In this document: positions 1 to 32,379 of the stretch, in pieces | How the letters are laid out: every line of letters starts with the position of its first letter | Position numbering within the stretch: the first letter of the stretch is position 1 | Assembly: GCA_019115945.1 (NCBI GenBank) | Contig: DXCO01000020.1 | Coordinates: 1 to 32,379 of the forward strand | Reading direction: 5' to 3' | DNA length: 32,379 bases | Origin: Candidatus Borkfalkia excrementavium | GTDB lineage: Bacteria; Bacillota; Clostridia; Christensenellales; Borkfalkiaceae | The notes under the pieces: model-generated | Databases searched by the model: none | Told to the model about the DNA's origin: nothing | What the model saw: the letters and a program-made list of their open reading frames with translations, nothing else | Position numbers and translations under genes: made by a program

Positions 1-53
1 AATCTGAAGAAATAAAAGGACGGCTTGCTTGTGTGCGGTAGGCGGGTTAAAAT

Positions 54-122
54 CGGTGCTTTAGCACCGTGCCGGTAATCTTGCCCTTTAGGGTTTCTTA
101 AAGCCCCCACTTTTAGTGGGGG
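54..122. repeat. Cluster of three small hairpins at left edge
   Basis: Three perfect short hairpins follow one another: CGGTGC/GCACCG around TTTA (54-69), CCC/GGG around TTTA (84-93) and CCCCCAC/GTGGGGG around TTTTA (104-122). The last lies just after the minus-strand rpsR stop and could end that operon, but its T-run on the minus strand is weak (CTTTAAG). The repeated TTTA loop resembles subterminal hairpins of IS200/IS605-type elements; that link is inference. The minus strand then reads GCAAGC near base 20, as does the right edge of the window. No transposase gene is visible, so the element itself is not shown. Confidence 0.45.
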
Positions 123-136
123 ATAGTTACTCTTTA

Positions 137-382
137 TTATTCTCCTCTGTAGGGGAGAAGGGCAACGACGCGCGCTCTTTTGATCGCGGTAGAGAGTTCT
201 CTCTGGTGCATAGCGCAAACGCCGCTCATCCTTCTGGGAAGGATCTTGCCGCCTTCGGTAATAAACTTTTTCAGGCGGTTTACGTCTTTATAGTCGATGA
301 CTTCGACCTTTTCCTGGCAGAAAGCGCAGACTTTTCTGCGCGAAGCCCTTTTCATGGGCTTTCTGACGGGTTTTTCTTCCAT
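137..382 (-). CDS. rpsR: 30S ribosomal protein bS18
   Basis: This 81-residue protein is S18 of the small ribosomal subunit, which pairs with S6 on the platform. The family pattern is clear: a basic start, [20 protein letters not shown] and the end [11 protein letters not shown] start at ATG 382 because GGAG lies eight bases upstream. An in-frame GTG at 391 would add three residues but sits directly on that ribosome site. It is the last gene of the minus-strand rpsF-ssb-rpsR unit, the standard bacterial order. The 134-bp gap to ssb holds a GC hairpin (GCGCGC around TTT, 468-482) that may act in processing or attenuation. The start matches the usual length of the family, about 75-85 residues. 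Confidence 0.97.
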
Positions 383-516
383 GTTATTCACTCCTTATAA
401 AATAATTCGGTCCACAAAGATCCGGGCAAAAGCCTTGGATTTTTTGTATGTGCAGGGGGATCGCAATGCGCGCTTTGCGCGCGCCCGAAGGGTTCCCGCA
501 TGCGTCGGTGCGCCGA

Positions 517-930
517 TCAGAACGGAATGTCGGAATCGTCGTCGAACGCTTCGAGAACGGGCTTTTTCTTGGGTGCGGGTGCGGCAGAGGCAAAATCGTC
601 GTCGGAAGCGGCGTTTTTGGTGGTCAAAAATTCCACTTCGTTGGCAATGATGTCGACGGCGGTGCGTTTTTGCCCCGCATTGTCTTCGTAATTGCGGATC
701 TGAATGCTGCCCGTAACGGCAACCTTGCTGCCCTTTTTGCAGAAGCGCGCCACGCTGTCCGCGGTGCCGCGCCATGCGGTCACGTTGAAAAAGTCGACCT
801 GTCTTTCCGCATCCTGCGAAGAATAGCCGCGGTTTACGGCCAGCCCGAAATGGCATACGCTTACGCCGCTGTTCGTTTCCGAAAGTTCGGGGTCACGCGT
901 CAGGTTTCCGATCAAAAACACTTTGTTCAT
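517..930 (-). CDS. ssb: Single-stranded DNA-binding protein
   Basis: A 137-residue SSB with an N-terminal OB fold that begins MNKVFLIGNLTRDPEL and contains VDFFNVTAWRGTAD, as in bacterial SSB. The last residues are DDDSDIPF, the conserved acidic tip that recruits replication and repair partners. Between them lies a short flexible linker rich in A, P and K. The open frame extends upstream to 999, but the extra residues overlap rpsF and look unlike SSB. GGGAGG lies before ATG 930, so I use that start. The gene lies 14 bp after rpsF and shares its promoter. SSB is usually 110-180 residues, so the length is normal. Confidence 0.97.
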   Translation of the reverse strand: MNKVFLIGNLTRDPELSETNSGVSVCHFGLAVNRGYSSQDAERQVDFFNVTAWRGTADSVARFCKKGSKVAVTGSIQIRNYEDNAGQKRTAVDIIANEVEFLTTKNAASDDDFASAAPAPKKKPVLEAFDDDSDIPF

Positions 931-944
931 CTTGCTCCCTCCCG

Positions 945-1229
945 TCAGTTGGCGGCTTTGGTGATCATTCTTCTGAGAATGCCGTCCGTAATGCCGCAAA
1001 GTCTGTCGAGTTCTTTCACCGCTTCCGCGCCCGCTTCAAACGTCATCAGAACGTAAAAAGCATCGCTCTTGTAATCGATGGGGTACGCCAGTTTTTTCAC
1101 TCCCCACTTGTCGGTGGAGAGAACCGTGCCCCCGAGGGTCGCAACCGTGCCTTCGAATTTGGAGATCAAAGCGTCCCGCGCTTCGTCGGCCATGGAAGAA
1201 TCGATCAGGTAAAGCATTTCGTATTTCAT
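945..1229 (-). CDS. rpsF: 30S ribosomal protein bS6
   Basis: A 94-residue S6 protein, the partner of S18 on the 30S platform. It starts MKYEMLYLID and carries WGVKKLAYPIDYKSDAFYVLMTF, the typical S6 core strand region. The frame is open to 1274, but those codons belong to the leader. ATG 1229 has a GGGAGGTG ribosome site and matches the family start. It is the first gene of the rpsF-ssb-rpsR unit and has its own promoter at 1305-1333. A bulged hairpin in the leader (1246-1275) may allow feedback by S6:S18. Confidence 0.97.
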   Translation of the reverse strand: MKYEMLYLIDSSMADEARDALISKFEGTVATLGGTVLSTDKWGVKKLAYPIDYKSDAFYVLMTFEAGAEAVKELDRLCGITDGILRRMITKAAN

Positions 1230-1245
1230 TTTTTCACCTCCCGGT

Positions 1246-1275
1246 CTTATTCGGCGTGCGTTTTCCGCACGCAAG
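1246..1275 (-). promoter_or_regulatory. Candidate S6:S18 leader stem
   Basis: On the minus-strand RNA, GCGUGCG (1272-1266) pairs with CGCACGC (1260-1254) around GAAAA. An outer CUU/AAG pair closes the stem across a one-sided CGAAU bulge, so the 3' side reads GCCGAAU. In other bacteria the S6:S18 complex binds a hairpin in the rpsF leader that has an unpaired CCG and mimics its 16S rRNA site. Position and shape fit that motif; that this one binds S6:S18 is inference. A second small hairpin (GCGTTT/AAACGC, 1282-1297) lies closer to the promoter. Confidence 0.4.
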
Positions 1276-1304
1276 GTATACGCGTTTCTTCAAACGCATG
1301 GTAT

Positions 1305-1333
1305 ATTATACCGTATTTTCGGGGGTAAGTCAA
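1305..1333 (-). promoter_or_regulatory. Promoter of rpsF-ssb-rpsR
   Basis: Read on the minus strand, TTGACT (1333-1328) is followed after exactly 17 bp by TATAAT (1310-1305). This is a strong housekeeping (sigma-A type) promoter. Transcription would begin near 1298 and give a leader of about 70 bases before rpsF. Confidence 0.85.
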
Positions 1334-1383
1334 TGATTTTTGCTTCTTTGCGGCCTTTCCTGACGGATTTTTCATGGATTTTA

Positions 1384-1415
1384 TAAAAACGCCCGCGGCA
1401 AAATGCCGCGGGCGT
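1384..1415 (-). terminator. Terminator after the 907-residue protein gene
   Basis: A perfect 12-bp GC-rich stem (1389-1400 with 1404-1415, loop AAA) is followed on the minus strand by GTTTTTATAAAA. It lies 16 bp past the stop of the gene at 1432-4155 and is a typical intrinsic terminator. Confidence 0.9.
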
Positions 1416-1431
1416 CATGGTTTTCGGCCGT

Positions 1432-4155
1432 TCAGTTTGCCAGCGTTGCGATAAGGTCGACCAGCCCCTGAATGGAATACGTTCCGATTTCATCCGTTTC
1501 AAATGCCGGCGGCAGAGAGATCGTCTTCCCCAAAATGGTAGGATCGTCCAACTGCAGCAGGCCGTCTCTGTACAGATCGTTCAGGGTCGCTTTGTTGATG
1601 TTTGCGGAAACATTCAATACGAGGCTCGCCAGATTTTCCACCGTGCAGGATTCCTCTTTTTGCGTGTCCGCGTCCAAGAGCAGATATCTCCAGATGCCGT
1701 TCACTTCGCCGTAGGTGTAATAAGTTTTGTCTTCGTCGATCACGTATGCGCCCTGTTCCGTCTTTTCGGCCGCTTTATACACGCCCGCCGCGGCGTCGTA
1801 ATACCACAGATTCCCGTGCGCATCGTAGTTTGCGCTCACATACCGCATGCGTGAGTAAAGCCTTTCTCCCGCCTCCGCTTTGCTCTCGTCCAAGCCGATT
1901 TTCGCCGTTTCCAGGCTGAGTTTGATCATTTTGTCCGTAGAGGTGTCGAGGTACCAGATCGTATCCGCCGCAAACACGCCGTCCGCGTCGGGTGAGATCT
2001 GCGTATAGGACCCGTCCTCTTTTGCAACGTAAAACGTGTCGACGCCCGAAGGCTTCTTTCCGTCGGGGATCTTCCAGCCGACCGCTTTGGTCACAAGTTC
2101 GTAACTTCCTTCCGTCTGCCCGTCTGCGGCGGGAATGAATTTATAGAGCGGAACCCCAGTATAGTCTGCCGAAACGGAGTCCGCCGTGCCCGCATAAACA
2201 TATTTTGCATACAGGGTAGGGGAGTCGGTGCCGTCCCCCGTATACAATGTATACGACCCGTTTTCGTAAGTGAACAGTTCCGGATACAGCGCTCTCGCGT
2301 CACCGTATCCCGCGCCGTCGGTCACGACTTCCTGATAGTCGTAGATCGAATCGGCATACAGCAATTTGATCTCCAGCCTGTTCACCGCCGAGTCCAGATC
2401 TTCCAGTTTTTCGCCGCGCAACTGCGCCAACAGGGAATCGTCCGCGATCTCGATCATCTCCCCCAGCGTCAGTTCGCCGACGCTGCCCGAAAGTTCGCCG
2501 ATCGGCGTATCCGCCAGTGCTTTGAGGATGGGAAGCGCGTCTTCGCCGATGGGGATGACCTGCCCGAGCGTCAGGCCGTACAGGACGTCCGTATTGCCCA
2601 TGTCTTCCATCGTCCAGTCTTTGATGGCGTTCAAAAGGTTGTTGCCCTCGTCGATGTCGATCACGTCGCGCACTCTGAGCGAATCGAACAGGTCGAGCGC
2701 CTCTTTGAACGTGTTGCGGTGCCGTATGTCGATGCCCACGGGATTGCCGCCGTCGTCCAGAACGAGCGTATAGCCCGCGCCCTCCTGCCCGTAAGCGAGG
2801 AAGAGGATCACGCGGCTGTCTGTATGGTCGGGGTTCCCGAGCACGTCCGCCATTTCGATCTGCTGCAGTGCGGGTTCCATGCCGTCGGAAAGATACGCGA
2901 ACGGTACGTATTTGACGGAATCGAGCATCTCGTTGTCCATATCCACGCCGAAGTACAAGCCCGCTTTGTCGAGGGTGAGCGTCGTCATGTCGAAGGCGGC
3001 GGAAAATGCCGTCAGCGCCTGCGTGACGGGCAGGTCCGCGATCCCGTTCGTGCGGATATATACGGCGTTCTGTGCGAGAAATTCCTCTGTCAGTTCCCCT
3101 TCGATCTCGTCGTAACGGTCATGCGCGTAATAAAGTTGCTGGCTTTTTTTGTCTTCGGGGATCAGAAATCCGCCGTTTTCTCCGTCAACGGCGTAGCCGT
3201 CGCCCTCTTCGACCGTCACGAGCACGTAATCGTCGCCCGATTTTGCGTACAGGGGCACGTATTCGTATTCGGCGCTAATCACCCATTCGGAGCGCTCGCC
3301 CGCAGGATCGGGGTTCAAAGCCGTGTACGCCGTGTCGGACGCGGGCGTCTTATAAAAGAGTTGATCCGTCTTAAAGAGCAGCGTTCCGTTCTCGTTCAGC
3401 ACGAGATCGCTCGATTCGTTCAGCGGAATATAGGCATCCTGCGCGTAAGCGGCGTATACGATGCGGTCGGCACCGTCAACGGTCACGCGGATCTGTCCGT
3501 CATCCGATATTTTTGTACCCGCCAAAGACCATACTTTATAGGGGGAAAGCGAATTTGCCGGCAGATATTCGAGCGCATGCGTATAATATGCGTCCGGCTG
3601 CAAGGCGGAAAAATCTTTGTCGATCTGCCCGTCCTCCGTGCCGTTGATGCGCGTGTAGATCCAGATCTCCTCTCCCTCCGCGCCTCCTGCGATATAGGGG
3701 ATGCCGGGAAGGTCGAATCCGAGATTTTCCGAAAGCGTGTTGAAAGAGGCGGTAATGGCGAACAATTCTTCAAAATTGTCCCCGATATTGCTGAGCGAGG
3801 TCGTGTACAGTGCGTCGCGGTCGATGGTCACATATCCGAGCGAATCCACTTCGTCGATCACCGCATTCACTTTTTCGTCGAGATAGGGGGAAATGTCCGC
3901 AAGTTTCTGCAGCGTGATGTCCCCGCTGAGGGTGGCCTGCAGATCTTTTACGAGGTCCGAAATGGTGTTTTCGGCATACTCGGAAGAGAGCAGGTCTTCC
4001 TGCCCGATCAGGGAAAGGATCTTTTTGACCTTGACGTTTTTATAGGCGTAGTAAAGGCCGCCCCCGATCGCCAGCGCGAGCACGAGCGTCCAGACCAGTA
4101 TGGTTATGACGATGAGCAGCAGTTTGCTGCCGAAACTGAAATTGGATTTGACCAT
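1432..4155 (-). CDS. Large membrane-anchored protein of unknown function
   Basis: I do not recognise a family for this 907-residue protein. Residues about 10-38 form one hydrophobic helix after a basic start (MVKSNFSFGSKLL), so most of the chain should lie outside the membrane. The rest is acidic and rich in Y, D, G and T. A module is present twice: VPLY...DYVLVT...IPEDKK...YYAHDRYDEI near residue 298 and VPLY...SYELVT...IPDGKK...FYVAKEDGSYTQI near residue 666. The middle has leucine-rich helical stretches such as IGELSGSVGELTLGEMIEI. ATG 4155 follows GAGG. It lies eight bases after the cupin-like gene, shares its promoter, and ends at the 1384-1415 hairpin. A surface or cell-wall role is inference. 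Confidence 0.8.
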   Translation of the reverse strand: MVKSNFSFGSKLLLIVITILVWTLVLALAIGGGLYYAYKNVKVKKILSLIGQEDLLSSEYAENTISDLVKDLQATLSGDITLQKLADISPYLDEKVNAVIDEVDSLGYVTIDRDALYTTSLSNIGDNFEELFAITASFNTLSENLGFDLPGIPYIAGGAEGEEIWIYTRINGTEDGQIDKDFSALQPDAYYTHALEYLPANSLSPYKVWSLAGTKISDDGQIRVTVDGADRIVYAAYAQDAYIPLNESSDLVLNENGTLLFKTDQLFYKTPASDTAYTALNPDPAGERSEWVISAEYEYVPLYAKSGDDYVLVTVEEGDGYAVDGENGGFLIPEDKKSQQLYYAHDRYDEIEGELTEEFLAQNAVYIRTNGIADLPVTQALTAFSAAFDMTTLTLDKAGLYFGVDMDNEMLDSVKYVPFAYLSDGMEPALQQIEMADVLGNPDHTDSRVILFLAYGQEGAGYTLVLDDGGNPVGIDIRHRNTFKEALDLFDSLRVRDVIDIDEGNNLLNAIKDWTMEDMGNTDVLYGLTLGQVIPIGEDALPILKALADTPIGELSGSVGELTLGEMIEIADDSLLAQLRGEKLEDLDSAVNRLEIKLLYADSIYDYQEVVTDGAGYGDARALYPELFTYENGSYTLYTGDGTDSPTLYAKYVYAGTADSVSADYTGVPLYKFIPAADGQTEGSYELVTKAVGWKIPDGKKPSGVDTFYVAKEDGSYTQISPDADGVFAADTIWYLDTSTDKMIKLSLETAKIGLDESKAEAGERLYSRMRYVSANYDAHGNLWYYDAAAGVYKAAEKTEQGAYVIDEDKTYYTYGEVNGIWRYLLLDADTQKEESCTVENLASLVLNVSANINKATLNDLYRDGLLQLDDPTILGKTISLPPAFETDEIGTYSIQGLVDLIATLAN

Positions 4156-4163
4156 GTTTTACC

Positions 4164-4472
4164 TCAATCCGCAGAAATTTCGTAAACGAATTCGCAGTCG
4201 CCGTTCAGTTCGAATTCTCCGGCCTCCTCGGCAAAAAGGGCATCGTTTTCTTCAAACGCGATCTCTCCGCGTTTCCATTTGACAAAGCCCTTTCCTTTCA
4301 CGATGAGTATGCGCATTTTCCCTTCGCAATACAGTTTATATCGTTTCGGGGAAATTACGTACGTTTCGCCCTCTTTTTTGCCGATTGTTGCGCCCTGCAC
4401 CCTTTTGTCCGAAAAGGAAAATTCGCTCTTGTCCGTCGCGCGGCCCTGCGCCGCTGTTTTTGTGATTTTCAT
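4164..4472 (-). CDS. Small cupin-like protein
   Basis: A 102-residue protein whose second half (ILIVKGKGFVKW, then FEENDALFAEEAGEFELNG, then CEFVYEI) has the strand and glycine pattern of a single cupin barrel. No metal-binding His cluster is visible, so an enzyme activity cannot be claimed. It may bind a small ligand. The frame is open further upstream, but that part lies inside rmuC. The first sensible start is ATG 4472. No good ribosome site precedes it, and the promoter -10 box ends only six bases upstream, so the message may be leaderless. It is followed at eight bases by the large membrane protein gene, probably in one unit. Confidence 0.7.
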   Translation of the reverse strand: MKITKTAAQGRATDKSEFSFSDKRVQGATIGKKEGETYVISPKRYKLYCEGKMRILIVKGKGFVKWKRGEIAFEENDALFAEEAGEFELNGDCEFVYEISAD

Positions 4473-4478
4473 ACCGCC

Positions 4479-4507
4479 ATTATATAACATATGCAAAAAA
4501 AATGCAA
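4479..4507 (-). promoter_or_regulatory. Promoter of the cupin-like gene
   Basis: On the minus strand TTGCAT (4507-4502) is followed after 17 bp by TATAAT (4484-4479). The expected start of transcription, about 6-7 bases past the -10 box, falls on or next to ATG 4472. The -35 box lies inside the T-run of the rmuC terminator. Confidence 0.7.
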
Positions 4508-4531
4508 TTCCTCGGCGCAAAAACGCCGAGG
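4493..4531 (-). terminator. Terminator after rmuC
   Basis: CCTCGGCG (4510-4517) pairs with CGCCGAGG (4524-4531). On the minus strand the stem is followed by AATTGCATTTTTTTT. It lies 13 bp past the rmuC stop, and its T-run overlaps the next promoter. Confidence 0.85.
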
Positions 4532-4543
4532 AAAATCTTGCCT

Positions 4544-5779
4544 TCAGTCTTCTTTTCCCGTCTCCGTGTCGTCCGAAAGGAGCAGATCCGCCCTCTCTTC
4601 GGCGATCTCGGAAACATTTTTGAGTTTCTTTTCGATGGTCCTCGTCTTTTTCGCCGCGTTTTCCACGGTATCCTGCGCTTCCTGCAGTTTTTTCTGCGTC
4701 TTTTCCAGAATGAGCGCAAAATTTCTGAATTCGTGTTTGAACGCCGCCAGAAGTTCCCAAAGTTCGCCCGACCGCTTTTCGATGGCGGCGGTCTTGTACC
4801 CGATCTGCAGGGTGGTGAGCAGGGCTCCAAGATTGGTCGGTCCGCACGCCATGATGCGCTTTTGCGCAAAATACTCCGTCAGCCCTTCCATGCGCAGGCT
4901 TTCGGCATACAGCCCCTCGATCGGCAGAAACATGATCGCAAAGTCGGAAGTCATCGGCGGGCGTATGTATTTCCCCGCGATGCTGTCCGCCTGCACTTTG
5001 AGCGCCCGCTCAAGGTTTTTCAGCGCCCGGGCCTCCGCTTCCCTGTCCATGGCGGAGGACGCGTCGATCAGCCTTTGGTATTCCTCCACGGGAAATTTGC
5101 TGTCGATGGGAAGGTACACCGTCTCTCCGTCCTTGGAGGGGAGGATGACCGCATATTCCACCACGTCGTTGGACAGGGGATTTACGCGCACGTTTGCCCG
5201 GTACTGCGCGGGGGAAAGCATCTGCCCGAGCAGGGCGGAAAGTTGTACCTCTCCCCAGGTGCCGCGCAGTTTTACGTTGGAAAACACCTTTTTGATGTCG
5301 GACACGCTGCCCGCCAACTGCTGCACCTCGCCGATGCCCTTATAGACCGCTTCCAGCCGTTCGCTGATGATGGAATATGATTTGTTCAGCCTGTTTTCGA
5401 GGGTGGAAGACAGTTTTTCGTCCACCGTCTGGCGAATGTTTTCAAGGTTTTTGGCGTTCTGTTCCGCCATATACCGGATCTCGCCCGCCACCGTGCGCTG
5501 GATCTCGACGAGCCGCTTTTCCGTCACTGCGGAAAGTTCGTCCATCCTGTTTTCCAGCCCTTTCAGCGCGCCCGATTGCTGTTTTGTGAGAAATTCGAGG
5601 TAATCGTGCGCCGTCTGCGCGCTGTTTTCGGAAAGATAATTCGCGCGGTCGATCTTCTGTTCCAGCCGCGCAGTGTCCGCTCCGCTGCCGTGCCCGCTCC
5701 GTTTCAGAAGCAGCGCGCACACTGCCAGCGAAATTGCCGCCAGCACCGCCGCGATCGCCGCAAAAACCGTTGCCGCCAT
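4544..5779 (-). CDS. rmuC: DNA recombination protein RmuC
   Basis: RmuC family proteins limit DNA rearrangements and carry a PD-(D/E)XK-like nuclease fold. This 411-residue copy has one N-terminal membrane helix (about residues 2-24), a long coiled coil (about 35-165) and then the conserved core: ISDIKKVFSNVKLRGTWGEVQL, LPSKDGETVYLPIDSKFPVEEY and FLPIEGLYAE. A second charged helical region ends the protein. Two ATGs lie together at 5782 and 5779. AGGAGG is one base from the first and four from the second, so I prefer 5779, giving a TGATG overlap with the cca stop and translational coupling. The gene ends before its own terminator. Confidence 0.93.
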   Translation of the reverse strand: MAATVFAAIAAVLAAISLAVCALLLKRSGHGSGADTARLEQKIDRANYLSENSAQTAHDYLEFLTKQQSGALKGLENRMDELSAVTEKRLVEIQRTVAGEIRYMAEQNAKNLENIRQTVDEKLSSTLENRLNKSYSIISERLEAVYKGIGEVQQLAGSVSDIKKVFSNVKLRGTWGEVQLSALLGQMLSPAQYRANVRVNPLSNDVVEYAVILPSKDGETVYLPIDSKFPVEEYQRLIDASSAMDREAEARALKNLERALKVQADSIAGKYIRPPMTSDFAIMFLPIEGLYAESLRMEGLTEYFAQKRIMACGPTNLGALLTTLQIGYKTAAIEKRSGELWELLAAFKHEFRNFALILEKTQKKLQEAQDTVENAAKKTRTIEKKLKNVSEIAEERADLLLSDDTETGKED

Positions 5780-7125
5780 CATTCCTCCTTTGCGGCCAGC
5801 CGCGCCGCCTGCGCCATCAGATAATTTTTATCGTTTTTCCGCCCGTCGTAGGCGCATTCCGCCAAAAGGGCGGCAAGAACTTTTCCCCGCTTCTGCGGCG
5901 GAAGGATATCCGCAAGGTCGTTTCCGCCGATCTTCAGTTCTTTGAGGGAAAAGGGCACGCCCTCGCTTTGCATTTTCCGATAGATGTCCGCCCATTTGAG
6001 CAGGGTGGGGCAGACGGAAAGGTCGTCTTTGCAGGCCGAATAATCCGCCTGCTTTACGAGCAGGATCAAAGGATAAATGTCATGATTTTTTTGTATGAAC
6101 GCGCGGATCTTGCTTTCCCGCGCCCGCCCGTCCAGGTCGTACATATGCGTCCCGATCAGCCGTACGACCGTTTCCGCCTGTTTTTTGGGCGCTTTCAGCC
6201 TTTCCAGCACCGTCCGCCCGATGCGCATGCCCTCCGCGTCGTGGCCGTGGTATTTGCCGTTCGTGCGCATGCAGTAGGGCTTGCCTATGTCGTGCAGCAG
6301 GGCGGAGAGCCTCACTTTTTTATCGGCGTATCCGCACGCCCGCAGCGAATGTTCCAGCACGTCGTGCGCGTGGAAGTCGCTCCGCTGCCGCATCCCCCTT
6401 CCCGCGGCAAGTTCGGGCAGGATCTCGTCGAGCACGCGCGTTTCGTCGAGGATCTTCAATCCCTCGTACTGCGCGCGCGGCCTGCCGTATTTCTCGTCCG
6501 CGTGCAACAGCAGCGTCAGTTCCGCAAAGATGCGTTCCGCCGCAATTTTCCGTATTTTTTCCGCGTTTTCTACGGCGCCGGCAAGGCAGTTTTCATCGGG
6601 CGCGAAGCCGAGTTGCGCCGAAAGCCGCGCCAGGCGCATCAGCCTTAGCCCGTCCTCGGAAAAAACCTCGCCTGCCTCCCGCGTCGTCCGCATGATGCGG
6701 GCGCGGATATCCTCCGTACCGCCCAAAGGGTCGCAGAATTGTTCTGCCGCCACGTCGAAATAGACGGCGTTGCAGCGAAAGTCCCGTCTTTTTGCGTCCT
6801 CTTCGATGTCATCGGTGAAGCGGACGCGCATGGGCGCGTGTTCTCCGCCCCTGTAAAAGTCCGTGCGAAAAGAGGTGAATTCGTATTTTCTTTTCCCGTC
6901 CGACAGATTCACGGTGCCCGTGTTGCGGTAGACGGCGTTTACAGTCATTCCCGCGCGCGCGGCGGCCGCGCACACTTCGTCCGCATCCGTCGGCGCGGCC
7001 AGATCCCAGTCCTCCGCCGCGGGAAGTTCCGCCAGAGCGTCCCGCACGGCGCCCCCCACGATATACAGGGGGCAGGGGAGCGCTTTTGCGAGAAGATACA
7101 GTTTTTCGGGTACGTTGGGTTTCAT
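5779..7125 (-). CDS. cca: CCA-adding tRNA nucleotidyltransferase
   Basis: This 448-residue enzyme builds or repairs the CCA end of tRNA. The head domain has LYIVGGAVRDAL and the metal-binding pair in EDWDLA, followed by RRDFRCNAVYFD. A neck domain carries DGLRLMRLARLSAQLGF. The C-terminal half holds an HD domain (FHAHDVLEHSL, LSALLHDIGKP), seen in one branch of the family and linked to phosphohydrolase activity. The open frame runs to 7188, but the extra codons cross the promoter. ATG 7125 follows AAGGAGA. It is the first gene of the cca-rmuC unit and is read from the divergent promoter at 7171-7222. Confidence 0.94.
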   Translation of the reverse strand: MKPNVPEKLYLLAKALPCPLYIVGGAVRDALAELPAAEDWDLAAPTDADEVCAAAARAGMTVNAVYRNTGTVNLSDGKRKYEFTSFRTDFYRGGEHAPMRVRFTDDIEEDAKRRDFRCNAVYFDVAAEQFCDPLGGTEDIRARIMRTTREAGEVFSEDGLRLMRLARLSAQLGFAPDENCLAGAVENAEKIRKIAAERIFAELTLLLHADEKYGRPRAQYEGLKILDETRVLDEILPELAAGRGMRQRSDFHAHDVLEHSLRACGYADKKVRLSALLHDIGKPYCMRTNGKYHGHDAEGMRIGRTVLERLKAPKKQAETVVRLIGTHMYDLDGRARESKIRAFIQKNHDIYPLILLVKQADYSACKDDLSVCPTLLKWADIYRKMQSEGVPFSLKELKIGGNDLADILPPQKRGKVLAALLAECAYDGRKNDKNYLMAQAARLAAKEE

Positions 7126-7170
7126 CGAGCGTCTCCTTTGCTTTCCCGAATGCAAAAAATTTCGTCTACG

Positions 7171-7222
7171 ATTATAACAGATTCCCAAAAAAATTGCAAT
7201 CTTCCGAAATTTTTTGTATAAT
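7171..7222. promoter_or_regulatory. Divergent promoter pair sharing one -35 box
   Basis: TTGCAA at 7194-7199 is its own reverse complement. On the plus strand it is followed after 17 bp by TATAAT (7217-7222), reading into the lipid kinase. On the minus strand the same six bases are followed after 17 bp by TATAAT (7176-7171), reading into cca. Both spacings are exact. The two polymerases would compete for the same box. Confidence 0.8.
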
Positions 7223-7286
7223 ATATTGAAAAGAAGTTCCCTTTTTTATTCAAAAAAGGTGCGCGCGTCGGCGCGGGGAGAGAGAA

Positions 7287-8156
7287 ATGTATAACATAAT
7301 TTACAACCCGCGCTCGGGCGGCGGAAAAAAGCGCAGGGTCTATGCGCGGGTCATTCAACGGCTGGACGCGCTGCATGCGGAATACCGCGTATTCGAGACG
7401 GAAAAGGAAAAACAGGCGCTCTGGCTGACGCGCGAACTCACTTCGGAGGGGCCCTGCGACGTGATCGTCGTCGGCGGAGACGGCACCCTGCACGAGGTGC
7501 TGAACGGTTTTACCGATTTTGAAAACTGCCGTCTGGGGCTGATCCCGGCGGGCACGGGCAACGATTTTGCGGCCGCCGCGAAGATCCCCGTCGATCCGGA
7601 CGCCGCGCTCGACCTCATTTTGCAGGGCGAGCCCAAACCCACCGATTTTATGCAGATGGATGGCGTGCGCGGCATCAACGTCATCGGCACGGGGATCGAC
7701 GTGGAGATCCTCAAACGCTGCCGCGCTTCGAAAATTCTGCGCGGAAAATTTCAGTACGTGATCAGCCTGATCATCTCTCTGATCAAATTCAAAAACTATA
7801 AGATGCGCACCGTCTGCAACGGCGAGGAGCACGAATATAAAACGCTGATCGCCTGCATCGGCAACGGCAGACAGATCGGCGGCGGCATCCGCATGTGTCC
7901 CGAGGCGGTCCTGGACGACGGGCTTTTGGATTTTGTCGTCGTCGACGACGTAAAAAAATCTCGCGTTCCGGCGGCGTTCGTCAAATTGATGAAGGGAAAA
8001 ATCCTCGAAGAAAAATTTACCCGTTTCGTACGGACGGACAGGGTGGAGGTGTTTCCGGAGAAAAAACTCACCGTTCAGGTGGACGGCGAACTGTACGACG
8101 ATCTTCCTTTCCGCGTGCAGATCGTAAAGGGGAAACTGATGATGTACCGCGGCTGA
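7287..8156 (+). CDS. dagK: DagK-family lipid kinase
   Basis: A 289-residue member of the soluble diacylglycerol kinase-like family, which phosphorylates diacylglycerol or related lipids so they re-enter phospholipid synthesis. It starts MYNIIYNPRSGGGKK, has the nucleotide-binding VGGDGTLHEVLNG at residues 62-74 and LIPAGTGNDFA at about 88-98, and carries QIGGGIRMCPEAVLDDGLLD near residue 195. Length is usual for the family. GGGGAGAG precedes ATG 7287. It lies 25 bp before the antiporter gene, with no terminator between, so the two are likely one unit. Other substrates, such as sphingosine-like bases or ceramide, cannot be excluded from sequence. Confidence 0.88.
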   Translation: MYNIIYNPRSGGGKKRRVYARVIQRLDALHAEYRVFETEKEKQALWLTRELTSEGPCDVIVVGGDGTLHEVLNGFTDFENCRLGLIPAGTGNDFAAAAKIPVDPDAALDLILQGEPKPTDFMQMDGVRGINVIGTGIDVEILKRCRASKILRGKFQYVISLIISLIKFKNYKMRTVCNGEEHEYKTLIACIGNGRQIGGGIRMCPEAVLDDGLLDFVVVDDVKKSRVPAAFVKLMKGKILEEKFTRFVRTDRVEVFPEKKLTVQVDGELYDDLPFRVQIVKGKLMMYRG

Positions 8157-8181
8157 GCGGAAAAAAGACGGGAGGTCCTGC

Positions 8182-9915
8182 ATGAACAATTACATCTATA
8201 TGCTTTTGCTCATGGGCGCGGTCATTGCTCTGTGCATCTTCATCAACCGTATTACGAATAAACTGAAAGTGCCCTCCCTTCTGCTGTTTATCGGCCTGGG
8301 TATGCTGTTCGGCGTGCTGTTCCGCGTGGCAGGGCTGGGCAATTTCACCGACTATCAACTGGGCAACGTGGTCTGTTCCGTCTGCCTCGTTTTCGTCATC
8401 TTTTACGGCGGGTTCGGCACCAACTTCAAAGAAGCGAAACCTGTTGCCGGCAGGGCGCTCCTTCTTTCGTTCGCCGGCACTGCGCTCACGGCCGGATTTG
8501 TGGGCGTTTTCGTGTATTTCATGGCGGGCGTTCTGCCCTTTTTTCCCACCCTCGGCTGGGCGGAAAGCATGCTCGTCGGGTCCGTCATTTCTTCTACCGA
8601 CGCCGCGTCCGTCTTTAACATCCTGCGTTCGCGCAGGCTGAATCTCAAATACCGCACCTCCTCTCTGCTCGAAATGGAATCGGGCTCGAACGACCCCATG
8701 TCGTACATGCTCACCTTCGTGTTTACCGCGGTGCTCGCCGCTCAGCACGGGCTGGAAGGCGCCTCGGGCATGGGCGCGGGCGAGATCGTGGGCATGCTCT
8801 TTTCTCAGGTCGGGTTCGGCGCCCTGTTCGGCGCTGCGTTCGGTTTTTTGTCCGTCTTTATCCTCAGAAAGTATTCCTTCAACATGGGGCAGGGCGGCAC
8901 GATTTTCATTCTGGCGATCGCGCTCATCACGTATGCGCTGCCCTCCCTTTTGGGCGAATTTACGGGCGTCGACGTGCTGGCGGGCAACGGATATCTCGCC
9001 GTGTATATCGCGGGCATCATGATCGGCAATGCGCGCATTCCGCAAAAGCGCGACTGCGTCCGGTTTTTCGACGCGCTCACGAGCGTCGCGCAGATGATGA
9101 TCTTTTTCCTTTTGGGGCTTTTGGCAACGCCGGAAGATCTGATCAAACCCGCCGTCCTCGTGCCGGCCGTTCTGATCTTTTTGTTCATGACGATCCTTGC
9201 CCGTCCCGCCGCGGTGTTCGCACTGCTCGCGCCCTTCCGCGCCAAGATCAACCAGATAGGCGTTATTTCCTGGGCTGGCCTGCGCGGCGTCGCGTCCATC
9301 GTGTTCGCGGTTTTTGCTCTGAATCAGTTGGGCGACGCCATGCGCTTCGATATTTTCAGCGTCGTGTTCGTCATCGTCATAATCTCGATCTCTTTGCAGG
9401 GTTCTCTGCTTCCGTTCATGAGCCGCAAAATGCACATGCTCGGAGACAGCGACAATGTTTTAAGGACGTTCAACGACTATCAGGAGGAAAGCGACGTCTG
9501 CTTCGTCAGGCTGCGCATCGGAAAAAACCATCCCTGGTACGGCAAAAAACTGCGCGAGTGCGTCATGCCCAAAGAATTTCTTGCCCTGCTCGTGATCCGC
9601 GGCGACCAGGTGCTCGTGCCCGACGGAAACACCGTCATCGAAGGGGGAGACGTCATCGTTACCGCCGCGCCCGAGTTTGAAAACCGCGACGAGTTCGGCA
9701 TGTACGAAGAGGAGATCGGAAAAAATCACGAATGGGCGGGCAGGCAGGTCAAAGAACTGCATATCCCGCGCGGCAACCTGATCGCCATGATCAAGCGCAA
9801 AGATCAGACGGTCGTGCCCAACGGCAATACGCGCGTGCTCGAAGGCGACGTGCTCGCCATGATCAAACTCAACGATGAACACGCTTCTTCCGAAACGGGA
9901 AAGGCGGTTTCGTAA
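8182..9915 (+). CDS. CPA1 cation/proton antiporter with RCK_C domains
   Basis: A 577-residue antiporter of the CPA1 type related to CvrA/NhaP2, which exchanges K+ or Na+ for protons. Residues about 1-400 hold some twelve membrane helices, with the conserved SSTDAASVFNILRSRRLNL and LEMESGSNDPM stretches that carry the ion-binding Asp residues, and GLRGVASIVFAVFAL further on. Two soluble RCK_C (TrkA-C) repeats follow (about 415-490 and 500-565), each ending in a PNGNT/PDGNT turn and an EGD strand. Such domains usually bind nucleotides and gate transport. GGGAGG precedes ATG 8182. It follows the lipid kinase and ends at the 9931-9964 hairpin. Confidence 0.9.
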   Translation: MNNYIYMLLLMGAVIALCIFINRITNKLKVPSLLLFIGLGMLFGVLFRVAGLGNFTDYQLGNVVCSVCLVFVIFYGGFGTNFKEAKPVAGRALLLSFAGTALTAGFVGVFVYFMAGVLPFFPTLGWAESMLVGSVISSTDAASVFNILRSRRLNLKYRTSSLLEMESGSNDPMSYMLTFVFTAVLAAQHGLEGASGMGAGEIVGMLFSQVGFGALFGAAFGFLSVFILRKYSFNMGQGGTIFILAIALITYALPSLLGEFTGVDVLAGNGYLAVYIAGIMIGNARIPQKRDCVRFFDALTSVAQMMIFFLLGLLATPEDLIKPAVLVPAVLIFLFMTILARPAAVFALLAPFRAKINQIGVISWAGLRGVASIVFAVFALNQLGDAMRFDIFSVVFVIVIISISLQGSLLPFMSRKMHMLGDSDNVLRTFNDYQEESDVCFVRLRIGKNHPWYGKKLRECVMPKEFLALLVIRGDQVLVPDGNTVIEGGDVIVTAAPEFENRDEFGMYEEEIGKNHEWAGRQVKELHIPRGNLIAMIKRKDQTVVPNGNTRVLEGDVLAMIKLNDEHASSETGKAVS

Positions 9916-9930
9916 ATAAAATAAAAACAG

Positions 9931-9964
9931 AGATCCCCGCAGGGCTGTTGCCCTGCGGGGATCT
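9931..9964. terminator. Bidirectional terminator between converging genes
   Basis: A perfect 15-bp stem (9931-9945 with 9950-9964, loop TGTT) lies between the plus-strand antiporter and the minus-strand oxidoreductase. The minus strand continues CTGTTTTTATTTTATTT, a good T-run. The plus-strand run is weaker. Confidence 0.88.
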
Positions 9965-9987
9965 TCGTCTGTGTTCCGGTATGCGTG

Positions 9988-10626
9988 TTACTTTCCGATC
10001 ACGGAAAAGCGTTTCTGAATATTGTCCGCGTTTTCGATCTCGTCGATCATGGCAATCGCGTAATCGGCATAACTGATGCGGCTTTCGCCCTTTCCGTTTA
10101 CGAAATACTCCTCTCCGCCGAGCAGATATTCGCCCGTGCGCGCGCCGTCCGCCACGAAATCTCCAGCAGGGGAAAGATACGTCCACAAAACGTCGCTGCG
10201 TTTACGCAACTGAGCCAAAGCGTCTCCCATATTTGTCGCCAAAGGCCTGAACGCTTCGGGAAAACTGTCCAGATCTTTGACCTGCACCGTGTGTTCGGGG
10301 TTGACGTACAGGCTTCCCGCGCCGCCCACAACGAGCAGGCGCACCTTCGTGCCGCTCAAGACGTCGCACAGGTGTTCCAGCGACGTTTTGTGCAGGGGAA
10401 GGGTTTCCGGCGTCCATGCGCCGAACGCATCGATCACCACGTCAAAACCCTGCAGATCTTCTTTCGTCAGGTCGAAAAGGTCTTTTACGACCGTTTTGGC
10501 CTTGGGGTTTGCAATTTTGTCCTTTCCGCGCACGAAGCCCGTCACTTCATACCCGCGCGATACCGCCTCGTTTACAAGGCACGTTCCCTGTTTGCCGGCA
10601 GCACATACGATGGCTACCTTTTTCAT
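9988..10626 (-). CDS. NAD(P)-binding SDR-like oxidoreductase
   Basis: A 212-residue protein of the atypical short-chain dehydrogenase/NmrA-like type. It starts with a Rossmann strand and a loop that replaces the usual GATGxxG by CAAGKQG, followed by FDVVIDAFGAW and LLVVGGAGSLYV. A C-terminal part, GESRISYADYAIAMIDEI, is typical of this group of small NAD(P)H-binding proteins. The substrate is unknown. Family members often act under redox or electrophile stress with a neighbouring regulator; no regulator is next to this copy. CGGAGG lies before ATG 10626. Two matching operators overlap its promoter, so tight repression is likely. It ends at the shared hairpin 9931-9964. Confidence 0.82.
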   Translation of the reverse strand: MKKVAIVCAAGKQGTCLVNEAVSRGYEVTGFVRGKDKIANPKAKTVVKDLFDLTKEDLQGFDVVIDAFGAWTPETLPLHKTSLEHLCDVLSGTKVRLLVVGGAGSLYVNPEHTVQVKDLDSFPEAFRPLATNMGDALAQLRKRSDVLWTYLSPAGDFVADGARTGEYLLGGEEYFVNGKGESRISYADYAIAMIDEIENADNIQKRFSVIGK

Positions 10627-10655
10627 GTTACAAAACCTCCGAAATCGTTTTTTGT

Positions 10656-10674
10656 TGTAATCTTTTTGATTACA
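10656..10674 (-). promoter_or_regulatory. Operator 1 of the oxidoreductase gene
   Basis: TGTAATC and GATTACA flank five bases in a perfect 19-bp dyad. It covers the expected transcription start of the minus-strand promoter. Its format matches operator 2, whose centre is 42 bp away. I cannot name the regulator. Confidence 0.7.
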
Positions 10675-10679
10675 GCGTT

Positions 10680-10716
10680 AGTATAACACGCATTTGATGT
10701 AATGTAAAGCATTACA
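10680..10716 (-). promoter_or_regulatory. Promoter and operator 2 of the oxidoreductase gene
   Basis: On the minus strand TTTACA (10708-10703) is followed after 17 bp by TATACT (10685-10680). A 19-bp dyad, TGTAATG and CATTACA around five bases (10698-10716), fully covers the -35 box, so a bound repressor would block polymerase. The stretch from 10717 to 10795 is AT-rich and shows nothing else. Confidence 0.75.
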
Positions 10717-10794
10717 ACTAAAAATTTTTATTTTTTTCAAAAATTTTTTCGCTTTCCCGGTCATTGCCGCCCGCGGCAGGGGAAATATACGGAA

Positions 10795-10827
10795 AATCCC
10801 CCGAAAGCGGAACGCTTTCGGGGGATT
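10795..10827. terminator. Strong hairpin terminator
   Basis: A perfect 15-bp stem (10795-10809 with 10813-10827, loop GAA) is followed by short T-rich runs on both strands. On the minus strand it may end the transcript of the gene at 11063-12097, with the gene remnant lying between. Confidence 0.7.
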
Positions 10828-11052
10828 GATTTTCATAGTGAAGAGAGGGCAAAAAAGAACGAACGCGCGTTCGAAGAGTGTTTTGACCGCTTTATCGCAA
10901 AATACGGCGAGGAGATCCTGCCCGACCTGAACGAACTTCTCGACGCGCAGGGATACTGTTCTTCCGACGAAGCGGAATTATATTTTGCCGAGGTCTTCAA
11001 ATCCGGCATCCTGCTCGGGTTAGAGACGGCGGAGTCTATGAAAAGAGAATGA
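10825..11052 (+). pseudogene. Start-less remnant of a small acidic helical protein
   Basis: This plus-strand frame reads about 68 coherent codons from near 10849 to TGA 11052, including ERAFEECFDRFIAKYGEEIL, YCSSDEAELYFAEVF and SGILLGLETAES. The composition is that of a real helical protein, and third positions are GC-rich as in its neighbours. No ATG, GTG or TTG begins the frame. Upstream, the frame runs without a stop into the 10795-10827 hairpin. The 5' end therefore seems lost. The end of the chain recalls small Clostridia proteins that finish in a GFRLGxxLMLE-type helix, but I cannot name the family. A rare ATT start is a less likely alternative. The overlapping minus-strand frame looks like a shadow. 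Confidence 0.5.
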
Positions 11053-11062
11053 GCGCTGCCCG

Positions 11063-12097
11063 TCATACGCTGCTCATCTTTACGCAGCCGCCCGTCTCGG
11101 CGTCCTGATACATCATCCAGTATCCCTTGCCGTCCACGTCGAAGACGGATGCGGGCAGATACGAGCACCAGCCTTTGAGCGCTTCGGGCGGCTCGCCGCG
11201 CTTTTCGGCGGGCACTCCGTAACATATGTAGCGAGGCTTTTTGTTGTCGAATATCACGCCTACCGTGTAATATTTCCCGCGCGAAAAATCGATTTTGACC
11301 CATTTGGAAAGGGGAATGCACCGGCAGAGGGTCTCTTCCGGCGGATATTTTTCAAAGAGCGCGTCCAGATCTTTTTTCACCCTTTCGTAATAGCAAGCGC
11401 TTTCATCCTCTCTGAGGCGCTCTGCGCTTGCGATTCGGAATAGGCTTTGAGCATCTTCATCTTTTCCAGCGTCCGCCCGCACCGCTGTTTCCGTTCCTTC
11501 GTGCGGATCTGTGCCAGCATTTCGGGCATTTTCATCCGCCGCAATTTCTGTGTCGGCATGCGTATCCTCCCGTATTTTCAAATTTTTCACGTCCGCGTCG
11601 GGATATTCGTAATAATTTTCGCTCGCCACGATCTCGTCGTCGTACCCCTCCGCGGGGCTCTCTGCCTTTTTGGCCGCGGCACTCTCGCTTTGGGAGCCTT
11701 TCGGGTTTTCCTTTTCCTCGAATGCGGCGCACAGTTTTTTTACGTCGTAAATTTTATCGCCGCATTTCCCGAACGCCACGGGCGAGATCCTTCCTCCGGC
11801 AAAGCATACGATGCACGCAAACCCCTCTTCCAGAGAGAGCGCGCTTTCCTTTTTCACGCAGCATCCCGTATGCGAGGGTACGTCGAACATCTCCGCCGTG
11901 CCGTGCTCGTCGACGACCGCCGCGCGGTATCTGCCTTCGGAAAGGGGCGCGAAACCGATCAGCGACAGGTTGAGCGTCAGCCTGCCCGCATACGATTCCG
12001 CCGTAAGCAGGGCGGAAACTTTTTTTCCGTCCGCCGCGAATCCCGAAGAGAGTTGTTTCAGAACACACAATTTTTTGGTATAATAAGCCACCGCCAT
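11063..12097 (-). CDS. Two-domain protein of unknown function
   Basis: A 344-residue protein that I cannot assign to a function. The first 130 residues (MAVAYYTKKLCVLKQLSSGFAADGK) look like a compact beta-rich domain. A charged linker rich in A, E and D, probably disordered, covers about 135-240. The C-terminal hundred residues form a second compact domain with YYERVKKDLDALFEKYPPEETL, WVKIDF, YYTVGVIFD, YICYGVP and GYWMMYQDAETG. From memory this end is shared by many uncharacterised Clostridia proteins. The frame is open to 12328, but ATG 12097 with AAGGCGG just upstream is the likely start. Only a lone TATAAT (12149-12144) is visible as promoter. No membrane segment or signal peptide is present. 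Confidence 0.75.
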   Translation of the reverse strand: MAVAYYTKKLCVLKQLSSGFAADGKKVSALLTAESYAGRLTLNLSLIGFAPLSEGRYRAAVVDEHGTAEMFDVPSHTGCCVKKESALSLEEGFACIVCFAGGRISPVAFGKCGDKIYDVKKLCAAFEEKENPKGSQSESAAAKKAESPAEGYDDEIVASENYYEYPDADVKNLKIREDTHADTEIAADENARNAGTDPHEGTETAVRADAGKDEDAQSLFRIASAERLREDESACYYERVKKDLDALFEKYPPEETLCRCIPLSKWVKIDFSRGKYYTVGVIFDNKKPRYICYGVPAEKRGEPPEALKGWCSYLPASVFDVDGKGYWMMYQDAETGGCVKMSSV

Positions 12098-12250
12098 GTC
12101 CGCCTTTCGTCTTTTTTCTATATCATAATTTATATATGTGTGTATTATAGAATATATTCCCCCGAAAATTTTGCGCGGTAAGGGCGAAAGAAGCAAAAAT
12201 TCGTCGAAACCCGCCGTTTTCGGCGGCCGTAAAAATTCCCTGCCAAAAGG

Positions 12251-12279
12251 TTTACTTTTTTGAAAAATTATTATATAAT
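12251..12279 (+). promoter_or_regulatory. Promoter of the PEP carboxykinase gene
   Basis: TTTACT (12251-12256) is followed after 17 bp of AT-rich spacer by TATAAT (12274-12279). Transcription would start near 12286, giving a leader of about 36 bases. Confidence 0.8.
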
Positions 12280-12321
12280 GGGGGAGCAATAAAAAGAAAA
12301 TCTTCAAGGAGACTGATATAT

Positions 12322-14097
12322 ATGGCAATGACAGAGAACAAAAAAGTACTGCAGTTTGTCGATGAGAGCGCTGCGCTTTGCCAGCCCGATCGCATCGTAT
12401 GGATCGACGGCAGCAAAGAGCAGAGAGACGCTCTCCGCGCCGAAGCGTGCGCTTCGGGCGAGATGATCAAACTCAACGAGGATCTGCTCCCCGAGTGCTA
12501 CCTGCACAGGACCGCCGTCAACGACGTCGCGCGCGTCGAAGACAGGACGTTCATCTGCTGCAAGAACAAAGAGGACGCGGGCCCCATCAACAACTGGATG
12601 GATCCCCAAGAAGCGTACAAAATGGCGGGGGATATCTTCAAAGGCTCCATGAAGGGGAGAACGATGTACGTCATTCCCTATTCCATGGGCATCGTCGGCA
12701 GCGAATTTTCCAAGATCGGTATCGAACTGACCGACAGCATCTACGTCGTTCTGAACATGGAGATCATGACGCGCGTCGGCACAGACGTTCTCGACGCTCT
12801 GGGCAAAGACGGCGATTTCGTCAAGGGCCTGCATTCCAAGTGCCAACTCGACGAAAATAAGCGCTATATCCTGCATTTCCCCGAAGACAACACGATCTGG
12901 TCGTGCAACAGCGGCTACGGCGGGAACGTGCTTCTCGGCAAAAAGTGCTTTGCGCTTCGTATCGCCTCCTATCTCGGCAAAAACGAGGGCTGGATGGCCG
13001 AGCACATGCTCATTTTGGGCTTTGAAAAACCGGACGGCGACGTCAAGTATATCGCCGCGGCCTTCCCTTCGGCATGCGGCAAGACCAACCTCGCCATGCT
13101 CATCCCCCCCGAAGCATACCGCAAGAAGGGGTATAAGATCTGGACGGTCGGCGACGATATCGCCTGGATCCGCATCGGTGCGGACGGCAGACTGTGGGCG
13201 ATGAACCCCGAAAACGGTTTCTTCGGCGTTGCGCCCGGCACGAACGAAAAATCCAACCCCAACGCACTGCATACCACGCAGAAAGGCACGATCTTCACCA
13301 ACGTCGTGCACAATCTCGACAACAACACCGTTTGGTGGGAAGGATTGGATAAAAATCCTCCCAAAAACGCGGTCGATTGGAAGGGCAACCCCTGGACGGA
13401 CGAGGCGAAGGCCGCCGGCGTCAAGGGCGCGCACCCGAATTCCCGTTTCACCGCGCCCGCGAAAAACTGCCCCTGCATCAGCAAGGAATTCGACAACCCG
13501 AAGGGCGTTCCTCTGTCCGCGATCGTATTCGGCGGCAGAAGGGCGAAGACGGCTCCTCTGGTGTACCAGAGCAAGAGTTGGAACAACGGCGTGTTCGTAG
13601 GCTCCATCATGGCGAGCGAGACGACCGCCGCCGCGACCGGCGCCGTCGGCGTCGTGCGCCGCGATCCCATGGCGATGCGTCCTTTCTGCGGTTACAACAT
13701 GGGCGACTATTTCAAACATTGGATCGAAATGGGCACAAAGATCAAAAATCAGCCCAAGATCTTCAACGTCAACTGGTTCAGAACGGATGACGAAGGCAAC
13801 TTCCTGTGGCCCGGCTTCGGCGAGAACATGCGCGTGCTCGAGTGGATCGTCAAGCGCTGCGAAGGCAAAGTCGGCGCGGTAGAGACGCCCATCGGCTACG
13901 TTCCCGATCCCAAGGACATCAATCTCGAAGGAACGGACGTTTCCGAAGAGACGCTCAAAGAGATCCTGACCGTCGACAAAGAGACCTGGAAGAAAGAGGC
14001 GGACGGCATCGAAGAGTTCTATAAACAGTTCGGCGACCGCCTGCCCAAGGAACTGTCCGACGAACTTGCGGCGCTCAAAGAAAACCTGAACAAATAA
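12322..14097 (+). CDS. pckG: Phosphoenolpyruvate carboxykinase (GTP)
   Basis: This 591-residue enzyme interconverts oxaloacetate and phosphoenolpyruvate with GTP/GDP. The family is clear from FPSACGKTNLAML, whose kinase-1a loop SACGKT covers residues 250-255 (Lys 254, reactive Cys 252). Other landmarks are GDDIAWIRIG, NPENGFFGVAPGTN and the nucleotide-site stretch FNVNWFRTDDEGNFLWPGFGENMRVLEWI. Length is normal for the GTP type and longer than the ATP type. AAGGAGA precedes ATG 12322. In fermentative Clostridia it can run in the carboxylating direction, making oxaloacetate from glycolytic PEP; direction here is inference. The gene stands alone, with its own promoter and terminator. Confidence 0.97.
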   Translation: MAMTENKKVLQFVDESAALCQPDRIVWIDGSKEQRDALRAEACASGEMIKLNEDLLPECYLHRTAVNDVARVEDRTFICCKNKEDAGPINNWMDPQEAYKMAGDIFKGSMKGRTMYVIPYSMGIVGSEFSKIGIELTDSIYVVLNMEIMTRVGTDVLDALGKDGDFVKGLHSKCQLDENKRYILHFPEDNTIWSCNSGYGGNVLLGKKCFALRIASYLGKNEGWMAEHMLILGFEKPDGDVKYIAAAFPSACGKTNLAMLIPPEAYRKKGYKIWTVGDDIAWIRIGADGRLWAMNPENGFFGVAPGTNEKSNPNALHTTQKGTIFTNVVHNLDNNTVWWEGLDKNPPKNAVDWKGNPWTDEAKAAGVKGAHPNSRFTAPAKNCPCISKEFDNPKGVPLSAIVFGGRRAKTAPLVYQSKSWNNGVFVGSIMASETTAAATGAVGVVRRDPMAMRPFCGYNMGDYFKHWIEMGTKIKNQPKIFNVNWFRTDDEGNFLWPGFGENMRVLEWIVKRCEGKVGAVETPIGYVPDPKDINLEGTDVSEETLKEILTVDKETWKKEADGIEEFYKQFGDRLPKELSDELAALKENLNK

Positions 14098-14108
14098 TTT
14101 CCGAAACG

Positions 14109-14140
14109 AAACGGTCCGCCGGAAGGCGGGCCGTTTTTTT
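14109..14140 (+). terminator. Terminator after pckG
   Basis: ACGGTCCGCC (14111-14120) pairs with GGCGGGCCGT (14125-14134, one G-U pair) around GGAA and runs into seven Ts. The stretch from 14141 to 14281 is AT-rich and shows no gene. Confidence 0.92.
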
Positions 14141-14281
14141 GCCCGCAGTATCCCTGTTTATATAGTAAAAAACGCCGTATAGGAAATGCAAAACGGCATT
14201 CAGCAGGAAGAAAAAAGATTCTCGGTGCAAAAAACGCTGAAAATTTTTTAAAAAAATCCGCAAAACCGCGATCAAAACCGC

Positions 14282-14310
14282 TTGACAGTATTTTTTATAT
14301 AAGATAAAAT
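14282..14310 (+). promoter_or_regulatory. Promoter of rplM-rpsI
   Basis: TTGACA (14282-14287) is followed after 17 bp by TAAAAT (14305-14310), a strong housekeeping promoter. Transcription should start near 14317. Confidence 0.88.
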
Positions 14311-14326
14311 TTAATGAGTAAACAAC

Positions 14327-14353
14327 GGAAGGCGTCTATGGCACGCCGCTTCC
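14327..14353 (+). promoter_or_regulatory. Leader stem before rplM
   Basis: GGAAG (14327-14331) pairs with CTTCC (14349-14353), and GCGT (14332-14335) with ACGC (14343-14346), leaving a CG bulge on the 3' side and a seven-base loop. L13 operons in Firmicutes and enterobacteria have leader structures used for feedback by the ribosomal protein. The position fits, but I have not matched the known consensus. Confidence 0.4.
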
Positions 14354-14385
14354 TCGATTATAAATCAAACAAGGAGAACAACATC

Positions 14386-14817
14386 ATGAAGACCTACATG
14401 GCAAATGCCCAGACGGTAGAGAGAAAATGGTATGTTGTAGACGCGGCGGGCGTACCTTTGGGCAGGCTCGCATCGAAAGTTGCGGCCGTTCTTCGCGGTA
14501 AAAACAAACCTACGTTCACTCCCAACGTCGATGCGGGCGATTTCGTAATTGTCATCAACAGCGATAAAGCGCTCCTCACGGGCAAAAAACTGGACGACAA
14601 ATTTTACAGGTATCACACGGGCTATATCGGCGGTTTGAAGGAGGTTTCCTACCGCAAGATGATGGCGGAAAAGAGCGACGTTGCCGTCTACGAGGCGGTG
14701 CGCGGCATGCTTCCCAAAAATTCCCTCGGCAGAAAGATGATCAAAAAACTCAGGGTTTACAAAGGGGAACAGCACAATCACGAGGCTCAAAAGCCCGAAA
14801 CGCTGAAATTATTTTAA
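14386..14817 (+). CDS. rplM: 50S ribosomal protein uL13
   Basis: A 143-residue L13 of the large ribosomal subunit, an early assembly protein. It shows [37 protein letters not shown] and [12 protein letters not shown], followed by [21 protein letters not shown]. The frame is open to 14314, but that part is the leader. ATG 14386 follows AAGGAG. rpsI follows at 12 bp, the standard pair. Confidence 0.97.
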
Positions 14818-14829
14818 TGAGGTATGACC

Positions 14830-15243
14830 ATGGCTAAGGCGAATTTGAAAAAGAAATTGCAGTTCTGGGGGACGGGCAGAAGAAAAAAGGCGATCGCCCG
14901 CGTGCGCCTCATTCCGGCGGGCAGCGGCAGCATCGTCATTAACGACAGGGCGTTGGAAGATTACTTCCCGCAGGGTACCATGCAGTATATCGTGAAGCAG
15001 CCTATCGTGCTGACGCAGACCGAAACCGCTTACGACATCGTCGTAAACGTGTGCGGCGGCGGATATACCGGTCAGGCGGGCGCAATCCGCCACGGTATCG
15101 CGCGCGCGCTCATACAGGCGCAGCCCGAACTTCGCCCCGCGCTCAAAAAAGAGGGATTCCTCACGAGAGACCCTCGTTCCAAAGAGAGAAAGAAGTACGG
15201 CTTGAAAAAGGCTCGCCGCGCTCCTCAGTTCTCGAAGAGATAA
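14830..15243 (+). CDS. rpsI: 30S ribosomal protein uS9
   Basis: A 137-residue S9, whose basic tail reaches the P-site tRNA on the small subunit. The pattern is standard: [14 protein letters not shown], the core [47 protein letters not shown] at the end, with the conserved final Lys-Arg. An ATG at 14824 is possible, but it abuts the GAGGT ribosome site. ATG 14830 (MAKAN) has proper spacing. It is read with rplM and ends at the hairpin 15267-15297. Confidence 0.97.
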
Positions 15244-15266
15244 TTTTAAGAACGGGCAGAAATCGT

Positions 15267-15297
15267 GCGCCGCGCAAAAATATTTTTTGCGCGGCGC
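15267..15297. terminator. Terminator after rpsI
   Basis: A 14-bp stem (15267-15280 with 15284-15297) begins with GCGCCGCGC and closes with A-T pairs around TAT. It can work on both strands and may also end the small minus-strand gene at 15358. Confidence 0.85.
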
Positions 15298-15357
15298 TTC
15301 TAATCTGAAAGGGTATCGGGCCTGTCCTTTCGGGCGTTCCCGTCAAAGGTGCGGCCC

Positions 15358-15591
15358 TTATTTTTTGCGGTCGATATTTTTCGAAATGCGCTCGTGCCGT
15401 TCGAGAATGCCGATCATGCGGTTGGCCCGCTCTTCGGGCGTAAAGATCCCTGCGCGCGGGCCGGCTGTGGCAGGGCGCGCGGGTTCTTCCTTTTCCCGCC
15501 CGGCGGCCCCGTCCTTTTTGTCGCTGTCTTCCGATTTCGCCAAAGAGTCGGACAGCGCGGACAATATGTTGAAAATACCGAATTTTTCCAT
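15358..15591 (-). CDS. Small conserved-looking hypothetical protein
   Basis: A 77-residue protein beginning MEKFGIFNILSALSDSLAK, then a charged, probably flexible middle rich in K, E, P and A, and an end GIFTPEERANRMIGILERHERISKNID that should be a helix. I do not recognise a function. The open frame starts at 15612, but ATG 15591 has CGGAG upstream and gives a cleaner N-terminus. It lies convergent to rpsI and back to back with the lipoprotein gene. Composition and codon use match its neighbours. Confidence 0.65.
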   Translation of the reverse strand: MEKFGIFNILSALSDSLAKSEDSDKKDGAAGREKEEPARPATAGPRAGIFTPEERANRMIGILERHERISKNIDRKK

Positions 15592-15642
15592 GAGATTTTT
15601 ACTCCGACGCACAAATTTTCACCGTAAATCAATATTTTTTAA

Positions 15643-15671
15643 TTGATTAAACGGCGGATTTGGTATATAAT
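15643..15671 (+). promoter_or_regulatory. Promoter of the large lipoprotein gene
   Basis: TTGATT (15643-15648) is followed after 17 bp by TATAAT (15666-15671). The leader of about 70 bases contains a GCCGCC/GGCGGC stem before the TAAGGAG ribosome site. Confidence 0.78.
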
Positions 15672-15750
15672 AGAGAATATCGCGAAGATTGGCCGCCGGG
15701 ACCTGAAAAAGTGCTTTGGCGGCGCGAATAAAAAGACTGATAAGGAGTCT

Positions 15751-17859
15751 ATGCTTTATATGCGTAAAACGGGCAAAAAAATTTTTGCGGCGATCCTTGC
15801 GCTCATGCTTGCGCTGGCGCTGTTTGCCGGCTGCGGAGGGTCGTTCACTTCCGACCCGCTCGGCGGCGACATTTCGGGCGAGGTTACGTCCAACGGGGGA
15901 TTTGTCGTTCAGAAGGGCAATTATATCTATTTCATCAACGGCGTCGAAAGTTACACGGCCGACAATACGTACGGAGACGTCGTAAAGGGCTCTTTGCAGC
16001 GCATTCATAAAGACGATCTGGAAAAGGGCGATTTCGACAAGAGCGAAACGGTCGTGCCCCTTTTGGTCGTCTCTCAGGATTACACGTCCGGTTTCTATAT
16101 CTACGGCGACAGAATTTATTACGCCACGCCGACTTCCACCAAGAACAAAGACGGCGACGTCGAGAACAGTTATCTCGATTTCAAGAGTTCCGCGCTCGAC
16201 GGTTCGTCTACCATGAAGGACTATTATTTCCGCGTTGACGACAACGCGACGGTTTTCCGTTATGTAGAGGAAGAAGGCACCGTATACTGCCTCTATGTCG
16301 ACTCTTCCGAGACGGAGATCCATTCGTATAATACGGCGACGGGCAAAGACACCGTGCTCGTGAAAGATTACAGCGAATATCTTTTTGATTCGGACGATTT
16401 GGGAAATCCCACCGTATATTACACGATGGCCGTGCAGAGGAACTACGGATATCCCGATACCGCCGCGGAACTGTATCAGCAGGTATATAAAGTGAACGCT
16501 TCCGCCACGGAAGAGGACGCTTACGATCTCGACCTTTCCGATTATGTGGACAAGGACACGGGCGAGGAGATGGAATACATCAACCTCGGCAGGATCGTCT
16601 ATGACGGGATCGGCAGCCTCGATCAGCCGACGCCTTTCAACCACGACCTCGCCGACGGGGTGACGCGCTCTTCGCTCGGATTCACGTACGATCTTGTCAA
16701 GTATTCCAACGGCGGGCTCTATTTTACGCCCTCTCTTGCGCTTGCATCGGATGTTTCGGGCACCTCTTCCCTCTATTATCTGTCCGATGCGACGCTCAGC
16801 GAAAAGATGACGGCAGGCTCGTGGAATTCTATTTCCGCAAACCCGACGGACAGCAATGCGGGCGACAATGTGAAGATCGCGCTCGGCACGGATGAGGCGA
16901 GCGACAGCGCGCTGTTCTATACCGCAGACGGTTCGCATTACTATATATATGCGAGCGGTTCTGAAATCGTACGCGTTAAAGTGGATTCTTCCGCCGCAGA
17001 CGGAAAGGCAGAGAGCGTCAGCATTGCGAAAAACCTGACCTCGTCTTCGGATTCCTCTTCCGATTCGTCTTCGGAAGAAACGACTTCGGCGACCCTTCTT
17101 TTCAGAGACGGCGATTACCTGTATTTCTCTATGACGGGCACGAACGGCAACGCTTTGTACAGAGTCAATTATACCGGTACGGCGGATCAATATAAAAATC
17201 TGAACATGACCGATGAATATAGGCCCGTACAGTATCTGGCGGTCGATTATTCTTCGGGCTGGTATACTCCTGAGATCGTGAACGGGTATCTGTTCTTTGC
17301 GAACGCGGAGAGTTATGCGGAAGATTACATCTACGCGATGAAGAATCCCGAAATCAACGGCACGGAAGAGGAGGACGGCCTGGTCGCGCTCAATAAAAAA
17401 TATCAGGACGTGATGGACGTCATCGACGCCATTTCGGAAAATTATTCGGATGCGGGCAACGCGGCCAAATATTATTTCTACACGCAGGATCTTGAAACGA
17501 TCACCGATACGGACGGCAAACATGCTTCGGAATACACCGAGGATGATTTGGCGATCGTGCAGGCGTTTGCGGAGTGCACGCAGTACAGCAACTCGATCGA
17601 CGCGAGCATCCTGAAAGACGATAGCGGCGCTTGGAATTACCAGTCCTATTATTATAAAGTGATCGGCAAAGTCACTTCCGACGACGCGGACAGCATCGCC
17701 GACACGATGGAAGGCGCGCTGCTGCTTTCCGAAGAGGAAGAAAACGCTTCGGACGGATGGACGTGGCAATGGGCGGCGATCTTCGTTCCGGTCGGCGTGG
17801 TGGTCGTTGCGGGCGTTGTCGTTACGATCATTCTCGTGAAAAAAAAGAGAAGAAAATAA
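15751..17859 (+). CDS. Large lipoprotein with C-terminal membrane helix
   Basis: A 702-residue exported protein. It starts with a basic signal peptide whose hydrophobic core ends in LALFAGC, a lipobox, so Cys would carry the lipid. The body consists of repeated strands such as GNYIYFINGV, GDRIYYATPT, GDYLYFSMTG and NGYLFFANAE, the pattern of beta-propeller-like DUF5050-type surface proteins; that link is inference. A Ser-rich linker lies near residues 430-447. The end has a second hydrophobic helix (WAAIFVPVGVVVVAGVVV) and KKKRRK, so the chain may be tethered at both ends. ATG 15751 follows GGAG at three bases. A second ATG at 15760 is also possible. The ligand is unknown. Confidence 0.82.
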   Translation: MLYMRKTGKKIFAAILALMLALALFAGCGGSFTSDPLGGDISGEVTSNGGFVVQKGNYIYFINGVESYTADNTYGDVVKGSLQRIHKDDLEKGDFDKSETVVPLLVVSQDYTSGFYIYGDRIYYATPTSTKNKDGDVENSYLDFKSSALDGSSTMKDYYFRVDDNATVFRYVEEEGTVYCLYVDSSETEIHSYNTATGKDTVLVKDYSEYLFDSDDLGNPTVYYTMAVQRNYGYPDTAAELYQQVYKVNASATEEDAYDLDLSDYVDKDTGEEMEYINLGRIVYDGIGSLDQPTPFNHDLADGVTRSSLGFTYDLVKYSNGGLYFTPSLALASDVSGTSSLYYLSDATLSEKMTAGSWNSISANPTDSNAGDNVKIALGTDEASDSALFYTADGSHYYIYASGSEIVRVKVDSSAADGKAESVSIAKNLTSSSDSSSDSSSEETTSATLLFRDGDYLYFSMTGTNGNALYRVNYTGTADQYKNLNMTDEYRPVQYLAVDYSSGWYTPEIVNGYLFFANAESYAEDYIYAMKNPEINGTEEEDGLVALNKKYQDVMDVIDAISENYSDAGNAAKYYFYTQDLETITDTDGKHASEYTEDDLAIVQAFAECTQYSNSIDASILKDDSGAWNYQSYYYKVIGKVTSDDADSIADTMEGALLLSEEEENASDGWTWQWAAIFVPVGVVVVAGVVVTIILVKKKRRK

Positions 17860-17889
17860 TCGTAAAAAGGTAAATTTTCAAAGAATATG

Positions 17890-17917
17890 ATGAGAGCGGA
17901 TTTATTTCCGCTCTCAT
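17890..17917 (+). terminator. Terminator after the lipoprotein gene
   Basis: ATGAGAGCGGA (17890-17900) pairs perfectly with TCCGCTCTCAT (17907-17917) around TTTATT and is followed by TTTGCATAATATT. The T-run is modest. Confidence 0.75.
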
Positions 17918-17972
17918 TTGCATAATATTCGTTAAAATCTGCAAAATTCTTAACGACAGCGCGCAAAAACTC

Positions 17973-18001
17973 TTTACAAACGGGATATTTATTAGTATAA
18001 T
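17973..18001 (+). promoter_or_regulatory. Promoter of the zinc-ribbon gene
   Basis: TTTACA (17973-17978) is followed after 17 bp by TATAAT (17996-18001). Transcription should start near 18008, almost 190 bases before the start codon. Confidence 0.82.
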
Positions 18002-18020
18002 ACCTAACGAAAAAATTGAG

Positions 18021-18122
18021 CCGTAAGACGGGCGGCCGGGATCTCGGCAAAACCCGTTGAAAGGGAAATTTTTACGGAAGGGCAGATCGGGCAGTTTTGC
18101 CGCCCGATTGCGAAGTTTCGCA
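18021..18122 (+). ncRNA. Structured leader RNA of unknown class
   Basis: The long leader can fold into nested stems: CCGTAA (18021-18026) with TTACGG (18072-18077), GACGGG (18027-18032) with CCCGTT (18053-18058), and an inner GCCG/CGGC hairpin (18035-18048). Next come ATCGGGC/GCCCGAT (18086-18108) and TGCG/CGCA (18109-18122). A CCGCCGCC stretch at 18131-18138 could compete with the 5' GGGCGGC. I compared it by eye with TPP, FMN, c-di-GMP, c-di-AMP, ZTP and M-box patterns and saw no match. It may be a riboswitch, a protein-binding leader or a small RNA; the function is unknown. Confidence 0.45.
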
Positions 18123-18194
18123 CATAGTGTCCGCCGCCGTAATATAATTTTTAATAGAAGAAAAATATCAAACGACAGCGAGGGGTGAAACTGT

Positions 18195-18689
18195 ATGGTG
18201 AAATATATCAAATGTCCGAGATGCGATCTCAACTATATCGATCCCGACAAACAGGAATACTGCGACGTCTGCCTGGCGGAAATGCAGGGCGAAAAACTGA
18301 AATTTGCCGACCTTGAAGAGGACGAAGAAATGGAAAAGACGGAACTTTGTCCCGTCTGCGGCGTGAATTACATGCGGTTCGGCGAAAAGATGTGCGACGA
18401 ATGCAAGAAGAACAGCGAGTACGAGGAAGAGGCGGATATCGACCCCGATAAGGATGAAGAGTGGCGCAACTACCTCGACGAAGATACGGACGATCTTGCG
18501 GACGATGAGCCGATCGATATCGGCGAGAATTTTGACGACGAATTTGACGACGGGTTCGACGAGGAAGAAGAATTTTCCGAAGACGACGACGTTCCGGACG
18601 ATTTTGACGAAGCCGTCGATCTTGACGAGGACTTCGACGACGAGGACGACGAAGACGAAGATGAGGACGACGAGGACGATGACTTCTGA
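18195..18689 (+). CDS. Double zinc-ribbon protein with long acidic tail
   Basis: A 164-residue protein with two zinc knuckles: CPRC...CDVC (residues 8-26) and CPVC...CDEC (about 52-70), each with two Cys pairs fit for one Zn. From about residue 75 to the end the chain is almost only D and E with some F, giving an extreme negative charge and no expected fold. The layout recalls the delta subunit of Gram-positive RNA polymerase, a small domain plus an acidic tail, but the folds differ and the analogy is inference. The tail could mimic nucleic acid or bind basic proteins. GAGGGGTGA precedes ATG 18195. The gene has a long structured leader and its own terminator. Confidence 0.82.
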   Translation: MVKYIKCPRCDLNYIDPDKQEYCDVCLAEMQGEKLKFADLEEDEEMEKTELCPVCGVNYMRFGEKMCDECKKNSEYEEEADIDPDKDEEWRNYLDEDTDDLADDEPIDIGENFDDEFDDGFDEEEEFSEDDDVPDDFDEAVDLDEDFDDEDDEDEDEDDEDDDF

Positions 18690-18720
18690 TGCGTCTTAAA
18701 ATATTTCGAAACAGAAAAAA

Positions 18721-18757
18721 GGCAGGCAGCCGATGAAACGGCCGCCTGCCTTTTTTT
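18721..18757 (+). terminator. Terminator after the zinc-ribbon gene
   Basis: GGCAGGC and GCCG pair with CGGC and GCCTGCC, with one mismatch, around ATGAAA (18721-18750). Seven Ts follow. Confidence 0.92.
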
Positions 18758-18790
18758 GTGCGTTCAAAATTTCTGCGGATCGCTGCGCGG

Positions 18791-19048
18791 TCAGCCCTCG
18801 TTTTTTGCCGAGCGCGCTTTTATTTTTACGTTTCCGCACAATATTTCCGAATAGGAATAGGATGTTTTGCCCCGAAAGGCTTTGTCGTCCGGCTGAACGG
18901 TGAACAGGGCGGGATAGACGCCCGAAAGTTTTCCCGAAAAATTCACGATCTTGTTCCGCCCGAGGTTGACGCGCACGTCTACCTCTTTGTCGTAAAAATT
19001 TTTGATCTCTTCTTTGATCTGCTGTATGTTCTGTGTCGGCTTAATCAT
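18791..19048 (-). CDS. veg: Veg family protein
   Basis: An 85-residue protein of the Veg (DUF1021) family, known in Bacillus subtilis as a small protein that promotes biofilm matrix gene expression. It carries the family features VNLGRNKIVNFSGKLSGVYPALFTVQ and SYSYSEILCGNVKI. ATG 19048 gives the right length, although no clear ribosome site precedes it (CAGAAGC). Upstream in-frame codons are unlike Veg. In Bacillus veg sits near ispE on the same strand. Here it is reversed, head to head with the sipL-like gene, while ispE lies 2.7 kb away. A possible TATAAA (GGTATAAAAAG) lies upstream without a good -35 box. Confidence 0.88.
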   Translation of the reverse strand: MIKPTQNIQQIKEEIKNFYDKEVDVRVNLGRNKIVNFSGKLSGVYPALFTVQPDDKAFRGKTSYSYSEILCGNVKIKARSAKNEG

Positions 19049-19122
19049 GCTTCTGTTTTTGCCGTATTTTGCGCTTTTTATACCTTGCGCGCCTTTTTGC
19101 CATAAAAAAACAAAATGCGCGG

Positions 19123-19151
19123 GCATATCGGCGGGCGCGCGCTCATACAAT
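19123..19151 (+). promoter_or_regulatory. Sigma-E-type sporulation promoter
   Basis: GCATATC (19123-19129) is followed after 14 bp by CATACAAT (19144-19151). This nearly matches the mother-cell sigma-E consensus of Bacillus and Clostridium, KMATATT-N14-CATACAWT, with only the last -35 base differing. It lies 27 bp before the sipL-like start, where sigma-E control would be expected. Confidence 0.65.
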
Positions 19152-19178
19152 AAGAATGATAAAAACGGAGGTCTATAT

Positions 19179-20690
19179 ATGTCTGTATCGGGAAAATACG
19201 AAAAATATACCTGCTGCACGGGCGGCGATAAGATCAAAACGCAATCGATCGTAGAGTGCCGCCTGAACGATTGGTCGGAAAAAAAGATCCTCGCCGTGGG
19301 CGCCAAAGCGGTGCTCGGCGGCGCGGAAGTGCTTTCGGGAGAGATCCGTTACGGCGGAAAATTATATTTTACAATCGTCGCCGCCGAAGAGGACGGCGCG
19401 ATCATCGGCGCGGAACGGGGCGCTGAATTTTCGCATAAAGCCCCCTGCGAAAGCGCCGCGCCCGCACAGACGGCGGACGTCGTTCTGCGCGTGGAAAAGA
19501 CGGAAATCAGACGGGACGGCAGGGCGGTCGTCCTGTCGGCGATCGTTTCCGCCGAGATCGAACTTTTTGTCCCCGCCGAGATCGATTATCTTTCGGGAGG
19601 AGAGGGGATCGTATGCGACTTTGCGCCTGTGCGCGTTCTGCAGGTCTTCACCGCGCGCGGCGAGGCGGAGATCGAGGAGGAGTTCGATACCGATTACGTC
19701 GGCGACGTGCTCATGCACAGCGAATGCGCGTTTGTAAACCGCGCCGTGTCCGTGGCGGGCGGCGTAGAGGTCTCCGGGGAGATCAACCTCGGCATTCTGG
19801 CCAAAAAAGAAGGGGAAAACGACGTCGTTTCCTTTGAACGGCTGATCCCCTTCCGCGCCGAGATCCCCTGCGACGAAGCCGTGACGGGCGCAGGGGCTAC
19901 GGCGGTCGTAGAAGTGCGTTCCGTCAATATCTCCGCGTCCTGCGACGAGGATAAAAACCGCTGCCGCGTCTTTGCGGAATTTGTGCTGGAAGTGCACGCA
20001 AAAGTGTATCGCGGCGAAAACGTGGTCATGCCGAAAGACGCCTTCTGCCTCGGCTGCAAGAGCGCTCCCGAAAAGAGGGAGATCGAATCGAGAGAGCCGA
20101 CCTGCTCTTTCTCCGCTTCCGAACGCGTTTCGGGTACGGCCGCAATGTCCGGCCAAATCGACTTTTCCTGCTCTCTGCAAGCGGTCGCGCTGACCGGTTG
20201 CGAGGTCGCGGTGGGCGTGGGCGACGGAGAAGTGAATGTCGAAGGGGTCGTGTTTGCCACCGTTTTGTATAAAGAGGGAGGCGGCGCGCCCGCAAGTTGT
20301 CAGATCAGTCTGCCGTTTGCCTTTCCCGTCAAAAGCGACCGTGCCCGCCGCGGCGATACGGCAGAAGTCTCTGCGCTGGTATGCGGCGTATCTGCCCGCC
20401 AGAAAAAGGAAGGGGAACTGGAAGCGGACGGCGCCCTGAAACTGTATATTACACTTTTTTCGGGCGAAAAGCACAGCGTCGTCACCCGCATCGAGGCGGG
20501 GGATCCGATCGCGGAAAACGACAGCGCGTTCAGCGTCTATATCCCCGCCGCGGGCGACGGATTGTGGGACGTCGCGAAAAAACTCAGAAAGACGCCCGAA
20601 GAAGTCCAGCGGTGCAACGCAGATCTAGAGTACCCCCTGACCGGAAAGGAGAGGATCGTCATCTACCGCAAAAAGCAGGTTAAATTCTGA
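19179..20690 (+). CDS. sipL: SipL-like spore protein, DUF3794 repeats and LysM
   Basis: A 503-residue protein with several DUF3794-type beta domains (about residues 15-140, 150-300 and 310-440) and a C-terminal LysM domain (FSVYIPAAGDGLWDVAKKLRKTPEEVQRCN, about 445-500). In Clostridioides difficile SipL has this layout and joins SpoIVA on the forespore surface to build the coat. A sigma-E-like promoter supports the same role here. The frame is open to 19002, but CGGAGG before ATG 19179 fixes the start. veg and ispE nearby match the gene neighbourhood of other spore formers. Other DUF3794-LysM paralogues exist, so the exact name is probable, not certain. Confidence 0.8.
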   Translation: MSVSGKYEKYTCCTGGDKIKTQSIVECRLNDWSEKKILAVGAKAVLGGAEVLSGEIRYGGKLYFTIVAAEEDGAIIGAERGAEFSHKAPCESAAPAQTADVVLRVEKTEIRRDGRAVVLSAIVSAEIELFVPAEIDYLSGGEGIVCDFAPVRVLQVFTARGEAEIEEEFDTDYVGDVLMHSECAFVNRAVSVAGGVEVSGEINLGILAKKEGENDVVSFERLIPFRAEIPCDEAVTGAGATAVVEVRSVNISASCDEDKNRCRVFAEFVLEVHAKVYRGENVVMPKDAFCLGCKSAPEKREIESREPTCSFSASERVSGTAAMSGQIDFSCSLQAVALTGCEVAVGVGDGEVNVEGVVFATVLYKEGGGAPASCQISLPFAFPVKSDRARRGDTAEVSALVCGVSARQKKEGELEADGALKLYITLFSGEKHSVVTRIEAGDPIAENDSAFSVYIPAAGDGLWDVAKKLRKTPEEVQRCNADLEYPLTGKERIVIYRKKQVKF

Positions 20691-20704
20691 AAAGTTTTTC
20701 TTTC

Positions 20705-20741
20705 GGCGGGAGCGTATAAGCGCTCCCGCCCCTGTTTTTTT
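20705..20741 (+). terminator. Terminator after the sipL-like gene
   Basis: GGCGGGAGCG (20705-20714) pairs perfectly with CGCTCCCGCC (20721-20730) around TATAAG. CCTG and then eight Ts or near-Ts follow. Confidence 0.92.
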
Positions 20742-20805
20742 ATGCCTGTTCGGGCACAAAACGGCCGAGCGGAATGGGAAAGGGATAGGTTTTTTGCTCC
20801 GCCGC

Positions 20806-20834
20806 TTGCACGGAAAGAAAAATTCTGTTATAAT
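20806..20834 (+). promoter_or_regulatory. Promoter of the YcxB-like gene
   Basis: TTGCAC (20806-20811) is followed after 17 bp by TATAAT (20829-20834). The leader is short, with AAGGAG before ATG 20855. Confidence 0.82.
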
Positions 20835-20854
20835 TTAGAAAAAAGGAGTGAGAT

Positions 20855-21583
20855 ATGGACGAAGAAAAAAAGAGGGGCGAGCGTTGCGAAGAAAATGCAG
20901 ATCGCCCGAGCGCCGCGGCCGATCCGGCCGGGAACGCGGGAAGGGAAGTCGCGGCAACTGCGGCAGAGATGCATAGCGGTCCTGAAACTGCGGCAGAGAC
21001 CCTACCGCCCGACGTTTTTACGCGCGATTTCGGAGACCCTGATCCCGCAGCGCTGCGCGAGGAGATCCTGTTCAGGGTAAAAAATCCGCTTGGCGAAAGG
21101 GAGGCGCGCGCCCTTGCGGACTATTCCTCCCGTAAGTTTACGATTTGTTTTGCAATCTGTATTCCCGTCATCTTTCTGCTGCTCGCATGGGCGTTGGGAT
21201 TTGCGGATCATGACCTTGCGTTCGGCATTGCGATGTGCGTGATCGCGGCGGCGTCCATTCCCGCCGTTGTGATCGGCTTTCCCGCGCTCGTGCGCAAAAA
21301 TACGGTCAGAAGCCTCGTCTCGGCCGATGCGGAAGCGGAGTTCATCGTTACGGAAACAAAGATCCTTTCCCGCGCGTTCCGCGGCGATCGCGTCTTTTCC
21401 TCTGCCGAACTGAACGTGGGGCAACTGGTCAGGGCGGTCGGATACAAAAATTATCTGTTCGTCTATATTTCCAATACACAGGCGTATATCCTTGACACCG
21501 CCTGTTTTACGGTCGGCACGCCGGAAGACTTCGCGGAATATCTGCGATCGCACGGCGTTCCCGTATTCGGGAAAGGGGGTTAA
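20855..21583 (+). CDS. Membrane protein with YcxB-like C-terminal domain
   Basis: A 242-residue protein. The first 60 residues are charged and rich in A, E and P, probably disordered. Two membrane helices follow (about 98-116 and 124-146, FTICFAICIPVIFLLLAWAL and GIAMCVIAAASIPAVVIGF). The end (EFIVTETKILSRAF, VGYKNYLFVYISNTQAYIL, FAEYLRSHG) has the strand pattern of YcxB-like domains, small PH-like folds found after paired helices. The function of this group is unknown. AAAAAAGGAGTG precedes ATG 20855. The gene has its own promoter and terminator and lies between the sipL-like gene and ispE. Confidence 0.8.
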   Translation: MDEEKKRGERCEENADRPSAAADPAGNAGREVAATAAEMHSGPETAAETLPPDVFTRDFGDPDPAALREEILFRVKNPLGEREARALADYSSRKFTICFAICIPVIFLLLAWALGFADHDLAFGIAMCVIAAASIPAVVIGFPALVRKNTVRSLVSADAEAEFIVTETKILSRAFRGDRVFSSAELNVGQLVRAVGYKNYLFVYISNTQAYILDTACFTVGTPEDFAEYLRSHGVPVFGKGG

Positions 21584-21595
21584 ACAAGGCATAGG

Positions 21596-21626
21596 ACGGG
21601 GGCGCGGCTTGCCGCGCCCCCGTTTT
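21596..21626 (+). terminator. Terminator after the YcxB-like gene
   Basis: A perfect 13-bp stem (21596-21608 with 21611-21623) is closed by a two-base TT gap, so the last pairs must open to form a loop. GTTTTGCG follows. Confidence 0.82.
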
Positions 21627-21671
21627 GCGCCCGTTCGCGTAAAGATTCTGTGAAAAATGTTTGTCCGCCGT

Positions 21672-21700
21672 TTACAATGCGCGAAAAACATGTTATAATG
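21672..21700 (+). promoter_or_regulatory. Promoter of ispE and probably the downstream operon
   Basis: TTTACA (21672-21677) is followed after 17 bp by TATAAT (21695-21700). Transcription would start near 21707, so the in-frame ATG at 21703 cannot be the start of ispE. Confidence 0.82.
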
Positions 21701-21726
21701 GAATGAGCAACCGTGCGGGGTCTTTT

Positions 21727-22686
21727 ATGTTTGCAGCCAAAGCGCGAAGTTACGCAAAAATCAATCTGTCCCTTTCGGTCACGGGCAGGGAAGACAAGTA
21801 CCATCTGATCGACAGTGTCGTTGCCGGCATCGACGTTTGGGATACCGTCTGCGCGAAACCGCGCAAAGACCGCCTCGTCAACGTGTATATGCACGGAAAG
21901 GGGAGCGAGGATATCCCGCCCGAAAAGAACAACGCGGTCAGGGCGGGCGAAGCGTTCGTATCCGCCTTTTCCACGCGCGGCGCGGACATCGAAATTTATA
22001 AAGACATTCCCATGGGCGCAGGATTGGGCGGCTCGTCGGCCGATGCGGCGGGCGTGCTGAACGCAATGGCGAAGTTGTATAAGATCAAAGATTTTCCCGC
22101 GCTGAAATGCTTGGCGGACTCGCTGGGGAGCGACACGGGGTATATGCTGACGGGCGGCTTTGCGCGCATCCGCGGCAGGGGAGAGATCGTTGAAAAGATC
22201 GATTGCAGGCGGCGGCTGGACATGCTTCTGATCCTGCCGCCGAGCGAAGTTTCTTCCGCCGAATGTTACCGCAGATACGACGATCTCGGCATACCTTTTT
22301 CAGCCGGCTCCGAAGAGATGGCGGCGGCGCTTTCCGCAGGCGATTTCATGCGCGTTGCAAAGAGCGTGCGCAACGATCTCGGCGCGCCGTCGGCGGCCCT
22401 GAACCCCGACGTTGCCGCGGCGCTTGCCGAGGCAGCCTCGTTTTCCCCCTCCGCCTATGCGGTCACGGGGTCGGGCAGCGCGGTCTTTTTGTTGTTTGAA
22501 AGCACGGAGTTGTGCCGCTGGGCGAAGAGCCGTTACCGCGGAAAATTCAAGACGCGCGTCGTAAAGACGGTACTTGCGTCCGATCGTAAAATTTCGCGCC
22601 TCGCAAGCCCCTTTGCGCTCACGCAGGAGGAGATCGAAGCGGCGCGGGAAGGGCAGGAAGAAGAGGACTTTTCTGACAAAAAATAG
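21727..22686 (+). CDS. ispE: 4-diphosphocytidyl-2-C-methyl-D-erythritol kinase
   Basis: A 319-residue GHMP kinase of the MEP pathway, which phosphorylates CDP-ME on the way to isoprenoids. Motifs are ARSYAKINLSLSVTGR with the catalytic Lys at the start, the ATP loop IPMGAGLGGSSADAAGVLNAM, and a late AVTGSGSAVFLLF. The family is usually 280-300 residues; the extra 25 form an acidic tail (EEIEAAREGQEEEDFSDKK). The frame is open to 21661, but the promoter lies in that part. ATG 21727 has a modest GCGGGG site. The next gene starts 38 bp after its stop with no terminator, so ispE may lead an operon that runs to 27897. Confidence 0.92.
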   Translation: MFAAKARSYAKINLSLSVTGREDKYHLIDSVVAGIDVWDTVCAKPRKDRLVNVYMHGKGSEDIPPEKNNAVRAGEAFVSAFSTRGADIEIYKDIPMGAGLGGSSADAAGVLNAMAKLYKIKDFPALKCLADSLGSDTGYMLTGGFARIRGRGEIVEKIDCRRRLDMLLILPPSEVSSAECYRRYDDLGIPFSAGSEEMAAALSAGDFMRVAKSVRNDLGAPSAALNPDVAAALAEAASFSPSAYAVTGSGSAVFLLFESTELCRWAKSRYRGKFKTRVVKTVLASDRKISRLASPFALTQEEIEAAREGQEEEDFSDKK

Positions 22687-22724
22687 AAATTCAAAGCAAA
22701 AACAATATAAAAGGAGACGGAAAC

Positions 22725-23612
22725 ATGGAGGAACGAAATCTCGAAATGGATGACGACGGGAAGATCAAACTTCGCAAAAGTTCATCCGTTCTGCCGGAGG
22801 AAAAGGCGGAGGAAGAGGGCGAGATCGTGATCGACGTGCCCGATTTCGAGCAGTTCAAGAGCGAAGACAACCGCGTGGGACTGTCCGAAGAGGAACTTGC
22901 GGCAAAGGCCGCGGCGCGCGAACGGCAGTCGCTGGATAAAAAAGAGCAGGCGGAAGCGCTCTTTTTCGAGGCGGAAAAACTGTTTGCGGAAGGGGATGCC
23001 GACGGCGCGGGGGAAAAATATCTCGACAGCGCCGCTCTGTACGGCGCGGATTGGCGGCCCTGGTTCGGCGTGGTGCGCGTGCAGACGAAAGATTTTACCG
23101 ATTTCACCGAAATTTACGATTGCGAAAAGGCTTACGAAAAAGCCTTCCGCCGCATGCCGGAGGCCGAGCGTGCCTCTCTTGCCGAAAAATACGTGCCCTC
23201 TATGGAGCGCACGGTCCGCGAAGCGAAAGAAAAGGCAGAAAAGTTGTCCGCGCAGGATGAAAACCAGCGGCAGGAGGAACGCGGAGAGATCGTACGGACT
23301 TTTCGGACAAGAAGGCTGCGGCTGATCCTTTCCGCATCGCTGTTCGCGTTGTTTCTGATCGCGGCGTGCGTGCTGTTTTCGTTCATGTACCGCACGCCGG
23401 GATGGGGGATCCCCGCGGCGGCAGCGGTCTGTACCGGGTTGGCGGTGATCGGGCTGTGCTTTACCGCATATTTTTTGAAAAAGTTTCTGCTTGCGAACAG
23501 AGCGCGCAGAGAAAACGCCCTTCCGCTTACGACGGAGGCGGGCGTGGAGGCGGCGCACCTGAAAGAATACGCCGAACTCGTTCAATCGGTCGTCGACGAT
23601 TTCAAAAGATAA
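22725..23612 (+). CDS. Membrane protein with helical cytoplasmic region
   Basis: A 295-residue protein of unknown function. Residues 1-60 are acidic and probably flexible. About 65-190 are helical and partly TPR-like (KKEQAEALFFEAEKLFAEGD, YLDSAALYGADWRPWFGVVRV), ending in a charged coiled stretch. Two membrane helices follow (about 202-224 and 230-250), then a short charged end. AAGGAGAC precedes ATG 22725. It sits between ispE and the glycosyltransferase fusion, 43 bp from the latter, and is probably co-transcribed. A scaffold or sensing role is possible but not shown. Confidence 0.75.
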   Translation: MEERNLEMDDDGKIKLRKSSSVLPEEKAEEEGEIVIDVPDFEQFKSEDNRVGLSEEELAAKAAARERQSLDKKEQAEALFFEAEKLFAEGDADGAGEKYLDSAALYGADWRPWFGVVRVQTKDFTDFTEIYDCEKAYEKAFRRMPEAERASLAEKYVPSMERTVREAKEKAEKLSAQDENQRQEERGEIVRTFRTRRLRLILSASLFALFLIAACVLFSFMYRTPGWGIPAAAAVCTGLAVIGLCFTAYFLKKFLLANRARRENALPLTTEAGVEAAHLKEYAELVQSVVDDFKR

Positions 23613-23655
23613 GTTTGCGCGGCCCTTCGTTTGCGCGAACAGGAGAGAATAGAAA

Positions 23656-25131
23656 ATGTCCTTTCTAAAAAAACTCAACGAAAAGTATCCGCTTTTTATG
23701 GAAATCGTGCGGTTTGTGATCGTCGGCGGCCTTGCCACGGTCGCGGACATGCTCGTGATGGGCGTCGTGCTGTATTTGTTCGATCCCGATCTGTATCCGC
23801 ATTTTTATAACGTATGGTACGGCGGCGGAGAACCGTCTACGCTCGCTACGGTCGTGGGCACGGGCGCGGGATTTACGGTGGGGCTGTTTATCAATTATTT
23901 CCTGTCCGTCCTGTTCGTCTTTATCGAAAAGGGAAAAAGCAAAAGCGCCTACGGCTTTGTCATGTTCACGGTGCTTTCGCTCATCGGGCTGGGGATACAC
24001 CTCGTCGGCATGTATATCGGCTACGACCTTCTGAAAATCAACGAGTGGATCGTTAAAATCGTGCTGACCGCCGTAGTCATGGTCTACAACTACGTTTCCA
24101 AAAAACTCATCCTGTTCAAACGATCGAAAACGGCTTTAACCGATGCGGAAGAGGATGTCGGTTTGCAAAGAAGAGTATTCGGAGGAGAGCATATGAAAAA
24201 ACTGAGCGTGATCGTTCCCTGTTTTAATGAAGAGGCGACTGTGGAAGCCTTCTATACGGCGGCGGTACCCGTCTTTGAAAATTTTGCGGAAAGAGGGTAT
24301 CAGTTCGAACTGATTTTCGTCAACGACGGCAGCCGTGACAGGACTGCGGAAATTTTGGCGTCTTTGGCCGAAAAGGACAAACGGGTCAAAGTGATCAATT
24401 TTTCGCGGAATTTCGGACAGCAGGCGGCGATCCTGTGCGGCTTCCGCCATTGTACGGGCAACTGTGCCGTAGAACTTGACGTCGATCTTCAGGATCCCGT
24501 GGAAGTTGTGGGTGAAATGCTCACTAAATGGGAAGAAGGGTACGACGTCGTGCACGGCAGAAGGCTGACAAGAAAGGGAGAGAGCGCTTTCAAAAAGGTC
24601 ACAGCAAAAATGTATTATAAATTTTTGCATGGCATAACGGGTATCAAGATCCCCCGCAACACCGGCGATTTCAAATTGCTTGACAGAAAAGTGATCGACG
24701 TGATTTGCGCGTTGCCCGAGCACGACAAATATTTGCGCGGGCTTGAATCGTGGGTCGGGTTCAAGCAGACGTTCGTCGATTTTCACCGCAATGAACGGGT
24801 TGCGGGCGAAACAAAATATACGCTCAAAAAAATGGTACGTCTTGCCAAAAACGGCATCGTCTCCAATTCTTCCTGGCCGCTCACACTTTCTTTCAAATTC
24901 GGAGCGGTTTTGGGAGCGGCATCTGTCTTGTGTTTTATAACCTTCATCGTGCTCGTCTGCTGCGGAATAACGCTTCCGCTCACGGCATGGCTGTTCCCTG
25001 CGATCGCCTTTTGCACCGGAGCGCTGTGCGTTTTCAACTCTCTTACGAATCTGTATCTGAGCAAGGCGTATGACGAAGTGAAAAATCGCCCCGAATATAT
25101 CGTTGAAGATAAGATCAATTTCGACGAATAG
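23656..25131 (+). CDS. GtrA-GT2 fusion, surface glycosylation
   Basis: A 491-residue frame with two parts that are usually separate genes. Residues about 12-155 form a GtrA-type four-helix membrane domain (EIVRFVIVGGLATVADMLV), linked to flipping or handling of lipid-linked sugars. From residue 180 a GT2 glycosyltransferase of the DPM1/GtrB type follows (LSVIVPCFNEEATVEAFY, FVNDGSRDRT, the metal-site stretch ELDVDLQDP) with two C-terminal helices. It likely transfers a sugar to polyprenyl phosphate. The joint is suspicious: removing one A from AAAA (24127-24130) would end GtrA at TAA 24137, and a perfect ribosome site precedes ATG 24193. So this may be two genes with a frame error, or a true fusion with an inner start. 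YfhO follows at 12 bp. Confidence 0.88.
   Translation: MSFLKKLNEKYPLFMEIVRFVIVGGLATVADMLVMGVVLYLFDPDLYPHFYNVWYGGGEPSTLATVVGTGAGFTVGLFINYFLSVLFVFIEKGKSKSAYGFVMFTVLSLIGLGIHLVGMYIGYDLLKINEWIVKIVLTAVVMVYNYVSKKLILFKRSKTALTDAEEDVGLQRRVFGGEHMKKLSVIVPCFNEEATVEAFYTAAVPVFENFAERGYQFELIFVNDGSRDRTAEILASLAEKDKRVKVINFSRNFGQQAAILCGFRHCTGNCAVELDVDLQDPVEVVGEMLTKWEEGYDVVHGRRLTRKGESAFKKVTAKMYYKFLHGITGIKIPRNTGDFKLLDRKVIDVICALPEHDKYLRGLESWVGFKQTFVDFHRNERVAGETKYTLKKMVRLAKNGIVSNSSWPLTLSFKFGAVLGAASVLCFITFIVLVCCGITLPLTAWLFPAIAFCTGALCVFNSLTNLYLSKAYDEVKNRPEYIVEDKINFDE
24181..24195 (+). promoter_or_regulatory. Internal ribosome site and start of the GT2 part
   Basis: GGAGGA lies six bases before ATG 24193 inside the fused frame. 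The next codons (MKKLSVIVPC) are the normal N-terminus of a stand-alone GT2 enzyme. A free 312-residue GT2 (24193-25131) is therefore likely to be made even if the fusion is read. Confidence 0.75.
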
Positions 25132-25143
25132 GAGGGCGGGAAC

Positions 25144-27897
25144 ATGGTTTCGGTGATCGAAAAAGTAAACGAAATGAAGCGCGGCAAGCAGTGGCTTGTC
25201 TTTTTCGGGAGTGCAATTGTTGCGCTCCTGGTTCTTTTGATTCCGTTTGTTGCAAGAGGCCACCACCTCGTTTGGGTCGCACAGGCGGGCGATGCCGCTA
25301 CACAGGGCGTCACGTTTTTGAATCGTCTGCGCGAAGTCGGGTGGTTCAAGGCGATCGGAAGTTACGATTTTTATCTGGGTCTCGGATCCGATTTTTTGAC
25401 GAGCATGAGTTTTTTCTCTCTGTTCGATCCTTTCAACGTGCTTGTATTTATTTTCCCGTTCGATATCGTATGGGTATACGATATTATCATGTTGCTCAAA
25501 TTTATCGCGGCGGGGGCAGCGATTTTTATATATTTGCATTGGCGTAAAGTAAAAGGGGGATATTCGGTCGCCCTTTCCCTGATATATATGTTCACGGGGT
25601 TTTTGGCGTTTACTTTTGTACGCCATCTGAATCTCACTTCAGGCGCGATCTACCTTCCTTTGATGATCATGGGGCTGGAACAGGTCTACCAAAAGAAAAA
25701 TCCGTTTGTTTTCATCGGGTTTTCCTTTTTGTGCCTGATCAACTCTTTTTATATGTTCTTTTTCAATTCAGTGTTCGTGGTGCTGTATGCCTTTTTATAC
25801 CACGCCGAAGTCTGTTCTGCTGCGGGGGGGGGGCGCACATATTGGAAGACGCTGATACCCTCTCTGTGGAAGATCGCGGTATTTTATCTTGTGGCGATCG
25901 TTCTGGCGGGGTTCATGCTTCTGCCAAACGCTTATGCCTATTTGCATGCGGCCCGAAGCGAATCGAAAGGTTTGATCGGCATAACATTCTCTTTCCTTAC
26001 GGGAGCCGTATTCACTTATTTTACCCATACGGTGAGCAATCATTACAGTATTATCGGCTTTAATCTTTTTATAGATATTCTGTTGCTCGCGGCTTTTTTG
26101 ATCTGTAAAAGGCAAAAAAAGGCTTTTGCTTTTCGTGTCTGTACGGTGATTCTTACCATTGGCTTTTTTGTTCCTTTATTCGGTTATTTCATGAATATTT
26201 TCAATTACAGCAATAACCGGTGGTCGTACATTCTGAATTTTTGCATGATAAGCCTGATCGGCTTAAATACGCAAAATGAAAACGCAGATGAGATTTACCC
26301 GATTTCACTTCGCAGAAAAATTGCCAAGGCGATCACCGTTTTTGTCGGGTTTGGCGTGGTGTGCGCGCTGGGGGTCGCGATCAAAACTCTGTTGTCGGGC
26401 AATTTTTCTTCGCCGGTAAAAATTTCGTTGACGGTGCTCTCTTTTGCCGCCGTTGCCATCGTTGCCGCGCTGATCTTCTGGGCGCTGTCCGGCAGATCTC
26501 CTTATGCGGACCGCGAAAAGGACGGCGTTTGCGTTCCCAACAAAATTCTTGACAACGTTCTGACAAAAAAACTTGCCACGCCTAACGTTCTTTGGCATGT
26601 TGCTGCCTTGTGTACGGTCGCCTGTTGTCTCTTTTTTTATATAGGATATTCCGCGGATCACGAAGGGGCAGCACTCTATCGTTCTTTAACGACTCCCTCG
26701 CAGCAATATGTTTCCGAACTGAACGAAAATTCGGTATTTCGTACCGACAGCGAGGGCGGCGAAACATGGTGGAGTTGTTTCCGCAATCTCGGCGTAAATA
26801 ATTCGTATATGGGGACCAGGGCGTATAACTCTATGAGCAACGCCTCCGTCTATGAATTTTTACGGGAAAACGAGGTTTATAACCCGACACAAAATTTGGG
26901 CATCAGCGGTTTGGATAATCGCGCCGCTTTGCAGACTCTTTTGTCTGTACAATATTACTGCGGAGAGAACGGCGGTTACGGTTTTACTCCTGTGTCCGGA
27001 TATGACGATCTGTTCAAAAACGAAAATTACGTGCCGTTCGGGTTCGTTTACAGGAATACGGTGTCGAAAGAATATTACGAATCTTTGGATCCGCTCCTTC
27101 GACAATACGCGATGCTTTCGGCCATGGTCGTGGAAGGGGAAGAAAATACGGAGGCTCCTGCACTGGGGGAACTGACGGAATTGCCGATCACCTTATCCGA
27201 GAAAACGGCGGAAAACTTTAGCCTTGAAAAGGGAGACAAAATCGCTTTGACGGCGACGGGCTGTACAGGAAAAGAGATCTATATCCGTTTCAATCATGCG
27301 GCCGAGGTCAAAGAGACGACGGAGTTTTCAATCAGCGGAAACGGAAAGACGCGCACCTATTATTATAAAGAAAAGGGAGATCTTATGTACAGCAGCCAGC
27401 GGGATCCCGTTATCTGTTTAGGGGTCGCTGAGGCGGATACGTTGCAGATCGATCTTTCTCTGATCGACGGGAGAAAAATTTCGTTCGATTCGGTGGAGGT
27501 GCTGGGGTATTCGGTGGCGGACTATCAGAGGGCGGCGGATGCGTTGCAGAAAGCGCCGCACCTTGAGAATGTAGAACGGAGCGAGAATGCCGTGACGGGA
27601 GAGATCGCGCTGGACGAGGGCGGATGGATGTTCTTCTCTCTGCCGTACGACTCGGGATGGAAAGCATATGTGGACGGAAAGGAACAGCCGATCCTGCGTG
27701 CGAATTCCGGTTTCATGGCGGTAGAATTGCAGGCGGGCGGGCACACGGTGGAACTCAGATATACGACGCCGTACCTGAAAGAGGGCGTTTTGGTCACCGC
27801 GGTCGGCATTGCCGCGTTTGCTGCGGTATGCGCCGTGTACGTGGTGCAAAAAGTACGCGGCGGTCCTTCTTCTCAGGAAGGCGGAAAACAAGAATAA
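25144..27897 (+). CDS. YfhO-family membrane protein
   Basis: A 917-residue YfhO-family protein, GT-C-like, with about twelve or more membrane helices up to residue 510, a large extracellular part and a final helix (about 880-902). In Bacillus and Listeria YfhO-type proteins add sugars to teichoic acids from lipid-linked donors made by GtrA/GT2 partners, which fits the gene upstream. The last region has WMFFSLPYDSGWKAYVDGKEQPILRANSGFMAVEL, typical of the family. AGGAGG precedes ATG 25144. Codon use is slightly more AT-rich than in the ribosomal genes. A run of ten Gs (25824-25833) sits in the frame at residues 227-230. Its sugar and target are unknown. Confidence 0.9.
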   Translation: MVSVIEKVNEMKRGKQWLVFFGSAIVALLVLLIPFVARGHHLVWVAQAGDAATQGVTFLNRLREVGWFKAIGSYDFYLGLGSDFLTSMSFFSLFDPFNVLVFIFPFDIVWVYDIIMLLKFIAAGAAIFIYLHWRKVKGGYSVALSLIYMFTGFLAFTFVRHLNLTSGAIYLPLMIMGLEQVYQKKNPFVFIGFSFLCLINSFYMFFFNSVFVVLYAFLYHAEVCSAAGGGRTYWKTLIPSLWKIAVFYLVAIVLAGFMLLPNAYAYLHAARSESKGLIGITFSFLTGAVFTYFTHTVSNHYSIIGFNLFIDILLLAAFLICKRQKKAFAFRVCTVILTIGFFVPLFGYFMNIFNYSNNRWSYILNFCMISLIGLNTQNENADEIYPISLRRKIAKAITVFVGFGVVCALGVAIKTLLSGNFSSPVKISLTVLSFAAVAIVAALIFWALSGRSPYADREKDGVCVPNKILDNVLTKKLATPNVLWHVAALCTVACCLFFYIGYSADHEGAALYRSLTTPSQQYVSELNENSVFRTDSEGGETWWSCFRNLGVNNSYMGTRAYNSMSNASVYEFLRENEVYNPTQNLGISGLDNRAALQTLLSVQYYCGENGGYGFTPVSGYDDLFKNENYVPFGFVYRNTVSKEYYESLDPLLRQYAMLSAMVVEGEENTEAPALGELTELPITLSEKTAENFSLEKGDKIALTATGCTGKEIYIRFNHAAEVKETTEFSISGNGKTRTYYYKEKGDLMYSSQRDPVICLGVAEADTLQIDLSLIDGRKISFDSVEVLGYSVADYQRAADALQKAPHLENVERSENAVTGEIALDEGGWMFFSLPYDSGWKAYVDGKEQPILRANSGFMAVELQAGGHTVELRYTTPYLKEGVLVTAVGIAAFAAVCAVYVVQKVRGGPSSQEGGKQE
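25824..25833 (+). repeat. Ten-G homopolymer inside yfhO
   Basis: Ten consecutive G bases code for part of Ala 227 and Gly 228-230 in a loop between membrane helices. Loss of one G would stop translation about ten codons later (CGC TGA). Gain of one G would stop it near residue 307. Such tracts are typical of phase-variable genes, but a base-calling error is possible. Confidence 0.85.
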
Positions 27898-27903
27898 ACT
27901 AAT

Positions 27904-27936
27904 GGGCGGCAAAAACAAATTGCCGCCCGCTTGTTT
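27904..27936 (+). terminator. Terminator after yfhO
   Basis: GGGCGGCAA (27904-27912) pairs with TTGCCGCCC (27920-27928) around AAACAAA and is followed by GCTTGTTTT. It ends the probable ispE-yfhO operon. Confidence 0.85.
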
Positions 27937-28011
27937 TAATATCGATAAAAAGTGGCGAGCGCCAAAAACGGGCAAAATATTTTTATCGGGCGCATTATTT
28001 TTGAAAAAGTA

Positions 28012-28040
28012 TTGCCTGAACGGGCAAAGCGTGGTATCAT
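28012..28040 (+). promoter_or_regulatory. Possible second promoter upstream of rex
   Basis: TTGCCT (28012-28017) is followed after 17 bp by TATCAT (28035-28040). A 23-codon frame (ATG 28046 to TGA 28117) begins at the expected transcript start but has no ribosome site. Function is doubtful. Confidence 0.3.
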
Positions 28041-28144
28041 ATTGTATGAAAAATCCTCTTCGCGGATACGGAAATGATAAAAATTCACAAAGTTTATCCT
28101 TTTTTACTCATTTCTGAAAGAATTAAAAAAATTTTTTTCTTTAG

Positions 28145-28173
28145 TTGACAAACCGGCTCCGTTTTGATAATAT
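28145..28173 (+). promoter_or_regulatory. Promoter of rex-adhE
   Basis: TTGACA (28145-28150) is followed after 17 bp by TAATAT (28168-28173). The start of transcription near 28180 falls within the operator pair at 28173-28199. Confidence 0.82.
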
Positions 28174-28199
28174 TTTATCGATAAAAAAATATCGATATT
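28173..28199 (+). promoter_or_regulatory. TATCGATA operator pair at the rex promoter
   Basis: Two palindromes follow the -10 box: TTTTATCGATAAAA (28173-28186) and AATATCGATATT (28188-28199). Both share the core TATCGATA, with centres 14 bp apart. A third core lies at 27940-27947, upstream of the same gene. The usual Rex box (TTGTTAA-N4-TTAACAA) is absent. Whether Rex itself or another protein binds here is not known. Confidence 0.55.
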
Positions 28200-28214
28200 G
28201 TAAGGTTGGCGGGA

Positions 28215-28871
28215 ATGGGGAATAATAAAGAGATCACAAACGTCTCGAAAGCGACCATCGGCAGAATGCCCGCATATCTCCGCTACCTCAAAGAGAAGGA
28301 GGGCGCGGGAGAAAAGACGATTTCCTCCACGGCGATCGCGGAAGATCTAAGGCTGAATGCCGTGCAGGTGCGAAAGGATCTGGCCGTGATCAGTTCCGTC
28401 GCGGGGAAACCGAAACTCGGCTTCGAAATACGCGAACTCATTCGGGACATCAATCGGTTTTTGGGCTACGACAACGTGACCGAAGCCGTGCTTGTGGGCG
28501 CGGGAGGGCTGGGAAGCGCTCTCGCGGGATACGGCGGCTTTAAAAATTACGGGCTGAATATCGTCGCGGCGTTCGATAAATCGCCGGAGAGGATCGGCAG
28601 AACGATCAACGGCGTAAAGATATTCGACGCAAAAGACCTGACGCATACGGTACGCAGGCTGAACGTTCTGATCGGGATCATCGCGGTCCCCGGGCCGGCA
28701 GCGCAGGAAGTTGCGGACGAACTTGTGGCGGGCGGCGTGCGCGCGATCTGGAATTTCGCGCCCGCGCATCTGGCGCTCCCCCCCGATATAGCGGTTAAAA
28801 ACGAGGATATGGCGGCATCGCTCGCGATCCTGTCCAAACGCCTCGCGGAAATTTTATACAACGAAAAATAA
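28215..28871 (+). CDS. rex: Redox-sensing repressor Rex
   Basis: A 218-residue Rex protein, which binds NADH/NAD+ and represses fermentation genes until NADH rises. The N-terminal winged helix has ISSTAIAEDLRLNAVQVRKDLA. The Rossmann part has VLVGAGGLGSALAGYGGF, then NIVAAFDKSPERIG, and the end IWNFAPAHLALPPDIAVKNEDMAASLAILSKRL is typical. An in-frame TTG at 28206 would add three residues, but ATG 28215 with AAGG upstream is simpler. adhE starts 18 bp downstream without a terminator, a classic Rex target. TATCGATA sites at its promoter suggest feedback or other control. Confidence 0.95.
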   Translation: MGNNKEITNVSKATIGRMPAYLRYLKEKEGAGEKTISSTAIAEDLRLNAVQVRKDLAVISSVAGKPKLGFEIRELIRDINRFLGYDNVTEAVLVGAGGLGSALAGYGGFKNYGLNIVAAFDKSPERIGRTINGVKIFDAKDLTHTVRRLNVLIGIIAVPGPAAQEVADELVAGGVRAIWNFAPAHLALPPDIAVKNEDMAASLAILSKRLAEILYNEK

Positions 28872-28889
28872 TTTTTAAGGAGAGGTTTC

Positions 28890-31490
28890 ATGGAAAACGC
28901 AAAAATCGTTGACAACGTCGAAGCGCTTATGGCGAAAATCGAAGAAGTCAGAAAGGCGCAGGAGATCTTTGCAACGTACTCGCAGGAACAGGTGGACAAG
29001 ATCTTCACCGCCGCGGCGCTCGCCGCAAACAACCAGAGGATCCCTTTGGCGAAGATGGCGGTAGAAGAAACGGGCATGGGCATCGTGGAGGACAAGGTCA
29101 TCAAAAACCACTATGCCGCAGAATATATTTATAATAAGTATAAAAACACCAAGACGGTCGGCGTGATCGAAGAGGATGCGTCTTTCGGCGTTAAAAAGAT
29201 CGCGGAGCCGATCGGCGTCGTGGCGGCGGTCATCCCTACGACGAACCCTACCTCCACGGCCATCTTCAAGACTCTGATCTGCCTGAAAACGAGGAACGGC
29301 ATCATCATTTCCCCCCATCCGCGCGCAAAGAACTGCACCATCGCGGCGGCGAAAGTCGTTCTCGAAGCGGCGGTCAAAGCGGGCGCTCCCGAAGGCATCA
29401 TCGGCTGGATCGACATTCCTTCCCTCGAAATGACGAACACCCTCATGAAGACGGCGGACATCATTCTGGCGACGGGCGGCCCCGGCATGGTCAGAAGCGC
29501 GTATTCGTCCGGCAAACCTGCTCTGGGCGTCGGCGCGGGCAATACGCCTGCCATCATTGACGAAACGGCGGACGTCGTCGTTGCGGTCAACTCGATCATT
29601 CATTCCAAGACCTTCGACAACGGTCTGATCTGCGCGTCCGAACAGTCCGTCATCGCGGAAGACGCGGTTTACGACGCGGTGAAAGCGGAATTTATCAAGC
29701 GCGGCTGCTATATCCTCAACGATGAAGAAAAGGATAAGGTCCGCAACACGATGATCATCAACGGCGCTCTGAACGCGAAGATCGTCGGCCAGCGCGCGCC
29801 CAAAATTGCCGAGATCTGCGGATTCAGCGTTCCCGATACGGCGAAGATCCTTATCGGCGAAGTGGAGAGCGTCGAACTCGAAGAAGCGTTTGCGCATGAA
29901 AAACTTTCTCCCGTCCTCGCGCTTTATCGCGCCAAAGATTTTGACGACGCCGTCGCCAAGGCAGAGCGTCTGATCGCGGACGGCGGCTACGGCCATACCG
30001 CATCGCTCCATATCAACGTGGTAAAGGGCAAAGAGAAGATCGAAAAGTGGCAGGAGGCCATGAAGACCTGCCGCATGATCATCAACATGCCTTCCTCGCA
30101 GGGCGCGATCGGCGATATTTACAACTTCAAACTCAACCCTTCGCTCACCCTCGGCTGCGGTTCGTGGGGCGGCAACTCGGTTTCCGAGAACGTAGGCGTA
30201 AAACATCTTTTGAATATCAAGACCTTAGCGGAGAGGAAAGAAAATATGCTGTGGCTGAGACTTCCCGAAAAAGTTTATCACAAGAGGGGCTGCCTGCCCG
30301 TCGCCCTCGACGAACTCAAAAACGTCATGGGCAAGAAAAAGGCGTTTATCGTTACCGACGAGTTCCTGTATAAAAACAACTATATCAAACCCATCACGGA
30401 CAAACTGGACGAAATGGGCATCCGTTATACCTGCTTCTACAACGTTGCGCCCGATCCTAACCTCGCCTGCGCGAAAGAGGGTGCAAAACTTATGACCGAG
30501 TTCCAGCCCGACGTGATCATCGCCCTCGGCGGCGGCTCCGCGATGGACGCCGGCAAGATCATGTGGGTGCTGTACGAACATCCCGAAGTGGACTTCCTCG
30601 ATATGGCGATGCGCTTTATGGATATCCGCAAGAGGGTCTACACCTTCCCCAAGATGGGCGAAAAGGCTTACTTCATCGCCATCCCTACCTCCGCAGGTAC
30701 CGGTTCGGAAGTTACGCCGTTTGCCGTCATCACCGACGAGACGACGGGCATCAAATATCCTTTGGCCGACTACGAACTGCTGCCTAAGATGGCGATCATC
30801 GATTCCGATTTCATGATGAACATGCCTAAGGGGCTTACGTCCGCATCCGGTATCGACGCGCTTACGCACGCGCTCGAAGCGTATGCTTCCGTCATGGCGA
30901 CCCCTTATACGGACGGCCAGGCGCTCGTCGCGGCAAAAATGATCTTCGAATATCTGCCCCGCGCATACGAGAACGGCGCGAACGACCCCGAAGCGCGCGA
31001 AAGAATGGCCGACGCTTCCACGATGGCCGGTATCGCGTTTGCGAACGCATTCCTCGGCGTATGCCATTCGATGGCGCATAAACTGGGTGCGTTCCATCAT
31101 CTGCCGCACGGCGTGGCGAACGCTTTGATGATCTGCGAAGTCATCCGTTTCAACAGCGCCGAGATCCCGACCAAGATGGGCACCTTCCCGCAGTACGCTT
31201 ATCCGCATACCAAGAGAAGGTATGCCGAAGTTGCCGAATACCTCGGTTTGGGCGGCAAAGACGACGATGCAAAAGTGAAAAATCTCATCAAGGCGATCGA
31301 AGAACTGAAAGCAAAGATCGGCATCAAAAAGACGATCAAGGATTACGGCGTGGACGAAAAGAACTTCCTCGACAGGCTTGACGAAATGTGCGAACAGGCG
31401 TTCGACGACCAGTGCACGGGCGCGAACCCCCGCTATCCGCTCATTTCTGAAATTAAAGAAATGTATCTCAAATGCTATTACGGCAAATAA
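28890..31490 (+). CDS. adhE: Bifunctional acetaldehyde/alcohol dehydrogenase AdhE
   Basis: An 866-residue AdhE that turns acetyl-CoA into acetaldehyde and then ethanol, oxidising two NADH. The N-terminal half is the CoA-dependent aldehyde dehydrogenase with IPTTNPTSTAIFK and the catalytic Cys 248 in GLICASEQ. The C-terminal half is an iron alcohol dehydrogenase with GGGSAMDAGK, TSAGTGSEVTPFAVI and the metal-site stretch CHSMAHKLGAFHHLPHG (His 726, 730, 736, 737 and 740). Length is normal. AAGGAGAG precedes ATG 28890. It lies between rex and a kinase-like gene in one unit, so ethanol formation should answer to the NADH level. The protein family forms long filaments (spirosomes). Confidence 0.97.
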   Translation: MENAKIVDNVEALMAKIEEVRKAQEIFATYSQEQVDKIFTAAALAANNQRIPLAKMAVEETGMGIVEDKVIKNHYAAEYIYNKYKNTKTVGVIEEDASFGVKKIAEPIGVVAAVIPTTNPTSTAIFKTLICLKTRNGIIISPHPRAKNCTIAAAKVVLEAAVKAGAPEGIIGWIDIPSLEMTNTLMKTADIILATGGPGMVRSAYSSGKPALGVGAGNTPAIIDETADVVVAVNSIIHSKTFDNGLICASEQSVIAEDAVYDAVKAEFIKRGCYILNDEEKDKVRNTMIINGALNAKIVGQRAPKIAEICGFSVPDTAKILIGEVESVELEEAFAHEKLSPVLALYRAKDFDDAVAKAERLIADGGYGHTASLHINVVKGKEKIEKWQEAMKTCRMIINMPSSQGAIGDIYNFKLNPSLTLGCGSWGGNSVSENVGVKHLLNIKTLAERKENMLWLRLPEKVYHKRGCLPVALDELKNVMGKKKAFIVTDEFLYKNNYIKPITDKLDEMGIRYTCFYNVAPDPNLACAKEGAKLMTEFQPDVIIALGGGSAMDAGKIMWVLYEHPEVDFLDMAMRFMDIRKRVYTFPKMGEKAYFIAIPTSAGTGSEVTPFAVITDETTGIKYPLADYELLPKMAIIDSDFMMNMPKGLTSASGIDALTHALEAYASVMATPYTDGQALVAAKMIFEYLPRAYENGANDPEARERMADASTMAGIAFANAFLGVCHSMAHKLGAFHHLPHGVANALMICEVIRFNSAEIPTKMGTFPQYAYPHTKRRYAEVAEYLGLGGKDDDAKVKNLIKAIEELKAKIGIKKTIKDYGVDEKNFLDRLDEMCEQAFDDQCTGANPRYPLISEIKEMYLKCYYGK

Positions 31491-31503
31491 GGAGGGATGA
31501 ATC

Positions 31504-32250
31504 ATGGCCGAAATATTGCAAAAAACGGACAAAAAGACCATTTACAGAGAGGGCAAAACGCTCGTAAAACTGTTCTGCACGGAATATCCGAAGTCGGACG
31601 TGCTGAACGAAGCGCTCAATACCGCGCGCGTGGAGGAGGGGACCAACCTGAACGTCCCCGCCGTGCACGAGGTTACCAAAGTCAACGGCGAATGGGCGAT
31701 CATCATGGACTTTGTCGAGGGAAAAACGCTCCAGCAACTCATGGACGAAAATCCCGCGAAAATGTCGCAGTATCTTGAAGAGTTCGTCGACCTGCAGGTA
31801 GAGGTGCTCAGCCAGAAGGTCCCGCTTCTGACCAAACTCAAGGATAAGATGCATCGCAAGATCTCCGCGACCAAGTTCGACAAGACCACCCGCTACGATC
31901 TTCACATTTTGCTCGATTCTCTGCCCCAGCACGATAAACTTTGCCACGGCGACTTCAACCCCGGCAACATTATCGTCAGCCCCGACGGCCGTAAATTTAT
32001 CATCGACTGGGCGCATGCAACGCAGGGCAACGCGCGCTGCGACGCCGCGAGGACGTATCTTCTTTTCAAACTGGAAAAGAAAGACGACATCGCCGAAGAG
32101 TATCTGAAACTGTTCTGCGAAAAGACGGGCATCGCCAAGCAACTCGTGCAAAAGGCGCTTCCCATCGTCGCGGCAAGCCAGACGACGAAGGCCGTTCCCG
32201 AAGAACAGGCGTTCCTGGAAAAATGGGTCAACGTCGTGGACTACGAATAA
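31504..32250 (+). CDS. APH-fold small-molecule kinase, TIGR02172-like
   Basis: A 248-residue protein of the aminoglycoside phosphotransferase/choline kinase fold. The N-lobe has TIYREGKTLVKLFCTEYPK with the likely ATP-contacting Lys, then WAIIMDFVEGKTLQQLM. The catalytic loop is LCHGDFNPGNIIVS and the metal-binding stretch is FIIDWAHATQGN. The pattern agrees with the TIGR02172 group as I remember it. Most such proteins are not drug-resistance enzymes; the substrate is unknown. GGAGGG begins right after the adhE stop, and ATG 31504 lies seven bases on, so the gene is coupled to rex-adhE. It ends at a good terminator. A link to alcohol metabolism is inference. Confidence 0.85.
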   Translation: MAEILQKTDKKTIYREGKTLVKLFCTEYPKSDVLNEALNTARVEEGTNLNVPAVHEVTKVNGEWAIIMDFVEGKTLQQLMDENPAKMSQYLEEFVDLQVEVLSQKVPLLTKLKDKMHRKISATKFDKTTRYDLHILLDSLPQHDKLCHGDFNPGNIIVSPDGRKFIIDWAHATQGNARCDAARTYLLFKLEKKDDIAEEYLKLFCEKTGIAKQLVQKALPIVAASQTTKAVPEEQAFLEKWVNVVDYE

Positions 32251-32262
32251 TAAGGATTTCAA

Positions 32263-32293
32263 AAGATGCGCCGAATGATCGGCGCATCTTTTT
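32263..32293 (+). terminator. Terminator of rex-adhE-kinase
   Basis: AAGATGCGCCGA (32263-32274) pairs perfectly with TCGGCGCATCTT (32279-32290) around ATGA and runs into Ts. Confidence 0.93.
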
Positions 32294-32308
32294 CATCTAA
32301 AAAGAAAC

Positions 32309-32327
32309 CCACCGGCTATGCCGGTGG
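32309..32327. repeat. Hairpin at right edge, possible mobile-element end
   Basis: CCACCGGC pairs with GCCGGTGG around TAT. Beyond it come GGCTTTAGC (TTTA loop between GC pairs) and AGCAAGC before the window ends. The set resembles the left edge read outwards. A subterminal region of an IS200/IS605-type element is a fair guess; no transposase gene is in view. Confidence 0.4.
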
Positions 32328-32379
32328 TGGCGAGGGGCAGAGAAAAGGCTTTAGCAGCAGCAAGCGTCAGTATACAAAA

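Follow-up and report, generated by a model that had tools for sequence, protein, structure and literature searches.

The ten-G tract inside the yfhO-like gene of Candidatus Borkfalkia excrementavium is probably a contingency (phase-variation) locus, the coding member of a genome-wide poly-G repertoire that is mostly promoter-borne and off by default. The tract lies in a stretch of 32,379 nucleotides that was analysed as a whole and is henceforth referred to as the window; it is contig 13 of a draft genome of 1.55 Mb in 42 contigs. Under the proposed mechanism, replication slippage would add or remove one G at the YfhO tract. The frame is open with ten Gs (ON), and nine or eleven Gs would lead to a stop after 236 or 306 residues (OFF), a state that should abolish the last step of sugar addition to a cell-wall polymer. 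At sigma-A promoters with a tract in the spacer, slippage would alter the spacer length and so how strongly genes for surface lipoproteins, ABC exporters and glycan-active enzymes are transcribed. Most of these promoters would be low or off, and rare one-G slips would turn them on.

We read exactly ten uninterrupted Gs directly on the forward strand of the window sequence (Table 1). This is the sole G or C run of at least eight bases anywhere in the window, and it is in frame as GCG GGG GGG GGG CGC. The computed YfhO product falls from 917 aa with G10 to 236 and 305 aa after loss of one and two Gs, and to 306 and 237 aa after gain of one and two Gs. An AlphaFold2 model built from an eight-sequence input, of modest confidence (mean pLDDT 63; about 71-73 around the tract), places the tract in a short loop (residues 227-232) between two long helices (residues 202-226 and 233-271). 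The earlier note had described ten in-frame Gs at this place, stops near residues 237 or 307 of 917 after a change of one G, and a position in a loop between membrane helices. The sequence confirms the first claim, the computed products agree with the second, and the modest-confidence model agrees with the third. The tract has three of the marks by which coding phase-variable loci are recognized, namely a length of at least eight units inside an ORF, an early stop after a one-unit change, and over-representation against the run-length background of the genome. A hidden promoter at the tract was considered and rejected, as the best score was no better than that of shuffled flanks on either strand (P 0.56 and 0.78).

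Table 1. Features of the window at and around the G10 tract
Feature	Coordinates	Strand	Remarks
GHMP-kinase-family gene	21661..22686	+	same gene order kept in relatives
295-aa protein	22725..23612	+	same gene order kept in relatives
GtrA (flippase-like) + GT2 glycosyltransferase fusion, 491 aa	23656..25131	+	PF04138 E 8e-14, PF00535 E 5e-33
yfhO-like gene, 917 aa, membrane glycosyltransferase family	25144..27897	+	PF09586 E=4.9e-102
G10 mononucleotide tract	25824..25833	+	within codons 227-230 of yfhO; candidate on/off switch of translation, ON as assembled
TGA met after one-G loss	25853..25855	+	236-aa product
TAA met after one-G gain	26061..26063	+	306-aa product

The YfhO match to PF09586 spans residues 25-885, with a score of 343 bits against a curated cut-off of 28.5. 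The gene encoding the GtrA-GT2 fusion ends 12 nt upstream, an order that recurs in four relatives, and the two genes likely share one operon. Relatives largely share the wider arrangement of genes, which runs GHMP kinase, 295-aa protein, GtrA-GT2 fusion, YfhO, Rex and AdhE. GtrA, GT2 and YfhO constitute the three-component logic of teichoic-acid glycosylation (PMC8035078), and in the window a GT2, a GtrA flippase and a GT-C partner are likewise encoded together, in agreement with the earlier remark that the GtrA and GT2 neighbours fit sugar transfer. The arrangement resembles the CsbB-GtcA-YfhO glycosylation of lipoteichoic and wall teichoic acid in having the GT2, GtrA and YfhO partners side by side, and differs from it in that GtrA and GT2 are fused in the Borkfalkia window (PMC8035078). 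The predicted activity of the operon is the addition of sugar to teichoic acid or another wall polymer. We found no description of yfhO phase variation in the open-licence literature searched.

We compared the tract with the background of G and C runs in the genome, using 832,556 bases (0.83 Mb). Runs of five, six and seven bases numbered 763, 68 and 7; there were none of eight, and then three of nine, five of ten, one of eleven and one of thirteen. These ten runs of 9-13 bases form a second hump after the zero at length 8, and A/T runs have no such hump. Extrapolation of the tenfold decay per base from length 6 on predicts about 0.01 runs of at least ten bases in the whole genome, and a nine-G search of the whole genome returned the same ten places. 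The background thus fails to predict the class of runs of which the YfhO tract is one. A dinucleotide shuffle of the window was less strict, with three G8 matches reached in 6 of 100 shuffles.

One of the ten tracts of at least nine bases is coding (YfhO), seven are in promoter spacers, one is upstream of spoIIR and one is at a contig end. The seven spacer tracts sit between -35 and -10 boxes (flank-shuffle P ≤0.01 each); six of the box pairs are near-consensus (L016, L017, L018, L019 and two in L022) and one has a weaker -35 box (L023). Genes behind these promoters include those of a small lipoprotein, a GH123 enzyme, ABC exporters and a 1479-aa lipoprotein-like protein, and for the promoter at L017 the gene calls gave no clear same-strand gene directly downstream. 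Since most long G tracts are in promoter spacers, the main targets appear to be surface lipoproteins and ABC exporters, and surface sugars to a lesser degree. The tract near spoIIR (L021, G000:C32, about 46.17 kb) is a G10 that lies 75 nt upstream of the gene without sigma-A boxes; ahead of a gene for a sporulation signal, a tract prone to slippage would be unusual. The tract at the contig end is a G13 with which the contig starts (L020, G000:C32:18-30).

Seven full-length YfhO orthologues, 38-57% identical to the window's protein, were aligned, six from the genus and one from a sister genus. All seven lack a G run at the tract position. Six are shorter there by two codons and the most distant one by three, and the position is variable. 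A G tract conserved in YfhO across relatives is thereby rejected, and the orthologues present neither a fixed G10 nor GGN codons in all relatives, the pattern that the earlier note had named as speaking against its proposal. Because the run is absent in the seven orthologues, the tract is most simply a gain in this species, which is compatible with a switch or with recent neutral expansion. In the latter case, a single glycine codon in a permissive loop would have expanded into the run, which would be slippery but unselected, with no working switch. The variable position and the shorter orthologues without a G run agree with such a history, as does the fact that the YfhO tract is the only coding tract of at least nine Gs in the genome. 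Neutral growth does not, however, account for the absence of G8 runs or for runs of at least ten bases that the decay of shorter runs makes unexpected. Moreover, other coding tracts in the genus are surface-related too, the clear cases in relatives including a GT4 glycosyltransferase and a Big_2 lipoprotein. We consider neutral expansion unlikely, though it deserves to be taken seriously, and regard a switch at the YfhO tract itself, assembled in the ON state, as likely. Alongside the promoter switches there seem to be a few coding ones in surface-related genes. A GT4 glycosyltransferase of another Borkfalkia species (L311:1961-3394) carries an in-frame G9 at residue 402 of 478, and a gene for an AraC-type regulator (L333, G011:C25) has a run of 14 Cs on the coding strand.

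We searched for poly-G promoters more widely with the strict pattern TTGACN{0,14}G8N{0,14}TATAAT and used the reversed pattern as the control. In the genus, the strict pattern gave 35 matches in 21 of 40 genomes and the control none. Across the order Christensenellales it was present in 67 of 396 genomes, representing 26 of 142 genera, again with no control match; genomes from the same clade are only partly independent of one another. The matches in the order, among them Pumilibacter, were concentrated in four families (f1, f19, f28 and f32), and single genomes had as many as 11 poly-G promoters of strict consensus. Elsewhere in the phylum, only 7 other genomes of 397 (398 drawn) had a match, one each, against 3 for the control, which is near background. 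The feature is thus concentrated in certain clades, and it places poly-G between consensus -35 and -10 boxes in the manner of porA and tp0126.

Lipoprotein genes, called with a simple lipobox and signal-peptide rule and a simple gene caller, followed 49 of 90 poly-G promoters and 7 of 76 ordinary promoters (Fisher 3e-10). Further signal-peptide genes were found behind 13 of the 90 and 11 of the 76. These counts refer to promoters with a gene call; 95 of 185 poly-G promoters had none, many of them at locus ends or in AT-rich genomes.

The spacers of the poly-G promoters avoid the length of 17 nt. For spacers of 15-19 nt between the same boxes in the same DNA, 90 of 129 ordinary promoters had 17 nt. 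After collapsing similar copies, 12 of 138 poly-G promoters did, compared with 25 at 16 nt and 40 at 18 nt. The 17-nt share differs between the two kinds of promoter (Fisher P=1.6e-26), and among poly-G promoters 17 is in deficit relative to the two neighbouring lengths (binomial P 4e-4). Further counts, from sets that partly overlap, gave 8 of 164 distinct sites at 17 nt and, among the matches listed for named genomes, 8 of 126. In a separate set of poly-C promoters, 0 of 20 were at 17 nt in the order listing and 1 of 13 within 15-19 nt in all DNA examined. This poly-C version (L351-L370), commonest in family f28, also avoids the 17-nt spacer. In Treponema pallidum and Neisseria, expression is reported to be best at a 17-nt spacer (PMC7864442). 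Avoidance of 17 would put the assembled majority off the optimum, so that in most cells the majority of these promoters should show low expression or none, a reading that assumes that the assembly represents the majority allele. The missing 17 is what one expects of a slippage switch that is mostly in its off state, and not of a tract without influence on spacing.

Several observations are signs of changing tract lengths. In one pair of species that are 95% identical over 3 kb (G012 and G009), the same promoter carries G9 in one and G10 in the other, with identical surrounding bases; this is the one clear case of a length difference at the same promoter between close relatives. Orthologous ABC-exporter genes in four species all have poly-G promoters, with spacers of 15, 18, 19 and 20 nt, and in the window's own species the tract is placed differently. 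The differing spacers and tract placement at this exporter suggest repeated gain. In six genomes, 7 of 69 tracts of at least nine Gs lie within 150 bp of contig ends, against 0.64 expected (about tenfold), as if mixed tract lengths break assemblies, and homopolymer sequencing trouble could contribute. Loss of mismatch repair as the cause of the tracts was rejected, because mutS1 was found in 32 of 33 genomes, tract-rich and tract-poor alike. As mutS1 is intact, slippage is not raised by losing that repair gene.

Activator-dependent promoters are known for spacers away from 17 nt. The promoter tracts could accordingly be a fixed promoter element, for instance one used by a regulator able to work, like MerR-type activators, with spacers of 16 and 18-20 nt, and the non-17 spacers agree with this. 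A fixed element is nevertheless improbable, for the spacers scatter over 15-20 nt on both sides of 17, the tracts adjoin the -10 box in some promoters and the -35 box in others, both poly-C and poly-G are found, and orthologous promoters differ in length. We give still less credence to an action at the RNA level, in which transcriptional or ribosomal slippage on G10, a long in-frame run and hence a possible slippage site, would produce a fixed mix of full and short YfhO in each cell with the DNA unchanged. The promoter spacer is not transcribed, so RNA slippage cannot explain the spacer tracts of the same genome, whereas a DNA-level mechanism covers both kinds. An assembly or sequencing artefact of metagenome-assembled genomes is hardly credible: the genus genomes examined are drafts and the tracts are enriched near contig ends, but the tracts are positioned in spacers by consensus boxes and before lipoproteins in many genomes, the reversed pattern is absent in the genus and the order, and G10 leaves YfhO in frame.

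We therefore return to a slippage switch at the level of DNA as the preferred explanation. On balance, we favour the view that several Christensenellales families run a default-off, promoter-borne repertoire, with poly-G or poly-C spacers one or two bases off 17, plus coding switches such as YfhO. The earlier note had proposed phase-variable surface glycosylation. Its tract is real and in frame, is unlikely to be due to chance, would truncate YfhO if slipped, and is now placed among long G tracts that are mostly promoter-borne. Slippage in the living population, the change in transcription and the sugar phenotype are what we infer from these patterns.

The mechanism itself is known. Poly-G promoters have been described for porA of Neisseria meningitidis and tp0126/tprL of Treponema pallidum, and in porA and tp0126 the poly-G lies between the -35 and -10 boxes and expression is best with a 17-nt spacer (as reviewed in PMC7864442). 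The promoters described here share the poly-G inside the spacer. Whereas porA and tp0126 belong to pathogens, these promoters occur in uncultured gut Christensenellales, number up to 11 per genome, stand mainly before lipoproteins and avoid 17 in the assembled state. Surface lipoproteins behind a homopolymer promoter spacer are also found in Mycoplasma hyorhinis, where the phase-variable Vlp lipoproteins are switched by poly-A in the promoter spacer. That system comprises one gene cluster with poly-A in a mycoplasma, whereas here poly-G or poly-C is found at scattered loci. The Vlp system is cited in a phase-variation review (PMC11868660). For coding tracts, PMC9187656 reports a sortase-pilus G tract of Bifidobacterium breve, for which slippage was shown by deep sequencing and which shifted in mice. 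Like the YfhO tract, it is an intragenic G tract in a gut commensal, and it differs from the YfhO tract in that the latter is in a predicted wall-glycosylation enzyme.

In the open-licence literature searched, we found no paper on phase variation in Christensenellales and no description of this clade, of the lipoprotein targets or of the avoidance of the optimal spacer. The clade, the scale and the missing 17 thus appear to be new. That phase variation at many loci seems confined to pathogens is, for a 2025 review, a major question and possibly just an effect of database bias (PMC11868660). Here, an uncultured gut clade shows a sequence signature of phase variation in front of surface-lipoprotein genes, with several such loci in a genome, and the Christensenellales that carry it are gut Clostridia not known as pathogens. 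This suggests that random surface variation, familiar from some pathogens, also takes place in these gut bacteria. If this is confirmed in reads, a single species would be present in the gut as a slippage-made mixture of surface types, which would bear on phage attack, immune recognition and the comparison of strains.

The shortage of 17-nt spacers is a simple statistic that is readable from assemblies alone and usable on other clades. Among the matches listed in the named-genome scan, the poly-G pattern was also present in rabbit-gut Bacilli, Saccharibacteria, Candidatus Ancillula, Streptobacillus notomytis and Treponema ruminis (L172-L251).
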